From: Gemmatimonadota bacterium | Lineage (GTDB): Bacteria; JBHIER01; G020348925 | Direction: 5' to 3' | DNA: 64,000 bases | NCBI GenBank assembly: GCA_020348925.1 | Contig: CP070758.1 | Coordinates: 4,374,301-4,438,300 of the forward strand | Shown here: piece after piece, positions 1-64,000 of the stretch | How the letters are laid out: each line of letters opens with the position of its first letter | Position numbering within the stretch: the first letter of the stretch is position 1 | Notes under the pieces: generated by a model | What the model was told of the DNA's origin: nothing | Database searches by the model: none | The model's input: only the letters and a program-made list of their open reading frames with translations | Made by a program: the position numbers and the translations under genes

Positions 1-28
1 AGAGAATCCGTTGCATCAATCGAGGAGA

Positions 29-48
29 TTCCGGCATTCCAGCCGGAA
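29..48. repeat. Short hairpin upstream of queF
   Basis: A perfect 7-bp inverted repeat (TTCCGGC / GCCGGAA) with a 6-base loop, followed by AATGACA. It has no T-tract and so is a poor intrinsic terminator. The form resembles the short palindromes common between genes in environmental genomes. This is inference from one copy. Confidence 0.45.
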
Positions 49-121
49 TGACAGTTCATGAATAAACCAGGCTAGAAAGAGAACACCTTTTGGTATTTCA
101 CACCACTCACAGGAGGAAAAA

Positions 122-520
122 ATGAGCCGAACCCCTTACGAAGGTCTGCAGGATGACATTCGAGAATTGAAAATCGAACCAGAAATTGAGGCTTGGAAAA
201 ATGAATACACCGACAGGGATTATACAATAGAGTTAACGATACCAGAATTTACATCAATCTGTCCAAAGACCGGTTTGCCTGACTTCGGAACAATCCTCAT
301 ACGTTATATTCCCGATGAATTGTGCGTTGAGCTCAAATCATTGAAACTTTACATCCATGCGTATCGAAACGTGGGGATCTTCTATGAGCATGTCGTCAAT
401 AAGATTCTGGACGATGTCGTTCGGGCGTGCCTGCCTCGAAGCGCTGAAGTTATTGCAGAATTTAATGTTAGGGGTGGAATGAGAGCCCAGGTTTCGGCAT
501 CGTACCGAGGCTCGGAATAG
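122..520 (+). CDS. queF: NADPH-dependent 7-cyano-7-deazaguanine reductase QueF
   Basis: This 132-residue protein matches the short (type I) QueF form of the tunnelling fold. It reduces preQ0 to preQ1 in the cytoplasm during queuosine tRNA modification. The signature TSICPKTGLPDF carries the nucleophilic cysteine (Cys47) and the aspartate (Asp54) needed for the thioimide intermediate. The ELKSLK segment near residue 70 and the downstream FYEH histidine match the family core. The ATG follows a good ribosome site (AGGAGG at about 112-117). No other queuosine gene lies in the window, and the gene sits outside the following operon. I see no recognisable preQ1 riboswitch in the 120 bases before it. 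Confidence 0.93.
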   Translation: MSRTPYEGLQDDIRELKIEPEIEAWKNEYTDRDYTIELTIPEFTSICPKTGLPDFGTILIRYIPDELCVELKSLKLYIHAYRNVGIFYEHVVNKILDDVVRACLPRSAEVIAEFNVRGGMRAQVSASYRGSE

Positions 521-682
521 CTCTGTCACAATTTCACAAGAGAGACCTCCTGTTTGGACAATATTCATTTTTGGAAAAAATTCCTTGACGCTCTAGGTTT
601 TAATAATTAGCTTTAAAACCAATTTCTTGTGCACTTTTTTGTGATTTGCGAAGGATTGAACATCGTAGAAAGGAGAAGGATG

Positions 683-1252
683 ATGTCCAGAAACACCTGT
701 TTCATCGTTGCTATTTTGTTGCTTTTGCCCTTAGTCTGGTCGGGATGTGCTCAGAAAACCCCGGAAGAGCTTCACGCCACGGCCACGGAAGCACATGAGG
801 CCGGAGAGATTGATAAGGCGGTGAAGAATTATCAGAAGTTAGTGGAGAAATACCCCGACAGCGAACTGACCTTAAAAGCACGGTTTATGAGCTCTTACTT
901 AAGCTCTGATACTACGGAGAAAGATGTCTCCGCTGCCGATCTGGCCTATCAAGAACATTTCTTCAATGAGGCCCAGCAGCTTCAGATAGACGGCAAGTTC
1001 GAGGAAGCAGTCACATATTACCAGAAATTTCTGGCGGAATATCCAGAAAATGAAAAATATGCCTACAAAGCCCAATTCATGATCGGGTTCATATACAACG
1101 AGAGCCTGAAAGACACGGCCATGGCCCGACAAGCCTTCAAAAAGGTCCTCGCGGACTACCCTGAGAACGATCTCTCTGATGATGCCAGATGGATGATAGA
1201 AAATCTGGACAAAGGTCCGGAGGATATTATCACAGGGGAAGACAGGGAATAA
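683..1252 (+). CDS. TPR-repeat lipoprotein
   Basis: A predicted envelope lipoprotein of about 189 residues. The signal peptide ends at WSGC, giving a lipid-modified cysteine near residue 20. The rest is helical, with two tetratricopeptide-like units (EAGEIDKAVKNYQKLVEKYP and FEEAVTYYQKFLAEYPENE), the arrangement seen in YbgF/BamD-like proteins. The start is ATG 683 or 680, chosen over an in-frame ATG at 629 because an AGGAG site lies at 671-675 and the signal peptide starts here. It ends 21 bases before the first BatD-like gene and is probably the first gene of the Bat/Gld unit. Its partner is unknown; periplasmic scaffolding is inferred from the repeats. Confidence 0.8.
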   Translation: MSRNTCFIVAILLLLPLVWSGCAQKTPEELHATATEAHEAGEIDKAVKNYQKLVEKYPDSELTLKARFMSSYLSSDTTEKDVSAADLAYQEHFFNEAQQLQIDGKFEEAVTYYQKFLAEYPENEKYAYKAQFMIGFIYNESLKDTAMARQAFKKVLADYPENDLSDDARWMIENLDKGPEDIITGEDRE

Positions 1253-1273
1253 TTCGAGCGAGGATCTCGAATT

Positions 1274-2275
1274 ATGGATTTACGATGCTTGGTCCTGTGG
1301 CTTTCGGTTTCATTCCTTCATGCCTCCATTCTGTGCCAAGGCGTTTCACAAGCTCAGATAGAATCGACACCCGACGACTCAACCCAACTCATCATGCTGC
1401 CGTCTTTTTCCGCCGATGTGGTTGTTGAGGCTATGGTGGATTCCTCCCGGGTACCGTTCAACCGTAATCTCACCCTTACAATAAAAGTCAGTTGCACCGG
1501 GGACATCAGTCGATATGAATTCCAGTGGCCGAATCCGCCGGACATCGACCGTTTCGATATTGTTGGAAGTTCCTCGGCCAATGTTGTTTCCGATGAGGGA
1601 GGTCAACGTGTAACCGTCAAAGAATTTCGATACATTCTCAAGCCGGTCGGTGAAGGGCAAGGGCGGATCGGACCGATTACTCTCTTTTATACGGACAAGA
1701 AGAGCCAGAGGGACTACTCTCTTTCGACACGGGCACTCCGGGTAGAGATCACCGAACCTTTGACCGGAGGATCAGCAGGCGTGGCTGCCACTCTGTTTGT
1801 TCCTGTCGGCCTGGTGATCGTTCTTCTGGCAGGTGGAGCATTTTTCTATCTCCGAAAAATGCGGGGTCGAAAAGAGATCGAAGTCCCCCAGCAGGAGGTG
1901 AAGAGTCCTGAGGAAACCGCATTGGAGGAACTGGAGACCGTCCCTGAATTGCGTCTGGCCGGGGAGATAAAGGAATACTATTCGGCGATATCCAATACGC
2001 TGCGTCGTTACATTGACCGCAAATACGCCCTTCGCACTGTGGAGCTCACAACACACGATATCGTTGGCAACCTGCGGCTGAAAGAGGTCGCACAGGAGGT
2101 CATTGCGGGGATCGAACAAATTCTCAATATCTGTGATATGGTCAAATTTGCCCGCCACGAACCTCCACCGGCCGATTTGGACCGAATTCTCTCCATGGCA
2201 CACAACTTCTTCACAAGCAGAATGCATGTCCCCCCAGCGGAGGTGCAGGAGGAGAAAGAAGACACATTGCCGTAA
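1274..2275 (+). CDS. BatD-like membrane protein (first of three)
   Basis: This 333-residue protein has a signal peptide, an immunoglobulin-like beta region (about 45-160), one membrane helix (about 172-193) and a cytoplasmic helical domain. The organisation is that of BatD/DUF4381-type proteins that accompany MoxR ATPases and von Willebrand A proteins. The helical domain ends with NICDMVKFA, and the same Cys-Asp...(K/R)-Phe-Ala element closes the cytoplasmic domains of the genes at 10762 and 14705. The MoxR gene follows after about 170 bases. The beta domain probably faces the periplasm. The exact role of BatD proteins is not settled. Confidence 0.8.
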   Translation: MDLRCLVLWLSVSFLHASILCQGVSQAQIESTPDDSTQLIMLPSFSADVVVEAMVDSSRVPFNRNLTLTIKVSCTGDISRYEFQWPNPPDIDRFDIVGSSSANVVSDEGGQRVTVKEFRYILKPVGEGQGRIGPITLFYTDKKSQRDYSLSTRALRVEITEPLTGGSAGVAATLFVPVGLVIVLLAGGAFFYLRKMRGRKEIEVPQQEVKSPEETALEELETVPELRLAGEIKEYYSAISNTLRRYIDRKYALRTVELTTHDIVGNLRLKEVAQEVIAGIEQILNICDMVKFARHEPPPADLDRILSMAHNFFTSRMHVPPAEVQEEKEDTLP

Positions 2276-2446
2276 ACCTGGGAACTTTCTTGCGGTTGAT
2301 TCGTATATAATTTCAGTTTTTTCATACATATCGTTTTCAAAGTCCAATCTTTTGAAGTCTCGTCGAGGGTACTCGAGAGAAGCCCCTTCTTCTTTCAATT
2401 GTTGGACTTTCTCAATTTTCGAAGGGAACCGCATAAGGAGGTGTTG

Positions 2447-3436
2447 ATGCACGAAGATATCAAGGTCATTAACGAAAAGATTGAGCGCGAAAGCGCCTTT
2501 GTTGAAACACTCTTCGGGGAGATTGGAAAGGTGATCGTCGGTCAAAAATATATGATCGACCGTTTGTTGATCGGCCTGTTGGCCGACGGCCATGTCCTCT
2601 TGGAAGGAGTACCTGGATTGGCCAAAACCATGGCGGTAAAGACATTATCGGATGCAATCCGTACCAAGTTCCAGCGAATTCAGTTTACCCCTGATCTGCT
2701 GCCGGCTGATCTCACGGGAACGATGGTTTACAACCAGAAGACGGCGGAGTTCTCTCCAAAGAAGGGACCGATTTTTTCCAATCTCGTTCTGGCGGATGAG
2801 ATCAACCGGGCTCCGGCCAAGGTTCAGAGTGCCCTTCTTGAGGCCATGCAGGAGCGCCAGGTGACTATTGGAGAGACGTCCTTTCCTCTGGGCCAACCTT
2901 TTCTCGTTCTCGCCACTCAGAATCCTATAGAGCAGGAGGGGACGTATCCCTTGCCAGAGGCACAGGTCGACCGCTTCATGCTCAAGCTTAAAATTACATA
3001 TCCCAACAAAAAAGAAGAGCGGGAAATTATGGACCGCATGACGGCCGAAGCTCTCCCTCAAGCTCAAGCCGTTCTTGATCCGGAGCAGATTCTGCGAGCC
3101 CGATCCGTGGTTAAAGAGGTCTACATAGACGAGAAGATTAAAAATTACATCATTGACATCGTCTTCGCCACAAGAAATCCCGAAAGTTTCGGTTTGGACG
3201 ATGTCAAGGGACTCATCGAGTACGGTGCATCACCACGGGCATCCATATACTTAACCACAACGGCCAAAGCTCACGCTTTTCTGCGTCGGCGAGGATACGT
3301 CACCCCGGAGGATGTCAAATCCATCGGCATGGACGTCTTGCGTCATCGAATCATTGTTACGTATGAGGCTGAAGCCGAGGAGATCACCACAGAGGACATT
3401 GTCCAGAAGATCTTCGATACCATCGAGGTGCCCTAA
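2447..3436 (+). CDS. MoxR-family AAA+ ATPase
   Basis: A 329-residue MoxR-type ATPase. Walker A is GVPGLAKT (about 54-61), Walker B is LVLADEINRAP, and the family motif QNPIEQEGTYPLPEAQ is intact. These cytoplasmic ATPases act as chaperones for partner proteins with von Willebrand A domains, here most likely the DUF58 protein next door and BatA/BatB. The start at ATG 2447 is fixed by an AAGGAGG site six bases upstream; an upstream in-frame ATG at 2399 lacks one and adds a non-conserved leader. The MoxR-DUF58 order is the classical one. Confidence 0.95.
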   Translation: MHEDIKVINEKIERESAFVETLFGEIGKVIVGQKYMIDRLLIGLLADGHVLLEGVPGLAKTMAVKTLSDAIRTKFQRIQFTPDLLPADLTGTMVYNQKTAEFSPKKGPIFSNLVLADEINRAPAKVQSALLEAMQERQVTIGETSFPLGQPFLVLATQNPIEQEGTYPLPEAQVDRFMLKLKITYPNKKEEREIMDRMTAEALPQAQAVLDPEQILRARSVVKEVYIDEKIKNYIIDIVFATRNPESFGLDDVKGLIEYGASPRASIYLTTTAKAHAFLRRRGYVTPEDVKSIGMDVLRHRIIVTYEAEAEEITTEDIVQKIFDTIEVP

Positions 3437-3543
3437 TATAAAGTACATCGGAAAGTCAAAAAGCTCAAAATTAACAAGCACATAGTGGTGAGCACAGAGC
3501 ATACAATGCAGAACCAAACACGCAACACGAAGGGCAGAGGCGC

Positions 3544-4422
3544 ATGCTTCCCAAAGACATCCTGAAAAAAATCCGGCGGATTGAGATTCGAACCAATAAT
3601 CTGGTCAACGACCTCTTCTGCGGCGAGTACCATTCGGTCTTCAAAGGACGGGGGATGGAGTTCTCCGAGGTCCGGGAGTATCACCCCGGTGACGATGTGA
3701 GAACCATCGACTGGAATGTTACGGCTCGCATGGGGCATCCCTACGTCAAGAAATTCGTGGAGGAACGGGAGCTGACCGTCATGCTTTTGGTGGATGCCAG
3801 CTCCTCCGGGGAGTTCGGAACCGTGGAGCAGATGAAGGGTGAAATCGGCGTTGAAATCTGTGCGCTCCTTGCCTTTTCGGCCATAAAGAACAACGACCGC
3901 GTCGGCCTTATTATTTTCACGGACGATGTTGAAAAATTCGTCCCACCCAAAAAGGGTCGAAACCACGTTCTTCGGGTGATTCGCGAACTCCTCTATTTTA
4001 AACCGAAGAATCTCAATACGGATATAACCTGTGCCCTGGACTATATGAGCCGTATTCTCAACCGGCGGGCTGTCGTCTTCGTTATCTCCGACTTTATCAC
4101 ATCAGGCTATGAGACCGCGTTGAGAATAGCCAATAAGCGCCACGACATCATTCCCATCACCATCACAGATCCCCGGGAGCTGGAGCTGCCGAAGATCGGC
4201 ATGATCGAGTTAGAGGATGCGGAAACGGGCGAGGAGATACTCATCGACACCTATGATCCACAAGTGCGTAAGAGCTACGGAAAACTGAATTTGGGGGAAC
4301 GCAGAGAGCGGGATTCGGTGTTCAAACGCATGGACATCGATCCGGTGAACATTATGACTGATCGCTCGTATATCGAACCGCTTATGAATTTCTTTCGCAT
4401 GCGAGCCAATCGATTTCGATAG
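3544..4422 (+). CDS. DUF58 / von Willebrand A-like protein
   Basis: A 292-residue DUF58 protein. It has the family segment GRGMEFSEVREYHPGDDVR followed by TIDWNVTARMG, and then a von Willebrand A fold with a MIDAS-like DASSS motif. DUF58 proteins are the usual cytoplasmic partners of MoxR ATPases; their biochemical activity is not established. The 107-base gap after moxR has no obvious terminator. The gene is followed 14 bases later by the foldase gene, supporting co-transcription. The ribosome site is weak, so the start is fairly but not fully certain. Confidence 0.92.
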   Translation: MLPKDILKKIRRIEIRTNNLVNDLFCGEYHSVFKGRGMEFSEVREYHPGDDVRTIDWNVTARMGHPYVKKFVEERELTVMLLVDASSSGEFGTVEQMKGEIGVEICALLAFSAIKNNDRVGLIIFTDDVEKFVPPKKGRNHVLRVIRELLYFKPKNLNTDITCALDYMSRILNRRAVVFVISDFITSGYETALRIANKRHDIIPITITDPRELELPKIGMIELEDAETGEEILIDTYDPQVRKSYGKLNLGERRERDSVFKRMDIDPVNIMTDRSYIEPLMNFFRMRANRFR

Positions 4423-4436
4423 GAGAATCGTTACCG

Positions 4437-5666
4437 ATGTTTGACAAAAAAACAATTCTGTATTTGGCCGTTGCCGGCACCATGTTCATCGTTGTGGTGT
4501 TTCTCATAATAAGCCGAGGTCCCGGGGGAGTTCCCTCGGGAGCGATGCTCCGGGAACTGGCTATCGCCCTAGAAAACAAGGAGCTGTATGCTCAGGCCAT
4601 CGAGGAGTACGAAAATTATCTGTCGACATCACGCTTGAGCCATGATAAACGGGCCAGAATCCACCACAAGATCGGGACAATTTACATGGATAAGCTCCAC
4701 GATTATGAAAATGCCCTGTCTGCATTTGTCAAAGTAAAGCATCTGGCATCCGAAGGAACCCTGACCCGTGAGGTTGATCGGCGTATGGTGGAGTGCTTGG
4801 ATCGGATGGGCCGATCTCTGGACGCCCAGCAGGAATTGGAGCGAGCCACCGCCTTGGAGGAGGAGACTGACCAGGAGACGGGTGGAACCGTAGTAGCCAC
4901 AATCGGCGAGCGGAAAGTCACTCTTGAGGAACTGGAGAATAAGATCGAGGGGCTTCCGCCTTACGTCCGCGAGCAACTTCAAGATCCTCAACAGAAGATA
5001 CAGTTTTTGAAACAGTACATTGCCACAGAACTGTTTTATGATACGGCCAAGCGGCGCGGTTACGATCGAGACAAAGAGATCATCCAGCAGACCTTTGAAG
5101 CGAAAAAAGGCCTCATGGTGGAGAGATTGATCGCGCAAGAGATTCAGGGCACGGTCCAGATTGATACGGCCGATATACGGCTCTATTACAAAGCCCACAA
5201 GGACGAGTATAAAGCCCCTGAGCGGGTTCGAGTGCGCCACATCCAAGCGAGCACGAAGGCGAAGGCACAGGAGCTGTTGAATCGAACGAAGAGCGGTGAA
5301 GTCTTCGAAAAATTGGCCCAGCTTGAATCTGAGGATGTCGACTCCCGACCTTACGGGGGTGAAATAGGTTACGTCACACGGGATGGCTTTGTTCCGGGTA
5401 TCGGACAATCTGCTGATTTCGCGAACACGGCCTTCAAAACGAAAGTGGGCAAGATTGGCGGCCCTGTGCAGACAGCCGCGGGCTGGCATCTCATTAAAGT
5501 TATCGAAAAAAAGGAAGCCGGCCAGCTCAGTTACGAGGAGGCCGCAAATCGCGTGGCGGCTGATCTCCAGCGTCAAAAGGAGACTGAGGCTTATCAGCGC
5601 ATGGTCGATCACGCGCTCAGGGCGGAAAATGTTCAGATTTTCGAGGACATGATCCCGTCGGAATAG
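4437..5666 (+). CDS. Membrane-anchored TPR / parvulin-type peptidyl-prolyl isomerase
   Basis: A 409-residue protein with an N-terminal membrane anchor (about 8-26), a TPR region (about 38-140), a SurA_N/PpiD-like helical segment (about 155-260) and a parvulin domain (about 262-365). The parvulin domain keeps RVRHIQASTKAKAQELL and the family end GWHLIKV. The active site should lie in the periplasm, as in PpiD/PrsA foldases. A foldase inside a Bat/Gld operon suggests that it helps fold exported parts of the same machine; this is inference. The TPR-parvulin combination is unusual. It ends 11 bases before the ABC ATPase gene. Confidence 0.88.
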   Translation: MFDKKTILYLAVAGTMFIVVVFLIISRGPGGVPSGAMLRELAIALENKELYAQAIEEYENYLSTSRLSHDKRARIHHKIGTIYMDKLHDYENALSAFVKVKHLASEGTLTREVDRRMVECLDRMGRSLDAQQELERATALEEETDQETGGTVVATIGERKVTLEELENKIEGLPPYVREQLQDPQQKIQFLKQYIATELFYDTAKRRGYDRDKEIIQQTFEAKKGLMVERLIAQEIQGTVQIDTADIRLYYKAHKDEYKAPERVRVRHIQASTKAKAQELLNRTKSGEVFEKLAQLESEDVDSRPYGGEIGYVTRDGFVPGIGQSADFANTAFKTKVGKIGGPVQTAAGWHLIKVIEKKEAGQLSYEEAANRVAADLQRQKETEAYQRMVDHALRAENVQIFEDMIPSE

Positions 5667-5677
5667 GAGACGGATTT

Positions 5678-6610
5678 TTGATCGAAGTCGATCATGTAAC
5701 GAAGCGATTCGGAAATATCACGGCTGTTCGTAATGTGACATTTCACGTCGAAAAGGGTGAGATCCTGGGATTCTTGGGACCCAATGCCGCCGGCAAAACG
5801 ACGACCATGCGTATCATCACGGCATTTCTGCCGGCCACATCCGGTACGGTGCGGGTTGCCGGGAATGATGTTTTCGAGAAATCCATCGCTGTTCGCGAGC
5901 GCATCGGGTATCTTCCTGAGAATGTTCCTCTCTACAATCACATGAAAGTCAAGGATTATCTCCGCTTCGTCTCAAGGGTAAAAGGTATTGACGACCGGAA
6001 CCGAGACTCTCGCCTCGAGCATGCTATCGAGCTGTGCAGCATTGGGGATGTGCGGGAGACCATTATCGGAAAACTGTCCAAAGGATACAAACAGAGGGTG
6101 GGGCTGGCTCAGGCCCTCATTCATGATCCCGATGTTTTGATCCTGGACGAGCCCACGAACGGCCTTGATCCGAAACAAATTATCGAAGTGCGGGAGTTGA
6201 TAAAAAATCTCGGCGGAGACCGCACCATCATTGTTTCATCGCACATCCTGCCGGAGGTGAGCATGACGTGCGGTCGGGTCGTCATCATCAACGAGGGCGA
6301 AGTTGTGGCCGAGGACACCCCTGAGAATTTAACGGCCAAATTGAAAGGATCTGAATCCCTTTTCCTCAGGATCGAGGGATCTCCAGAGGGTATTCTTTCA
6401 ACGATAAAAGCAGTACCCGGTGTGATGAGTGTCACCACGAACGGTGAAGGGGGATACGAGGTGGACAGCGACGTTGGTCAAGACGTGCGCAGGGATTTGG
6501 CTGCCACTCTTGTGGGTCAAGGTTGGGGACTCCTTGAGATGCGTCCTATAGGAATGAGTCTTGAGGAGATCTATCTCAAGCTCACAACGAGAGAGGAGAG
6601 CGAGGTATAG
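5678..6610 (+). CDS. ABC transporter ATP-binding protein (GldA type)
   Basis: A 310-residue ABC ATPase with Walker A GPNAAGKT (34-41), signature LSKGY (133-137) and Walker B LILDEP (153-158). The family is that of ABC-2 exporters such as GldA. The start is TTG at 5678, with an AGGAG site at 5665-5669 overlapping the stop of the foldase gene. The C-terminal 80 residues form the small regulatory domain common in drug and gliding exporters. It powers the permease encoded next, with the GldG-like protein as auxiliary subunit. Confidence 0.93.
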   Translation: MIEVDHVTKRFGNITAVRNVTFHVEKGEILGFLGPNAAGKTTTMRIITAFLPATSGTVRVAGNDVFEKSIAVRERIGYLPENVPLYNHMKVKDYLRFVSRVKGIDDRNRDSRLEHAIELCSIGDVRETIIGKLSKGYKQRVGLAQALIHDPDVLILDEPTNGLDPKQIIEVRELIKNLGGDRTIIVSSHILPEVSMTCGRVVIINEGEVVAEDTPENLTAKLKGSESLFLRIEGSPEGILSTIKAVPGVMSVTTNGEGGYEVDSDVGQDVRRDLAATLVGQGWGLLEMRPIGMSLEEIYLKLTTREESEV

Positions 6611-6631
6611 AAAGGCCGCGGAGGTGACTCT

Positions 6632-7426
6632 GTGGCGAATAATCCAGGGAACACGCAAATGAGAAAGAGTCTGGCCATATTGGAAAAGGAATTGGAGGCG
6701 TATTTTGTCTCGCCCATAGCCTATGCCGTCATAACGGTCTTTCTCCTCCTGTCCGGATTCTTCTTCTACAACATCCTCTCCTACTTCAACCTCCAATGCC
6801 TCCAGTACAGCCAGTATCCGTATATGCTCGAGCAGCTCAATGTCAACGAGATGGTCATGCGGCCCCTTTTTCATAATATGGCCATCATTATTCTCCTCAT
6901 CACACCCCTGCTCACCATGAGGCTCTTCGCGGAGGAGAGACGATCGGGCACCATCGAATTGCTCATGACCTCACCGGTCACCCACTGGCAGGTCACTTTG
7001 GGAAAATTCGGGGCATGCTTCATCGTCTACGCCCTCATGGTCGGGATCACACTCCTCTACACGGCGGTCCTTATGATGCACGGTGAACCCGATTTCGGCC
7101 CCATTCTCTCAGGATACCTCGGCCTCCTTCTCATGGGTGCCGCTTTTATCTCCGTCGGTCTTTTGGCCTCATCCTTCACCGAGAATCAGATCGTGGCCGC
7201 CGTTATTAGCTTCGGAGCGCTTCTTCTTTTTTATATGATTGGCTGGCTGTCCAACTTCGTGGGGACCACAATGGGAGAGATCCTGTCCTATCTTTCGATT
7301 GTTGAGCACCTCGATGATTTTGTGAAAGGCGTCATCGATACGAAGGACATCGTCTTCTATGTGAGTTTCGTCCTCTTTGGTATATTCGTTACGGTTCGCT
7401 CCGTCGAATCGTCCACGTGGAGGTGA
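6632..7426 (+). CDS. ABC-2 type permease (GldF type)
   Basis: A 264-residue integral membrane protein with about six helices and the ABC-2 permease hallmark TMRLFAEERRSGTIELLMTS after the second helix. It starts with GTG at 6632, with GGAGGTGA at 6620-6627 just upstream. In Bacteroidota the equivalent GldF works with GldA and GldG in gliding motility or secretion. In other phyla the same trio occurs without motility, so the transported substrate here is unknown. It is followed after nine bases by the GldG-like gene. Confidence 0.92.
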   Translation: MANNPGNTQMRKSLAILEKELEAYFVSPIAYAVITVFLLLSGFFFYNILSYFNLQCLQYSQYPYMLEQLNVNEMVMRPLFHNMAIIILLITPLLTMRLFAEERRSGTIELLMTSPVTHWQVTLGKFGACFIVYALMVGITLLYTAVLMMHGEPDFGPILSGYLGLLLMGAAFISVGLLASSFTENQIVAAVISFGALLLFYMIGWLSNFVGTTMGEILSYLSIVEHLDDFVKGVIDTKDIVFYVSFVLFGIFVTVRSVESSTWR

Positions 7427-7435
7427 GATCGCAGG

Positions 7436-9004
7436 ATGAAGGAACAGTCCAATGTAATCGGAATCGTGGGTGTGGGACTGCTCACCCTGGGCGCCCTTCT
7501 ATCCATTATTCCGGGAATACCTGAGGTGGTCCCGACGTTGTCGCTCGCTATTGGGGCCCTCGCCCTGGTCGGTTTTGTTCTTATGAATGCCGGTCGCATC
7601 GGAGCCACACTGGGGCGGCGCTCAATGCGTTATGGGGCCAACGCGGCTCTTGTGACCCTGATCTTCCTCGGGATATTGGCCCTGGCCAATTTTATCGCCA
7701 ATCGCCATCACCACCGGGTTGATCTTACCGCAAACAAACGATACAGCCTCTCAGACCAGACCCTCAACATTGTCCAAGGCCTGGAGAGAAATGTAAAGTT
7801 CACCACCTTTTACAAAGATGGCGAGGGTGAAATTCTGGAAGATCTGCTGATGGAGTATGATTATTATTCCGATCGTATCTCATACGAATTTGTCGATCCC
7901 GATCGATATCCGGGAAAGGCCAGGAGGTACGGCGTAACAACCTACGGAACAATCGTCGTGGAGACGGATGAGAAGGAGGAGAAGATCTCAGGCAGCACTG
8001 AGGAGGACATCACCAATGCCATTCTCAGAGTGACGCGCGAAGGGAAAAAAGTCGTCCATTTCCTGAAGGGACATGGGGAAAAGGATACGGAGAGCGACGA
8101 ACGGGATGGTTATAGTATGGCCCGAGAGGCGGTTGAGGGCGACAACTACGAGGTCAAGAAACATCTCCTCATGCAGGATCCTACAATCCCTGAGGATTGT
8201 TCTGTGCTCATCATCGCCGGTCCTCAGAAGGATCTGCTGACCCACGAAAAAGAAGCGATCACGGAGTACTTGGAGAACGGAGGGAAAGCCCTGTTTCTCC
8301 TCGATCCTTCACCGGCGGCCGGTTTGGAAGCCTACCTGAGGGATTGGGGCGTCATCGTCGGTGGCGATGTTGTTGTGGATGTCAGCGGAGTGGGACAACT
8401 CTTCGGGGCCGATGAGTTCATCCCCATTGTCACCGATTTCGGCTTCACCGACATCACCAAGGATTTTGCCGTCGCCACATTCTTCCCGTACGCCAGGTCC
8501 ATATCGAAGGCTGAGAAGGCGGGTGAAGGTCTGACTGTGGAAATGCTGGCCCAAACGAGTTCTCACAGCTGGGCTGAAACCGGGTCCCTCGAAGGTACGA
8601 TTGCCTTCGATGAGGGACAGGACAGCGAAGGGCCCATCTCTTTGGGCGTCGTCGTCACTGCGGATATGAAAAGTGTGAAGGAGGAGGTCGACACGTCCGA
8701 CACAACGGATGTCGATGGCGAACTCAAAGGGGGTGGAAGAACCCGCATCGTTGTCTTCGGCGATTCCGACTTCGCCTCCAATGCGTATTTCGGTCTCTCC
8801 GGTAATGGCGACCTCTTCCTGAACGCGGTGAGCTGGCTGGCGGAGGAGGAGGATCTCATCGCCATTCGCCCGAAGTCCCCTGATACCAGGCGGGTGACCA
8901 TGACCTTCAGTCAGGCGAGAGGTATTTTCTTCTTCACTGTTCTTATTATTCCGGCCATTGTTTTCATCACCGGGCTTTCTGTGTGGTGGCGAAGACGGGC
9001 TTAG
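7436..9004 (+). CDS. GldG-like ABC transporter auxiliary protein
   Basis: A 522-residue protein with three N-terminal membrane helices (first ~85 residues), a large extracytoplasmic region and a C-terminal anchor ending in WWRRRA. The segment VDLTANKRYSLSDQTLNIV is the hallmark of GldG-type auxiliary domains; later parts such as EDITNAILRVTR and VVHFLKGHGEKD also fit. The family is thought to form the periplasmic part of GldAFG complexes. It lies between the permease and the DUF4340 gene with short gaps, so it is part of the same complex. Confidence 0.9.
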   Translation: MKEQSNVIGIVGVGLLTLGALLSIIPGIPEVVPTLSLAIGALALVGFVLMNAGRIGATLGRRSMRYGANAALVTLIFLGILALANFIANRHHHRVDLTANKRYSLSDQTLNIVQGLERNVKFTTFYKDGEGEILEDLLMEYDYYSDRISYEFVDPDRYPGKARRYGVTTYGTIVVETDEKEEKISGSTEEDITNAILRVTREGKKVVHFLKGHGEKDTESDERDGYSMAREAVEGDNYEVKKHLLMQDPTIPEDCSVLIIAGPQKDLLTHEKEAITEYLENGGKALFLLDPSPAAGLEAYLRDWGVIVGGDVVVDVSGVGQLFGADEFIPIVTDFGFTDITKDFAVATFFPYARSISKAEKAGEGLTVEMLAQTSSHSWAETGSLEGTIAFDEGQDSEGPISLGVVVTADMKSVKEEVDTSDTTDVDGELKGGGRTRIVVFGDSDFASNAYFGLSGNGDLFLNAVSWLAEEEDLIAIRPKSPDTRRVTMTFSQARGIFFFTVLIIPAIVFITGLSVWWRRRA

Positions 9005-9022
9005 AGAGGACAGAGCACGAGA

Positions 9023-10765
9023 ATGAAGTTGAAAGGCACCGTCATCTTAGGGGCCATCTTTGTCGGGCTGGCAGCCTATGTCTACTTCATTGAAATCAGG
9101 GGGACCGAGCGGAGAGAGCAGGCTGAAAGAGAAGCGGAGGCCGTTCTCTCCTTCACAAAGGAGGAGGTGGCGGAATTGAAGCTCACATTCCCCAACAGGA
9201 GAATTCAGTGCGTCAGAGATTCGGCGGACCTGTGGCGGCTCGTTGAACCGATTGAGACAGAGGGTTCCCGGGACGACATCGAGGGTATCCTGACATCCCT
9301 AAAAAACGCCACCATTCGTCGGACCATGGCCGATTCCGTTGACCGTCTCTCGGACTATGGTCTGGACGAGCCGCAGGTTACCGTGAGCATCAGACAGAAG
9401 AACGAAGGTTTCTGGAGTTCATTGAAACTGGGTGATAAAAATCCCACAGGTTCCTATGTGTATGTTCAAAAGGAGAATGACCCGACGGTCTTTCTCGTTT
9501 CGATAAGTCTCCTGAACGCTATAGATAAAAATCTCCAGGATCTTCGCTTTAAGAAAGTTCTTGAATTTGAGAGAGGGGAAGTGAACCGGTTGTCCTTGAC
9601 GCGATCAGGAGAAGAACTTGTTTGCTCAAAATTTCTTGATCAATGGATGCTGGAGAAACCCATCCAGGCCAGAGCTGAGGGTGATGAGATCGATGAGATT
9701 CTGAGGAAATTATATGACGCGGAAGTGCGTGAGTTTGTCGCCGAAGAGACTGAGGATACGGCCCTCTATGGTTTGGATCGACCCCTTCTGACGGTCGATC
9801 TCTCTGTGGGTGAAACCAGAGCCATCAAAAGGTTGATTGTCGGTACAAGCAAGGGAGAGACGTATTACGCCAGGGATGCCTCCCGTGATCCCGTCTTCAC
9901 CGTCGACTCCTCTCTGGTTTCAGCATTGGAGGTGGGCGTGTTCGATGTGAGGGACAAATCCATACTAACCTTCAAACCCTACCAAGTCCGGGAAATTCGA
10001 CTGCAGACCGAAAAGCTTACTCTTCGGTGTCTCAAAGATTCAACGGAAACGTGGCACATCATCGAGCCGATCCAGGTGAGGGCCGATGAATCGAAGATCA
10101 ACGACCTGCTGTGGGATCTGGAAGGGCTCGAAGCGGAAGAATTCGTGACGGACGCTCCCAAAGATTTGGACCCGTATGGTCTTGCCGAACCGAAATTTCA
10201 AATCCATGTGTGGTTGGAGACGGACAGTACCTTACTCTCCTGCGGGGAGAAGAGAGGTGATCAGGTCTACGTGAAAAGCAACACCGCACCGTCGATTTAT
10301 CTCGTCGATTCTGATGTTCTCGAACATGCAGAAAAGGAAGTGAGTGACTTTCGGGACTCCAAGATACTCAATTTCTATACGTATCAGGTGCGTGAGATTG
10401 AAATTGTTCACGCCGACGAAACCTCTCACTGGAAGAAGGACTCTAAGGGAGATTGGAAGGGGCTGAACGGACGATCTGTGACAAAGAGCGACATGAACGA
10501 GCTCTTGAACGATCTGCAGGGTTTGAAGGCCGTGGAGTTCGTGGATGAGGACCCACCAAACCTCACACACTATGGTTTGGCCCCACCGCGTTACAGTCTG
10601 ACTCTGACGTTTGAAGGGAAGCCGCCTCAGGTTTTATATGTGGGGGCAGAAAAGAGCGAAAAAGTGTATGTCAAGAATAAAGAAAGTGATTCGATTTTTA
10701 TGGTCGATCACAAGTCTATTGACAAGGTTAGATCCTTGTCGCAGGAGCAGGAAGAGGAGACTTGA
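9023..10765 (+). CDS. DUF4340 protein with four repeat units
   Basis: A 580-residue protein with one N-terminal membrane helix (about 5-24) and a long extracytoplasmic region. The DUF4340 element YGLxxP occurs four times (YGLDEP, YGLDRP, YGLAEP, YGLAPP) at roughly residues 112, 248, 382 and 515, spaced about 135 residues, so the protein is a tandem array of four units. Each unit also has a WxxxxPIxxxA-like segment. DUF4340 genes often follow GldG-type genes, but their function is unknown. It probably forms an elongated periplasmic structure attached to the ABC complex. It overlaps the next gene by four bases. Confidence 0.88.
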   Translation: MKLKGTVILGAIFVGLAAYVYFIEIRGTERREQAEREAEAVLSFTKEEVAELKLTFPNRRIQCVRDSADLWRLVEPIETEGSRDDIEGILTSLKNATIRRTMADSVDRLSDYGLDEPQVTVSIRQKNEGFWSSLKLGDKNPTGSYVYVQKENDPTVFLVSISLLNAIDKNLQDLRFKKVLEFERGEVNRLSLTRSGEELVCSKFLDQWMLEKPIQARAEGDEIDEILRKLYDAEVREFVAEETEDTALYGLDRPLLTVDLSVGETRAIKRLIVGTSKGETYYARDASRDPVFTVDSSLVSALEVGVFDVRDKSILTFKPYQVREIRLQTEKLTLRCLKDSTETWHIIEPIQVRADESKINDLLWDLEGLEAEEFVTDAPKDLDPYGLAEPKFQIHVWLETDSTLLSCGEKRGDQVYVKSNTAPSIYLVDSDVLEHAEKEVSDFRDSKILNFYTYQVREIEIVHADETSHWKKDSKGDWKGLNGRSVTKSDMNELLNDLQGLKAVEFVDEDPPNLTHYGLAPPRYSLTLTFEGKPPQVLYVGAEKSEKVYVKNKESDSIFMVDHKSIDKVRSLSQEQEEET

Positions 10766-11832
10766 TTTCCCTCAGGCTGCATAAACCGAGAAAAATGAAA
10801 CGAAGGCTAAAATTTTCAACATATCTCCTGGCTCTACTATGCTTCACGTCATTGGGGTACGCTCAGCAAGAGCGGATTTTAGTCGAATCATCGGTGGACC
10901 GATCCACAATCACGGTCGGTGATCCCATCACCTATACACTGAGCATCACAAGAGCGGAGAGTGTGAAGGTTGAACCGCCTGAGATGGGGATCAATCTCGG
11001 TCAGTTTGAGATTCGGGACTACGAGATTGTCGAGCCTCGAAAAACGCAGGCCGGCGGTTTGACTGAAAGCTACTCGTATGTTATCTCCGTCTACGATGTG
11101 GGCGAGTTCGAGATCCCGCCGGTAACGATTGCGTACACGGATGTGGACGATCGCAGACGAGAGATAAACTCCCAGGCGATCCGGATAACGGTCAACAGCG
11201 TCAAATCCAGCGAGGCTGAGGATATCATGGATATCAAGCCGCCAGTCGAGATTTCCGGGACAAGGAATATCTACCTGTGGGGCGCTGCTGCGCTGCTCCT
11301 GGCTCTGTGTGTTTTGATCGTTTTGGTCCTGTGGAGGCGAAAACGATCCCGGGCTGAGGTGAGAGAGGAGGAACTCGGACCGCCGCGACCCGCCCACGAG
11401 ATCGCCTACGAAGAACTGGAGCGTATCGAGGGCCTCAATCTCATAGAGCAAGGTCTGATCAAAGAATTCTATACCGAGGTCTCGGAAGTGATTCGGCGGT
11501 ATGTGGGCTATCGGTATTACATCATCACCATGGAACTTACGACCGCCGAGCTCGTCGATTCTATGAAGGAAGCGGAGATCCATGAGGGGCCTATCGAGAC
11601 GATTCGTTCCTTCCTGGAGGAGTGCGACCTCGTCAAGTTCGCGAAATTCATTCCTTCGAGAGAGAGGATGTCCGAGCTTATCCCGAGAGCGAGGGCTATT
11701 GTCGATGCGACAAAGGAGACATTATTGCCCACGATTCCTGAGAAAAAGGAGGAGATTGAGGATCAGAGACCTGAGACCGTGGAAACCGAACCTGTCGAGG
11801 CCGAGCCGGTAAGGAGTGAAAAGCAACCATGA
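10762..11832 (+). CDS. BatD-like membrane protein (second of three)
   Basis: A 356-residue protein with signal peptide, periplasmic beta domain (about 35-150), one membrane helix (about 173-190) and a cytoplasmic helical domain ending in EECDLVKFAKFIPS. The proposed start is TTG 10762, overlapping the previous stop as TTGA behind GAGGAG. ATG 10795 is an alternative that gives a cleaner signal peptide. The last 45 residues are rich in Glu, Pro and Val. It is a paralogue of the genes at 1274 and 14705 and overlaps batA by ATGA, indicating translational coupling. Confidence 0.82.
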   Translation: MISLRLHKPRKMKRRLKFSTYLLALLCFTSLGYAQQERILVESSVDRSTITVGDPITYTLSITRAESVKVEPPEMGINLGQFEIRDYEIVEPRKTQAGGLTESYSYVISVYDVGEFEIPPVTIAYTDVDDRRREINSQAIRITVNSVKSSEAEDIMDIKPPVEISGTRNIYLWGAAALLLALCVLIVLVLWRRKRSRAEVREEELGPPRPAHEIAYEELERIEGLNLIEQGLIKEFYTEVSEVIRRYVGYRYYIITMELTTAELVDSMKEAEIHEGPIETIRSFLEECDLVKFAKFIPSRERMSELIPRARAIVDATKETLLPTIPEKKEEIEDQRPETVETEPVEAEPVRSEKQP

Positions 11833-12818
11833 GATTCGCCAATACATATTTTTTCATCCTTTTGCTGGTCATACCGCTTATTATATACCGTTATTTCTAC
11901 GTGAAAAGGGTGAAGGTGGGCAGCATTCGGTTCTCCGATCTGGGGACCGTCAAGCGGCTCAGGCGTTCCTTCTCGTTGAGGTTGCGGCACAGTCTGATCT
12001 TCCTGCGCGTCCTCGTCATTGCCTTGCTCGTTCTGGCTATGGCCCGGCCCCAAGCAGGGGAGAAGGACGAAGAGATATTGACCGAAGGTGTTGATATCAT
12101 CCTGGCCATCGATGTCTCCAGCTCCATGAAGGCCGAGGACTTCAAGCCGAAGAACAGGCTTCATGTGGCCAAACAGGTCGTTGCAGAGTTTATCCGCGGG
12201 AGGAAGAACGATCGACTGGGCATGGTCGTCTTTGCCGCCAAGAGCTTCACTCAATGTCCTCTCACATTGGATTACGGCATCATTCTCAATTTTCTGGATC
12301 AGGTGGAAATCGGGATTATCGAGGACGGTACGGCCATCGGTATGGCCATTGCCACGTGCATCAACCGGTTACGAGATTCCGATGCCAAGAGCAAAGTGGT
12401 AATCCTGCTTACGGACGGGATCAACAATCGTGGTGAGATCGACCCGATCACGGCCGCCAAGACGGCCCAGGCCATGGACGTTAAGATCTACACCATTGGG
12501 GCGGGCAAACGTGGTAATGCTCTCTATCCTGTTGATGATCCCATCTTTGGCCGGCGCTACGTCCGCATGCCGGTTGAGATCGACGAGGAGACCCTCCAGG
12601 AGATCGCACGCTTGACTGATGCAAAGTACTATCGCGCCACAGACGGTCAAGCTCTGGCTCAAATTTACAAGGAAATCGGTGAAATGGAAAAGACGGAGAT
12701 CAAAACCAAGGAGTACGTCAGATATACGGAACTGTTCTGGTTCTTCCTCCTCCCGGCCATAGCCCTCCTTGGTTGTGAGATTGTTTTAGCCAATACACGT
12801 TTTCGAAAGATCCCGTGA
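11829..12818 (+). CDS. batA: BatA, von Willebrand A-domain membrane protein
   Basis: A 329-residue protein with two N-terminal membrane segments, a von Willebrand A domain with the MIDAS motif DVSSS (about residue 95-99), and a C-terminal helix (about 300-320). This is the BatA layout, in which the A domain binds metal and probably partner proteins in the periplasm. The start ATG overlaps the preceding stop. It lies seven bases before batB. Bat proteins were linked to aerotolerance in Bacteroides fragilis, but the mechanism is unproven. Confidence 0.92.
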   Translation: MRFANTYFFILLLVIPLIIYRYFYVKRVKVGSIRFSDLGTVKRLRRSFSLRLRHSLIFLRVLVIALLVLAMARPQAGEKDEEILTEGVDIILAIDVSSSMKAEDFKPKNRLHVAKQVVAEFIRGRKNDRLGMVVFAAKSFTQCPLTLDYGIILNFLDQVEIGIIEDGTAIGMAIATCINRLRDSDAKSKVVILLTDGINNRGEIDPITAAKTAQAMDVKIYTIGAGKRGNALYPVDDPIFGRRYVRMPVEIDEETLQEIARLTDAKYYRATDGQALAQIYKEIGEMEKTEIKTKEYVRYTELFWFFLLPAIALLGCEIVLANTRFRKIP

Positions 12819-12825
12819 GGTTTAG

Positions 12826-13854
12826 ATGCGTTTTGCTTACTCACAGTACCTGAATTTGCTGCTTCTTCTCCCAATCTTCGTGGCATTTTACATTGTCGTT
12901 TTCAAGCAGAAACGGAAAGCATTGGAGCGCTTCGGCAACCTCGATCTCGTCACCAAGATGACGGCCTCGGTGAGCAGAAAAAGACAGGTGTTTAAAGTCT
13001 TTCTTATTTTAGTCAGTCTCTTCTTTCTCGTCCTGACCTTTGCCCGTCCCCAGTTCGGAGAGCGCTTGCAGATCATGAAGCGCCAGGGTATCGATCTCAT
13101 GATTGCCCTCGATACATCCCTCAGCATGCTGGCCGAGGACATCAAGCCCAACCGGATGGAGCGGGCCAAACATGAGATCGCCAGTCTTATCGACAAGCTG
13201 CGGGGTGATCGGGTTGGGATCTTGGCCTTTGCCGGGGACGGCTTCGTCCAATGTCCGCTGACGACTGACTATGGTGCGGCGAAGATGTTTCTCGATGCCA
13301 TGGACACGGATATGATTCCGGAACCCGGAACGGCCATCGGCACAGCCATTGAAAAGGCCCTCGAGGCCTTTGTCAAGCAGGAGCGAAAGCACAAGGTTCT
13401 TCTCCTTCTCACGGACGGCGAGGATCATGTCAGCGATCCCATCGGCGCAGCCAAGAAGGCTGCGGAGCAGGGCGTCCGCATCTACCCCATAGGTCTCGGC
13501 ACTCGCAAGGGGGAGCCTATTCCCATTCGGGACTCTCGAGGCAATGTGGAGGAGTACAAGCGGGATCGGAAGGGAGAGGTCGTGATGACGAAGCTGGACG
13601 AGTCGACATTACAGAAAATAGCGCTCCAGACCGATGGCAAATATTATCGCTCCACCATGGGCGAGGGTGAGCTGGATAAAATCTACGAGGACATCTCGAA
13701 GCTCGAAAAGAAGGAGTTCGAGGCAAAGGAGTTTACTCAATATGAAGATCGCTATCAATACTTTCTCATCTTTGCCATCGTTCTGTTGAGTTTGGAGGCT
13801 ATTCTCACGGATCGGAGGAGAGTAAAAAAAGAATGGGGAGGACGGTTTGAATAG
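12826..13854 (+). CDS. batB: BatB, von Willebrand A-domain membrane protein
   Basis: A 342-residue paralogue of BatA with two N-terminal membrane segments, a von Willebrand A domain with the MIDAS motif DTSLS (about residue 92-96) and a C-terminal helix. It differs from BatA by an insert with RDSRGNVEEYKRDRKGE before the last part of the A domain. The insert and the order after batA identify it as BatB. It overlaps the start of batC by eight bases. Confidence 0.92.
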   Translation: MRFAYSQYLNLLLLLPIFVAFYIVVFKQKRKALERFGNLDLVTKMTASVSRKRQVFKVFLILVSLFFLVLTFARPQFGERLQIMKRQGIDLMIALDTSLSMLAEDIKPNRMERAKHEIASLIDKLRGDRVGILAFAGDGFVQCPLTTDYGAAKMFLDAMDTDMIPEPGTAIGTAIEKALEAFVKQERKHKVLLLLTDGEDHVSDPIGAAKKAAEQGVRIYPIGLGTRKGEPIPIRDSRGNVEEYKRDRKGEVVMTKLDESTLQKIALQTDGKYYRSTMGEGELDKIYEDISKLEKKEFEAKEFTQYEDRYQYFLIFAIVLLSLEAILTDRRRVKKEWGGRFE

Positions 13855-14632
13855 AACCATGTTACATGTTTCGTGTTCCTCGATCGGAACACTATGTGCC
13901 CAGATCCTTTTTTTTCTGCTGATTGCCCATGGGGTTTCGGCTGATGAGGTCGTAAAGAAAAACAGGGAAGGGATCGAGTTCTTCACCCAGGAGAAATATG
14001 AAGAAGCATTGGGAGCCTATCGCGACGCTCAATTGGAAGTACCGGAATCTCCTGAGCTCCATTTCAACATCGGCGATGTCCTGTATAAGCAGAAAAAGTA
14101 CGAAGAGGCTCAAGAGGAATACTTGAAAGCACTCCTGACAGAGGATGCCCTGCTGCAATCGCAAGTCTTTTATAATATAGGCAATTGTCAATTTCGATTG
14201 AATAAGCTGGTTGAGTCCATCGATTCCTACAAGAAAACCCTCGAAATCAATCCGGACGATATGGATGCCAAACACAATCTGGAGTTCGTCCGGAATAAGT
14301 TGAAGGAGATGGCCGAGCAACAGCAGCAACAGGCCCAGCAGCAGCAACAACAACAGCAAGGGGATGAGCAACAGCAACAGGAGCAACAGAACCAGCAGCA
14401 GCAGCAACAGGAAGGGCAGGAGCAACAAGAACAACAGCAACAACTGGGAGAGGAGCAACAGGAGGAGGGAGAAGAACAACAGCAGCAGCAAGCCCAAAAA
14501 ATTGAGGGTGAGATGACCGAGGAAGAAGCCCAGCGTATCCTGGATGCCCTCAAGGATGATGAGGAGGAGGTACAGAAAGAGATTCGGAGAAAGCAGAGCT
14601 CCGGGAAGAAACGAGTGGAGAAGGACTGGTGA
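13847..14632 (+). CDS. batC: BatC, TPR protein with a glutamine-rich tail
   Basis: A 261-residue exported protein with a signal peptide, about three TPR units (about 35-140), then a low-complexity Gln/Glu block (about 155-225) and a basic end (RRKQSSGKKRVEKDW). The TTG at 13847 is preferred because GGGGAGGA lies five bases upstream and it overlaps batB; ATG 13859 is the alternative. BatC proteins with TPR and acidic/Gln-rich tails are usual in this operon. The CAA/CAG run at about 14310-14490 is prone to slippage and may vary between strains. Confidence 0.88.
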   Translation: MNRTMLHVSCSSIGTLCAQILFFLLIAHGVSADEVVKKNREGIEFFTQEKYEEALGAYRDAQLEVPESPELHFNIGDVLYKQKKYEEAQEEYLKALLTEDALLQSQVFYNIGNCQFRLNKLVESIDSYKKTLEINPDDMDAKHNLEFVRNKLKEMAEQQQQQAQQQQQQQQGDEQQQQEQQNQQQQQQEGQEQQEQQQQLGEEQQEEGEEQQQQQAQKIEGEMTEEEAQRILDALKDDEEEVQKEIRRKQSSGKKRVEKDW

Positions 14633-14704
14633 GTCGGTTAGACGAATACGTTTTTGGGGTTTTTCACTTTTCGATTATTAGATATTTTGACTCTTAAGAT
14701 TCTG

Positions 14705-16528
14705 ATGAAGCGAACATTACTAACATTGTTGTCCATACACTTGTTGACCGTATCAATCGTATTTGGAGAGGATCTCTCGCTGACGGCTTCCGTCGACAGA
14801 ACGAGAGTGGGCGTTGAGGACCAGTTGATTCTGACCATTTCCGCCAGCGGAAGTGGTTTTGATCAGTTATCCGAACCTGAGCTTCCAGCAATGGATAATT
14901 TCGTAATCGTCGGCTCTCACGAATCCAGTTCCTCCCAGTTCAGCATAGTCAACGGCAAGGTTTCCTCGACGAAAACGATAGATTTTATCTATTATCTTTC
15001 ACCTCGCCAGCCCGGAACATGGAAGATCGGTTCGGCAAAGCTCAAGTACAAGGGCAAGATATACACCACCGAGAGGATTGATATCGAGGTTGTGACAGGT
15101 TCTGTCCAGCAGAGGCGCCAGACCAGGCAACAACCAACATGTCGATCACCCCGGTCACAGCAGGGACAGAAGGTTGACATAAGTGGCAAACTCTTTGTCA
15201 AGGCAATCGTTGAAAAAGAAGAGGCCTTTGTCGGCGAACAGATCACTGTGACTTTCAATCTCTATAAGCGTATCGGACTGTCTGACGTCAGCTATCAAAG
15301 TATACCTTCCTTCACAAACTTTTGGGTGGAGAACCTCTACGATGCAAAACAGCTCAAGTTTAATGCCGAAGTCGTCCAAGGCGTTCGCTATGATGTGGCA
15401 ACCTTAAAGAGATTGGCCCTGTTCCCAACCACAGATGGGACCTTCACCGTAGAGCCTCTGTCCCTCTCGTGTGAGGTGCAGGTGCGAAGCCACGACATCT
15501 TTAACCGTTTCTTCGGTCGAGCACAACCGGTCACGATCAAGACCGATCCCATATCCATAACAGTCCAACCTCTCCCCCCAGATCCCCCTCCCGGTTTCGC
15601 AGGGGCAGTCGGAGATTTCAACATCTCAGCTTCGGTGGACAAAATTCAGGTGAAGGCCAACCAGCCCATAACCCTGATTGTGCGGATTTCAGGTACAGGA
15701 AATATCAGGACGTTGCCCAATCCAACATTGCCTCCGTTATCGGACTTCAAAAGATTCGATTCCGAAAGTACCGAGAACACCTCATCCACCCAGAACATAC
15801 TGAAGGGCTCGAAAACATTTAAATACGTTCTTATTCCGAGAGCGGAGGGCAAATACACGATCGATCCTGTTTCTCTCACCTTTTTTGATCCGAAGGCGAA
15901 GAGTTATCGATCCGTCAAAACACGTCCTCTAACAATAATAGCCACTCCCGGGGAAGCCGAAGAGGAGCCGGTCGCCTACGGTTTGTCCAGATCCGAGATT
16001 GAGGTTGTGGGAACGGACATTCGTTACATCAAACCCAACATGGCAAGTCTCGAGAATCAGGGAAGATTCCTGTATCAGAGTACGTGGTTTCAACTCATAC
16101 AGCTAATGCCACTCTTTGCAATTGCCCTTGCACTCATCTACAGAAGGCACGCGGATCGCATCAACCAGGATGTCCGGTACGCTCGGTTGCGTCGGGCACA
16201 TCGCAGGGCTCAGCAGCGTTTGAAGGAGGCCAGCGGTCTCATAGAGAAAGAGTCTCCGGAGGCGTTCTACGCTTGTGTGTCAAAAGCTGTGACTGATTAT
16301 GTTGGCGATAAGCTCAATATCTCAGCCACAGGAACTACGACGGACCAGATTGCCGAGGAGCTGGAAAAGAAGGGTGTGTCCGAAGAGGTGAAGCAGGGGT
16401 TGATCTCATGTCTCAAAGAGTGCGATTTCTACCGGTTCGCCCCTTCGGATCGCTCGGTGAACGACATCCGCGAAGTGCTGAATTCGGCCCAAACAGTGAT
16501 CAAGATGATGGAAAAAGAGAAGGTCTAA
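14705..16528 (+). CDS. batD: BatD (third and longest BatD-type protein)
   Basis: A 607-residue BatD with signal peptide (MKRTLLTLLSIHLLTVSIVF), several beta-sandwich domains (about 25-430), one membrane helix (about 468-487) and a cytoplasmic helical domain ending in KECDFYRFAPSDRS. The length is typical of true BatD. ATG 14705 is chosen over a TTG at 14654 because it begins the signal peptide. The leader (14633-14704) has a T-rich stretch but no clear terminator. The stop overlaps the batE start (TAATG). Confidence 0.9.
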   Translation: MKRTLLTLLSIHLLTVSIVFGEDLSLTASVDRTRVGVEDQLILTISASGSGFDQLSEPELPAMDNFVIVGSHESSSSQFSIVNGKVSSTKTIDFIYYLSPRQPGTWKIGSAKLKYKGKIYTTERIDIEVVTGSVQQRRQTRQQPTCRSPRSQQGQKVDISGKLFVKAIVEKEEAFVGEQITVTFNLYKRIGLSDVSYQSIPSFTNFWVENLYDAKQLKFNAEVVQGVRYDVATLKRLALFPTTDGTFTVEPLSLSCEVQVRSHDIFNRFFGRAQPVTIKTDPISITVQPLPPDPPPGFAGAVGDFNISASVDKIQVKANQPITLIVRISGTGNIRTLPNPTLPPLSDFKRFDSESTENTSSTQNILKGSKTFKYVLIPRAEGKYTIDPVSLTFFDPKAKSYRSVKTRPLTIIATPGEAEEEPVAYGLSRSEIEVVGTDIRYIKPNMASLENQGRFLYQSTWFQLIQLMPLFAIALALIYRRHADRINQDVRYARLRRAHRRAQQRLKEASGLIEKESPEAFYACVSKAVTDYVGDKLNISATGTTTDQIAEELEKKGVSEEVKQGLISCLKECDFYRFAPSDRSVNDIREVLNSAQTVIKMMEKEKV

Positions 16529-17355
16529 TGGAGACGACGAAGACGGTGCACCTTTATTCCATACCTCTCCGAAAGAATATCGTATCTCTCCTCTTCATCA
16601 ATACTCTCTTCACATTTGTAACCATCCTCATTTCCCTCAATTCCACCTATGCCGAAACGGCGGCTACCCGGTTATTCAACAAGGCCAATCAACTCTATGA
16701 GGAGGGAAAGTACGAGGAGGCTATTGTCGAATACGAGCGGATCACTGGGTCAGGCATAGAGAATGGGTATGTCTATTACAACCTCGGTAATGCTTATTTT
16801 AACAATAAGCAGTTGGGACGGGCCATTCTCTCTTTCGAGCGGGCCAGGCGGCTCCTGCCCAGGGATGAGGACATCAAAGCCAACCTGGAGCACGTCAAAC
16901 TGTTGACAGTGGACAAGATTGAGACGCCCAAGCCGGGCTGGATCGCACAACTCATCATAGGTCTTCACAATCTCTTCAGCCTCGTGGAGGTCACCGTCAT
17001 CGTCTGGATTCTATACATAACTCTCTGTCTCATGATCGTCCTTTTCATCTTGTCACAAAGCCCCAGAATGAGAAGCACACTACTTCACACAGGGGCTGTA
17101 GCTCTTGCCTTGCTTATTCTGACCGGTGGTTCTCTTTTCTTCAAGGTACGAGCAGCCGAGTCAACGGAGATTGCGGTTGTTATGGCCCCCAAGGTTGATG
17201 CGCGGAGCGGACCTGGGGACGAGTACACCAAGATGTTTACGCTTCATGAGGGGACCAAAGTGAAAATCCGGCAGAGCCGTGAGGGCTGGCATCTCATCAG
17301 CATCCCCGGCGGGACGGGCGGGTGGATCGAGGCGGAGACGGTTGAGAGGATTTAA
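16528..17355 (+). CDS. batE: BatE, TPR and SH3-like domain membrane protein
   Basis: A 275-residue protein with signal peptide, a TPR pair (about 43-110), two membrane helices (about 150-172 and 186-206) and a C-terminal bacterial SH3 domain (KVDARSGPGDEYTKMFTLHE, ending GGWIEAETVERI). This TPR-TM-SH3 design is the hallmark of BatE. The ATG shares its A with the batD stop. It is the last gene of the plus-strand unit. The SH3 domain may bind peptidoglycan or a partner peptide; this is inference. Confidence 0.9.
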   Translation: METTKTVHLYSIPLRKNIVSLLFINTLFTFVTILISLNSTYAETAATRLFNKANQLYEEGKYEEAIVEYERITGSGIENGYVYYNLGNAYFNNKQLGRAILSFERARRLLPRDEDIKANLEHVKLLTVDKIETPKPGWIAQLIIGLHNLFSLVEVTVIVWILYITLCLMIVLFILSQSPRMRSTLLHTGAVALALLILTGGSLFFKVRAAESTEIAVVMAPKVDARSGPGDEYTKMFTLHEGTKVKIRQSREGWHLISIPGGTGGWIEAETVERI

Positions 17356-17632
17356 TCTTTACGGTATAATTTTGATTCTCCAGTCATCTTCGAATATTTT
17401 TTACTCATCCCTCAATACGATCCTGATATCTCATGCTGTCATTGCGAGCCCTGAATCGCATTTGATTCGTGTTGAATCCTGACCTCAATTATTCAGGGCG
17501 TGGCAATCTCCAATTCATAAAAATATCTTTCTCTCGCTCCCAAACTCACATTTGGGGAACGGACGTTGACCAGGAAACTCCGTTTCCCGATATCTTTTTG
17601 TTTCTAAATTCCACAAATAATGTGATGTTGTA
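17356..17632. other. Convergent intergenic region with a dispersed repeat
   Basis: This AT-rich gap lies between the convergent batE and DUF819 genes. It holds copy 1 of the dispersed repeat listed separately. No clear terminator hairpin with a T-tract is visible for either gene. Confidence 0.5.
17437..17592. repeat. Dispersed intergenic repeat, copy 1
   Basis: This copy contains CTGTCATTGCGAG, then GGCGTGGCAATCTC, then TCGCTCCCAAACT...TTTGGGGAACGGA, then GGAAACTCCGTTTCCCG. The same ordered blocks occur in copies 2 and 3. Within it, GGAAACTCCGTTTCC is a self-complementary hairpin. The mobilising enzyme is not visible. Confidence 0.7.
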
Positions 17633-18817
17633 CTACCCGGCCACGAAGGCGCAGAGTTGGGCGCAGAGCAGAGCGGCGTACGTTCCGATCAACATGCCCA
17701 GGACCGCCATGAGGAGACCGACCGGAGCCAGGGCCGACTGGTAGACCGAGGCCGTAATGGGACCGGTCGACGTGCCGCCGATGTTGGCCATGGAGCCGGT
17801 GGCGAAAAAGAAGACCGGTGCACGCAGAAGCCGGGCTGCGGCCGCCAGGAACAAGGCGTGGATGACTATCCAGACGATCCCGGCGGCGAAAAAAACCGGC
17901 GCGTCGAGCACGGCCCGCATGTCGGCGCGTGCGCCAATGGAGGCCAAGACAATATAAATCCCCATATACCCCAACCGGGATGCCCCACCCTCCTCGAGCC
18001 TTCTGAAAGGAGTGAAGGAGAGCATCATACCGATGGCAGTCACCAAAATTATGGTCCAGGTAAAGGAGCCTATGATCTGACCCATTTCCGGAAACAGATC
18101 ACCCAACCACAAACACAGGCGACCGAGGCCAAAGGCCACGGCCAGTATATAGGCCAGATCGCGGACGGTTATGGGACGGCTGTGCTCCTTGCGGATGGTA
18201 TCCAACCGGGTGTTAAGAGCATCTATGAAGGATCGATCGGAGGAGAGACGGCGGTCGATGGCATCCTGAAAGGTCGAGAGGTAAATCAGGAATCCGAACC
18301 AGGCGTAGCCGACCACTGTATCGACGACGATGAGGGGGGCCAGAAGGTCCGGCGGCGTCCCGATCCCCTCGGCCACGGCCATCATGTTGACGCTGCCGCC
18401 TATCCAGCTTCCGGCTAAGGCTCCCAGGCCTTTCCACGCCCCTTCGGGAAGCCACCTCTGGAACAACCACAGGGTGACCGGCCCGCCGATGATGATTCCG
18501 ACGCTGCCTGCCAACATCATCGTGATCGCTTTTCCCCCCAACCTCAGGATCGCCGGAATATCTGTGACCATGATAAGCAGCAACAAGCTGGCCGGTAAAA
18601 GATTGTGCGTGATCCAGGTGTAAGCCGGGGACGAGCTGGGAAGGATGCCTGCGGTGGAGCAGATCATGGGCAGGAAGTAGGCCCAGGATATGGGCGGAAT
18701 GTAGCGGAACACTCCGGCCAGGCGTCGGAGCCCGGCGAGGAAGAAGATCAGACCGATAAGTACGACGAGGGCGGTTGCAACTCCAGTCGGGTCGTCCAGG
18801 AACCGCAATTGAGACAT
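17633..18817 (-). CDS. DUF819 family integral membrane protein
   Basis: A 394-residue membrane protein with about ten helices. It has the DUF819 features PMICSTAGILPSSSPAY near residue 45, and GALAGSWIGGSVNMMAVAE followed by the VVDTVVGYAWFGFLIYLS helix. DUF819 (YjcL-like) proteins resemble secondary transporters, but the substrate is unknown. ATG 18817 is chosen over TTG 18832 because GAAAGG lies seven bases before it. The gene is monocistronic. Its promoter region coincides with inverted-repeat element A. Confidence 0.9.
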   Translation of the reverse strand: MSQLRFLDDPTGVATALVVLIGLIFFLAGLRRLAGVFRYIPPISWAYFLPMICSTAGILPSSSPAYTWITHNLLPASLLLLIMVTDIPAILRLGGKAITMMLAGSVGIIIGGPVTLWLFQRWLPEGAWKGLGALAGSWIGGSVNMMAVAEGIGTPPDLLAPLIVVDTVVGYAWFGFLIYLSTFQDAIDRRLSSDRSFIDALNTRLDTIRKEHSRPITVRDLAYILAVAFGLGRLCLWLGDLFPEMGQIIGSFTWTIILVTAIGMMLSFTPFRRLEEGGASRLGYMGIYIVLASIGARADMRAVLDAPVFFAAGIVWIVIHALFLAAAARLLRAPVFFFATGSMANIGGTSTGPITASVYQSALAPVGLLMAVLGMLIGTYAALLCAQLCAFVAG

Positions 18818-18846
18818 CGGGTAACCTTTCAAAGAAAGCTACACAC

Positions 18847-18937
18847 AAGGGGACACCTTACCAATTTCATTTCAACTTCCATGAATCAAAACTAACCGAA
18901 CACATTCACAGAGCCAAGAAATAAATATGGTATCCCT
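18847..18937. repeat. Inverted-repeat element A (GGGGACACC...GGTATCCC)
   Basis: The ends are imperfect inverted repeats: AAGGGGACACCTTACCAATTTC on the left and AAGAAATAAATATGGTATCCC on the right. The inner 61 bases (18876-18936) match element B (20514-20574) with about seven mismatches by hand alignment. It has no coding capacity. It resembles a MITE or REP-type element moved by an enzyme elsewhere in the genome. Confidence 0.7.
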
Positions 18938-18953
18938 GTGTTTTCAGTATTAT

Positions 18954-20441
18954 TTAATTTCTACGGGTTGATCCCAAGCTTGACGTACTGGTTCGTTCGC
19001 CCGAGATCCTCCAGGCAGGGCTTGCATTCAGGGTGATTCCTATGGGACGGGCCCGATCGTCCAATTCGAACAAAACCGGAATCTCCATGTCCTCCACGAG
19101 AAACTCCGTCGGTGAACGAGGGATGAGATAGAACTTTTGACCGAGGTTGTCGATCATGAGTAGTCGGCGTCGGTCCACCTCGATCCGCACCCTCTGTCCG
19201 ATCATGTCTCCGATGACATAGGGAATGGTGCTCGCGAAGATCTCTTCGTTGTCGAATCGGAACGATTCTTCATAATCCTCGAAGCTAATGGGAAAGTCCG
19301 GCTCAGCCATAGGCCTGTCCGGTTGAATCTGAAGGGGAACGAGGTGGGGCTGTGGACTGGGCGGTGAGTCTTTCGCCTCCAGGATCGCGTCGATGAGTTG
19401 GAGAAGCCTGGTCCTGTCCGTACCCTCTCCCAGGTAGGTATTGGACCGGTTCACGAAAACCATGTTCTCTTTAGGCAGGACAGCGATCATGTGTCCGCCG
19501 TAGCCCAGAGCTGAGTACATGCCGAACTTTCTGTCCCTCTCGTCGACGTTCACCCACCACATGTAGCCGTAGCCCTCTCCTTCCCTCTGGGGCACCTTCG
19601 AGTATGCGCGCCGGCTCGCGCCCACCCATTTTTCCGGGATAATAGACAGGTTCTTCCATCTTCCGTTTCGAAGAAAGAGCAGTCCGAAACGGGCCATATC
19701 GCGGGCCGACATCCGGAAAGGATAGGCCGGAAGGATGGAGAGCTGTTTTTCCAGATGGTAGTACGTGTCCATGAGCCGGAAATCTTCCATCCTTAGTGGA
19801 TCGGCTATGCGCCTTTTAAACTCCGCAAACATACCCGCTCTGGTTTCCTGTTCGAAGATCGTGCAGAGCGTATTGAAATCCCAGTTGTTGTAGTACCAGA
19901 ATTCGCCCGGTTTCTTGCTGCCCCGCTCAGGTCGCTGCTCTTTCATCTTGGGTGTTTCATAGGCTGCGGCGTGGTAGACCCCGGATCGCGACTGAAGCAG
20001 GTCGATGATACGGGCCTGCTTTTCATCTTTCGTCAGGGGTGGTTCGTCGTCGATGTTCAGCTCCTCGAGGGTTTTTTCAAGATCGATCCGCCCCTCGTTA
20101 ACGTGTATGCCGATGAGGGCGCTGAGAAAGCTCTTGCGGACCGAGTGGCACATGTAGCGCCTTGAGATGTCGCCCCAGGCGACGAGGACGGCACCGTCGT
20201 ACACGACGAGGAACGCGTCGGAGTCGCTCTCGTCGTAAAGCTCCTTCGCCTTAGAGAGCTTAAACGAGGACCATCCGGCCTCTTCCGCCGTGGTGTACAT
20301 CCCCCATGTGGTGCCGGGGAATCGCGCCTCTTTGCTTGTCCGGACGACGCACGAGACCAGTATCGAGAAAGCGAGTGTGATGAGAAGGCTGATGTAGTAT
20401 AGTCGGCGAAGGGGCGTTTCTCTGTTTTGGGACTTCTTCAT
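18954..20441 (-). CDS. Class C beta-lactamase-like serine hydrolase (lipoprotein)
   Basis: A 495-residue member of the beta-lactamase/penicillin-binding-protein-like family. The signal peptide ends with LVSC (Cys31), so it is probably a lipoprotein. The active-site SxxK is SVRK (Ser100, Lys103), the YxN motif is in WYYNNWDFN (183-186), and a GYGGH segment stands where class C enzymes have KTG/HTG. Such proteins are usually esterases, peptidases or amidases; antibiotic resistance should not be assumed. A C-terminal extension of about 110 residues (from about 385) follows the hydrolase fold. The gene is bracketed by similar elements A and B. Confidence 0.88.
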   Translation of the reverse strand: MKKSQNRETPLRRLYYISLLITLAFSILVSCVVRTSKEARFPGTTWGMYTTAEEAGWSSFKLSKAKELYDESDSDAFLVVYDGAVLVAWGDISRRYMCHSVRKSFLSALIGIHVNEGRIDLEKTLEELNIDDEPPLTKDEKQARIIDLLQSRSGVYHAAAYETPKMKEQRPERGSKKPGEFWYYNNWDFNTLCTIFEQETRAGMFAEFKRRIADPLRMEDFRLMDTYYHLEKQLSILPAYPFRMSARDMARFGLLFLRNGRWKNLSIIPEKWVGASRRAYSKVPQREGEGYGYMWWVNVDERDRKFGMYSALGYGGHMIAVLPKENMVFVNRSNTYLGEGTDRTRLLQLIDAILEAKDSPPSPQPHLVPLQIQPDRPMAEPDFPISFEDYEESFRFDNEEIFASTIPYVIGDMIGQRVRIEVDRRRLLMIDNLGQKFYLIPRSPTEFLVEDMEIPVLFELDDRARPIGITLNASPAWRISGERTSTSSLGSTRRN

Positions 20442-20493
20442 GTATACCTCTTCGAAGACAAAATGAGAGTTATTGCCTCACACTATGAAATAT

Positions 20494-20575
20494 AAAGACA
20501 CCTCTTTTTCCATCTTCCAAGAGTCAAAACTAACCCAACAACTTCTCAGAGCCAAGAAATAAGTATGGTATCCCC
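20494..20575. repeat. Inverted-repeat element B
   Basis: A second copy of the element, in the same orientation as A, 5' of the serine hydrolase gene. The left end AAAGACACCTCTTTTTC is degraded; the right end GAAATAAGTATGGTATCCCC is well kept. Its right half supplies the last codons and stop of the small minus-strand ORF at 20530. Confidence 0.7.
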
Positions 20576-20778
20576 ATATTTTCAATAAGCTCACAGATGC
20601 TTCTCCCCTTACAAATGATATTAGCCCCTAAACCATGCTCAGGGCAACGAAGTGCCTCCAGTTTCATTATTTTTTTCTTTATATCATCTGCTATATTTTC
20701 TTTTAATATTTGTGCCGATGAATCGGTAGTGTAAATTAAAGTTCGCAATTTTAGTTCTTTGAAAAGAGCAAAGGCCAT
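20530..20778 (-). CDS. Small protein of unknown function, C-terminus formed by element B
   Basis: An 82-residue ORF with a real-looking start (TAGGAG six bases before the ATG). It contains the segment LRCPEHGLGANIICKG with two cysteines and a histidine. I do not recognise the family. The last 14 or so residues (from GIPYLF) are translated from inverted-repeat element B, so the natural C-terminus was probably replaced. It is divergent from the IS256 fragment, with only 44 bases between the starts. It may be a truncated, non-functional gene. Confidence 0.45.
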   Translation of the reverse strand: MAFALFKELKLRTLIYTTDSSAQILKENIADDIKKKIMKLEALRCPEHGLGANIICKGRSICELIENMGIPYLFLGSEKLLG

Positions 20779-20822
20779 CGTAAACTCCTATGGTTAAGCA
20801 AAACCTTGAAAGGAGGTTACTA

Positions 20823-21012
20823 ATGACCCTGCCACAGCAAGTTACGAAATTTTTCCAGTCGAAGGTAGCAGAATTTTTCTGTAGTGAAGATCCCATGTAT
20901 GAGATGCTCTCCTGGTTACTGTACCAGTTTATGAAGGCTGAGGCTGAGTCAAAGGTTGGTGCTGAGAAAAACCAGCGCAGTATAGGGCGTAAAACCTACT
21001 TCAGTGGCTATA
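20823..21012 (+). pseudogene. Truncated IS256-type (mutator) transposase, N-terminus only
   Basis: The first ~63 residues resemble IS256-family transposases: a helical start, then FMKAEAESKVGAEKNQRS and GRKTYFSGYK, the region before the DDE domain. A strong ribosome site (AAAGGAGGTT) precedes ATG 20823. Homology stops at the GYK codons, exactly where element C begins. The frame continues to 21233 through unrelated sequence. All catalytic residues are missing, so it cannot transpose. Confidence 0.65.
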
Positions 21013-21123
21013 AAATAAGGGAACACCATACCTATTTTATGTATGCTTCTTCTTTCTCCCAACCTTTAAACGAAACGTACAGCGAACCAACGTTAAAAAA
21101 TAAGTATGTTGTCCCCTTATTTC
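21013..21123. repeat. Inverted-repeat element C
   Basis: The ends are AATAAGGGAACACCATACC followed by TATTTT (21014-21038) and AAAATAAGTATGTTGTCC followed by CCTTATTT (21097-21122). They are inverted repeats of about 25 bases with four mismatches around a loop of about 58 bases. The ends are related to those of elements A and B, but the interior differs. It lies between the truncated transposase and the 3' end of the antitoxin gene, which stops 11 bases beyond it. Confidence 0.75.
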
Positions 21124-21133
21124 CATTTTTCTA

Positions 21134-22240
21134 TCAACTCCGATGTTTCCATGTATATCGGGAGCGGAGATCATTGTGCCACGAGTTTTTAAATTGCTTA
21201 TCATGCTGCAACCGTCCGACAATAATGCCATGATCAATGCCTAAGTGGTCCGCAAAACTTCGGATATCCCGGGAAGAATAAGAACCGTTTTCAAGGAATC
21301 CCGCGTAATCATTCGGTGGAATTAAAATATCTGCGGCGAATTGATCGGCTTCTTCCTCCTGCTTGCCCAATTTCATGTCAGTGTCTTCACCTTCAATGAA
21401 AACCATATTCTTGCCATGATAGAGTAGATGACAGAGTTCATGGAAAAGGCTAAACCAAAAAATATCAGCCCAACTGCCGCGGATTGTCAACATAAGGACT
21501 GCTTTCTTTTGGCCCAACCAGAATGTAGCGCCGTGGGCATAGGTCTTCGGTAAATGGGAACATAAGACCAGCACCACACCGGCATCCGAAAGCGTACCAC
21601 GCAAATCTGCTTCAAATTTTTCTGGGGACTGTCGTGTCATGTGACGGAGAGTTGGGAGGGTATTTTCCAACTTGTGTTTATTAAATGGCGCACATTCGGT
21701 CTTCTGACCTTGAAGCTCTCCAATTCTCAACCAGGCGGCAACTGCCTCCGGTGATCGCTTTACTTTACCATGTCGCCCGTGACGAAATACCACTTGATAA
21801 CGCTTCAAGGCTGGAACATTCTTTAGTGAAGTAACACCAAAAAATCGCTGCAATTCCTGAACTTTATCTGTAGGTTTTGTTCTTTTTGCAATATAGCCCA
21901 ACGCAGCCAATTTTGCATAACAAAATTTTGTGATCAGCCTGCTTTCATCCCTCAGTCGCTGTAGTTCCCTAATTTCTTGCTGGCGGGCTAAAGCCAAACG
22001 ATATTCAGCTTCCAAACCTGTCCAGATATGTGCCGGGACACCGACAACCTTTTCTAACTGAAGGGCGGTATCTGGAGTTATAGCCTTATTACCCGTAAAG
22101 ATGGCACTCAGCTTCGGGGCAGGCCGGTTCATGCGCCGGGCCAGCTCGTCTTTGGTCATACCCAATTCACTTATGACTTCTTCAAGGTACTCGCCGGGAG
22201 GAATCGCTACATCAGAATGAATATCCTTTTTAATCATCAT
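21134..22240 (-). CDS. HigA-like antitoxin with fused ImmA/IrrE metallopeptidase domain
   Basis: A 368-residue protein with an N-terminal XRE-type helix-turn-helix (about 14-68; PPGEYLEEVISELGMTKDEL) and a C-terminal ImmA/IrrE domain with the zinc motif HELCH (near residue 266) and EEEADQFAADILIP. This HigA-plus-peptidase fusion is known beside HigB/RelE toxins. It should bind the toxin and repress the shared promoter; the peptidase part may allow regulated antitoxin loss, which is inference. It overlaps the toxin gene by 11 bases and has GAGGAGGTGA upstream of its start. ATG 22237 is an equal alternative start. Confidence 0.88.
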   Translation of the reverse strand: MMIKKDIHSDVAIPPGEYLEEVISELGMTKDELARRMNRPAPKLSAIFTGNKAITPDTALQLEKVVGVPAHIWTGLEAEYRLALARQQEIRELQRLRDESRLITKFCYAKLAALGYIAKRTKPTDKVQELQRFFGVTSLKNVPALKRYQVVFRHGRHGKVKRSPEAVAAWLRIGELQGQKTECAPFNKHKLENTLPTLRHMTRQSPEKFEADLRGTLSDAGVVLVLCSHLPKTYAHGATFWLGQKKAVLMLTIRGSWADIFWFSLFHELCHLLYHGKNMVFIEGEDTDMKLGKQEEEADQFAADILIPPNDYAGFLENGSYSSRDIRSFADHLGIDHGIIVGRLQHDKQFKNSWHNDLRSRYTWKHRS

Positions 22241-22532
22241 AATGCTTACTCACCTCCTCAATGCATGCTATTTCCAGAAGCTCGCCCTCAAGTTTGAAGA
22301 TTAACCTATAAAACCCTGTCAGTTTTATCGACCATTCTCCCTGTCGATCTCCTTTCAAGGCATGGCAGTGTAAACCAGGCAAGGAAGAGAGTTCCTTAAT
22401 ATCATGAGCTTGTTTTATAATATTGATACGCTCAATATACTTACGTGCTAAGTCTCGTCCGTAGGCTTTTTCTGCCTCACGAAATTTCTCATACTGTTTC
22501 TGAAGTTTTCTTGTTCTGAAACGAACTTCCAC
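22230..22532 (-). CDS. HigB/RelE-type toxin
   Basis: A 100-residue RelE/ParE-superfamily protein. The segments LPGLHCHALKGDRQGEWSI and FYRLIFKLEGELLEIACIEE match the HigB fold core, with Arg and Lys residues typical of ribosome-dependent mRNA interferases. It begins with GTG at 22532; the ribosome site is weak, as is common for toxins placed before their antitoxin. It precedes and overlaps the HigA-like gene. The promoter and operators upstream are described separately. Confidence 0.85.
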   Translation of the reverse strand: MEVRFRTRKLQKQYEKFREAEKAYGRDLARKYIERINIIKQAHDIKELSSLPGLHCHALKGDRQGEWSIKLTGFYRLIFKLEGELLEIACIEEVSKHYDD

Positions 22533-22563
22533 CCGAATTTCCCGTTTCTAATCCTCAGTTCAT

Positions 22564-22635
22564 CTTTACCGGTAAGTTAAAATATATAATGAACATCTTG
22601 AAATATCAAGTAATTTCTTTACCTTTTAGGTAAAG
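22564..22635 (-). promoter_or_regulatory. higBA promoter with two flanking operators
   Basis: Reading the minus strand, a -35 TTGATA (22609-22604) and -10 TATATT (22586-22581) are separated by exactly 17 bases. A palindrome CTTTACC-TTTTA-GGTAAAG (22617-22635) lies just upstream of the -35. A second site with the same half-sites, CTTTACCGGTAAG (22564-22576), covers the expected transcription start. The -35 lies in a further inverted repeat CTTGA-AATA-TCAAG (22597-22610). The arrangement fits autorepression by the HigA-like protein. Confidence 0.65.
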
Positions 22636-22863
22636 AATATCAGTATGTAAAAAGAGGAGAGTGACTACTCTCTTCAATTATTTCATCACACACTGAAATT
22701 GAAAAATAGAGTATTTATCTTTTCCTATACCCTAAGAACCAGTTGGAATTTTCGACCAACTTATTCATTACTTTTTAGGTCGTGCGAGAAGATTTTATTT
22801 TCCGGCTTTGAAGATAAAACAGGCGAAACGATGTAGCAAGTGAAAATTATGAATAATAAGGGC

Positions 22864-23065
22864 TTGCAAAAAATTGTAACTTTATGGGTTTGCTTTGATG
22901 GATTGAGATCGCCACGCCATGAACCTCAACAGTTCATACTGCGCAATGACATATTGTGTTCGTCGGCTATTTCTCTTCTTCCCAAATCCCATGTTGGGAA
23001 CAAACATTATTTGGGAAATAGAGTTTCTAGTTCATTATGCTCCCAAACGGAGATTGGAAACGAGG
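22864..23065. repeat. Dispersed intergenic repeat, copy 2
   Basis: The shared blocks are TTGCAAAA, GAGATCGCCACGCCATGAAC, CGCAATGACATATTGTGTTC, ACATTATTTGGGAAATAGAG and TTGGAAACGAG. Order and spacing match copy 3 nearly throughout. It ends about 20 bases before the nitrilase relic, on the same side as copy 3 relative to the intact nitrilase. Confidence 0.75.
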
Positions 23066-23086
23066 AGAGCTCGCCGAGGGGGAAGG

Positions 23087-23233
23087 CCCAATTTTATGAA
23101 TCCTCAGACCGTATCCGCCTCCCTGAGCCCAAACCAATCGCTCTTCGTAGGTGGGTACCAGTTTTCGATGCACCGATTTGATCTGTCCCTGTCGGTTGAT
23201 ACAGATCGACGAACAGTATACGCTGTGACCTCC
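23087..23233 (-). pseudogene. Nitrilase relic (about 49 codons)
   Basis: The minus strand reads as a 49-residue stretch including GQIKSVHRKLVPTYEERL, aligning with residues 120-168 of the intact nitrilase at 25349. By hand alignment 37 of 49 residues are identical. It keeps the catalytic-lysine region (HRKL) but lacks the Glu and Cys regions and both ends. It lies 30 bases downstream of the phosphoesterase stop and beside repeat copy 2. It is too diverged to be a very recent duplicate. Confidence 0.8.
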
Positions 23234-23263
23234 GCAAACCGCCGCATTGAATCGGTGCCAGCG

Positions 23264-24526
23264 TCATCTCATGACAACTATTTTTATGTCTTCCGTCCGA
23301 GGATCACGATCCACTGAAAACCTGCAGAAATATATCCCACTGGCGACCTCAAGTCCTGCCTGATTCTTTCCATCCCAGGCCACAGTATACATTCCCGATT
23401 CTTTTTCCTCATCCAACAACGTGAGTACCTCTTGTCCCAAAATATTAAATACCCTCAGCGATGCATGAACAGGAAATCTTCTTTCTCCTATCTGGAATGT
23501 GATATTCGTGGTTGAATTAAACGGGTTGGGATAATTCTGGTATATTGCAAAACCACAAGGTGCGGTCGGTATCTCGGTGACACCCGTCGGCGAACCCATG
23601 TCATAATACAACGAAAATTGACTGTTCTCATCTGTTTCGAATTCATTCAAAGTCGGTGAATACGTTTTGACTCTGATCTCGTTGTTGTCAGGAGAGAACT
23701 CCATGATCCTCAGCCAACCATCGCCTCCGTTTCTCCGGCCCTGATAATCGGAAACCAGTGAATAAACGGTGTTTCCATCGTATGTTTCCTGTCCGCGCCA
23801 TTCCTCTGTACCCCAGTGACCGCAAAGCATTAAAAAAAAGTTTGAATGATGCTTCAATGCTTCATAGATAATCTCACCTTTTTCCGTGGGAGGGTGCCCC
23901 TCTCCGATAGCCGCTGAGTGATGTACGACCAAAGCCCGTCGAACGCTGTAAGTGTTGAGAAGACTGTCGGCCCAGCTCAATACCGGAGAGCCGGAGGTAA
24001 TGGTGTATTCGAAAAATATGACAATGAAACTCAGGCCACTAACGCTGAAAAGTGCAAAGTGATTGTTGTTGTCATACCCGAAGTGACCACCATAATAGTG
24101 GCGTCCTGAAAAACGCCCTGTTCCAAAATATTGGTTGTACAATTTGAACGGTTGATCGTGATTTCCCACTGCTATCCCGTAAGGTATTCCATCGGCCAAC
24201 CCTGTTGTGTGAGGATTTTCCAGAATACGCATGGCTTCGTCGGCCCGCCTCCATTCCGTTGACCGAAAACCGAACTCGACAACATCCCCCAGGTGAGCGA
24301 CAAGGACGATGTTCAGGGAATCTACGTGATCGACAATCCACCGGGTCTGAGCTTGAAAGATATCAGGATTGCCTCCAAAGAGATTGCCGGTGTAATACTG
24401 AGTATCGGGCAGACCGATGATGGTAAAATCCCGGGCTGAAACCGGACAGGAGATGAGGATGTATAGTAAAAGTATTGCTGCCAGTCTTTGGTGTCCTCGA
24501 GTCGGTATATCTGTGGAAAGAGACAT
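23264..24526 (-). CDS. Secreted metallophosphoesterase with T9SS sorting domain
   Basis: A 420-residue exported protein with a signal peptide (cleavage near PVSARD) and a calcineurin-like phosphoesterase domain: LPDTQYY (about 39-45), HLGDVVEFG, GNHDQPF, HHSA and GHWG. These supply the metal-binding Asp, Asn and His residues. The last ~85 residues begin YQNYPNPFNSTTNITF and continue FNILGQEVLTL...VASGIYF, a FlgD-like type IX secretion sorting domain. It should therefore be cell-surface or released. The substrate is unknown. The preceding gene on this strand is a DUF6429 protein 126 bases away. Confidence 0.9.
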   Translation of the reverse strand: MSLSTDIPTRGHQRLAAILLLYILISCPVSARDFTIIGLPDTQYYTGNLFGGNPDIFQAQTRWIVDHVDSLNIVLVAHLGDVVEFGFRSTEWRRADEAMRILENPHTTGLADGIPYGIAVGNHDQPFKLYNQYFGTGRFSGRHYYGGHFGYDNNNHFALFSVSGLSFIVIFFEYTITSGSPVLSWADSLLNTYSVRRALVVHHSAAIGEGHPPTEKGEIIYEALKHHSNFFLMLCGHWGTEEWRGQETYDGNTVYSLVSDYQGRRNGGDGWLRIMEFSPDNNEIRVKTYSPTLNEFETDENSQFSLYYDMGSPTGVTEIPTAPCGFAIYQNYPNPFNSTTNITFQIGERRFPVHASLRVFNILGQEVLTLLDEEKESGMYTVAWDGKNQAGLEVASGIYFCRFSVDRDPRTEDIKIVVMR

Positions 24527-24651
24527 GTGGTTTTACACTCCCCCAAATCTCCCTTTGAGAAGGGGACTTTTCAGTGGAGCATGTTTTCCGGGCATTGTAT
24601 CTTTTCTGATGCCTGACCTCGATACGACGATGGTAAGGCATAGACCACTGA

Positions 24652-24891
24652 TTATTCTACTTCACCAAAATGCTTCCTGAATAACTCTTCCGAACGTTTG
24701 GCACCTTCATCCGTCAGCGCGACGGATTTTGCCTTGCTCTTTGGATCGTAGATGTATCCTTTTTCGAAGAGCCTGTCCATTGCACCCCAGTCCATACCCT
24801 TCCACGCTCTTAACTGTCTATGATCCTCAAAGGTGGTTAAAAACAGAAGGGCGAGAACCATCTCATCGACTTTATCTTTGTCATATTCCAT
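24652..24891 (-). CDS. DUF6429 family small protein
   Basis: A 79-residue protein starting MEYDKDKVDEMVLALLFLT and ending with a winged-helix-like TDEGAKRSEELFRKHFG. RAWKGMDW and PKSKAKSVALTDEG fit my recollection of DUF6429, a widespread small family of unknown function often found in mobile neighbourhoods. ATG 24891 is preferred over TTG 24903 for family length. No partner can be inferred. Confidence 0.75.
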   Translation of the reverse strand: MEYDKDKVDEMVLALLFLTTFEDHRQLRAWKGMDWGAMDRLFEKGYIYDPKSKAKSVALTDEGAKRSEELFRKHFGEVE

Positions 24892-25348
24892 GGTTTGTCT
24901 CAAAAAGTTAATGTTTCATGCAATCAATAAACGCATTCCCTTTCTTTTTAATGAGAAGAAGCGGCAGGAGAATTTCCCGCAAGTCCTCGATGGCAGCGCT
25001 TTCCTGTCCCCTTTTTGTGATACACCCTGATCTGTGGCTGCCCAAATCTCGATGTGTCATAAAATCTGTATTTTCGCTTCAAAATCTTCATGGCGCCACC
25101 CTGTTCCTTATCATTAATCACCAGCAACAATTCTCGTGTGATTTGCAAAACGAACTACTTTGATTGGTATGAGATTGCCACGACATGAACATCAATGGTT
25201 CATGACTCGCAATGACATATTGTGTTCAGAGATTTCTTCTCACACTCTTTCGCGCCAGTTTGGGAGCGGACATTATTTAGGAAACGGAGTTTCCCATTCA
25301 TTGCGTTCCCAAACAGAGTTTGGGAACGAGTCTGAAAAGAGCATCTAT
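24892..25348. other. Intergenic region with repeat copy 3
   Basis: This 450-base stretch holds dispersed repeat copy 3 at its right side. The left half contains a 66-codon minus-strand frame (24948-25148) with no recognisable homology, weak initiation and overlap with the repeat; I do not call it a gene. Confidence 0.5.
25142..25334. repeat. Dispersed intergenic repeat, copy 3
   Basis: The blocks are TTGCAAAA, GAGATTGCCACGACATGAAC, CGCAATGACATATTGTGTTC, GACATTATTTAGGAAACGGA, GTTTCCC and TTTGGGAACGAG. The GGAAACGGAGTTTCC palindrome and the pair GCGTTCCCAAAC / GTTTGGGAAC could fold into adjacent hairpins. It lies immediately 3' of the intact nitrilase gene. Confidence 0.75.
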
Positions 25349-26320
25349 TCACTCCGTGATTTTTAAAATCGTCTGCCGCTTCCTATTGACGACAAGCCGG
25401 GTGACATCCGGGCGGGAATAGTGACCGGAGGGATCGAAGTTCTGGCGCTCCTGTTTCACCTTTTCATGGTCGATAGTGGCGACGAGCAACTCCTCACGGT
25501 CGGCGACTGGCTCAATGATCCATTTTCCGTCAGGCCCTGCCAGGCACGATCCGCCGTCGGCAATGATGTCTGTGCACTGAGACAAGATTTTCGCGGCATG
25601 AGGGACGTCTGTTGGAATATCATCTTTCCTTAAAAGACCGGAAACGGACATGACGTAAGAACGGGATTCCACGGCAATGAACCGTGTAATATCCTGCGTA
25701 TTGCGAACGCTGCCGGGCCAGAGTGCTATGTGTAAGTCTTCGCCTTGAGCATAAAGAGCAGTGCGAACCAACGGCATCCAGTTCTCCCAGCAGTTGAGCC
25801 CGCCAATCGTGAAGGACCCGAGTTTATGGACTCTCAGACCGTGTCCGTCACCCTGAGCCCAGGTCAACCGCTCCTCATAGGTCGGCACGAGCTTGCGATG
25901 GACGGATTTGATCTGTCCCCGCTGGTCGATGGACACCAGGGAACAATATATACTGTGACCGCCACGATCCCCGGCTCTTTCGACAGTGCCCAAAATAACA
26001 GCAATGGCCCTTTTGGCTGACATTTCACAAATGGAATCCAAATCACCCGATCCAATATGAACAGCTTGATTCATATAATAGGCATGCAACTCCTTTTGTA
26101 CGGATGAATTGAAACGAGCCCCATCAGTGCGCTCGATCCAGAAAGGATATCCAGGCAGCACGGCTTCTCCGAAAGCCACGAGCTGGCAATCCTCGTCCGC
26201 CGCTTTTTCAATAGAGTTCACAATTTTAGCGGTTGTCTTTTCACGGTTGAGCCACACAGGGGCGATCTGAGCCAAACCGACCCTCAACGTGTTCGAGATA
26301 TGAGCCACTTCACGCTTCAT
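25349..26320 (-). CDS. Nitrilase (aliphatic nitrilase / cyanide-hydratase type)
   Basis: A 323-residue carbon-nitrogen hydrolase with the full triad: Glu52 in FGEAVLPGYP, Lys143 in HRKLVPTYEE and Cys177 in GLNCWENWMP. The residues around the cysteine (CWEN) are those of true nitrilases rather than amidases. It should convert nitriles to carboxylic acids and ammonia in the cytoplasm as a multimer. It has no signal peptide and appears monocistronic. A relic of a second copy lies at 23087. Its position in the repeat-rich region suggests horizontal gain. Confidence 0.93.
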   Translation of the reverse strand: MKREVAHISNTLRVGLAQIAPVWLNREKTTAKIVNSIEKAADEDCQLVAFGEAVLPGYPFWIERTDGARFNSSVQKELHAYYMNQAVHIGSGDLDSICEMSAKRAIAVILGTVERAGDRGGHSIYCSLVSIDQRGQIKSVHRKLVPTYEERLTWAQGDGHGLRVHKLGSFTIGGLNCWENWMPLVRTALYAQGEDLHIALWPGSVRNTQDITRFIAVESRSYVMSVSGLLRKDDIPTDVPHAAKILSQCTDIIADGGSCLAGPDGKWIIEPVADREELLVATIDHEKVKQERQNFDPSGHYSRPDVTRLVVNRKRQTILKITE

Positions 26321-26369
26321 AATACTTTATCCTGTTTTCCTAAGGAACAATGATTTCGAAATTCACCAT

Positions 26370-26648
26370 CTATATCGGCTTTTTAGAGATGTTCCGTTTT
26401 TGTCCTATCCTCAGGATAACGACATCTTGCTCCATGATCGTAAAAACAATACGATAGTTCCCAAATCCATACCTCCGGAGTCCCTTGAACTGGCCGTTCA
26501 TAGCAGGGTAAGCATCAGCATTATCCGCCAGATCTTTTTCGAGTTGATCCATAAGTGCAAGCTGGTCGATGAGTCGGAGAGCGCCGCCCTTACTCAGTTT
26601 CTCGAGATCGCGAAGAACGGATTCTTTGTATGCGATTTTATATGCCAA
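26370..26648 (-). CDS. RelE/ParE-family toxin
   Basis: A 92-residue RelE-superfamily toxin. It has the helical start YKESVLRDLEKLSKG, the LKGLRRYGFGNYRIVFTI-like core (FKGLRRYGFGNYRIVF) and the usual end VVILRIGQKRNIS. It overlaps the 3' end of the antitoxin gene by 11 bases. Whether it cleaves mRNA or targets gyrase cannot be told from sequence. Confidence 0.88.
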   Translation of the reverse strand: MAYKIAYKESVLRDLEKLSKGGALRLIDQLALMDQLEKDLADNADAYPAMNGQFKGLRRYGFGNYRIVFTIMEQDVVILRIGQKRNISKKPI

Positions 26649-26856
26649 GGGACTCCTTCAACTTTTTGCCGGATATTATGGGGTCAGTTGTATCGTGTAT
26701 CCTGTCAAAGGCAATTTGAAGATCGGCATAATCTGCAAGATAGGCCTCTAAAGCCTTCTGAATGATGTAAGACCTCGGTCTTTCCGTCTCCTTGGCAACA
26801 CTATCGAGTTGTCTGACAAGATCTTCCGGGATTCTTACTGATATGGCTAAAGTCAT
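26638..26856 (-). CDS. Ribbon-helix-helix antitoxin
   Basis: A 72-residue antitoxin with an N-terminal ribbon-helix-helix domain (MTLAISVRIPEDLVRQLDSV then ERPRSYIIQKALEAYL) and a C-terminal toxin-binding tail. ATG 26856 is set by the AGGAGGTT site just upstream; longer in-frame starts have none. It should repress its own promoter, where a 12-base palindrome lies. Confidence 0.88.
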   Translation of the reverse strand: MTLAISVRIPEDLVRQLDSVAKETERPRSYIIQKALEAYLADYADLQIAFDRIHDTTDPIISGKKLKESLGI

Positions 26857-26883
26857 TGTAACCTCCTGCAACGTTTGTATTAC

Positions 26884-26895
26884 AATGTATACATT
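26884..26895. promoter_or_regulatory. Palindromic operator of the RHH/RelE module
   Basis: AATGTATACATT is a perfect 12-base palindrome 28 bases upstream of the antitoxin start, with a related TGTATTACA sequence beside it. Ribbon-helix-helix antitoxins bind such short palindromes. The assignment is inference from position. Confidence 0.5.
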
Positions 26896-27244
26896 CATCA
26901 CATGAAATGCAACGATTTTTATCAGGAAAACCGGGTGAAGGAATCTCATAATGGTACTTCAGATTATTATCTTACCTGTCAAATCAAGGTTTTTAATTAA
27001 TAATTATATGTTTTATTTAAATTTATGAAACACGCTCGCATACTACTCGAGACGCGAGAGAAACCACCGCAAATTATTGATCACGACTCCCTCAAGCTTC
27101 TCCATTCGGCCACTTGTTGTCAAAGCACAAATAACTCAGCAATGAAACATATCAGGAGTCGGACATTCTAACTGCAGCAAAGAATAAGTACTGGCTCTGT
27201 ATCCTCCGAGGAATACAGCCGATTTTAGAATGTTCTTAATGGCT
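26896..27244. other. Intergenic region with one hairpin
   Basis: AT-rich sequence without genes. A roughly 10-bp hairpin (27197-27218, CTGTATCCTC / GAGGAATACAG with one bulge) lies downstream of the S41-like gene. It lacks a T-tract and is at best a weak terminator. Confidence 0.4.
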
Positions 27245-28609
27245 TCAGTGTTTTTCAATGTATTCGAAAATCTTCATGAGAGCCGGATCTTTACGGTGAA
27301 AGTACTCTTCGGAACGCGCTTGATGCTGAATATGTGGCTCGATCCACGTGCGGTCGTCCCACGGATAGCGAGTATTCATCCAATACCACTTTGACACCAT
27401 CAGATTGAATCGACTGTTTGGCAAGGGGATAAATTCAGGATCTGCATAGTGGTTTGGAGGAGCACCGGTCGGCTCCCCGACAAAGATAGGGTCGCAATGT
27501 TTTTCCAGCCAGGCAATGCATTGTACGGCCGCACTGACGTTCTTGCGCCCTGTGAGAACAAAGAAATGCCCCTTCCTGTTGATACGGTCATGTTTGATCA
27601 CACCATGTATGAGCGGCTCTAAATATGTGTTTGTCCCTCCAAGGTTATGCCTCATATCAATGATGAGTCGATCGACCGGATTCGCCTCAATATAAGACCA
27701 TAATCTCGAATTAACATCGGCAAAGCTCTCACTTTCATCGTTCGCGCACTGATTGAAACACATATACACTGTTTTATATTCCTCCAAATATTCAAACCAG
27801 TATGGAGAGTCGAAATGCTTTATATATAACGGAAGACCTTCTGACTGATCTGAAAATATTGAGACGTATGTATCTGTCGGAACGGCATGCTGAAGCCAGT
27901 ACCATGAATAGAATTCATCTGAATCAAATGGCTCGGCTTCCAGGCTCAATTCGATGCGCTCTCCATTTTTGTCTTCCACAAGAAGATATAAGATCTGTTC
28001 GTCCTCAACAATATGAAGTCCATTCATAACAGATGACATCATGAAAAACAGGGGGGCAAAATAGATTTGCGAATATACGTTATCGCCGGAGGTGATGCTT
28101 TGCACTTTTTCGAAAGCATCCCCCGCCGTGAGATTTCCTATTTGAAGAACCTTGCACCCATAGGCACCGGAATACTTCGTCGAAACGGCTGTGACGAAGA
28201 GTCCGTCTGAGAATTTCTCGACCCGAACGGGGAACCATCCATCCGTCAGATGAGGGCTGATGAGCCTTGTATGCCAATCTCCGATGAGTGCGGCGATTCG
28301 CAACAGACCAGCGCGTATTTCATTTCCGGTGAGATAAGGTATGTTTTCGTAAAATGCATCCACCTCTGCAAAGAAAGTTGCGTCGCCTATTTTAAAAAAG
28401 AGATTGGGATGCAATGCTTCCATTTTTTCAACCATGAATCGGAGATCCTCTCTCCATTGTTGGGTTGATAGTTGCGTTGCATCCCTTCCCCAGATCGATT
28501 GATTTAAAATGAAAACAGATATGATAAGCATACCTATAGAAGTGTGCACAACTGCTCCTATTTTCTGCTGACATGCTCTGTTTGGTGACAATCCTGAGAG
28601 TTTCAACAT
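27245..28609 (-). CDS. Exported peptidase S41-like protein
   Basis: A 454-residue protein with an N-terminal hydrophobic segment (about 27-41) that is probably a signal peptide. The segments LRFMVEKMEALHPNLFFK and LRIAALIGDWHTRL resemble the N-terminal part of S41 (C-terminal-processing) peptidases. The core RLIIDMRHNLGGTN and FVLTGRKNVSAAVQ match the S41 catalytic region, with a Ser near residue 366 as the likely nucleophile. No PDZ domain is visible. The substrate is unknown. The start is uncertain; ATG near residue 27 would also give a signal peptide. Confidence 0.75.
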   Translation of the reverse strand: MLKLSGLSPNRACQQKIGAVVHTSIGMLIISVFILNQSIWGRDATQLSTQQWREDLRFMVEKMEALHPNLFFKIGDATFFAEVDAFYENIPYLTGNEIRAGLLRIAALIGDWHTRLISPHLTDGWFPVRVEKFSDGLFVTAVSTKYSGAYGCKVLQIGNLTAGDAFEKVQSITSGDNVYSQIYFAPLFFMMSSVMNGLHIVEDEQILYLLVEDKNGERIELSLEAEPFDSDEFYSWYWLQHAVPTDTYVSIFSDQSEGLPLYIKHFDSPYWFEYLEEYKTVYMCFNQCANDESESFADVNSRLWSYIEANPVDRLIIDMRHNLGGTNTYLEPLIHGVIKHDRINRKGHFFVLTGRKNVSAAVQCIAWLEKHCDPIFVGEPTGAPPNHYADPEFIPLPNSRFNLMVSKWYWMNTRYPWDDRTWIEPHIQHQARSEEYFHRKDPALMKIFEYIEKH

Positions 28610-28812
28610 TGCTGTACACCATCCGCGTTCAAATCATCTTCCGAAAAATAAACTGAAACGGATCTTCTTTTGCGTTTGGAAAGAACGAGGTCGGCTTGCT
28701 TGTGATTTCAAAGGGATGAGAAAGAGATTGGCGCATTCATAATTATTACGATTCACCATACAAATGAAAAATTTCAATGGAGATATACACATTTTCATTC
28801 ATCCGTGCGATA

Positions 28813-29514
28813 TCACCAATCGATGAGCCGGCCGCTCATGATATCGTGAAACCCACAAAGAGTCTCACCATCAACCTGATCGATCCAATCCGCCAGCGCA
28901 GTTGCCGCATCACGAGGATCGGTGTCGGCATCGGGTGCTCCCACTTCGGTCTTCAATCTCCCAGGATGAACGGCGAGGACTCTGATGCCCTGTTTGCGAA
29001 GCTCTTGATCCAAACATGCCGTGAGCATGTTCTGGGCGCACTTGGCAATGGGGTAGGAGTAAATGGTGCTCCCTTTACCGGACATGACCCTTGCAATCGA
29101 GCCAAACCGAGAGGAGATGTTAACAACAGCGGGTTTTTCCGATTTTTTCAGGTAGGGAAGCGCTGTCTTCGTGCACCGTAATACTCCACTGCAGTGAACT
29201 CGAAACAGATCCTCGAGATCCTCGGGATACGTCTGTCCTAATCCCCTAAGTTTTTTAACATTTCCTGCATTGTTGATGAGGACATCCAAGGAATTGCAAT
29301 ACGATTCAAGAATCCTGCTTATTTCGTGTTCCGCGCGCGGGGCGGCAACATCCGCTACAATCGGATGACAAGTCGCCTCCGTTGAAGCTTGGAGTTGTGA
29401 GGCGACAACAGGATTTCTGACCAGGGGAAAGATCGTCCATCGACGCTGGGCATAGATTTCGAACAATTCGCGACCAAATCCTCTGCTGGCACCGGTGATC
29501 AATACAGAAGGCAT
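28813..29514 (-). CDS. Short-chain dehydrogenase/reductase
   Basis: A 233-residue classical SDR. The cofactor motif is TGASRGFG (about 7-14), the NNAG motif follows LDVLI, and the catalytic Ser (NISSRFGS) and YPIAK pair are present. It should use NAD(P)H to reduce or oxidise a carbonyl or alcohol substrate that cannot be predicted. It stands alone. Confidence 0.88.
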   Translation of the reverse strand: MPSVLITGASRGFGRELFEIYAQRRWTIFPLVRNPVVASQLQASTEATCHPIVADVAAPRAEHEISRILESYCNSLDVLINNAGNVKKLRGLGQTYPEDLEDLFRVHCSGVLRCTKTALPYLKKSEKPAVVNISSRFGSIARVMSGKGSTIYSYPIAKCAQNMLTACLDQELRKQGIRVLAVHPGRLKTEVGAPDADTDPRDAATALADWIDQVDGETLCGFHDIMSGRLIDW

Positions 29515-29905
29515 CTCTCTTTGTCTTTCCTGTTTCGCGTTTTCGCCCGGATTATTCTGAGCGCAGCATTGCTGCGATCAAAAGATCAAACGATCCGGTT
29601 TCCATGCATTACCACACCATTCCGTTACAGATCACTGATGCCCGTTCATGGCTGACGATGCTCGAAGCTTCCTTCTTTTGACCATCAGTGCTTTCGCCCG
29701 CCGAGTTTCCGTTGATGAATATCGAATTTCGATGGCGATAAACCGGCTTTTCCGACGCAAGAGTTGTTGGGTAGAATAAAAAACTTCGCTCAAAAAACTA
29801 ACTTTCATGAGGCACTCTAACATCAATTTGAATGCCAGCCACATGGGGCGCTTCCATTCCCTTACGATGGTTAGAGTAAGTTTCAAGACCCCGCAACCTG
29901 ACCTA
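29515..29905. other. Intergenic region, no gene recognised
   Basis: This 391-base stretch has an 84-codon minus-strand frame (29632-29886) beginning with TTG, of basic, unremarkable composition, with no recognisable domain. I see no repeat or terminator. Confidence 0.4.
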
Positions 29906-31267
29906 CTACAGATTGTATTTCTTTACCTTATATCTCATCGTCCTCAAACTGATCCCCAACAGCTTTGCCGCTTTTGTCCGGTTTCCATCCATTTTCTTGA
30001 GGGCATTCTGGATGATTGTTTTCTCGGCCACGTCCATCTGTTCATTATACGAGTCATTCGAATTATGCAAGGTAGCGGTCTCCCCGTTTTTCGTTGTGCC
30101 TGAAAAGATGTTGAACGGGAGATGTTCTTGTAATATTGTATCCCCTTCGCCCATGACCACGGCATTTTCGATTGCATGTTCCAGCTCACGGACATTCCCG
30201 AACCATTCGTATCTCATGCAAATATCGATGACTTCTTTCGATATCTTCTTCGGTGGAATGTTGGTATCCTCTGAATACACATTTACAAAATGCTGGATCA
30301 AGAGAGGAATATCCGCACACCTGTCTCTGAGCGGTGGAAGGAAGATGGGAATAACATTGAGTCTGTAATACAGGTCCTCACGAAACGTTCCCTCTCTGAG
30401 TCCCTTCTCCAGATCCTTATGTGTGCTGGCGATGACTCTTACGTCTATGGGAATATCCTTTGTCCCGCCCAATCGGAGGATCGTTCGCTCCTCGAGGGCT
30501 CGCAAGAGTTTCGCCTGGACACCGGGTGGAATGTCCCCGATTTCATCGAGGAAGAGCGTCCCTCCATGAGCCACTTCAAACCTACCCATCTTGGTTCGAA
30601 ATGCTCCTGTGAATGCCCCTTTTTCATATCCGAAGAGTTCGCTTTCCAAGAGGTTTTCCGGGAGTGATGCACAGTCAATGGTCACCAGCTGTCTATCCTT
30701 ACGTTGACTGTTAAAATGGATGGCCTTCGCGATGAGCTCCTTCCCTGTGCCGCTTTCTCCTCTGATGAGGACTGTCGAGTTGCTGGACGAGACTTTGTTC
30801 ACCTTCTTGAACACATCCTGCATCGGACCGCTATTTCCAATGATATTCTCAAAGCTGTACGCCTTTTGAACCTGGTCCCGGAGCATAATGTTCTCCCGAA
30901 GCAGATCCTGTCGGTTCAAAGCATTCTTAATAATGATCAGCAGCTCGTCCACTTCTATCGGTTTTGTGACATAGTCATAGACCCCTTCCTTCATAGCATC
31001 GACTGCTGTCTTGACCGTTCCAAAAGCTGTTACGACAATGGTTGCTATTTCCGGGGAAATTCCCTTGATTTCTCTGTAAAGCTGCAGCCCATCGATCCCT
31101 GGTAGTTTTAAATCCGTGAGAAGCACATTATACTCATCCTGCCCGATTTCCTCCAGAGCCGTTTCCCCGTCGCTCACAGCCTGAACGGCATAACCCTCAT
31201 CTCGTAAAATGTGAGCCAGACCTTCTAAGGCATTTTGATCGTCTTCCACTAACAATATCTTTGACAT
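29906..31267 (-). CDS. NtrC-type sigma-54-dependent response regulator
   Basis: A 453-residue regulator with receiver domain (1-120, phospho-acceptor Asp in LLTDLKLPG), sigma-54 AAA+ domain with Walker A GESGTGKE, the GAFTGA loop that contacts sigma-54, and a Fis-type HTH (DGNRTKAAKLLGISLRTMRY). ATG 31267 has GAGGGTGA upstream and begins the receiver fold. It follows the histidine kinase on the same strand and should be its partner. I could not find a convincing sigma-54 promoter (TGGCAC-N5-TTGC) in the flanking gaps. Confidence 0.95.
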   Translation of the reverse strand: MSKILLVEDDQNALEGLAHILRDEGYAVQAVSDGETALEEIGQDEYNVLLTDLKLPGIDGLQLYREIKGISPEIATIVVTAFGTVKTAVDAMKEGVYDYVTKPIEVDELLIIIKNALNRQDLLRENIMLRDQVQKAYSFENIIGNSGPMQDVFKKVNKVSSSNSTVLIRGESGTGKELIAKAIHFNSQRKDRQLVTIDCASLPENLLESELFGYEKGAFTGAFRTKMGRFEVAHGGTLFLDEIGDIPPGVQAKLLRALEERTILRLGGTKDIPIDVRVIASTHKDLEKGLREGTFREDLYYRLNVIPIFLPPLRDRCADIPLLIQHFVNVYSEDTNIPPKKISKEVIDICMRYEWFGNVRELEHAIENAVVMGEGDTILQEHLPFNIFSGTTKNGETATLHNSNDSYNEQMDVAEKTIIQNALKKMDGNRTKAAKLLGISLRTMRYKVKKYNL

Positions 31268-31345
31268 TTTTTCACCCTCATGGTTAATACTACTGCCGAT
31301 ATCATCTCGATCGGACAACGTTTGGATTGTGAGATATATGTACCA

Positions 31346-33139
31346 TTACGCTCTTTCCATAGGAAGCGTTACCGTGAAGATCGATCCGCGTCCTACTTCG
31401 CTGTCTACAAACAATGTTCCGCCGTGTTCTTCGACAATCTGTTGGGCGATGGCCAGTCCCAGCCCTGTGCCTCCTTTTTTGGTGGAATAATAGAAGTCGA
31501 ATATGGTCTCCCTCTCGTTCTTCGGTATTCCTACACCAGAATCTTTAAAGACGATCTCAACGCATCGTCTTTCCCTCGGTTCTTCGACTCCATCCCCCAT
31601 TGTGCGGTCGATCTCAGATCGAGTAAAGACCTTCAATTGACCACCGGTGGGCATTGCTTCAAAAGCATTTATAACTATATTCAAAAAAACCTGTTTCAAT
31701 TGATCTCTGTCGACACGGCATGAATTCACATCGGAATGAAAATCCCGCAGGATACGCACGTTCTGCTTCCGAGCTCTCGATTCTTGCGAGAGAAGGACTT
31801 CCTCCAAAATACTCGTAACGTTGCACATAGAAAGTTTGAGCTCTCGCGGACGTGCAATAAGGAGAAAGTTCCTGACCAGAGTATTGAGCCGATCAATTTC
31901 GGATGCGACAATATTGAGATACTTTTCCTGTTTCTCTCGGCTCCCTCCCCCCTTTTTCTGAAGTTCTCTCTGCAAGATTTGCATGTTGATAGCCATGGAG
32001 TTGAGAGGATTCCGAATCTCATGAGATACAATTGAAGCAAACTTACTCAAGGTTGCCAGACGCTCTGCTCTTCGAAGCTTCTTCTGGTTCTCAAGCAGAC
32101 TGATAGCCATGGCGTCGAATTCCTTGGCTAAAGCCCCCAATTCATCGTTGCTCTCAGTCTGAATCCTATGCTCCAATTTCCCTCGAGAAAAAAGGTGCGC
32201 TCCTGAGACAAGCGTGTTAATGGGGCGTGTCAATTTTCGAGTAAAGATAAGGGCTATGAGAGAAGCCATCAGTATGCTTCCCACAATGAGAAACAACACG
32301 TCCATTCTCATTCTGGCGGCGAGAAAAAACGCTTCCTCAGTCGGCTGTTGGATAATAAACCCCCAGCCCAACATGGGAACCGGAGCGTAGGACCCGATGA
32401 CTTCCTCCCCGTCGAAATCGATATATATCTGAGTGCCTTCTTGTCCTTCAAGAACATTCTTAACGACTTCGAGAACACCGAAATCTTCTTGAGCGTAAAC
32501 CCGTCTCTTTTCAGCATGGGCGATCAAAATACCGTTGGCTCCCACAACATAAGCTCGGCCGCGCTGGCCCAGACCAATGCTGTCGACCAAGGCCCACATG
32601 CTCTTCAAATTTACATCAGCCACAAGCACACCCACGACACTGTTAAATTTTAAAATGGGCTGCGAGACAGTAACTATGGGTAAACGATCCTCGGAAACGA
32701 AAACCGGTGAGATGTATTCGTCCCCTTTCAGCGTGCTGATGAAAAAAGGATAGGTATCATATGCCTGATGGAATTGGGTGAAAGAGGTACTAACGACTTC
32801 GTTGCCCTCTCGATCGAGGACAAATAATTTTTCGAAGATATCGCTTCGCCGTTTGGCATTGTTGATAATGATGTCTTGATTCCATCGATCCATACCGGTC
32901 ATGCTGGGCACACTTGCCATCTCCCTCAGAATCCCCTGGGCATTTTGGACGTAAAGACCGATCTCATCGGCCGCTCTTTTTGCCAGCGTCAAGTTTCCCT
33001 CAGCCACCGAATTCTTAATCGACCTCTGGGCTGTGCCGATAAGAATCCAACCGACCACGAGTATAGGGACGGCGGCCAAAAAGATATGAGATACTAACAA
33101 GCGAGTGATCAGTCTGTTTTGGAACGGAATTTTCTGCAT
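31346..33139 (-). CDS. Cache-domain sensor histidine kinase
   Basis: A 597-residue membrane kinase: first helix (about 13-34), double-Cache periplasmic sensor (about 38-278), second helix (about 283-303), HAMP, HisKA with VSHEIRNPLNS, and HATPase with NIVINAFEAMP, DSGVGIP and GGTGLGLA. It should autophosphorylate on the HisKA histidine and pass phosphate to the NtrC-type regulator encoded 78 bases downstream. Cache domains bind small organic ligands such as amino acids or carboxylates. The upstream gene encodes a solute-binding lipoprotein, which may feed ligand to it (inference). Confidence 0.94.
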   Translation of the reverse strand: MQKIPFQNRLITRLLVSHIFLAAVPILVVGWILIGTAQRSIKNSVAEGNLTLAKRAADEIGLYVQNAQGILREMASVPSMTGMDRWNQDIIINNAKRRSDIFEKLFVLDREGNEVVSTSFTQFHQAYDTYPFFISTLKGDEYISPVFVSEDRLPIVTVSQPILKFNSVVGVLVADVNLKSMWALVDSIGLGQRGRAYVVGANGILIAHAEKRRVYAQEDFGVLEVVKNVLEGQEGTQIYIDFDGEEVIGSYAPVPMLGWGFIIQQPTEEAFFLAARMRMDVLFLIVGSILMASLIALIFTRKLTRPINTLVSGAHLFSRGKLEHRIQTESNDELGALAKEFDAMAISLLENQKKLRRAERLATLSKFASIVSHEIRNPLNSMAINMQILQRELQKKGGGSREKQEKYLNIVASEIDRLNTLVRNFLLIARPRELKLSMCNVTSILEEVLLSQESRARKQNVRILRDFHSDVNSCRVDRDQLKQVFLNIVINAFEAMPTGGQLKVFTRSEIDRTMGDGVEEPRERRCVEIVFKDSGVGIPKNERETIFDFYYSTKKGGTGLGLAIAQQIVEEHGGTLFVDSEVGRGSIFTVTLPMERA

Positions 33140-33165
33140 GGAAATCCCCGATGACTTTTTGCCTC

Positions 33166-34854
33166 TCAGTATTTTTGCGCTTCCTCAGGGACCCACCACT
33201 CAGGAAACGGTTTCAATCCACCATTCGGGTGGCGGATGTTTTGAAAGCGCGTGTCCACGGCAGTATAAAAGAGCCACCTGAAAAAGAGAAAAGTGCACGA
33301 TTGATCCTGCGCGATGAGAAGCTGCATCCTCTGGAACATGGGTTCAAGTCGATTGCGATCACTCACTTCGTAAGCAAGGTTGATCAATCTGTCGACCTCT
33401 CGGTTATAATAGTACATGACGTTGAGTCCTCGTCCTATGTTTGAGGAATGGAACAACCGGTCGAAATTTTCAACTTTGGCTTCCGAGGGAAAGCTCATGA
33501 GCGCGGCATCGTAATCGCCCTCTTTCATTAATCTCATCATCTCTTTATACTCAACTGGTTCAGGAATCACATCGACTCCGATCTCCTTCAGATCGAGTTT
33601 TACGATTCTGGCAATTCTTTCGAAAAGGCCAGAACCTCTGGCAAACATGAGGGTAAACCGAAACTCCTGGTCACCGTTCTCCAAAACTCCATCCCTGTCA
33701 ATGTCTGACCAACCTTCCTCATTCAGGAGTTCTAAAGCCTTTTTCGGATTAAAATGATATTTGGGAAGGTTCGGGTAATAAGCCCATGAGTCTGAGTCTA
33801 AAGGACCATATGCGATGTTTCCCTTTCCTGAGAGGACTTCATCGATGATGCCAACCCGATTTATCGCATAGGTCAAGGCTGTCCGGGTTGCTCCTTTGGA
33901 AAAAAGCTTTTTCGAAACATTGTAACTGATGCATTCAAACACCTTCTGATTCGAAACAAGAGTAACGAGTCGTATCCGTGGATTCGATCTCCAGACATCG
34001 CGAGCCGATGCTTCCTCTTCTATTCTGGCAAAATCAATTTCTCCGGTGACAAACGCAGCCTTGAGCAATTCCTCCGTGGCATGAAATTGTATACTGAGAC
34101 CATTGAGGTAAGGACGACCCCGGTAGTAGAAAGGATTGGCCCTTAAAACAATCTTTTCCCTGTCCTCCCATCGCGAGAAAATAAAAGGCCCGAGCCCGAC
34201 AGGTGTTGAATGTAAAATGCTGTCACGCGTGGCCTCATAAGTCCCTGAATTGTAAATCTGACTGGGAAGAATTTGGAGTGTCGCAAGTTCAGGAAAGAAT
34301 TTCTCATAAGGGCCTTGTAATTCAAATCGGACTCTCCGGTCTCCGTCTTCTATGACACGTTCGATTACGTCAAAATTTTTATTGTAAAAGTAATGAGAAT
34401 CCGTTTTCACATTACGGTACAAATTGTAGGTGAAAACGACATCGCCACTTTCTAAGGGTACATTATTATGAAAAAGAATTCCCTCTCGGAGTTGAAACGT
34501 CCAGATCGACCTGTCCTGACTATATTCCCAGGATTCTGCCAATCCTGGAACAGCGGTCCCTTGACGATCCAGGCTTATGAGCCCTTCTCCGTATATGTAA
34601 TCTGCAATCTCTTTTTCTTGATCAAGGGTGTAAAAAATAGGATTGAGGTTCTTCAATCCATTGCCTATTTCCCCGATAACGAGGGTATCTCCGTAATTTG
34701 GAGAGCTTTCCTGACCAGAGAGAACTCCGCATGCTAGAATGCACCCCACTCCTCCAGCCATGAGGAGAGCGAATCGCACGAGCCGGCAAAGACCCCTTAC
34801 CCCCCATTTCAACAAGACAAGGATCTTACGATATCGAGCACAATCATGCTGCAA
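33166..34854 (-). CDS. Oligopeptide/nickel-type (SBP family 5) binding lipoprotein
   Basis: A 562-residue extracellular solute-binding protein of family 5. The N-terminal signal ends at ILACG, giving a lipidated cysteine near residue 42. The family segments LAESWEYSQDRSIWTFQLRE and NVPLESGDVVFTYN are clear. It has no permease or ATPase neighbours and is the first gene of an operon with a kinase and regulator. It may therefore be a sensor component rather than a transporter subunit. The exact start is uncertain because the leader is unusually long. Confidence 0.9.
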   Translation of the reverse strand: MQHDCARYRKILVLLKWGVRGLCRLVRFALLMAGGVGCILACGVLSGQESSPNYGDTLVIGEIGNGLKNLNPIFYTLDQEKEIADYIYGEGLISLDRQGTAVPGLAESWEYSQDRSIWTFQLREGILFHNNVPLESGDVVFTYNLYRNVKTDSHYFYNKNFDVIERVIEDGDRRVRFELQGPYEKFFPELATLQILPSQIYNSGTYEATRDSILHSTPVGLGPFIFSRWEDREKIVLRANPFYYRGRPYLNGLSIQFHATEELLKAAFVTGEIDFARIEEEASARDVWRSNPRIRLVTLVSNQKVFECISYNVSKKLFSKGATRTALTYAINRVGIIDEVLSGKGNIAYGPLDSDSWAYYPNLPKYHFNPKKALELLNEEGWSDIDRDGVLENGDQEFRFTLMFARGSGLFERIARIVKLDLKEIGVDVIPEPVEYKEMMRLMKEGDYDAALMSFPSEAKVENFDRLFHSSNIGRGLNVMYYYNREVDRLINLAYEVSDRNRLEPMFQRMQLLIAQDQSCTFLFFRWLFYTAVDTRFQNIRHPNGGLKPFPEWWVPEEAQKY

Positions 34855-35140
34855 CAGCTGCTACCCCCTCCCTTCAGCATTTGCAGTTACCACACACCCT
34901 CATCCGAATGATCAAGGGCTTTACTTACATTGTAACATCAATTTAGACAACGCTATTGTGATAAAGGTTTCTCTTTTTATCAAGGAAAAAATGGGTGATT
35001 TCACATAGCGGTGAACGGTCCAAGATGCAATATTTTTCACTCTTCTCTTTTTTGATTTGCATAGGTACATTTTTTTCTTATTATTGAGAGTATGGATTCC
35101 TATAAGATCGACATATTACCTTCATCTGCGAGACATTTTT
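34855..35140. other. Divergent intergenic region
   Basis: It separates the binding-protein operon from the symporter operon. Apart from the proposed symporter promoter at 35057-35084, I recognise no operator or sigma-54 site. Confidence 0.4.
35057..35084 (+). promoter_or_regulatory. Possible promoter of the symporter operon
   Basis: TTGCAT (35057-35062) and TATTAT (35079-35084) are separated by 16 T-rich bases. They lie 56 bases before the symporter ATG. The match is fair only. Confidence 0.35.
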
Positions 35141-36724
35141 ATGGAACTGTTCACCTTAATTGATATTCTTTGGATGATCTTCTTTTTAAGCCTCATGATC
35201 GGTTGTGGAGTACTCTTTTACCGCCTCGGCAGACGTTCCGAGTCCGATTTCTTCTTGGCCGGTCGTGGCTTACCCTGGTGGTTGCCAGCCGCCTCTGTAT
35301 ACGCTACCCACACGGCCACAGATACTCCCATGTGGGTTACGGGCGTGATTTACAGGTATGGTATGCGGGGGATCTGGTACACCTTTTTCTCCGCCTGGTG
35401 CGCCATCAGCGCCTTTGTCTCCACAAGGATTTTCCGACGATCCCTGGCCTACACTCAGGCTGAATGGCAGAGTCTCCGATTCGGAGGGTTGGGGAGTGAA
35501 CTCCTCCGGGGTTGGATGGCGGGATGGCAGATCTTTATGAACATGTTTATTCTGGGATGGGTTGGCATGGCCATGGGGAAACTGTGCAACTACGCCTTCG
35601 GCTGGCCCTTGTGGATCGGCTTGATGGGATTTTCCTGTGCCTGTGCCGTCTACGTCTTAGCTGCGGGCTACTGGGGTGTGGTTGTGGCCGACTTTCAACA
35701 GGGTATCATTGCTTTAGCAGTCATCATTATTACCTCCGTCTGGGGAATCATCGCCGCCGGTGGCCCAGGGGCCATTGTTTCGAAGCTCGCTCTCATGGGG
35801 GAATCGTGGCGAGTCAATCCCTTCGCCTTCACCGGTATTTTTGGAGGAGAATTTCCCTTTGCCTGGTTCATCACAATGATGGTTATATCCATTATTGGAG
35901 GGTTTGGCATGGGTACGAGCATTGACTGGTATGTGGAGGCACAACGCATCCAGTCGGCCAAGACCGTGCGTGACGCCTCCTACAGCATCTGGGCGGGCAC
36001 GGCTCTTGTTCTCGTTCGCAACTCCCTGTGGGCCGTGGCCATTCTCGGTTTCTATGTGATGTTTCCCAACATACCATCCCAGGCCGAGTACGAGCTTGGC
36101 TGGTTTCGAATCGGGTTTGAATATTTGCCTGTGGGCATGGTCGGTTTCTTTTTCGCCGCCGTGCTGGCCATTCACCTCTCAACAATCTCCACCCACCTCA
36201 ACCTGGGGGCCATGTATGCCACCCGTGACATCTACCACCATTATATCAACCCCAGGGCATCGGAGAGGAGGCTCGTCTGGGTGGGCCGGATCTCCACGGC
36301 CATTCTGCTCCTGGGATCATTTGTCTATGGTCTGATGATGGAGGAGATCACGAAGTGGCTTATTTTTGCCCTGTGGATCATGGCCGCTGGGGTGTGGTTG
36401 CCCAATATCCTTCAGGTCATGTGGTGGCGGTTCAATGCCTGGGGTTATCTCTCTTCCTGGATTGCCAATTTAGGTCTGAGCTGGTTGGTGGTTTGGGTCT
36501 TACCCGCTTTCGGCCTCATCCCCGATCTGCCTGACTACCTCCAATTTTGGGCATTGATGGTACTTGGGGCTTTAATCTATGTGCCGGTTACGTTTCTGAC
36601 TCCGCCTGAAAAGATGGACCGTCTCGTGAAGTACTACGTCATGTCCCGTCCTCTCGGATGGTGGGGGCCTGTGCGGAAGGAGGCAGAATGGAGAGGATTA
36701 CTGCATATGAAAGGAGAAGATTAA
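35141..36724 (+). CDS. Sodium:solute symporter family protein
   Basis: A 527-residue integral membrane protein of the SSS family with about 13 helices. The start of the fold (RRSESDFFLAGRGLPWWLPA then ASVYATHTATDTP) is the usual signature region. The substrate cannot be predicted; the aromatic-rich C-terminal half is typical of organic-anion or sugar members. ATG 35141 is chosen over TTG 35057 because homology starts there. The stop overlaps the start of a small membrane protein, with two more behind it. Confidence 0.92.
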   Translation: MELFTLIDILWMIFFLSLMIGCGVLFYRLGRRSESDFFLAGRGLPWWLPAASVYATHTATDTPMWVTGVIYRYGMRGIWYTFFSAWCAISAFVSTRIFRRSLAYTQAEWQSLRFGGLGSELLRGWMAGWQIFMNMFILGWVGMAMGKLCNYAFGWPLWIGLMGFSCACAVYVLAAGYWGVVVADFQQGIIALAVIIITSVWGIIAAGGPGAIVSKLALMGESWRVNPFAFTGIFGGEFPFAWFITMMVISIIGGFGMGTSIDWYVEAQRIQSAKTVRDASYSIWAGTALVLVRNSLWAVAILGFYVMFPNIPSQAEYELGWFRIGFEYLPVGMVGFFFAAVLAIHLSTISTHLNLGAMYATRDIYHHYINPRASERRLVWVGRISTAILLLGSFVYGLMMEEITKWLIFALWIMAAGVWLPNILQVMWWRFNAWGYLSSWIANLGLSWLVVWVLPAFGLIPDLPDYLQFWALMVLGALIYVPVTFLTPPEKMDRLVKYYVMSRPLGWWGPVRKEAEWRGLLHMKGED

Positions 36725-37014
36725 TGGCCTGGATACGTCGTCACTGGACACCTGAAGAAGCCGACGAGTGGCAAAAGGAGGATTGGATAGCCATCATTCT
36801 CTCGACATTCTCTTACATTGCTTTGACTATCGGTGTGGCGCTATCGCTTCTGATGCTCGCTGTCGGATTTATCGTTTTAATCCTGGGTATCGGATTGTCC
36901 GTACTTCTTTTTTTCGTTATCGATCCAAAATTGAAGGCTGTCTCCTCAGGATATGAAAAGAAACAAAAGGAATATTTGGAAGGTCTTGAACGTGTTCAGC
37001 GTTGGGAGGAGTAA
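36724..37014 (+). CDS. Small membrane protein 1 of the symporter operon
   Basis: A 96-residue protein with an acidic/aromatic N-terminus (WTPEEADEWQKEDWIAII), two adjacent hydrophobic segments (about 23-62) and a charged helical tail. The ATG shares an A with the symporter stop and has AAGGAGAAG upstream, so it is translated with the symporter. I do not recognise the family. A role as accessory subunit is inferred from position. Confidence 0.75.
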   Translation: MAWIRRHWTPEEADEWQKEDWIAIILSTFSYIALTIGVALSLLMLAVGFIVLILGIGLSVLLFFVIDPKLKAVSSGYEKKQKEYLEGLERVQRWEE

Positions 37015-37015
37015 A

Positions 37016-37153
37016 ATGGACAAAGGGCTCACAGTCGTTATTGGCATGTCAATAGCATATGTTGCCTCACTTCTGGGCATGTTTCTGGCCTACATCTCAT
37101 ACAAAAAGCACAGAAAAAACGAAACGGATACTTCGGAAAAAGAGACACAATGA
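37016..37153 (+). CDS. Small membrane protein 2 of the symporter operon
   Basis: A 45-residue protein with one membrane helix (about 4-27) and a charged tail (YKKHRKNETDTSEKETQ). It begins one base after the previous stop, with GGGAGGAG just before it. It overlaps the next small gene by four bases (ATGA). Function unknown. Confidence 0.65.
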   Translation: MDKGLTVVIGMSIAYVASLLGMFLAYISYKKHRKNETDTSEKETQ

Positions 37154-37305
37154 TACACTTATTCTTAGCGCAATCACAACGAATCGGTCATCCTGCCTTC
37201 GGTATCGTTATACCGGCTGTCATCTTTATTGTATCCTTCTTAGTGGCGTATTTTCTCTACCGACGATTTTCCAGAACAACCGAGAAAGACGACTCATCGG
37301 GTTGA
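37150..37305 (+). CDS. Small membrane protein 3 of the symporter operon
   Basis: A 51-residue reading frame with one membrane helix (about 18-37) followed by YRRFSRTTEKDDSSG. It is coupled to the preceding frame by ATGA. Codon use and the one-helix-plus-charged-tail design match its neighbour. No family is recognised; the call rests on coupling and composition. Confidence 0.55.
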   Translation: MIHLFLAQSQRIGHPAFGIVIPAVIFIVSFLVAYFLYRRFSRTTEKDDSSG

Positions 37306-37445
37306 GCTCTCCAAAACCTTCTATCCCATCTGCACAACGCATGTATCTTGCGAAAGCCTGAAAGTCACTAATCCTCTTTCTCCAACTTTGCATTGAGAAC
37401 AGAATCTCATGCTGCGAGACTGTGGGGATAACCGCAACGAAGGCA

Positions 37446-37474
37446 TTGACACGTTCATCGACTGACTTTATATT
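37446..37474 (+). promoter_or_regulatory. Sigma-70 promoter before the matrixin gene
   Basis: A perfect -35 TTGACA (37446-37451), a 17-base spacer and TATATT (37469-37474). Transcription would start near 37481, leaving an approximately 260-base untranslated leader before the ATG at 37744. Confidence 0.65.
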
Positions 37475-37539
37475 GGAATAAAAATATTTACCTTCGCAGC
37501 TTTGTCAGACTTCTTGGTCAGAACATAGGGGATTGGTTT

Positions 37540-37626
37540 ATGCGGACTAAGGCAACTCCGGAGATTGGGAGTGATGTAATGACGAGAGATTACGAAGCTC
37601 TCTTGTTTACCCCTGAGGGTAAGTAA
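37540..37626 (+). CDS. Possible 28-codon leader ORF
   Basis: ATG to TAA encodes a 28-residue peptide (MRTKATPEIGSD at the start). AGGGG lies nine bases upstream. It sits inside the long leader of the matrixin gene and overlaps the hairpins there. It could be a leader peptide or chance; no homology is recognised. Confidence 0.25.
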   Translation: MRTKATPEIGSDVMTRDYEALLFTPEGK

Positions 37627-37743
37627 GGGAGTTAATTATTTGGATTTTAATATTAAAGAAACCTCAAAGTAAAAAATTTATAAGGGAATCGTTCGAATCA
37701 GAGGGATGAATGAAATTACATAAACCGAAAGGAGGAAAAGCGA

Positions 37744-40700
37744 ATGAGAGCGCAACGGTACTGCCGTGTCATGTTGGGTGGATGTATAATCTGTTTGATT
37801 CTTGCCACCCATCTTGTTCATGCGACGGTGGTGCAGCTCACTCTTAATGAGCGCATCACTCAAGCAAGTACGATATTGAAGGGTGCGGTGAAAGGTTCAC
37901 ATTCCTATTGGAAGGACGGAATCATTTACACCGACGTTACTCTTCGAGTGGATCGGTACCTCAAGGGTGAAAGCAACGGCGAGAACTTTATTCTGACCCT
38001 ACCGGGAGGTCAGGTGGGCGGTATATGTCTGTCGGTTTCTGACGTACCGTACTTTTTGGAGGGTGAAGAAGTCATCCTTTTCCTCCAGAAGGGCACTCTT
38101 ATTCCTCTGGTAGGGTGCTTCCAGGGGAAACTCTCCCTTCATGAGCAGGCCTTAGTCGGTCTGGACATGAGGGTGATCGAACTCCAAAATAAAATAAACC
38201 GCCTTTCCGGATATCCGGAGGATTTTGCCGGCCTCACTCCCCGGGGAAAACCACTGTTTGTCACTGAGGATGTCCTCTCCCCGCCTATTGTCAAACCTCA
38301 AAAGAGGGGCCCCGGTGCCCTGCAACCCGGTATTACGGGTATTACCCCCAGCGTGGCCTCATCGGGCACCAATACCCAGGTGGTCATAAGCGGATCAGGC
38401 TTTGGCACAAATACCGGCCAGGCAAAGGTTGAATTTTACCACGGTCAGCCCGGGCTCCAGACGTATATTCAGGCCCAGATCATATCCTGGACGAGTACAA
38501 GTATCACCTGTGTCGTTCCCTCGGTTTTGCAGGGTTTCAACATTAACTGTGCATCCAGCGGAAATGTTGTCGTGACCGACAATACCGGCGTCCAATCCCC
38601 AGGATTCATGTATACCATAACCTTCGGATATATGGGTGGGCAGTGGTCTGGTACTGCTCCCAATGTCGGATTTTTCATCAACGAAAACACCTCAGATTGC
38701 ACTGGGGAAGGGCAGGCCATACAAAATGCCATGGCCACGTGGACGAACTGTGGATCGAGCCTGAGTTTCTCCTATTCCGGTACAAGCACATCTACTGCAG
38801 CAGCCCAGGATGGCACAAACCTGATGTGCTGGGTTACGGGCACCGGTGCCGTTGCCTTGTGCTATCATTTCTTCAATCTCAACAACTGGCCGAACGCGAC
38901 AATGCCTGAGGTCGATATTGTCTTCGATGATGGTTTCACCTGGACGATCGCCTCGACCTCCCCACCACTGAACACGTATGATGTTGAGAGCGTCGCCCTC
39001 CATGAATTGGGACATGCTCTGGGATTGGACGACGATTGGACGGTGGTCGCAGGGGTTCCGAAAGTCTTGTATGCCTGGGGAACCCAACAGCAAATTCGGC
39101 GTACCCTTCACGCCTACGATATCAATGGAGCCCAGTGGATATATCCGGTGACGGGTGGGCAGATTACGGTCAACACAACTGCCTCGACCGGGACGGGATC
39201 TCTGGACTGGGCCATCACACAGGCAGAGGCCAATCCAGGACCGGACAACATCGTCTTTGCCATCCCGGGGTCTGGCCCCCATACGATCCAGGCCCCGTCG
39301 GGGGGCTTCCCGCCACTCATAGATGCCGGGACAACCATTGACGGCTTTACCCAGCCAAACGCCTCACCCAACAACAATCCCTGGGGGCAGCCATCCAATG
39401 CTGCGTTGACGATCGAGATCGATGGCACGCCCATGAACGGGGGGATCGGTTTTCAGATCATAGGGAGCAATATTACCCTCCGCGGTCTGGCCATCAACAA
39501 TTTCTACCATCCAGTGACACAATTTGGATGGGGCGTTTTCATGAACGGTGCCTCAAATTGTCAGATCTGCGGCTGCCACATCGGAACCAATATAACAGCA
39601 ACAGCGCCTGCACCGAACGGTCTGGGCGTCTATATTAGCGAATACGCCCGGCTCAATACTATCGGAGGAACAACTCCGGGTGATTTGTGTATCATTTCCG
39701 GGAACGGCAGGGACGGAATATACATGGAATTGACCAGCCAAAACAGCATCTCAAACTGTTTCATTGGTACGGATTTCACCGGTGCAGGACCACTTGGCAA
39801 CGGCCAAAACGGTCTTTCCCTGGCCTGGGCTGCTAACACCAACACTATCGGTCCCAACAACATAATCGCTTTCAACGGAGGAGACGGCATCAGAAATGAC
39901 GACCAGGGAAGTCTCGGAACAGTATCCAACATGTTCACCCAGAATTCCATTCATACCAACACGGGGCTTGGTATCAGCAACATAAACGGCGGTAACGGTG
40001 CGATTGTGGCGCCCACGATCACGACCGTTGCAGGTACGTCGGTCAGCGGCACGACTGTTCCTAACGCCACAGTGGAGATTTTTACAGACCCTGTGGATGA
40101 GGGCCAGTGGTATCACGGCACCACGGTATCCGATGGGTCGGGGAATTTTACCTGGGCCGGTGCGCTCTCCGGACCTTTTGTAACGGCCACGGTGACAGAC
40201 GGGGCAGGCAACACCTCCAACTTCTCCGCTCCGATGAGTAGCGGTGCTGTTCAGATAACGGTCACCACCTCACCCCACGGCTTGGGTATAACAGTGGACG
40301 GGACACCCTATAGTGCGCCGCAAACCTTCTGGTGGACCTCAGGATCATCTCACTCCATTGGCGTCACGTCGCCTCAACCGGGTGGGACAGGAATCCAATA
40401 CGTCTACAGTAGCTGGAGTAACGGTGGCGCCCAAACCCAGAGCATCACGGTCCCCTCCAGTCCCACGACCTACACGGCCAATTTCTCCACTCAGTATCAG
40501 TTAACCGCCTCCGTCTTTCCGACTGCGACTCCCCCCTGCGGATCGATCACGGCCAATCCGCCCGGACCCTGGTACTCCCCAGGCACGGTCGTAACACTCA
40601 CGGCACACCCGGATGTAACAAATTATCCTGGGGTGTATTTGGCTTACTGGAGTGGTGGTGCTGGTGGGACGACCAATCCGACCACTGTCACCGTGAATTC

Positions 40701-41661
40701 TCAACTGACCGTCACCGCCAATCTTACCACATGTCCAGGAAATCGTGTACGGGGGGATGCGAACGGCGACATGGTCGTTGATGTGGTGGATGTTTTAGCA
40801 GTTATCAACCATATTCTGGGTACAGCCCCTCTGACTGGGAATGCTCTCCTCTGGGCCGACTGCAACAACGACGGAACGATCAACATTTTGGATGCCCTGT
40901 TAATAGTAAATAGCATACTGGGCATTGGCAATTGCGCTCCCAAGTTAGGAGTCTCCACGGCCCAGGTTTGGGCACCGGAGATCTCTTTGAACCATACGAA
41001 GGGCTTTGAGCTGTCCCTGATTGTTGATACCAATATGGATATAGCCGGGGCTCAGATTTCGCTTGATTTTAATCCGGCTGAACTCAGAACAGGTATCCTG
41101 AAATTGAACGAGCGCAGTTGCGAAATGACTCTGGCTTCCCATAGCGAGAGCGGGCGATTGTCGATCGTTGTTTATAGCCTTGAGGGGAATACTATCCCGC
41201 CTGGCACTGACCCTATTCTCACCATACCTTTTGAGACGTCGGATCGCAGGGTTCGGATGTCAGATATTAAAATGAAGTTCGGTGAGGTTGTTGTGGCGGG
41301 TAGCTGCAATGAATTTATTCCTGTGGGGATATCGCCAATCACAATTAAGCCCGATGATTCGATGCCACTGAGCTTCAGCCTGTCTCAGAACTATCCCAAT
41401 CCCTGCAATCCCTCATCAGATATTAAATATCGGATTGGAGATACCCGTTCCCCCGCCCACATCAGCCTGAAAATCTACAACATCCTTGGGCAGGAAGTGC
41501 GGACGCTGGTTGACAAGATGCAGGAACCAGGATATTATACAGCAACCTGGGATGGAAGGGATGGCACCGGCAGACAGGTTCCGAGTGGCGTGTATTTTTA
41601 CACACTTTCAGCCTCCGATGGTCAGTGGTCGGATACAAAACGAATGGTCTTGCTGAAGTAA
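37744..41661 (+). CDS. Giant secreted matrixin-type metalloprotease with IPT, beta-helix, dockerin, cohesin-like and T9SS domains
   Basis: A 1305-residue exported protein. After the signal peptide come an approximately 150-residue N-domain, an IPT/TIG domain (about 195-285), a matrixin-like domain with HELGHALGLDD (about 420-430), a right-handed beta-helix region (about 480-760), Ig/bacterial-repeat-like domains (about 760-990), a type I dockerin (RGDANGDMVVDVVDVLAVIN and CNNDGTINILDALLIVN, about 1000-1060), a cohesin-like beta domain (about 1080-1195), and a FlgD-like T9SS domain (NYPNPCNPSSD...YNILGQEVRTL...VPSGVYFY). The zinc ligands are the three His of HExxHxxGxxD. It should be surface-exposed and may degrade extracellular protein; the target is unknown. 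RBS GGAGG lies at 37731-37735. Confidence 0.88.
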   Translation: MRAQRYCRVMLGGCIICLILATHLVHATVVQLTLNERITQASTILKGAVKGSHSYWKDGIIYTDVTLRVDRYLKGESNGENFILTLPGGQVGGICLSVSDVPYFLEGEEVILFLQKGTLIPLVGCFQGKLSLHEQALVGLDMRVIELQNKINRLSGYPEDFAGLTPRGKPLFVTEDVLSPPIVKPQKRGPGALQPGITGITPSVASSGTNTQVVISGSGFGTNTGQAKVEFYHGQPGLQTYIQAQIISWTSTSITCVVPSVLQGFNINCASSGNVVVTDNTGVQSPGFMYTITFGYMGGQWSGTAPNVGFFINENTSDCTGEGQAIQNAMATWTNCGSSLSFSYSGTSTSTAAAQDGTNLMCWVTGTGAVALCYHFFNLNNWPNATMPEVDIVFDDGFTWTIASTSPPLNTYDVESVALHELGHALGLDDDWTVVAGVPKVLYAWGTQQQIRRTLHAYDINGAQWIYPVTGGQITVNTTASTGTGSLDWAITQAEANPGPDNIVFAIPGSGPHTIQAPSGGFPPLIDAGTTIDGFTQPNASPNNNPWGQPSNAALTIEIDGTPMNGGIGFQIIGSNITLRGLAINNFYHPVTQFGWGVFMNGASNCQICGCHIGTNITATAPAPNGLGVYISEYARLNTIGGTTPGDLCIISGNGRDGIYMELTSQNSISNCFIGTDFTGAGPLGNGQNGLSLAWAANTNTIGPNNIIAFNGGDGIRNDDQGSLGTVSNMFTQNSIHTNTGLGISNINGGNGAIVAPTITTVAGTSVSGTTVPNATVEIFTDPVDEGQWYHGTTVSDGSGNFTWAGALSGPFVTATVTDGAGNTSNFSAPMSSGAVQITVTTSPHGLGITVDGTPYSAPQTFWWTSGSSHSIGVTSPQPGGTGIQYVYSSWSNGGAQTQSITVPSSPTTYTANFSTQYQLTASVFPTATPPCGSITANPPGPWYSPGTVVTLTAHPDVTNYPGVYLAYWSGGAGGTTNPTTVTVNSQLTVTANLTTCPGNRVRGDANGDMVVDVVDVLAVINHILGTAPLTGNALLWADCNNDGTINILDALLIVNSILGIGNCAPKLGVSTAQVWAPEISLNHTKGFELSLIVDTNMDIAGAQISLDFNPAELRTGILKLNERSCEMTLASHSESGRLSIVVYSLEGNTIPPGTDPILTIPFETSDRRVRMSDIKMKFGEVVVAGSCNEFIPVGISPITIKPDDSMPLSFSLSQNYPNPCNPSSDIKYRIGDTRSPAHISLKIYNILGQEVRTLVDKMQEPGYYTATWDGRDGTGRQVPSGVYFYTLSASDGQWSDTKRMVLLK

Positions 41662-41681
41662 TGTCCTGAAATTTTGAATGT

Positions 41682-41723
41682 ACTCAAAAACCCTCTTCAG
41701 AATATTCAGGAGGGTTTTTGAGT
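41682..41723. terminator. Intrinsic terminator after the matrixin gene
   Basis: A perfect 14-bp inverted repeat (ACTCAAAAACCCTC / GAGGGTTTTTGAGT) around a 14-base loop, with T-runs in both orientations. It lies 20 bases beyond the stop. Confidence 0.85.
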
Positions 41724-41808
41724 ATGTGTCAGTTTCAACTTGCCGTGGAACGGAAAAAGTCATAAGTTAAAAAGAAAGACCACAACCTGATTTCACACGG
41801 AGGTATAT

Positions 41809-44800
41809 ATGTCGAGACGCCAATCCGTTCTCTTCCTCCTTGTTCTTCTCGTGTCGATACATACAATGAATACCCTTGGTGTTGAAAGCAACGAAAGATT
41901 CATCGACGAATGGCTTGTTCTGGGAGCTTTCACATATGAACAAGAGCAGGAGCGCCTGGCTGTCGATTTCCTTCAGGGCGAACATAATGTCATTCCCTAT
42001 GACGGTGCTGTCACTTCCGGTAAGATCTGGAAAAAATTGCGCATTGATTACAAGGGCAAACTCGATTTTATCACGCAGGGCGACTTTGGCGACACAGAGA
42101 ACACCGTCTGCTACGCGCACGCTTTTATACGGAGTCCGACGGAACACAATGCCTTCCTTCTAGTCGGCAGCGACGATGCCGTAAGAATTTACGTCAACGG
42201 CATTGACGTCCATTATCACGAAATCCCTCGGGGTTGGAGGCCTGATCAGGATACGGTTATGGTTCGTCTCGGAATTGGTTGGAACCGGCTGACGGCCAAA
42301 GTAGCCAATGGTGTCGGAGATTTTGCTCTGTCGGTGCGATTGGTAGACGAGCAATTCGAACCTCTCAGAGATATTCAGTCTCAGAGTGAAAATCCTGCGG
42401 GAAGAGGAGCATTTGAAATGATTTCTGTCAGTCCTCATCTTCGTATCATGGACACGGGGTTTTCCGGTTTCTCGATGACCGGTCAAGATCTCCGCCTCGA
42501 ACTGTTTGCCGACATTCTCAATCTCGGGACCGAAAAACCGGCGAAGGCTGATGTGCGACTGGAGGGCGCCTTTGGCGAAGCCCGGAAATACCGAATAGAG
42601 CGTCATCCATACGAGCGGATTTTGTTTCAATTCACACCGGTGGAAATTGAACGTCTTGCGCATGGCGACAAGCGGTTGAAGATTGAACTTGTGTGGGATG
42701 GACACTTTGACTCGGAACAGCTGATCTTCGAACCGTGGGACGCTCTCAAGAGCCTGCTTGCGGGGATTGAGTTGCGAGGTTGGACATACTGCTCGGGTGA
42801 TGTTGATGTGGCCACCACAGATTATCTCGAAGGGACGAAATGGGTGCCCTACACGCCTGATGGGGTTGTCGAAATACCAACGGGCGTAGTAACCTTTGCG
42901 AATCGTTTTATTCTGCCCCCTGAACTTATCGGTTTTCCGTTATCACTATATATTCCTGAGAAATATGAACACTCGCAATTTTGGATAAACCGAAAAGAGC
43001 AGAAGGTGCAGGAGGGAAAATTGCACCTGGCACAAGCGGAGGAGAACGCACACAGTATGTTCATCATCGCACGGATTGACTCTCTGAAGGGAAAACCGCC
43101 CTTCCTCTCAAAAATCAACCCAACAATGGACTCGTTCTCTCTCTTGAGTGCTGATGCGTACTGGGCGCCGGTCTTCACCGGCGGTCAGGTTGCTCTCATC
43201 GATGAAACCGCATCTGAATTGCTCATCGCCGCTTTACGAGAAGACAAATCGGAGTTTTTCAACCTGGTCGACAGGGAAGCCCGTCGCTTTCATGACGTCT
43301 CCCCACGGATCAAAGAGAACACGATCAATGTCATCGGCAACGCCCATATCGACATGGCCTGGCTGTGGCCCTGGTCCGAGACCGTGGATGTGTGCCAGGT
43401 GACCTTTGAGCGCGCCCTGAAAAATATGGAACACTATCCGGATTTCCTGTACGCACAAAGTCAGGCTCAGGCCTATGCCTGGATGGAAGAACGCCATCCT
43501 GAGCTGTTTGAGAGAATAAGAAAACGAGTTGAGGAGGGAAGATGGATCATCGTCGGCGGAACGTGGGTCGAGCCTGACAACAACCTGCCCAGCGGCGAAT
43601 CACAGGTTCGACAGATTCTTTACGGCAAAAGGTATTTTAAAGAGAAATTCGGCTTTGATGTGAATATCGGGTGGATACCCGATTCCTTCGGATATGCTTG
43701 GACCCTGCCCCAGATCTATCGAAAGTCCGGTTTCAAATACTTTGTTACCCAGAAACTGACCTGGAACGATACCAACGAGTTCCCATACAAAGTCTTCCAC
43801 TGGCAAAGCCCCGACGGCAGCCGGCTCTTTTGCTATTTTCCCTACACATATACTCATGACCTGGGTCCGAGGCGCCTGGCCGAGCAATTTCTTGACTATC
43901 ATAAACGCACCGGATTGAAGGATCAACTTGTCCTCTACGGGACAGGGGACCATGGCGGCGGACCGTCGGAGCAGATGATCGACCGGGTCCAAACCCTCAA
44001 TGAAATTGGCACGTTCCCCACCGTTCGCCAGGCGAACCCCCAGCGTTTCCTTGATAATCTTGAGCAACAGACGGAAGACCTTCCAGTCTGCAATGATGAG
44101 CTATACCTTGAATACCACCGCGGTTGTTATACAACCCAGGCTCTCATCAAAGAGCGGAACCGGCGGTGTGAGATGCTTCTGGAGACAGCGGAGAAACTTG
44201 CCTCGTTTTCGCAGTTACCATATCCCGCCGAGGATCTCGAGAAGGCCTGGAAAAAGACCCTCTTCAACCAATTTCACGACATCCTGCCCGGGTCTTGCAT
44301 CCCCCAGGTGGTGGTCGATGCCAACGTCGACTATGATTGGGTGGAGAAAAAACTGAATGGTATCATCTCAGGGTCTCTCGGGGATATAGCCGGACGAATT
44401 CATATACACAGCAGAAAAGGAATCCCGGACCGGACGGATATGAAAGAGACGATGGAGATTCCTGTCGTTGTATTCAATCCCTTCTCATGGTCTCGAAGCG
44501 ATATTGTAAAAATTGTCCCTGACCTTTCTTCGCTGCAGAATTTCCATATATCCGATCAAAGTGGTATTGAATGTGTGCACCAGGAGTATGGTGATACACT
44601 TCTCTTTTTTGCCAAGGATGTTCCACCTCTTGGATATAAGACCTATTGGATCCTGGCCCCCTCGGCTCGCACTCCTCATAACATAACCAATGCGACTGGA
44701 AACAGTATTTCCAGTCAGTGGTTCCAACTTGACATCAATCCCCAAACGGGCAACTGGGCTAGATTGTATGACAGGAAAAGGCAGGTGGATGTTCTGGAGC

Positions 44801-45732
44801 CTGGCATGGCGGGAAACGTATTGCAGGCTTTTGAGGATGTCCCTGAAGCCTGGGATGCCTGGAATATCGGCTACACCGGAAGGAGTTGGAATATCGAAGA
44901 TGTGGAAAGTATCGAAATCATCGAACAAGGTCCTCTCCGCGCCAGGATGCGTATCGTCCGGACCTTTGGAAAATCCCGTTTCATTCAGGATATCATTCTC
45001 TACAATGATATTGCCAGAATCGATGTTGAAAACCAGATCGACTGGCATGAAGATCATATCCTCTTAAAGGCCGCCTTTCCCGTCAATGTGCGGAGCGACG
45101 TGGTCACCTGTGAAATACCCTATGGCACCATAGATCGGAAGACCATGCCTGTGACCTCTCAGGACAGTGCCAAATTTGAAATCTCGGCCCATAAGTGGAT
45201 TGACATGTCCGATGGTTCATACGGTGTCGGGCTGTTGAACGATAGCAAATATGGCCATGATGTCAGGGGAAACATGATGCGCATCACCCTGCTCCGATCC
45301 CCCAAGTGGCCGGATCCCGGGGCTGATATGGGGCATCATTCTTTCACCTATTCCCTCTATCCCCATGCCGGGGACTGGCGAGAAGCACAGACCCACCGCC
45401 GTGGCTACGAACTGAACTGTCCGCTGATCGCTCGCATTGAATCACCCCACACAGGCGAATTGCCGCCTCAACACTCCTTCGTTTCAATCGAACCGGAAAA
45501 TGTCGTCCTGTCGGTCGCCAAGAAAGCCGAAGACAGTGAGAACCTCATCGTGAGATTCTACGAGCTGTGTGGAACGGAAACACGAGCCGAAATCTCTCTT
45601 CCCCTTTCGTTTCGGGGAGCTCATGAAACAGATCTCCTGGAAAATCTCGGGAGTGAGCTTGAGGTTAAGGGAAACACAATTTATGTTCCCACCAAACCCT
45701 ATGAGATCAAAACGATAACCGTCGAGTTTTAA
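41809..45732 (+). CDS. Exported GH38 alpha-mannosidase
   Basis: A 1307-residue protein with signal peptide, an N-terminal beta region of about 480 residues, then the GH38 catalytic domain. The first zinc ligands are in IGNAHIDMAWLWPW (about 508-521), the nucleophile Asp is in GWIPDSFGYAWTLPQ (about 625), and FNQFHDILPGSCI is the conserved downstream element. The mannosidase middle and C-terminal beta domains follow. It should release mannose from alpha-mannosides such as N-glycans or polysaccharide outside the cytoplasm. The large N-domain, including PA14- or jelly-roll-like parts, is an inference. RBS GGAGG lies before the ATG. Confidence 0.92.
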   Translation: MSRRQSVLFLLVLLVSIHTMNTLGVESNERFIDEWLVLGAFTYEQEQERLAVDFLQGEHNVIPYDGAVTSGKIWKKLRIDYKGKLDFITQGDFGDTENTVCYAHAFIRSPTEHNAFLLVGSDDAVRIYVNGIDVHYHEIPRGWRPDQDTVMVRLGIGWNRLTAKVANGVGDFALSVRLVDEQFEPLRDIQSQSENPAGRGAFEMISVSPHLRIMDTGFSGFSMTGQDLRLELFADILNLGTEKPAKADVRLEGAFGEARKYRIERHPYERILFQFTPVEIERLAHGDKRLKIELVWDGHFDSEQLIFEPWDALKSLLAGIELRGWTYCSGDVDVATTDYLEGTKWVPYTPDGVVEIPTGVVTFANRFILPPELIGFPLSLYIPEKYEHSQFWINRKEQKVQEGKLHLAQAEENAHSMFIIARIDSLKGKPPFLSKINPTMDSFSLLSADAYWAPVFTGGQVALIDETASELLIAALREDKSEFFNLVDREARRFHDVSPRIKENTINVIGNAHIDMAWLWPWSETVDVCQVTFERALKNMEHYPDFLYAQSQAQAYAWMEERHPELFERIRKRVEEGRWIIVGGTWVEPDNNLPSGESQVRQILYGKRYFKEKFGFDVNIGWIPDSFGYAWTLPQIYRKSGFKYFVTQKLTWNDTNEFPYKVFHWQSPDGSRLFCYFPYTYTHDLGPRRLAEQFLDYHKRTGLKDQLVLYGTGDHGGGPSEQMIDRVQTLNEIGTFPTVRQANPQRFLDNLEQQTEDLPVCNDELYLEYHRGCYTTQALIKERNRRCEMLLETAEKLASFSQLPYPAEDLEKAWKKTLFNQFHDILPGSCIPQVVVDANVDYDWVEKKLNGIISGSLGDIAGRIHIHSRKGIPDRTDMKETMEIPVVVFNPFSWSRSDIVKIVPDLSSLQNFHISDQSGIECVHQEYGDTLLFFAKDVPPLGYKTYWILAPSARTPHNITNATGNSISSQWFQLDINPQTGNWARLYDRKRQVDVLEPGMAGNVLQAFEDVPEAWDAWNIGYTGRSWNIEDVESIEIIEQGPLRARMRIVRTFGKSRFIQDIILYNDIARIDVENQIDWHEDHILLKAAFPVNVRSDVVTCEIPYGTIDRKTMPVTSQDSAKFEISAHKWIDMSDGSYGVGLLNDSKYGHDVRGNMMRITLLRSPKWPDPGADMGHHSFTYSLYPHAGDWREAQTHRRGYELNCPLIARIESPHTGELPPQHSFVSIEPENVVLSVAKKAEDSENLIVRFYELCGTETRAEISLPLSFRGAHETDLLENLGSELEVKGNTIYVPTKPYEIKTITVEF

Positions 45733-45880
45733 AATGATTCCAATCTCAATAAAAAAACTTAAATCGATAGGATATTTTCTTGAAAGCGGAGCGCGATGAG
45801 AATATATTTGTTTCTGTTGCGATATTTTTTGAAAACTCCCAATGGATTCTCTGAAACCTGCATGATTGACTGAGTATATA

Positions 45881-47143
45881 ATGAGCAGAGAGAGAGACGA
45901 AGAATACATTGAGGCCAAGTGGAAACTGGAAATGCAACTCCAGGAGGCCACGTCAAAATTGGAGGAGATGGTCAGAAACTGGTCTGACGAGCTGTTGAAA
46001 AAGCACCGGCTTTTAGCTGAGCAACAGGAGCGTGTCCGGGAAGCTTACGAAGCACTCCAGGAAAAAGACCAAAAGCTCGAGGAATCTGAGCGAAAGTACA
46101 GGGCCATCGTCGAGAGTGCGGGAGATGCCATCATCTCACTGGATGCCGAGAATACGGTACTCTCCTGGAACGAAGGCGCTCATGAGGTATTCGGCTATTC
46201 ACAAGATGAGGCGATCGGTAAGAATATCGATGAGCTCCTCATCAAAGAGGATATTAGAGATGAAGCGCTTCAACTGACTCGCAAAGCCCACGGCGGCGAG
46301 AAGATCATGACCTTCGAATCCGTTCGGTATGCGAAGGATGGCAGACCCAAGAACGTCCTCATCACCGCGACACCCCTGAAGGATCCTCAAGGACGCACAT
46401 ATGCAATCTCCCTCATTTACAAGGATATTACACAACTGAAAATTGCGCAGCAGCGCCTCATCCAATCCGAGAAGCAGGCGGCTTTGGGTCTTATTGCGGG
46501 CAGTATCGGCCACGAGTTGAACAACGCTGTGGGTGAAATGCTCATCTACGCGAACCTGCTCAAGAAGAACCCGGAGGATGTCGAGCAGGTGAAGGAACTG
46601 ATCGATACAATTGGTGAGATCGTGGAGAGGTGTTCCATCCACAGTCGCGACCTTCTGTCCCTTTCACGGCCGGCCGAACCTGAGATGAAAACCCTTTCTC
46701 TTGAGACAATCCTCGAGGATACAACCCAGACAATGGTCACGTGTGGTCTCCTGAAACGGTTCACCATTGTCCGAGACTATACTCCCAATCTCCCATCGGT
46801 CCTCGGTGACAGGAATCAGATTGAGCAGATCATCAGAAATCTTGAGATCAATGGTGCTCACGCCATGGGTGATGAGGGAACGCTGACGATAGGGACAAGA
46901 TGTTCGAAGGACGGGCAGTTTGTCGAATTCCTCATCAAAGATACAGGCCACGGAATGTCGCAGGAGATCCGGGAGAAAATCTTCGAACCCTTTTATACGA
47001 CGAAATGCGACGGCGCAGGAACGGGATTAGGCATGCATGTTGTTAAAGGAATTGTGGAACAGCATAAGGGTTATATACGTATCGAAAGTGAGGTGGGCAA
47101 AGGGACGACAATGATTGTCGGCATTCCCACGAGGAAGAGATAA
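45881..47143 (+). CDS. Soluble PAS-domain histidine kinase
   Basis: A 420-residue kinase without membrane segments: a coiled-coil N-terminus (about 5-75), a PAS domain (KYRAIVESAGDAIISLDAEN), HisKA with IGHELNNAVGE, and HATPase with NLEINGAHAMG, DTGHGMS and GAGTGLGMHV. No response regulator is adjacent, so its partner lies elsewhere. The start is uncertain (ATG 45881 or TTG 45866). It is followed four bases later by the ThyX-like gene. Confidence 0.9.
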   Translation: MSRERDEEYIEAKWKLEMQLQEATSKLEEMVRNWSDELLKKHRLLAEQQERVREAYEALQEKDQKLEESERKYRAIVESAGDAIISLDAENTVLSWNEGAHEVFGYSQDEAIGKNIDELLIKEDIRDEALQLTRKAHGGEKIMTFESVRYAKDGRPKNVLITATPLKDPQGRTYAISLIYKDITQLKIAQQRLIQSEKQAALGLIAGSIGHELNNAVGEMLIYANLLKKNPEDVEQVKELIDTIGEIVERCSIHSRDLLSLSRPAEPEMKTLSLETILEDTTQTMVTCGLLKRFTIVRDYTPNLPSVLGDRNQIEQIIRNLEINGAHAMGDEGTLTIGTRCSKDGQFVEFLIKDTGHGMSQEIREKIFEPFYTTKCDGAGTGLGMHVVKGIVEQHKGYIRIESEVGKGTTMIVGIPTRKR

Positions 47144-47147
47144 ACGA

Positions 47148-48647
47148 ATGGAAATTATCTTAGCCGGGTATAATATCGATACGGACGTTTTGCATGAGAT
47201 GATGGTGAAAGCCGGTGACCGTCAGGATGCGACGCCGGAGACGCTTTCGGCGGCCTACGCCCGCATCAGCCGAAGTCCAGAACCGGTCAACGAGCTCCGT
47301 CGTGCTGCTCGGGAAGAGGTGGAGAAATCCAGAAAATCCAACCGAAACATCATCTTCGGTATGGGCCATCATTCAGTGGCCGAGCATGCCGTCTTCAACT
47401 TCGACATCATGGGCGTCTCCCGACTGGCCATCGAGGAGATCGAGAAGTTCCGTCTCAATTCCTACACCGAGAAATCGCAGCGCTATATTACTCTCGGTGA
47501 TGATTTTGTCATTCCCAAAGAGATACTCGACTCGCCGTTCAGAGACATTTTTGTGGACACTGTCAAAAGTCAAAACCGGCTCTATCATAAATTGTACGAA
47601 ACGCTAAAGACCCATGTGTTTGAAAAACATTCGGATATAGCTCAAGAGAAGAAGAACCGTTCAATCCTGGACGGTTGGGCCAAGGAGGATGCGCGCTACG
47701 TCACATCTTTGGCCACCGAAGGGCAATTGGGCGCAACCTTGAACGCCCGGAATCTGGAACTTCTCTTTCGGCGCTTCGCATCGCATGAACTTTCCGAGGT
47801 TCGGGAGATTGGCGAAAAGATGTTTCGCAAAGTGGAGAAGGTCGCACCTTCGATCATCCTCTTCACTGAAGCCAACGACCACGATCAGAAAACCTATCCA
47901 GCCCTCAGAAATCTCGCGGTAGAAAGAATGGAGAGGGATCATTCCGATTCCCAAAAATTTTTACCGGATGATGTCACCATGGTCAATCACACCGCCGACG
48001 CGGACAACATCAGCGTCGCGACACTGCTACACACCTCCACGCATCAACCTTTTGCACAATGCCTTGACAGAACGAGGAAAATGAGCTTCGGTCAAAAGAG
48101 GGAAATGGTGAAGGCGGCGTGCCAGCATATGGAACTGTATGACAGCGCGCTGCGAGAATTCGAATACGTCGATGCGACCTTCGATCTCATCGTCTCCGCT
48201 TCCTGTTTTGCACAGTTGAAGCGCCATAGAATGGTTACTCTCACCTGTCAGGGATATGATCCGGAGTTACATGTAACCATCCCGGAGTCGATCACCGCCA
48301 CAGGGATGGAAAAAGATTTTCTGGAACTTATTACAAAAACAGAGGATGTGTATAAAATAATTCATCGTCAATTACCCGCAATCGCTCCATACATTCTGAC
48401 AAACGCCCATCGGAAACGTGTTTTGCTCAAGGTCAATGCCAGGGAGCTTTACCACATGTCGCGGCTCCGCCAGGACGCCACGGCCCAGTGGGACATTCGG
48501 CAGTTGACGGGCAGAATTGTAGCTCAGGCCAAGGATGTTATGCCTCTCACGCTTCTTATTGCCGGCGGCAAGGACGAGTACCCGCAAATTTATGAAGACG
48601 TATACGGACATTCGCCAAAAGTCATGGAGGCGGAATTACCGACGTAG
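47148..48647 (+). CDS. Double-length ThyX-like (FAD-dependent thymidylate synthase family) protein
   Basis: A 499-residue protein about twice the usual ThyX length. The N-half has GMGHHSVAEHAVFNFDIMGV then SRLAIEEIEKFRLNSYTEKS and QRY, resembling the ThyX region RHRxxSxNExSxRY but with KFR for RHR and Thr for Asn. The C-half has QLKRHRMVTLTCQGYDPELH and a repeat of the fold. Each half thus keeps a different part of the split motif. Long proteins of this type are annotated as ThyX family; whether they make dTMP is unproven. It follows the kinase gene after four bases. Confidence 0.8.
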   Translation: MEIILAGYNIDTDVLHEMMVKAGDRQDATPETLSAAYARISRSPEPVNELRRAAREEVEKSRKSNRNIIFGMGHHSVAEHAVFNFDIMGVSRLAIEEIEKFRLNSYTEKSQRYITLGDDFVIPKEILDSPFRDIFVDTVKSQNRLYHKLYETLKTHVFEKHSDIAQEKKNRSILDGWAKEDARYVTSLATEGQLGATLNARNLELLFRRFASHELSEVREIGEKMFRKVEKVAPSIILFTEANDHDQKTYPALRNLAVERMERDHSDSQKFLPDDVTMVNHTADADNISVATLLHTSTHQPFAQCLDRTRKMSFGQKREMVKAACQHMELYDSALREFEYVDATFDLIVSASCFAQLKRHRMVTLTCQGYDPELHVTIPESITATGMEKDFLELITKTEDVYKIIHRQLPAIAPYILTNAHRKRVLLKVNARELYHMSRLRQDATAQWDIRQLTGRIVAQAKDVMPLTLLIAGGKDEYPQIYEDVYGHSPKVMEAELPT

Positions 48648-48873
48648 ACTTTTTTTCTCTGCCCAATGTGAGGCGTCTCCGAATTATACGTCCTTTTCTG
48701 GGAAGAATGCAGAAAACGACCTCTGCAACGATGAAACCCTGCACTCCTCCTTTCTGACTCGTTGAATTCATTGAATAAATAAGCTGGCCCGGAGTGAAAC
48801 GTTCTATCATTTTCGTTGTAACAACCTCGAAAAAACACTTGCCAAGAAGGGGTCGGATAACTATTCTTAATTT

Positions 48874-49128
48874 TATCGATGGCACATAGCCCTTCGATAG
48901 GATTGAAAAAGGAGGTGATCCTATTCCGATTTGTTAAAATTCTCCTGTTTCTCAAGAATTCTTGAAGACAGGATCATTTATTCTTTATCAGGAATATACT
49001 GCTCTGCGGGGGCAAGTATACCTATCCGCAGTCTTATGATGCCGTCCCCTGAAAGTGATGGAGGCGAACTTGCTCCCATTATCTCTACATACTGACGACA
49101 TGGAATTTACCTCGTGAGAGGTTTTTTT
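48874..49128 (+). ncRNA. Candidate structured small RNA
   Basis: A fair promoter (TTGCCA 48839-48844, 17 bases, TATTCT 48862-48867) would start transcription near 48874. Stems TATCGA/TCGATA (48874-48899), ATAGGAT/ATCCTAT (48897-48924) and CTGCGG/CCGCAG (about 49003-49030), plus GGGCAAG pairing with CTTGCTCCC, suggest folding. An intrinsic terminator follows (49109-49128). An AAAGGAGGTGATCC block at about 48909-48922 is complementary to the 16S 3' end. A ~55-codon TTG frame (48931-49094) is an alternative reading. I recognise no Rfam class. Confidence 0.25.
49109..49128 (+). terminator. Intrinsic terminator
   Basis: ACCTC-GTGA-GAGGT followed by a run of seven T. The short stem is GC-rich. It would end the candidate RNA and lies upstream of the vapBC promoter. 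Confidence 0.6.
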
Positions 49129-49241
49129 CTTTTTCCGCTGATATCTCTCAAAAGACATCTCCTGCCGGTATTTTTCGAACCGCATGAATGGGGAACTTCG
49201 AAATATTTCAGACTACGATTCTATTATCGATGATATAAATA

Positions 49242-49270
49242 TTGACAGGTATATGGATTTATAGTATATT
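49242..49270 (+). promoter_or_regulatory. vapBC promoter with inverted repeat
   Basis: TTGACA (49242-49247), a 17-base spacer, and TATATT (49265-49270). An inverted repeat TATTGACA / TGTCAATA (about 49240-49247 and 49276-49283) brackets the -10 box and could be the VapB operator. The promoter seems intact although the genes are broken. Confidence 0.6.
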
Positions 49271-49300
49271 GCCGTTGTCAATAATAAAGGAGATGGGAAA

Positions 49301-49396
49301 ATGGAAGTGGTCGTTTCCCCAATGTATTCTGAGTTCCGTGGGGCCTCTATGGGAAGGGACGGTCCTCTCCACCGCGAGGCAGGGGATCGAGTATGA
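49301..49396 (+). pseudogene. VapB antitoxin relic
   Basis: A 31-codon frame starting MEVVVSP, like AbrB-type VapB antitoxins, behind AAAGGAG. It ends REAGDRV, resembling the later KPGDRV segment of the family. It is far shorter than usual VapB (about 75 residues) and the middle does not match, so it has probably lost internal and C-terminal sequence. It overlaps the vapC relic by ATGA, as intact pairs do. Confidence 0.4.
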
Positions 49397-49760
49397 TTTC
49401 AATCGACTCTTTCGGCTGGGTCGAATTCTTCATCGAAGGCTCACGCGCAGACCAGTATGACCTTACTTTCAGATTTCCTATGATGTTCTGACTCCCAGTG
49501 TCGTTTTATACGAAGTTTACAAGAAATTCGCAAGAGAGAAAAACGAAGAAAAGGCATTCTTGGTCGCGGCTCAGATGCCAGAAACAAGGAGCGTTCATCT
49601 CAAGACTGAAACTGTTCTGTCAGCAGCTGATTTGAACCTCATGTACGAGCTTCCTCTGACAGATAGCAGTCTTTATGCGACGGTGCAAAAAGAACAATGT
49701 CCAGCCGTTACGTCCGATCCGCATTATGAAGGACAGGATGACGTTTTCCCTAATCAATAG
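49393..49760 (+). pseudogene. VapC PIN-domain toxin, frameshifted
   Basis: The first frame gives MISIDSFGWVEFFIEGSRAD, the PIN-domain start with its catalytic Asp. Near 49465-49480 the frame shifts, and the rest reads YDVLTPSVVLYEVYKKFARE, then LSAADLNLMYELPLTDSSLY and VTSDPHYEG, matching the middle and end of VapC. One frameshift separates two good halves, so this is a recently broken toxin or a sequencing error. Confidence 0.7.
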
Positions 49761-49804
49761 ACTGGACACGACTGCGGTATCTGAATTTTTCCCACAGGAT
49801 CGCT

Positions 49805-50416
49805 ATGAACAAATCAGTAGAGGAGATTCTCGTTTTCCCGACCTCGTTATTCAAGGAGTTGGGTTATTTTCATGGATTCAGCCCTGATGTTGAAAGATTC
49901 ATTCAGCCCATAACGGATGCCGCCCGTTTTGTCCCCCGACCTCCGGCCGAGGAGGATCCCTCCCTGAAGCAGATTATTCCCTATGTCATGATACGTCACA
50001 GGGACCATATTTTCCGGTATAAGCGAACCCGCAGAGGTGAGGAGGAGCGGCTTCATACCAAGTATTCGGTCGGCGTGGGCGGTCACATCAATCCCTTTGA
50101 CAAATTCGACCTGTTCGCCGCCACAAAGTCCGTTATCGAAATGGGTATGGAACGGGAAGTGGCTGAAGAAGTCATAATAGGTATACCCTACACCGCCCAG
50201 TGTGTGGGATTGTTGAATGACGATTCGAATGACGTCGGTAAAGTCCACTTCGGGATCGTCTATCAGCTCGATGTGGCTGAACCGAAAGTCGAAATTCGGG
50301 AAAGGGGGGCCTTCACCCAGGGAAGTTTCGTTCGGGCTGATGATCTCCGCCGCGATTTCGATTTCTTCGAGACGTGGTCTCAGATTTTGATCGAATCGTA
50401 TGTATCGAAATCGTAA
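49805..50416 (+). CDS. Nudix-family predicted phosphoesterase
   Basis: A 203-residue protein of the COG4112-like group (predicted phosphoesterase of the Nudix family). The Nudix region starts YSVGVGGHINPFD and, after an insertion, has the helix segment MEREVAEEVII, matching the RExxEE core. The activity on a nucleoside diphosphate derivative is general to the family; the substrate is unknown. It starts 44 bases after the vapC relic; no distinct promoter is visible. Confidence 0.8.
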   Translation: MNKSVEEILVFPTSLFKELGYFHGFSPDVERFIQPITDAARFVPRPPAEEDPSLKQIIPYVMIRHRDHIFRYKRTRRGEEERLHTKYSVGVGGHINPFDKFDLFAATKSVIEMGMEREVAEEVIIGIPYTAQCVGLLNDDSNDVGKVHFGIVYQLDVAEPKVEIRERGAFTQGSFVRADDLRRDFDFFETWSQILIESYVSKS

Positions 50417-50437
50417 CATTTACAGGGGAAATATGTT

Positions 50438-53161
50438 ATGAATCACTTTTCACATGTTCTCTTCTCTCTGCTTTCGATTGTTTTACTTTTTCAGAGCCCT
50501 CGGGTGAATGGTGTCGAGGATGAAGAAGTGAAAGGTGTTTCGGGGAAAAAGCTCGTCGAGGAAACCTGGATGAGCACCTTTGTGAACGATGTTCAGGTCG
50601 GCTATTCCCACATGAAGACATACACCATCAAATACCATGGTCATGACGCGCTTCAGTTCGTATCCGACCGCTTGATGAGAGCCAAAATTCGCGGCCACAA
50701 GTACGAAACATCCGGTTCGACAACGCTCATTGTCAGTCCCAAGTATGAACCCCTCTATTTCAAAGTGGTGAGAGGGTCCGGGCGACACGAAATGTCTGCA
50801 GAGGGTTCCAGGGACGAAGATATGATGATTGCCGAGAAACACTCACCGTGGACGTCGAGTCAGGTGAACATTCCTCTGGAACCGAACGTCTTTTTCCCGG
50901 GGCATGAGTTGAAAGCCATGGAGGACACCGAAATCGAGCTCGGGGTCAAGTATATTTTTAAAATTATTGATATTGAGGATCTTCAAGTGAAAGAGTGGCC
51001 GATGATGCTCCTGGAGCGCAGACCGTTTGAACCCGACAGCATTCTTATCTTTCCCGAGGCGGAGGGACCACTCCATGTCGAGAAATGGTCTGTGGGCGAC
51101 AACATCATCCAGTATTGGAAAGACGGCACAGGAGCGACATGGCGGAGAGAGGAAGGAAATCAATTCAGCCTTCGAACGACCCAAGAGAAGGCGATCGATT
51201 TTGCTCCCGAACTGGATATCTGGGAGAACATCGCCTTCAAGAGTGACAAGGTGATTCTCAACTCGAAAAAGACATCTGAAATGAAGATCCAGTTTAAAGT
51301 CAAAGGTATTGCCTGTGGAAATATCTTCGGGGAGGATGAAAGATTGCGCGTCGTTGAAACCACGGAGAAAGAGGACACCTGTATCGTTGTTGTCCATTCA
51401 ACGGTTCCTGCTCTCAGTGAGAGTGCAGCCGTCGATCTCCCTGTCGATGAATCTGATTTTGAAGCGTATCTTGGGGCGACACCATATATTCAATCGGACG
51501 ATACGACCATCGTAAACTTAGCCCAAGAGATTGTTGGGGAGGAGCGAAATGCCTACAAGGTTGCCGTGAAGCTGTGCGAATGGGTCCACTTCAATATTGA
51601 TTACCGTTTTCTGTTCTCCAATGTGACCGCCCGGGATGTCCTGAAAACCAAGTCCGGCGACTGCAGCGAGTTCTCCCTCCTGTACACGGCTATGGCCAGA
51701 GCCGCAGGTGTTCCCACCAGAGAATGTCAGGGGATCGTTTACGGGAGTGACGGGAAGTTTTACCGCCACGCCTGGATCGAAAGTTGGGTCGGCGAGTGGG
51801 TCACCATGGACCCCACGTGGAACGAACTCATCGCCGATGCCACTCACCTCAAGTTTGGTGAAATGTACGAAAGTACGCCGAAGTCGATTACACCCGTGGA
51901 TATTCGAGTGTTGGATTATGCGTTTGAGACGGAGCGTCATACAGTGCGGATGAGTGACATTGACCTGAACCTTGGTTTCGATTATAACGATTCCCTTTCG
52001 AAAAAATACAGTTCTCTAAAAAAGAAGCTGATTGAACTCAAAAAAAGTACTGGCAGTGGAACGACATCGATTGAGAGATTCAACGCCTATCGACAGGAAT
52101 TGTCCGATTTTATTTCCAGATACTCCATGAGCATATCCGCGGTGAATGCACGACACGACATAGCAGAGACATACTTCTTCACAGAGGACTATGACAAAGC
52201 CATCGCAGAATTGGAAGCCTTTATTGATGCCTACTATTATCTCAACGAAGAGCTGACAGGTTCTTCACTCCATAGAATCGGTGAGTGTTACCTTCGTATG
52301 AAGAGATACGACGAGGCTCTGAGTACATTCAGAGAAGTCAAGGAGCGGTACCCCCAGAGCAGAGCCGTTGACAACATGGTCATTGACGTCGAAGAGATAG
52401 CCCATTACCTCTGGGACCGGAGCCGATACCCTGAGGCGATTGAACAATATGAGGAAATGATGAATCTCTTCCCGTCACGAAAGACAGTCTACCAGGAAAA
52501 ATTGGCTGACATCTATTACAGTCAGGGAGAGTACGATAAGGCCCTTAACCAGTATGATGATATGATTGCCCTCTACCCTGATCGCAAAACGATTTACAAT
52601 GAACAGATTGCCCTTCTCTATCGCCGTCTGGGTCGCATCGAAGATGCCGTCTCGAAATTTGAAGAAATGATTGAGCTCTTTCCTGAAAGAGAGATGATCT
52701 ATCGGGAGCAGATTGCGGATACGTACAACAAGGCAAAACGTTTTGATGAAGCCGTCGTCACCTACGAAGAGCTTGCCAGACTTTTTCCTGAAAGGGAAAC
52801 AATCTATTTTGGACAGATCGCCAAAATATTCCAGAACCAGGGGAATTATCAGAGAGCCATCACTCAGTACGAACAATTGGCGAAACTCCATCCCGTGAAG
52901 ACTAAGATTTGCTATGAGCAGATTGCAAAACTGTATCTTGGGCAGCAGATGTACGCTGAAGCAATTGCCCAATACGAATATTTAATCGAGCTGTTTCCCG
53001 AGCGTAAGATGATCTATCAGGAACGCATAGCTTCCGTCTATGAGAAGGAACAAGCATACGATAAAGCCATATCTCAGTATCAGGAGCTCATCCGCAATTA
53101 TCCCGAGCGGGAGAAAATATACACGGATAAAATCGAAAAGCTTTCACACCAGGAACCCTGA
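50438..53161 (+). CDS. Exported transglutaminase-like protein with C-terminal TPR array
   Basis: A 907-residue protein with a signal peptide, a beta-rich N-region (about 25-340), a transglutaminase-like core with Cys in TKSGDCSEFSLLYTAMARAA, His in FYRHAWIESW and Asp in WVTMDPTWNE (about 400-465), a linker, and about ten TPR units (about 560-905) of 34 residues. The catalytic triad is complete, so protease or cross-linking activity is possible. The TPR repeats are very regular (YDEALSTFREVKERYPQSR type). It follows the Nudix gene by 21 bases. The target is unknown. Confidence 0.88.
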   Translation: MNHFSHVLFSLLSIVLLFQSPRVNGVEDEEVKGVSGKKLVEETWMSTFVNDVQVGYSHMKTYTIKYHGHDALQFVSDRLMRAKIRGHKYETSGSTTLIVSPKYEPLYFKVVRGSGRHEMSAEGSRDEDMMIAEKHSPWTSSQVNIPLEPNVFFPGHELKAMEDTEIELGVKYIFKIIDIEDLQVKEWPMMLLERRPFEPDSILIFPEAEGPLHVEKWSVGDNIIQYWKDGTGATWRREEGNQFSLRTTQEKAIDFAPELDIWENIAFKSDKVILNSKKTSEMKIQFKVKGIACGNIFGEDERLRVVETTEKEDTCIVVVHSTVPALSESAAVDLPVDESDFEAYLGATPYIQSDDTTIVNLAQEIVGEERNAYKVAVKLCEWVHFNIDYRFLFSNVTARDVLKTKSGDCSEFSLLYTAMARAAGVPTRECQGIVYGSDGKFYRHAWIESWVGEWVTMDPTWNELIADATHLKFGEMYESTPKSITPVDIRVLDYAFETERHTVRMSDIDLNLGFDYNDSLSKKYSSLKKKLIELKKSTGSGTTSIERFNAYRQELSDFISRYSMSISAVNARHDIAETYFFTEDYDKAIAELEAFIDAYYYLNEELTGSSLHRIGECYLRMKRYDEALSTFREVKERYPQSRAVDNMVIDVEEIAHYLWDRSRYPEAIEQYEEMMNLFPSRKTVYQEKLADIYYSQGEYDKALNQYDDMIALYPDRKTIYNEQIALLYRRLGRIEDAVSKFEEMIELFPEREMIYREQIADTYNKAKRFDEAVVTYEELARLFPERETIYFGQIAKIFQNQGNYQRAITQYEQLAKLHPVKTKICYEQIAKLYLGQQMYAEAIAQYEYLIELFPERKMIYQERIASVYEKEQAYDKAISQYQELIRNYPEREKIYTDKIEKLSHQEP

Positions 53162-53175
53162 TCCGCCTGGCGGAT
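53160..53175. repeat. Short palindrome after the transglutaminase gene
   Basis: ATCCGCCTGGCGGAT is a near-perfect palindrome directly after the stop, followed by CTTGAA...TTCAAG (about 53202-53221). The first resembles a short palindrome common in intergenic DNA of many bacteria. It has no T-tract. Confidence 0.4.
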
Positions 53176-53311
53176 GGGCCTCTGCTTCGCACCGCAGCTG
53201 ACTTGAAACTTCCTCTTCAAGTGCCCCAAACTTGAGATCTGAGTCCTGTATATGAAACCTCCGACGTGAACTTCGAGAACCGAGACAAAATTCAGCGATC
53301 TGCAATCATAT

Positions 53312-54547
53312 ATGGAAACAACAGTGAAACAGATACGTGACTGCATTAACGAATTGAAGGACGAAATCGTCGAGTTCACAAGCCGCATGATCAGCATCCC
53401 GACCGTCAATCCACCAGGTAAAAATTATGGGGAGATCGTCCGGCTATTCAGTGAGAAGCTCTCGCGCATGGGGATCGACTGGCAGGAGATCCATGTCCCA
53501 AAGGAAAGATTGGGAGAGCTTGCACCCAAGGGAGAGGATCTGCCGAGATCCTCCATCGTGGGCCACTGGGGTGAGGGTGAAAAGGAGGTGCACCTTCACG
53601 GCCATTACGATGTCGTGCCGGCTGCCTCCGCCGAACAATTTCACCCTCGTGTATCAAACGGCAGATTGTACGGACGCGGAGCCGCTGACATGAAGGGAGG
53701 GCTGGCCGTCATCCTGTTTACGCTTCAGACACTCATGAAGTGCGAAACAAAACTCAACGGTACTCTCTCGTTCTCCTTCACCCCGGACGAAGAGACGGGA
53801 GGTACGGCAGGATTGAAGTACCTTCTTGATGAAGGACACATTAACCGGAACATAATGGGTGTCCTTGATCCCGAACCCTCCGGCGGTGATATCATAAACG
53901 GCAGCAGGGGGGCTCTCTCTTTTGATGTCGTTTTTAAGGGCAGGCCAAGCCACGTCATGCTACAACACTTGGGAGTGAACGCATTCGAAAAAATGATCGA
54001 GGTTGCCGATGCTTTCAAGGTTTTGAGGCAAGAGATAGAGGGCAGGAGGACGGCGTACAGAACAAAGCCTCCGGAGGCGAACCGTTCGACGCTACTGCTT
54101 GGTGGACTCAGTGGGGGTGGGACGAACTTCAATATTGTTCCGGACCGGGCCTTCTTTACCGTGGACCGAAGATTCAATCCGGAAGAGAAAATAGAGGATG
54201 TTAAGAAAGAGCTCGAGGAACGGTTGTCATTTTTTCGACAAGAGGGCATCGAAATCGAAACGCACGTCTTCCAGGAGGGCAGTGCATCCTATACGAATGA
54301 AGATGAGCCCCTGTGTCAAATTCTATCACAGGTCGTAGGAAGCGTAAAAGGAAGGAAGCCTGAATTTTTTCTATGTCCGGGATTACTGGAAACTCGGTTT
54401 TTTGTGGAGACGGGAATTCCTGCTGTGATATTCGGACCTGGTCTTCTGGAGGAGGCTCACGGTCCGAATGAGTTCGTCTCAATTGATGACATCTTTGACT
54501 GTATTGAGATTTTTGCTCTGACCGCTCTCGAGCTTTTGGGGAGGTAG
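53312..54547 (+). CDS. M20-family peptidase (ArgE/DapE/ACY1 type)
   Basis: A 411-residue zinc peptidase. Metal-binding motifs are HLHGHYDVVPA, GRGAADMKGG and TPDEETGGTAG, with the dimerisation domain after about residue 190 (GRPSHVMLQHLGVN). Family members include succinyl-diaminopimelate desuccinylase, acetylornithine deacetylase and dipeptidases; the exact one cannot be set from sequence. No biosynthetic neighbours are present. It is convergent with the first STAS gene. Confidence 0.9.
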   Translation: METTVKQIRDCINELKDEIVEFTSRMISIPTVNPPGKNYGEIVRLFSEKLSRMGIDWQEIHVPKERLGELAPKGEDLPRSSIVGHWGEGEKEVHLHGHYDVVPAASAEQFHPRVSNGRLYGRGAADMKGGLAVILFTLQTLMKCETKLNGTLSFSFTPDEETGGTAGLKYLLDEGHINRNIMGVLDPEPSGGDIINGSRGALSFDVVFKGRPSHVMLQHLGVNAFEKMIEVADAFKVLRQEIEGRRTAYRTKPPEANRSTLLLGGLSGGGTNFNIVPDRAFFTVDRRFNPEEKIEDVKKELEERLSFFRQEGIEIETHVFQEGSASYTNEDEPLCQILSQVVGSVKGRKPEFFLCPGLLETRFFVETGIPAVIFGPGLLEEAHGPNEFVSIDDIFDCIEIFALTALELLGR

Positions 54548-54562
54548 GATCCCCCACTGAAA

Positions 54563-54982
54563 TTAGTGAAAACTGTCGACTGCTTTGCCGGACGAATCGA
54601 AAATCTCAAAGACCGTGTTCAACTTTGTAATCTGAAGATAATATTTCACTTTGTCCGACGGGCTGGCAAATTTCATATTGCCACCCATGCGGCGAAGGGT
54701 AGTAAAACAGCCCATAATAACTCCGATTCCGGCACTGTTTATCCAAGTCACCTTCCCAAAGTCCATCACAATCTTCATGATCCCTTCGTTCATGAGCTGG
54801 CGCAGAGTATCGCATAATGTCGTTGTCTCATCCCCTCCCATAATTTTCCCCTCGGGATGGACAACGACGATGTCCTTTTCAATCCGCTCGACCATCTCGA
54901 TGGATCCTGATGTCCCATTGCACTCAGGACTTTCAACTGAGTCTTTGGCCGCCTCTCCCTCTTGTCTCTTTTTAAACCACAT
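54563..54982 (-). CDS. STAS-domain anti-anti-sigma factor (1)
   Basis: A 139-residue protein with an approximately 30-residue acidic N-extension and a STAS domain: EKDIVVVHPEGKIMGGDETT and the phosphorylatable region WINSAGIGVIMG. Such proteins bind an anti-sigma kinase or a transporter/stressosome partner. It is the second of two tandem STAS genes; no anti-sigma kinase is adjacent. The ATG at 54982 is preferred over a TTG 15 bases upstream. Confidence 0.85.
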   Translation of the reverse strand: MWFKKRQEGEAAKDSVESPECNGTSGSIEMVERIEKDIVVVHPEGKIMGGDETTTLCDTLRQLMNEGIMKIVMDFGKVTWINSAGIGVIMGCFTTLRRMGGNMKFASPSDKVKYYLQITKLNTVFEIFDSSGKAVDSFH

Positions 54983-55074
54983 GGAATTCACTTCCAAATG
55001 TCAAGATTGAAAGTGTCATAAGGGCAAACGTTATGTCCCACGCCCTAATATTGCTGAAAGCCGGTAAGTGGTCA

Positions 55075-55416
55075 TTACTTCATAAAACTGCCCACCGCTT
55101 TATCAGTGCTTTCGTACGTTTCAAAAATAGTAATCAGCTTGGTGATCATGAAAAGGCTCTGAATGCGATCGCTGACGTTTGCCAGTTTCATATCGCCCTC
55201 AGCGCTTTTCATTGTCGTCATGCTCCCCATCAGCACTCCCAGGCCGGAACTGTTGATCCACTTGACCCCGCCGAGGTCAATGACGAGTTTTTTATGGCCT
55301 TTCCCAACGATCTCTCGCACCTTATCATGCACGGCCGTTGTCTCAGGACCGCCCATCAAATTACCGCTCACACTGATAATGGCGACGTCTCCATCAAATT
55401 TTTCCTTAACCGACAT
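55075..55416 (-). CDS. STAS-domain anti-anti-sigma factor (2)
   Basis: A 113-residue STAS protein with GDVAIISVSGNLMGGPETT and the conserved Ser region WINSSGLGVLMG. It closely resembles its neighbour at 54563 and precedes it by 92 bases. The pair may be duplicates with different partners. A GGAGGATC ribosome site precedes its ATG. Confidence 0.88.
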   Translation of the reverse strand: MSVKEKFDGDVAIISVSGNLMGGPETTAVHDKVREIVGKGHKKLVIDLGGVKWINSSGLGVLMGSMTTMKSAEGDMKLANVSDRIQSLFMITKLITIFETYESTDKAVGSFMK

Positions 55417-55476
55417 GCGATCCTCCTTCCGTCTTACGTTTTTATTTTCCTCGAATTCAAACGTTCAAAGATGAAC

Positions 55477-56034
55477 TTATTTGCCCAATAAAAATGTGAT
55501 TCCTGCAAAGATTCCGAAATAGTCCGCTCCGTTTACGTGATATTTTGCCTCAGCGATGCCCTTCATGGTCGGTGAGAGTGGATATTCCAGGCCTCCTACA
55601 AAGTGTAACCCAAAATCAGTATCAGAGGCTGAATCATCGTAATTCTCGGTCTCCCACTTCGAACGACCGATTGTGAGTCCTAATCCCCCACCGGCATAAG
55701 GTTCGATTATTGATTTTGTCTTGAAAAAGTATTTGGCGGTAGCCCCTATGATAATTTCCGTCCAATTCCACTCCGCCTTACCGTACAGCGGAGTTCCAGA
55801 ATCGTAGGATTTTCTCCAATAATCAATCAAGGCGCTCAAGTGTATATCTTTTGTGATCTGACCTAAATCCGCATGAACCCCAAGTCCGAAAGTGCTTTCA
55901 ATGGGGTCCTCCGGCATGACAAGACCGATTTTTCCTCCGATGCTATACAACCCGATATTGCTCCCCGCCATAACAGCAGATCCAAAAGACAGGCTCAGTA
56001 GAACAACAACCGTACAAAAGAACAATACTCGCAT
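55477..56034 (-). CDS. Outer-membrane beta-barrel protein
   Basis: A 185-residue exported protein with signal peptide (MRVLFFCTVVVLLSLSFGSA) and alternating beta-strands rich in Gly, Tyr and Trp (IEPYAGGGLGLTIGRS, GLHFVGGLEYPL). The size and pattern fit OmpA/OmpW-like eight-stranded barrels. No enzymatic motif is seen. It is upstream of the STAS pair by about 60 bases on the same strand. Confidence 0.8.
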   Translation of the reverse strand: MRVLFFCTVVVLLSLSFGSAVMAGSNIGLYSIGGKIGLVMPEDPIESTFGLGVHADLGQITKDIHLSALIDYWRKSYDSGTPLYGKAEWNWTEIIIGATAKYFFKTKSIIEPYAGGGLGLTIGRSKWETENYDDSASDTDFGLHFVGGLEYPLSPTMKGIAEAKYHVNGADYFGIFAGITFLLGK

Positions 56035-56241
56035 CGCCCCTCCTCGTGTTTAAACCATTGATGGTTATACAGGCAAATTGTAATAACACGTCATAAGTAT
56101 AATTTGTCCTTGCAGTTCTGTCAAGGAAAAACTTTAAGACAGAAGGGGAAAGTGGATTCAACGGCCATGCTTCTCAATTTTAATACAGTGAGAGCGTTGT
56201 ATCTTCGCTCCGCCTCCTCATGTGAATTTCAAGGATATACC

Positions 56242-57081
56242 TCACCACAGGGTAAGTGATGCCTGATGCGTCAATCCCAGAACGGAATGTGAGGAGAAGG
56301 CGTAGTCCAAACGGTACCGACTGAAGTAGAATCCAATCCCAGTTGTGAAATCCGTAGGATTCGTCTGCAATCCGATTCGCAGAGCGAATACGTTTGAGAA
56401 TCGATACTCCTGACCAGCGTGAAATTGAACTCCGGACCTTGATTCCGACTGTACCTCAGCAGTGAGAATGAGTCTACCCGTGGAACTGCTCCGAAGCCCG
56501 ATACTGATGAGATTCGGTATATGTTCATGGACTTTACCGATATGGGGATTGGTCACATTTGTGATAAAAAATCCTCCGTACAATTGGCGCCCTAATTCGA
56601 GGAGGCAGCCCAGATCGATCCCGTATGCGAAAGTTGAACCGTATCGGTCGATTGTGAGATTGAAGATCTTAAGCGTTGCTCCTAAACAGAGTCCTCCTGA
56701 GAGTGTCCTGCTGTGACACAGACCGAAGGTATTTTCTCTGTAGACTTTTGTTCCGAATGTTTTCAGCCCTACCCCCCACCTGCCCCATGGGGTAGGTTGT
56801 GTATATCCCGCAGAGCCGAGAGTTAGTTCTTTTATTCCGAACGGACGAGAGACAAAGGTGCTGAACATTCGTCCCGAAACTTGCTCCAAACCTGCCGGAT
56901 TCCAAAAAAGAGCTTCAGGATCATCAGCCAATGCAACATAAGCCCCGCCCATTCCTGCCGGACGTGCTCCAATCATCATATGTTCGAAAGCACTCCAGCC
57001 GCATGAGGTGCATGATACGGTGAGGGTCATGACCAAAAGCGAGCGATAGGGCCCAAGGAAACCATGAATCATTAGCCTCAT
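56242..57081 (-). CDS. PorV/PorQ-like outer-membrane protein
   Basis: A 279-residue exported beta-barrel of the PorV/UPF0164 group. The diagnostic start ARPAGMGGAYVALADDPEAL then FWNPAGLEQV is complete. PorV shuttles T9SS cargo to the cell surface in Bacteroidota, but paralogues exist whose role is unknown. The two T9SS-tagged proteins in this window make a link plausible. The start is uncertain among GTG 57114 and ATG 57081 or 57072. Confidence 0.85.
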   Translation of the reverse strand: MRLMIHGFLGPYRSLLVMTLTVSCTSCGWSAFEHMMIGARPAGMGGAYVALADDPEALFWNPAGLEQVSGRMFSTFVSRPFGIKELTLGSAGYTQPTPWGRWGVGLKTFGTKVYRENTFGLCHSRTLSGGLCLGATLKIFNLTIDRYGSTFAYGIDLGCLLELGRQLYGGFFITNVTNPHIGKVHEHIPNLISIGLRSSSTGRLILTAEVQSESRSGVQFHAGQEYRFSNVFALRIGLQTNPTDFTTGIGFYFSRYRLDYAFSSHSVLGLTHQASLTLW

Positions 57082-57271
57082 ACCTTTCCGCTCAGCCGAT
57101 ATGAAAATGCTCACAGTATTGCTATGAATCAGGAATTTTGGGGTAGGCTTTCACTCCAAGGAGTTAAACGGTCACTCCGGTAATTCCTGTCTCTAAAATT
57201 CTCAAGCCTTACTGTATACGTTTTCCTGATGAAAAAAGACGAAACGCCTAACAATTCAAAACAGTTCGATG

Positions 57272-58144
57272 CTATTGAGGAACCATTTCTCGGTGTTGTT
57301 CCTGCATCTCCTGAATTCTGTTCTGTAATGTCTTCTGTTGTCTCTCTAGAGTCAACAATTCTGGGTCCGGTTCAATCTTTTCGCTCTTTTTGCTCTCAAT
57401 GTTCCTTCGAATTACACCGGCTTTTTCCTGAATTCGGATGGCAATGATCCGAACTTTCGCCGGTTCTCCTCCAGTCCTCTGGAGGTCCAAGGCCAAGGCA
57501 TCCAAGTCGGCAGCCCGCTGTTCCATTACGGCCTTTTTTACCGTCCAAATTTCTCTTTCGATCGATGATGATCCAACAGTCTGAGCCTCTGAGTGGATTT
57601 GAGTCCGAAGACCTTCGGCCTGATTCTTCAAATCAGTGGCAATGATGCGTATCTGTGTGGGCGTTTTAAAAACTTGACGCAATGTATTGCCTAAATTTTC
57701 AATTTCATTGGCGTGATTCTCCAACATTTGGAGTATTTGGACTCGAGTTTTTTTCCTCTGGCTCTCCTCTTTTTGTAACTCAACGATCCTTCCCTGAATC
57801 TCTTTCAATTTTTGCTGGAGATCCTTTATCGCCTGACTCAGTTCTTCGCGTCGACGCGTCCGACTTTCCGTTTGTCCCGCTTTAGGGGTACTAGACCCTT
57901 GCGCAGTCTGGGCCTGCTGAGGTTGCTCTTTCGTCGCCACGGGCGGTGGTGCTTTTGGCTCCTCTCTCGATTCTACAACAGGATTTGCTTCTGATTCTAC
58001 AATTCCCACATACTCCTCGGATGTTTGAGAAACAGAAGAGAGTTTTTGTCTGCGACTCCACTCGCTTACGATCACAAAGGCGGCGATCACAACAGTAATT
58101 CCGATAATGATTACTACTGTGTGTCTCTTACAAAAATTAACCAT
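57272..58144 (-). CDS. Membrane-anchored coiled-coil protein
   Basis: A 290-residue protein with one N-terminal membrane helix (about 10-27), a Pro/Gln-rich linker (about 45-90) and long coiled-coil segments (about 95-290) rich in Gln, Glu, Lys and Arg. Two internal parts are similar (ENLGNTLRQVFKTPTQIRII and ALALDLQRTGGEPAKVRIIA), suggesting duplication. No family is recognised. It may be a periplasmic structural protein. Confidence 0.65.
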   Translation of the reverse strand: MVNFCKRHTVVIIIGITVVIAAFVIVSEWSRRQKLSSVSQTSEEYVGIVESEANPVVESREEPKAPPPVATKEQPQQAQTAQGSSTPKAGQTESRTRRREELSQAIKDLQQKLKEIQGRIVELQKEESQRKKTRVQILQMLENHANEIENLGNTLRQVFKTPTQIRIIATDLKNQAEGLRTQIHSEAQTVGSSSIEREIWTVKKAVMEQRAADLDALALDLQRTGGEPAKVRIIAIRIQEKAGVIRRNIESKKSEKIEPDPELLTLERQQKTLQNRIQEMQEQHREMVPQ

Positions 58145-58351
58145 TCAGTTTAACCCTCTGTATAATCATGTTCCTGATTTCTACCATGATCCCAAAATTT
58201 CTTAGGACATCTTCAATCGTCTATAGTATAATACTTTCTTTGGAAAGAGTCAACTCAAAAGGGAATTGAAACCGGTGGTGGGGCATCAATATTTTATCCG
58301 CATCCCTTTTTTGTGGGAAGGAATTCGTTGTTCGACCCATTATCGTAACCA

Positions 58352-59887
58352 CTAAGTGATAACCCTAAAAACATTTACATCGAATTTATCGGGATGGAGA
58401 CACTTTAAGATCGTACGCACAAATGTCCCTGTTTCAGCCTCTCTCTCGCTCAAGTCCACAGTTTTCCCTTTTATTTCATTACCGCTTTTATCAGCGATCA
58501 CTTTCACGATAGGTCTATCTAAAAAGGTCGGATTTCCATGGGTCTGCACAACCACGGCCAATTCTCCACTGTCAAGAACAACGAATGATCCAATAGGGTA
58601 TAATCCGACCGCATTGATGAACAGCTTCATCAAGACCGGGTCAAAATCTTTTCCGCTTTTTTCTATCATTTCCAAAAGAACACAATCCGGCGTTTCCTTT
58701 TGAGATTGATCGGGTTGGGGTGTTGTTGCGACATCGAAATGATCGGCAATGGCGATAATTCTGCTGAAGAGATCGAGTTCCTTTCTCGGTGACAGGTTGG
58801 GATAGCCTGAGATGTCGAACTTCAAATGATGTTCCAAAATTGCCTTCATCGCCCTCACAGGAAGTTCTCCGAGACTCTTCATCTCCATCAACATCTCGAC
58901 ACCGTACTGTGGGTGTTTCTCAGTCAGCTCTTTTCCCTCTTCTGAGGAGAGAGCGTCCTTTGAATCGAACTCCGTAGGATGAGGTATTTTTCCTAAATCA
59001 TGGAAAAGAGCCGCTAAGCCCAATTCTCGAAGGGCGTTCTTTTCCAATCCCACTTTCTGACCAAGGGCTACTGCCAAGATGCAGACATTGACCGAATGAT
59101 TTAGAATATATTTATCGTAGTGCTTCATCGTTGTCAAACCGATTAAATACGATTCGTCTTCCGCTATAAGATCAACAAGGGATTGGACAAGCCGCTTGAC
59201 TCTTCTTATGCCAATTTTCTGTTCCGATTTGCCCTTAAACATAATTCCCTTGAGATTGTAAATGCATTCGAAAAAGGTCTTCTTCGCCTGGCGACGAATC
59301 CCCATGAGATGCTCTTCCGCCGATCGTTTCGACGCAGCGGAGAACTTATGTATTGAGATCCGTTCGATATTCTCGGTTCTGAATTGATTTTGAAATTCTT
59401 CAAAGGTGATATTTTGGCGCTCCTCATGGGCTAAAAGTTGAAGAAAGCAACCGAGCTCCTCTTTTGTCAAACCATAATCGAAAAAAACCCCTTCAGTATT
59501 TCGTCTCTTCAGAGCGTCGATGATGAATTTCGTGTGCATGTAATTCTGAAACTCTGTTTTTATCTTGACCCGGTTGAAGAATAGGCAGTGCATGTAAACT
59601 TCAAGGGAGACAACATCCTCATTTTGAAAGAGTGACGCGAAGGTGGTCATTAATTTATCGATCTGTTTTTGAAATCCATCGTTGTCGGAATCATACAACT
59701 TTCTCGCCTTGATTGCCGTATGAAGCTGATTAATGAGAAGGTTCCCCTCTCTCAAATGTGCCTTTTCATCGAAATCAAGCAGGTCCAAATGTAAACCTCC
59801 TGCTTCGTACTGTTTCTGGTCGGTTTTTGCTATCATCGGATACTCCATCTCTCCTGGCGATATTGTGGGTGCGGTCTTCTCTTTCAT
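58352..59887 (-). CDS. HD-GYP domain phosphodiesterase
   Basis: A 511-residue protein with a large N-terminal domain (about 1-250) and an HD-GYP domain. The HD motif is in LAALFHDLGKI, followed by EHHLKFDISGYP. HD-GYP proteins usually hydrolyse cyclic di-GMP; the metal ligands are present. The N-terminal domain contains a helical region similar in style to the HEAT protein encoded just upstream. The two genes nearly touch, so they probably act together. Confidence 0.88.
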   Translation of the reverse strand: MKEKTAPTISPGEMEYPMIAKTDQKQYEAGGLHLDLLDFDEKAHLREGNLLINQLHTAIKARKLYDSDNDGFQKQIDKLMTTFASLFQNEDVVSLEVYMHCLFFNRVKIKTEFQNYMHTKFIIDALKRRNTEGVFFDYGLTKEELGCFLQLLAHEERQNITFEEFQNQFRTENIERISIHKFSAASKRSAEEHLMGIRRQAKKTFFECIYNLKGIMFKGKSEQKIGIRRVKRLVQSLVDLIAEDESYLIGLTTMKHYDKYILNHSVNVCILAVALGQKVGLEKNALRELGLAALFHDLGKIPHPTEFDSKDALSSEEGKELTEKHPQYGVEMLMEMKSLGELPVRAMKAILEHHLKFDISGYPNLSPRKELDLFSRIIAIADHFDVATTPQPDQSQKETPDCVLLEMIEKSGKDFDPVLMKLFINAVGLYPIGSFVVLDSGELAVVVQTHGNPTFLDRPIVKVIADKSGNEIKGKTVDLSEREAETGTFVRTILKCLHPDKFDVNVFRVIT

Positions 59888-59889
59888 GA

Positions 59890-61638
59890 TTATTGCTGAG
59901 CTTCCTGAAGTGCGGTCATACAGGCACTTTTTATCAGATACGAAGAATCATGGCTGTATTTATTCAAAAGGTGATAGGTTATATCAGAATAGTGTGGACC
60001 AAGGGCCAAAGCTGCACATATACGAGTTTCACTATGTCTTTTTCGATGGATAACGAACTTTTTCTTCATAAACGCCTCCAGAATTTGAACGCATTGTTGG
60101 GAACCGACGCTCCCCAGTATCGATAACAACGCTTTTTTCTCTCTGAAGCGCCTGGCATGGAACGTTTTTCTTCGGATGACATCTAAAAGGGGTTCAATAT
60201 TATGGCCGTCACTAATGGACTCAAGGCTTTCGGCAGCCAACGCGCGAACCTCATGATCTTTATCCGTCAAGAAATCTATTAACACTTTTTGAGCCTTTTC
60301 ATTTGCGATATGCTTCAAGGCCAGAATTGTTTCTTCCCTGACTCCCTTGAGATTGTGCTTTCTAAACGTTTGGAGAAGCTCAGGTCCATTTTCATCCCCT
60401 GTTTTCCCCAAAACAGATACAAGTTGTCTGGCCACCGTCTCCGAGGCATTCTCAATGGGCCGAATCAAACGCGGTGCCTGTTCTCGTGCCAACGTCTCAA
60501 GCCCTTGACAGATCGTCGCTCGTATTTTCGAAGATTTGATCTCCTCAAGAAGGAAACATATCGAGCCGATCGCCGTGGGACGAAGTTCGGCAACGAACGT
60601 ACAGAGATCATGGGATTCACAGGGAAGTTGAGCCTTCAAACCAAACCGGAATAAATTCATTTTCTCCCCCTCTGAGAACCCTCGTAACAAGACTTCAGCA
60701 AACCGAGCTTTCGATGGAAAACTCCTTTCATGTTCCTCTGAAAATTTCGAAAGCTGCTTTATGATGACGTTCAAGGGAGCATAAACACACTTGGTTAACA
60801 ACTCATCAGAATACTCCTCCATGAGCTTAAATACCGGCATATATCGATCTTCATCATCTTCGAGGCGCAACACATCGAAAATAATAGCCACGAGTTCCTC
60901 CTCGGCATTGAAGCATTTACCGTGTTTCAATACTCCAAGAAGATCTTCGATTTCTTCGTCTTTAAATGCTTTCAATCGAGACAGAATCATGGAATTGAGT
61001 CTTTGCTCCTTCAAATCAAAATCCGAAAGGCATTCTTCAATCCCTGATCGCCTCTCAAGAACAGCATCCGTTTCGTCCTGAGAATCAAACACAGATTTTT
61101 GAGAATCGAAATCGGAGAGAGCATGTTCAACACTTTCAATCTCTTGGTCTGGGATTTCATCGATAGCATAATAATGGATGTGGTCAAAATCTCTTGCCCA
61201 GAAAAGGCTCACAATATCTCTCTCCGTTTGAGGCAAACCGGCATTGATTTTTAAGGCCTCGAGAAAGCCTCTGATCTCCTGGTAGGTGAGTCCCTTTTCA
61301 AACCTGATTTCGCGGATGCCGTCATTGAAGAGCATAAAAATGAGACTGCTCCGCTTATCTTCCTCTCGATAGATAGATTCGCCTTGAAAGACTATTTCAG
61401 ATTCGGTCAACCGAATATCCAGTTGATCGTAGACCTCGAAAAACTCGTCAAACGTTTTATTGAGATTGAGAAGGGTGTTCTGAAAAAGAGGGTGGTCCGG
61501 TGTATACGTCCTCATGGCAGAAAAGGCTTTGTACAACAGAAAAATAAGTACTTCGACACTTAACTCAACAGCCCCTACCTGTTTTTTCACCTTAAGCTGA
61601 GACGCCGGCACTGGCTTTTCCGCAACAATGTTGCTCAT
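59890..61638 (-). CDS. HEAT-repeat scaffold protein
   Basis: A 582-residue soluble protein. The N-terminal ~170 residues (LIFLLYKAFSAMRTYTPDHP, VYDQLDIRLTESEIVFQGES) resemble the N-terminal domain of the HD-GYP partner (LHTAIKARKLYDSDND). The C-terminal ~250 residues contain HEAT-type repeats (LIDFLTDKDHEVRALAAESL, ILEAFMKKKFVIHRKRH). Its stop lies two bases before the HD-GYP start. The function is unknown; a scaffold or regulator for the phosphodiesterase is inferred. Confidence 0.7.
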   Translation of the reverse strand: MSNIVAEKPVPASQLKVKKQVGAVELSVEVLIFLLYKAFSAMRTYTPDHPLFQNTLLNLNKTFDEFFEVYDQLDIRLTESEIVFQGESIYREEDKRSSLIFMLFNDGIREIRFEKGLTYQEIRGFLEALKINAGLPQTERDIVSLFWARDFDHIHYYAIDEIPDQEIESVEHALSDFDSQKSVFDSQDETDAVLERRSGIEECLSDFDLKEQRLNSMILSRLKAFKDEEIEDLLGVLKHGKCFNAEEELVAIIFDVLRLEDDEDRYMPVFKLMEEYSDELLTKCVYAPLNVIIKQLSKFSEEHERSFPSKARFAEVLLRGFSEGEKMNLFRFGLKAQLPCESHDLCTFVAELRPTAIGSICFLLEEIKSSKIRATICQGLETLAREQAPRLIRPIENASETVARQLVSVLGKTGDENGPELLQTFRKHNLKGVREETILALKHIANEKAQKVLIDFLTDKDHEVRALAAESLESISDGHNIEPLLDVIRRKTFHARRFREKKALLSILGSVGSQQCVQILEAFMKKKFVIHRKRHSETRICAALALGPHYSDITYHLLNKYSHDSSYLIKSACMTALQEAQQ

Positions 61639-62219
61639 GGAATGAAGCCCTTTCTCATAGCTCGATATTCTCCCTACAATAAGGACAAGGGCATGAATTA
61701 TCCCTTCTCCCTCATCAGACTCACACTAGGATTCCCCACTGAGAGAGTATTTTTGTACAACGTCCAAACGAATACTATCGTACTCTTTCTATTCAATTTG
61801 CAATCTTCGTGCCAAAGGGTGAAAGATCTTGTAAGTATTCTCCAAGTATCTCATCGATGCATTCTTATTGTCTTTTTATTAGAAAAGACCGAATGTTTCT
61901 TGTCTCCTGTATGTTCGAACATGGCCGTTATGCAACTGATTTTATATTGAAATCAAAATATAACTTCTTGATTAGTAAAATATTAGTAGTGTGTACCTTT
62001 TTTTTACATCAAAAAGATGGCGGGGATTGTTTAACATTCGGGCTTGACATACGTGAGAGTAAAATTTCTTTTTTGTTATACAAGAGGGTTTGCAATTGAA
62101 ATTCTTGTTGGAGAATGTTGAACACATTGTTCTGAAAAATGGGGGATATAACCCATGCAGAGCGTGATATAGTCTTTCGGGGGAATTGGAGCCTGGTACT
62201 GTTCTATGTGTCGGATAGT
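61639..62219. other. Intergenic region, nothing recognised
   Basis: About 580 bases of AT-rich DNA between the HEAT gene and the VTT gene. Plus-strand frames of 73-102 codons lack ribosome sites and homology. I see no clear terminator, RNA or repeat. Confidence 0.45.
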
Positions 62220-62807
62220 TTATTCGTTGAGATCGAGCGTTTTTCTACGTGCCCTAAGTTTTTCGACGATTTTCCTGCGGAGAATACCGGCGTAACTCAC
62301 TATTCGATTGTAATTCTTTACGACGGAGATGGCAAGAAGAACGACAAAGGCCCCGACTAGTATCCAGGTTGGTACGGGGACCAAAGCCCCAAAGGCCGCC
62401 AAAAGGTAGTATCTTGAACCTCTGCCCACAAAGATCGCCACGACGTACTTCAGTTTACTATAATTCGTCGTAATGGCCATAAAGCGGAAGGGATCGAAGG
62501 GAATGGGAGTGAAAGCGGCCGTGATCATACTGACGAAGGCGACCTTGTTGAAAAATTTTCTGAAACTTTGAAATGTCTTCGTCTCTTTAATACGAGCGAC
62601 CTTCTTATATTTGAGAAGCTGGGAGAAAACGATATAGTCGATAAGCCCCGCCACGCATGAACCAGCGGCCCCTATGAGAGCCACGATCCACGATGGATAA
62701 TTTTGACCCATGTAAATGACGGTGGGTGGGGTGGGAAGAGGAAAAAACGTGCAGGCCACCATCATATAGAAGAAGTAATAGAGCAAACCGTGTTCAGTCA
62801 GGTCCAT
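62220..62807 (-). CDS. VTT-domain (SNARE-associated/DedA-like) membrane protein
   Basis: A 195-residue membrane protein with about five helices. The segments FPLPTPPTVIYMGQN, FFNKVAFVSMITAAFTPIPF and VAIFVGRGSRYYLLAAFG follow the VTT/DedA pattern, with the re-entrant motif near FTPIPFDPFR. DedA proteins act in membrane homeostasis and lipid flipping; the function here is not established. It is 58 bases downstream of the DUF362 gene. Confidence 0.82.
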   Translation of the reverse strand: MDLTEHGLLYYFFYMMVACTFFPLPTPPTVIYMGQNYPSWIVALIGAAGSCVAGLIDYIVFSQLLKYKKVARIKETKTFQSFRKFFNKVAFVSMITAAFTPIPFDPFRFMAITTNYSKLKYVVAIFVGRGSRYYLLAAFGALVPVPTWILVGAFVVLLAISVVKNYNRIVSYAGILRRKIVEKLRARRKTLDLNE

Positions 62808-62865
62808 TCTCTATTTTTTCCCTGAGGTACTTATCGCGCTCCCCGTGATTTTTATCGAGGTATGT

Positions 62866-64000
62866 TTATGCCGAAAAGAGCTTCAATATTGTCGCCGGCT
62901 TCCTCGAAGGACGCAGAGCCTTGACCGGACAATGCTGGACGCAGCGCAGACACTTGGTGCACCGTGTATAATCGAACCTGGGATAACTGTCAATGGTAAC
63001 AGCACCTGTTGGACACGTCTCCACACACAGCCCACAAATATCACAGAGGTTTTTTGTGAGTTGAGGCTTCGTGACATAGATATCGGAGACACTCTTGAGA
63101 AAACCTCTGATGTCATAGTTGAACCGATTGAGGAGAAACGTTCCCAACCGGTACTGGTTAGCCGCCCAGACCTCAATCACCTTCGAACCAAAAGAGCGTT
63201 TGAAGGCTCTGACAACGCTTTCCAGCTCTTCGCCCAGGATTTCTATCTCGTTGAGATCGTGAATCCCCAATCCCTGTTCGCCCGCCAGTTCCAGGTGTTT
63301 TACCTCCTGAGGTTGAAATCCCATGACATAGGACCCGACCGTGTCCACTGCCACGACATCTTCGCCGGCCAGGATGAGATTCATCTCCACCGGACTCCCG
63401 ATGGTTGGCCCGAAGCCCTCCATGCCGACGACACCATCGACGATAACAAAGCCCGGCTTGGCAATGCGATTGAGATCAACAAGCGCTTGATGAAGTCCGC
63501 TCATATGCATTTTCCACTTCTCTCGCTGAGGCAGAACTCCCATCATGTTCTTCATTCCAATAGTAGTCGAAGTCGTCATGTGCGTCTTCAGCAACGGCAG
63601 ACCTATGATGAGATCAGCTTCGAGGACCGTTCGGGCCACTCCCACCTCTTTGAGCGCTATGGCGTCATCGTTCTTGATGGTGACAATTTCATCCTGATCG
63701 AGATCCATTACAGTGACATCTCCCAAAGCTTCCCGCAAACCCAGGGTGCGATAGATGTATTCCGTATCGTATTGATTGCCAGAGGCTTCAGCCACCGTCG
63801 GAACACCTCCAGCCTCTTTGACCAAAGCCACTGTGGCCTTTATCACTTCGATATTGGTCGTCGTGCCCACATGCGAGGGTTCCTCACGAATAAAGTTGGG
63901 TTTGATGAGCACCTTGTCACCCTGAGAGATACGCGGTGCGAGTCCGCCCACAAGGTCGACCGCTTTCCGAACGGTTTCGTTAATGTCCTTTTCGATTCTT
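62866..64000 (-). CDS. DUF362 / ferredoxin-domain iron-sulfur protein (5' end cut by the window)
   Basis: At least 377 residues; the frame remains open past position 64000, so the start lies outside. The N-part is DUF362 (KVLIKPNFIREEPSHVGTTT, GLPLLKTHMTTSTTIGMKNM). The C-part has two 4Fe-4S motifs, CDICGLCVETCPTGAV and CTKCLRCVQHCP. Such proteins are thought to be redox proteins of unknown partner. The in-frame GTG at 63951 is not the likely start because upstream codons (RIEKDINETVRKAVDL) continue the family domain. Confidence 0.9.
   Translation of the reverse strand, partial: RIEKDINETVRKAVDLVGGLAPRISQGDKVLIKPNFIREEPSHVGTTTNIEVIKATVALVKEAGGVPTVAEASGNQYDTEYIYRTLGLREALGDVTVMDLDQDEIVTIKNDDAIALKEVGVARTVLEADLIIGLPLLKTHMTTSTTIGMKNMMGVLPQREKWKMHMSGLHQALVDLNRIAKPGFVIVDGVVGMEGFGPTIGSPVEMNLILAGEDVVAVDTVGSYVMGFQPQEVKHLELAGEQGLGIHDLNEIEILGEELESVVRAFKRSFGSKVIEVWAANQYRLGTFLLNRFNYDIRGFLKSVSDIYVTKPQLTKNLCDICGLCVETCPTGAVTIDSYPRFDYTRCTKCLRCVQHCPVKALRPSRKPATILKLFSA

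Follow-up and report, generated by a model that had tools for sequence, protein, structure and literature searches.

The window analysed here is a stretch of 64,000 nucleotides of contig CP070758.1 from a Gemmatimonadota bacterium. An open reading frame on its forward strand (+), running from ATG to stop at positions 47148-48647, encodes a protein of 499 residues and 57 kDa; all features of this gene are given on the same strand. The purine-rich AGGAAGAG at 47132..47139, recognised by eye, is a candidate ribosome-binding site. The ATG lies 4 bases past the stop codon of an ORF for a PAS-histidine kinase (45866-47143), with which the gene possibly shares one transcript. Elsewhere in the window are genes for a family 38 glycosyl hydrolase of the alpha-mannosidase type (41809-45732, 1307 aa), a transglutaminase-core protein with many TPR repeats (50438-53161) and an M20 peptidase (53312-54547).

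Profile searches place the 499-residue protein in the ThyX family. Pfam Thy1 (PF02511) matches it in two stretches with a total of 201.8 bits (E 1.2e-59; cut-off 24.8 bits), and the ThyX equivalog TIGR02170 scores 133.2 bits against a curated cut-off of 87.9; both scores thus exceed the curated cut-offs. With the profile matches converted to window positions, the N-half Thy1 domain lies at 47232..47852 (120.6 bits) and the C-half Thy1 domain at 47979..48545 (85.5 bits). The chain therefore carries two Thy1 domains, the layout of a tandem, domain-duplicated ThyX. An AlphaFold2 model of the single chain, calculated with an input alignment of 19 tandem proteins, reached a mean pLDDT of 86.4 and a pTM of 0.85; its low-confidence residues 265-270 fall in the region between both matches (47853..47978). 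Model residues 1-245 superimpose on M. tuberculosis ThyX (3gwc_A; Z 17.4, rmsd 2.6 Å over 211 residues) and residues 272-479 on T. maritima ThyX (5iot_B; Z 13.4, rmsd 2.3 Å over 191 residues). The rows beneath those of ThyX in the structural list were weak and unrelated (Z ≤5.4) and were disregarded. A ThyX fold is thus predicted for both halves, and the two ThyX-like domains proposed in a first-pass annotation, which also called for a structure prediction, are recovered by profile and by model.

Residue numbers in both halves follow a T. maritima ThyX fragment that appears in a PDB alignment. In the N-half, the T. maritima residues H53, E86, S88, R90, Y91 and R147 are retained as H74 (47367..47369), E108, S110, R112, Y113 and R183 (47694..47696). 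Q75, R78 and H79 are replaced by E97, K100 and F101, so that the RHR motif reads K100-F101-R102 (47445..47453) with its last Arg as sole remnant. The loop S105-Y-T-E108-K-S110-Q-R112-Y113 (47460..47486), which carries the equivalents of E86, S88, R90 and Y91, is present. This is what the first-pass annotation had described: an N-half that keeps Ser-x-x-Glu-x-Ser-x-Arg-Tyr and has lost the RHR. The C-half retains Q75, R78, H79, R80, N163, R165 and R174 as Q356, R359, H360, R361, N430, R432 and R441; Q356 to R359-H360-R361 lie at 48213..48230 and R441 at 48468..48470. Its S88, R90, Y91 and R147 are replaced by G369, D371, P372 and P414, the first three within a degenerate serine loop, T364-P372 (48237..48263), that also includes C367. 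The C-half had been said to keep the RHR and to have lost the rest. The RHR is indeed kept and the serine loop lost, but Q75, R174, N163 and R165 are kept as well. The continuous RHR-x7-S motif of single-domain ThyX is broken between the halves (KFR...S in the N-half, RHR...G in the C-half), so the protein was not filed as an ordinary single-domain ThyX. S88, R90, Y91 and R147 are found in the N-half only, and the full set of R78, H79, R80 and R174 is confined to the C-half.

Ordinary ThyX is described as carrying all residues on one chain and forming a homotetramer with four equal sites (PMC4913046). In M. tuberculosis ThyX, the dUMP residues are, in subunit A, Arg95 and Arg199 and, in subunit C, Arg87, Ser105 and Arg107, Tyr108 of the latter subunit serving as a lid; the FAD residues are the RHR of subunit A and Ser71 and Arg190 of subunit B (PMC6514825). 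In PBCV-1 ThyX, Gln75 and Arg182 are reported on one monomer and Ser88 on the other (PMC3498832), and in T. maritima ThyX H53 belongs to a third monomer (PMC11940539). By alignment, the published A residues are equivalent to T. maritima R78 and R174, and the C residues to S88, R90 and Y91. We label as role A R78 of the RHR, R174 and Q75, as role C S88, R90 and Y91, and as role B H53 or T55. With these labels, H74 falls under role B, the S105-Y113 loop under role C, and Q356-R361 and R441 under role A. The view that the C-half retains the role-A side of the site and the N-half its role-C side is supported by this agreement with the published subunit roles.

The same layout recurs in full-length relatives from the 192 genomes sampled, from plasmid records, a phage record, a WOR-3 MAG and viral contigs. 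Examples are L005 (57% identical), L003 (53%) and the viral contig L157 (53%), all full-length. A scan of genome contigs gave one relative (L003, the WOR-3 MAG). Nine plasmid records and one phage record have a single place with a cover of at least 80%. The viral search gave no match with a single protein as query and 28 loci with alignment A1. An alignment was built from 71 single-domain ThyX and both halves of 73 tandem proteins. The 73 comprise 39 from the 192-genome sample, L003, 6 from plasmids, 2 from phages and 25 further Chlamydiota proteins; six pairs among them, all from Chlamydiota, are >90% identical. The counts exclude the gene itself found again (L001, L002), repeats of L032 and L044 (L047, L130), fragments (L014, L031, L081, L082), a pilus ATPase locus (L064), an antisense ORF in L045, a ThyX with an intein (L070) and two single-domain proteins with a long extension (L079, L080).

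S88, R90, Y91 and R147 are each present in 73/73 N-halves; in the C-halves S88 occurs once (1/73) and the other three in 0/73. All four together are thus found in 73/73 N-halves and 0/73 C-halves. Conversely, R78, H79, R80 and R174 are each present in 73/73 C-halves, and 0/73 N-halves hold all four. The composite residue set is complete in every one of the 73 tandem proteins and in a single half of none (0/73), whereas 67 of the 71 single-domain ThyX hold all seven of R78, H79, R80, S88, R90, R147 and R174 in one chain. The same split was read in 19/19 tandem proteins from viral contigs; one of these, L168, is a near-copy of L083 among the 73 (99.6% identical), and another, L178, is 91.6% identical to L085. 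One could suppose that a decaying gene or an assembly artefact has joined two damaged copies by chance, since each half does lack catalytic residues that single-domain ThyX keep. However, the protein is encoded by one open frame, the losses are identical in 73/73 proteins and no other thymidylate synthase was found in the genome. Full-length relatives with the same layout at 53-57% identity place the split beyond chance and assembly error, and we consider this explanation vanishingly improbable.

Individual positions vary. Among the N-halves, L019 still has an RHR (without R174) and L018 reads RSR; among the C-halves, L030 still has Ser at 88 and L161 Arg at 90. The position of M. tuberculosis Ser71, T55 in T. 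maritima, is Ser or Thr in 73/73 N-halves and 0/73 C-halves. H53 is replaced by Asp in 33/73 N-halves, and the Q75 position of the C-halves is Gln in 31/73 and Asp in 40/73. R165 is kept near-equally across both halves (59/73 vs 58/73) and does not discriminate between them. The position of M. tuberculosis Arg87 is Arg in 32/73 N-halves and 59/71 single-domain proteins, and Arg is absent among the letters listed for C-halves. Wherever the N-half has Asp53 (33/73, the Chlamydia-type tandems), the C-half carries Asp75 and His180. PDB entries 4kar and 4kas are engineered H53D forms of T. maritima ThyX.

The source of dTMP was then considered in the genome carrying the window (5.04 Mb, one contig, estimated 96.3% complete), which is the only member of its phylum in the genome set searched. 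Profile searches of this genome found no thyA, no second thyX beyond the tandem gene and no DHFR of the PF00186 type; a dTMP kinase is present. The check for thyA or a normal thyX suggested by the first-pass annotation therefore returned neither, and the normal thymidylate synthase that would have spoken against its proposal was not found. A PF00265 thymidine-kinase match (23.1 bits, cut-off 20.6) raised the possibility of thymidine salvage. It was rejected: the ORF scores 174.2 bits with T2SSE against 21.8 bits with TK, and is a P-loop false positive from a secretion/pilus ATPase.

In the 192-genome sample, ThyX is present in 140 genomes (40 tandem, 98 other, with G098 and G126 left unclassed and G078 assigned to the tandem class despite a break across two contigs) and absent from 52. 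None of the 40 tandem-ThyX genomes has a PF00303 (thyA) match, partial matches included. Full-length thyA was found in 2/98 genomes with other ThyX and in 25/52 without ThyX, and partial PF00303 matches in 9/98 and 14/52 respectively. Comparison of 0/40 with 25/52 gives p = 2.7e-8 (Fisher), a descriptive value because the groups were named post hoc and the genomes are non-independent. A tandem gene lies near a dCTP deaminase gene in a Euzebya plasmid, and in phage Tunturi_5 another is the immediate neighbour of a dCMP deaminase gene.

These data bear on the alternative of a repurposed flavoenzyme, also raised in the first-pass annotation, in which the protein would bind FAD and a nucleotide but catalyze another reaction, such as a different uracil methylation or NADPH oxidation. 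The active site is rearranged, and PolB, a relative of ThyX, methylates UMP according to PDB titles and PMC5003785. Against this, all known dUMP-acting residues are kept in the composite, none of the 40 tandem genomes of the sample matches thyA, and the apparently tandem ThyX of C. trachomatis is reported as active. With no other dTMP source found in its own genome, we set repurposing aside as improbable.

The case of Chlamydia merits description. In a sample of Chlamydiota, 86/92 genomes have a Thy1 match and 83 of these 86 have two; proteins were read from 26 of the 86 ThyX-bearing genomes. The MOMP family scores 661-767 bits in five genomes of ~1.1 Mb that belong to a single genus; from these scores and sizes we infer that the genus is Chlamydia. 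Four of these MOMP-bearing genomes (L147-L150) encode a tandem ThyX with the split site. Moreover, G116, the one genome among the 192 with chlamydial outer-membrane proteins, carries the tandem L029. C. pecorum is described as lacking thyA and folA, and sequenced Chlamydiaceae as carrying thyX (PMC3932018); C. trachomatis is tabulated without tdk and thyA and with folA (PMC4913046). PMC3498832 describes an assay of the isolated C. trachomatis enzyme by NADPH oxidation and a drop in its activity with compound 2E04. C. trachomatis ThyX appears to be tandem like that of its relatives; if so, its activity implies that a ThyX of the tandem form is catalytically functional. The ThyX of the Chlamydia-type genomes shares the tandem layout and the split with the window protein, but has Asp at H53 and Q75 where the window protein has His74 and Gln356. 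A paper by Griffin et al. (2005) is reportedly devoted to C. trachomatis ThyX (CtThyX).

Taken together, the residues suggest the following scheme. Tandem duplication and fusion of a ThyX gene would have come first, and each half would later have lost the residues on one side of the site, leaving the C-half fit for role A only and the N-half for roles B and C. As roles B and C come from different subunits in ThyX and both fall to the N-halves, a complete site would need two tandem chains, combining the C-half of one chain with the N-halves of both chains in the dimer. The resulting two-chain assembly would be a pseudo-tetramer in which two sites are live and two dead, and each chain would account for one FAD. 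The chemistry would remain that of ordinary ThyX, in which dUMP and methylene-folate are converted via FAD to dTMP. We infer quaternary structure, FAD number and catalysis by the window protein, the pseudo-tetramer geometry being deduced from its residues. A homotetramer with four equal sites is predicted not to apply. The internal pseudo-dimer with a single functional site that the first-pass annotation envisaged finds support, as one site for each chain, in the residue complementarity of 73/73 proteins and in the published subunit roles.

An active tandem enzyme might instead complete its site within one chain or by some other packing. The confident single-chain model (pTM 0.85) would be compatible with this. 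However, roles B (T55 and mostly H53) and C are both on the N-halves and belong to separate subunits in ThyX, so one chain would lack one of them; we regard such an architecture as unlikely. Our preferred reading, to which we assign a probability of roughly 80%, is that the thymidylate synthase of this genome is a fused duplicate ThyX with complementary losses that works as a two-chain pseudo-tetramer with two live sites. Some observations weigh against it. H53 and Q75 are often Asp, so that the role residues are incompletely kept, and R165, which belongs to role B, does not discriminate between the halves. The RHR left in the L019 N-half and the Ser88 left in the L030 C-half also count against it. 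In addition, PDB titles describe a single-domain ThyX from C. glutamicum as dispensable for thymidylate synthesis, and homology alone is thus no proof of function.

Duplication as such is known. A domain duplication of ThyX in Chloroflexi was noted in 2009 and called uncharacterised (Valas and Bourne, PMC3224940), and databases already label such tandem proteins ThyX. The Chloroflexi proteins share the two-domain layout, and that of Thermomicrobium roseum (L087) shows the split, on which the relevant passage of PMC3224940 is silent; Thermomicrobium-type ThyX also differs from the window protein in branching apart from it in the tree. Compared with T. maritima TM0449 and M. tuberculosis ThyX, the window protein has the same fold in each half and the full set of dUMP and FAD residues over both halves; unlike single-domain ThyX, it shares these residues between two fused halves. 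No account of the complementary split was found in the passages covered of the open literature, and PDB sequence searches gave no ThyX chain of >270 residues. The trypanosomatid deoxyhypusine synthase offers a parallel: it pairs a live with a dead copy, duplication having made a shared-site homo-oligomer asymmetric. In tandem ThyX, in contrast, both copies have lost complementary sides and are fused. We rate the split-site architecture and its constancy as unexpected to a specialist.

The tandem form accounts for 40 of the 140 ThyX-bearing genomes of the wide sample. The descriptions of ThyX chemistry and inhibitor design consulted here (PMC4913046, PMC6514825) take as their basis a homotetramer whose four sites are equal. 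If tandem dimers do hold two composite sites, the C. trachomatis enzyme of the inhibitor screen differs in make-up from the solved structures. Tandem ThyX is also a clean natural experiment, in which duplication and fusion can fix complementary losses. A broader and more doubtful proposal is that tandem ThyX forms an ancient, widespread class in which an obligate two-site pseudo-heterotetramer arose from a four-site homotetramer, with the dead sites reused in some lineages for regulatory nucleotide binding or channelling, and a Chlamydia drug-target geometry unlike single-domain structures.

A tree of 99 rows was calculated with the motif columns left out, from 33/73 tandem proteins, 32/71 single-domain proteins and the T. 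maritima fragment. The N-halves of 28 proteins form one clade and 28 C-halves another, each with 100/99 support. Within this main clade, L021, L023 and L083 take different places in the N and C trees: their N-halves stand beside the Chlamydia-type (100/99) and their C-halves beside the group of the window protein (92/72). The Thermomicrobium-type trio and L030/L090 branch apart from the main clade. The C-halves of L030/L090 fall within the single-domain ThyX; the Thermomicrobium-type N-halves are weakly supported as neighbours of single-domain proteins. Convergent origins were considered and the claim was dropped, because AU tests do not reject a single clade for all C-halves (p-AU 0.466) or for all N-halves (p-AU 0.481); the tree establishes neither one origin nor several.

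Finally, large additional segments were observed in some ThyX proteins. L080 (139-2955) and L079 (748-2256) have one Thy1 domain preceded by N-terminal stretches of ~660 and ~220 residues, respectively, without a Pfam match. The single-domain ThyX of L070 (758-2557) has an insert of ~345 residues matching Intein_splicing and HNH. The tandem ThyX proteins of viral contigs L171 (1013-3721) and L183 (1073-3802) reach 903 and 910 aa; just ahead of the active-site motif, their N-half contains a large insert with a domain of the LAGLIDADG type. This insert is probably an intein, located in the half that retains the serine loop.
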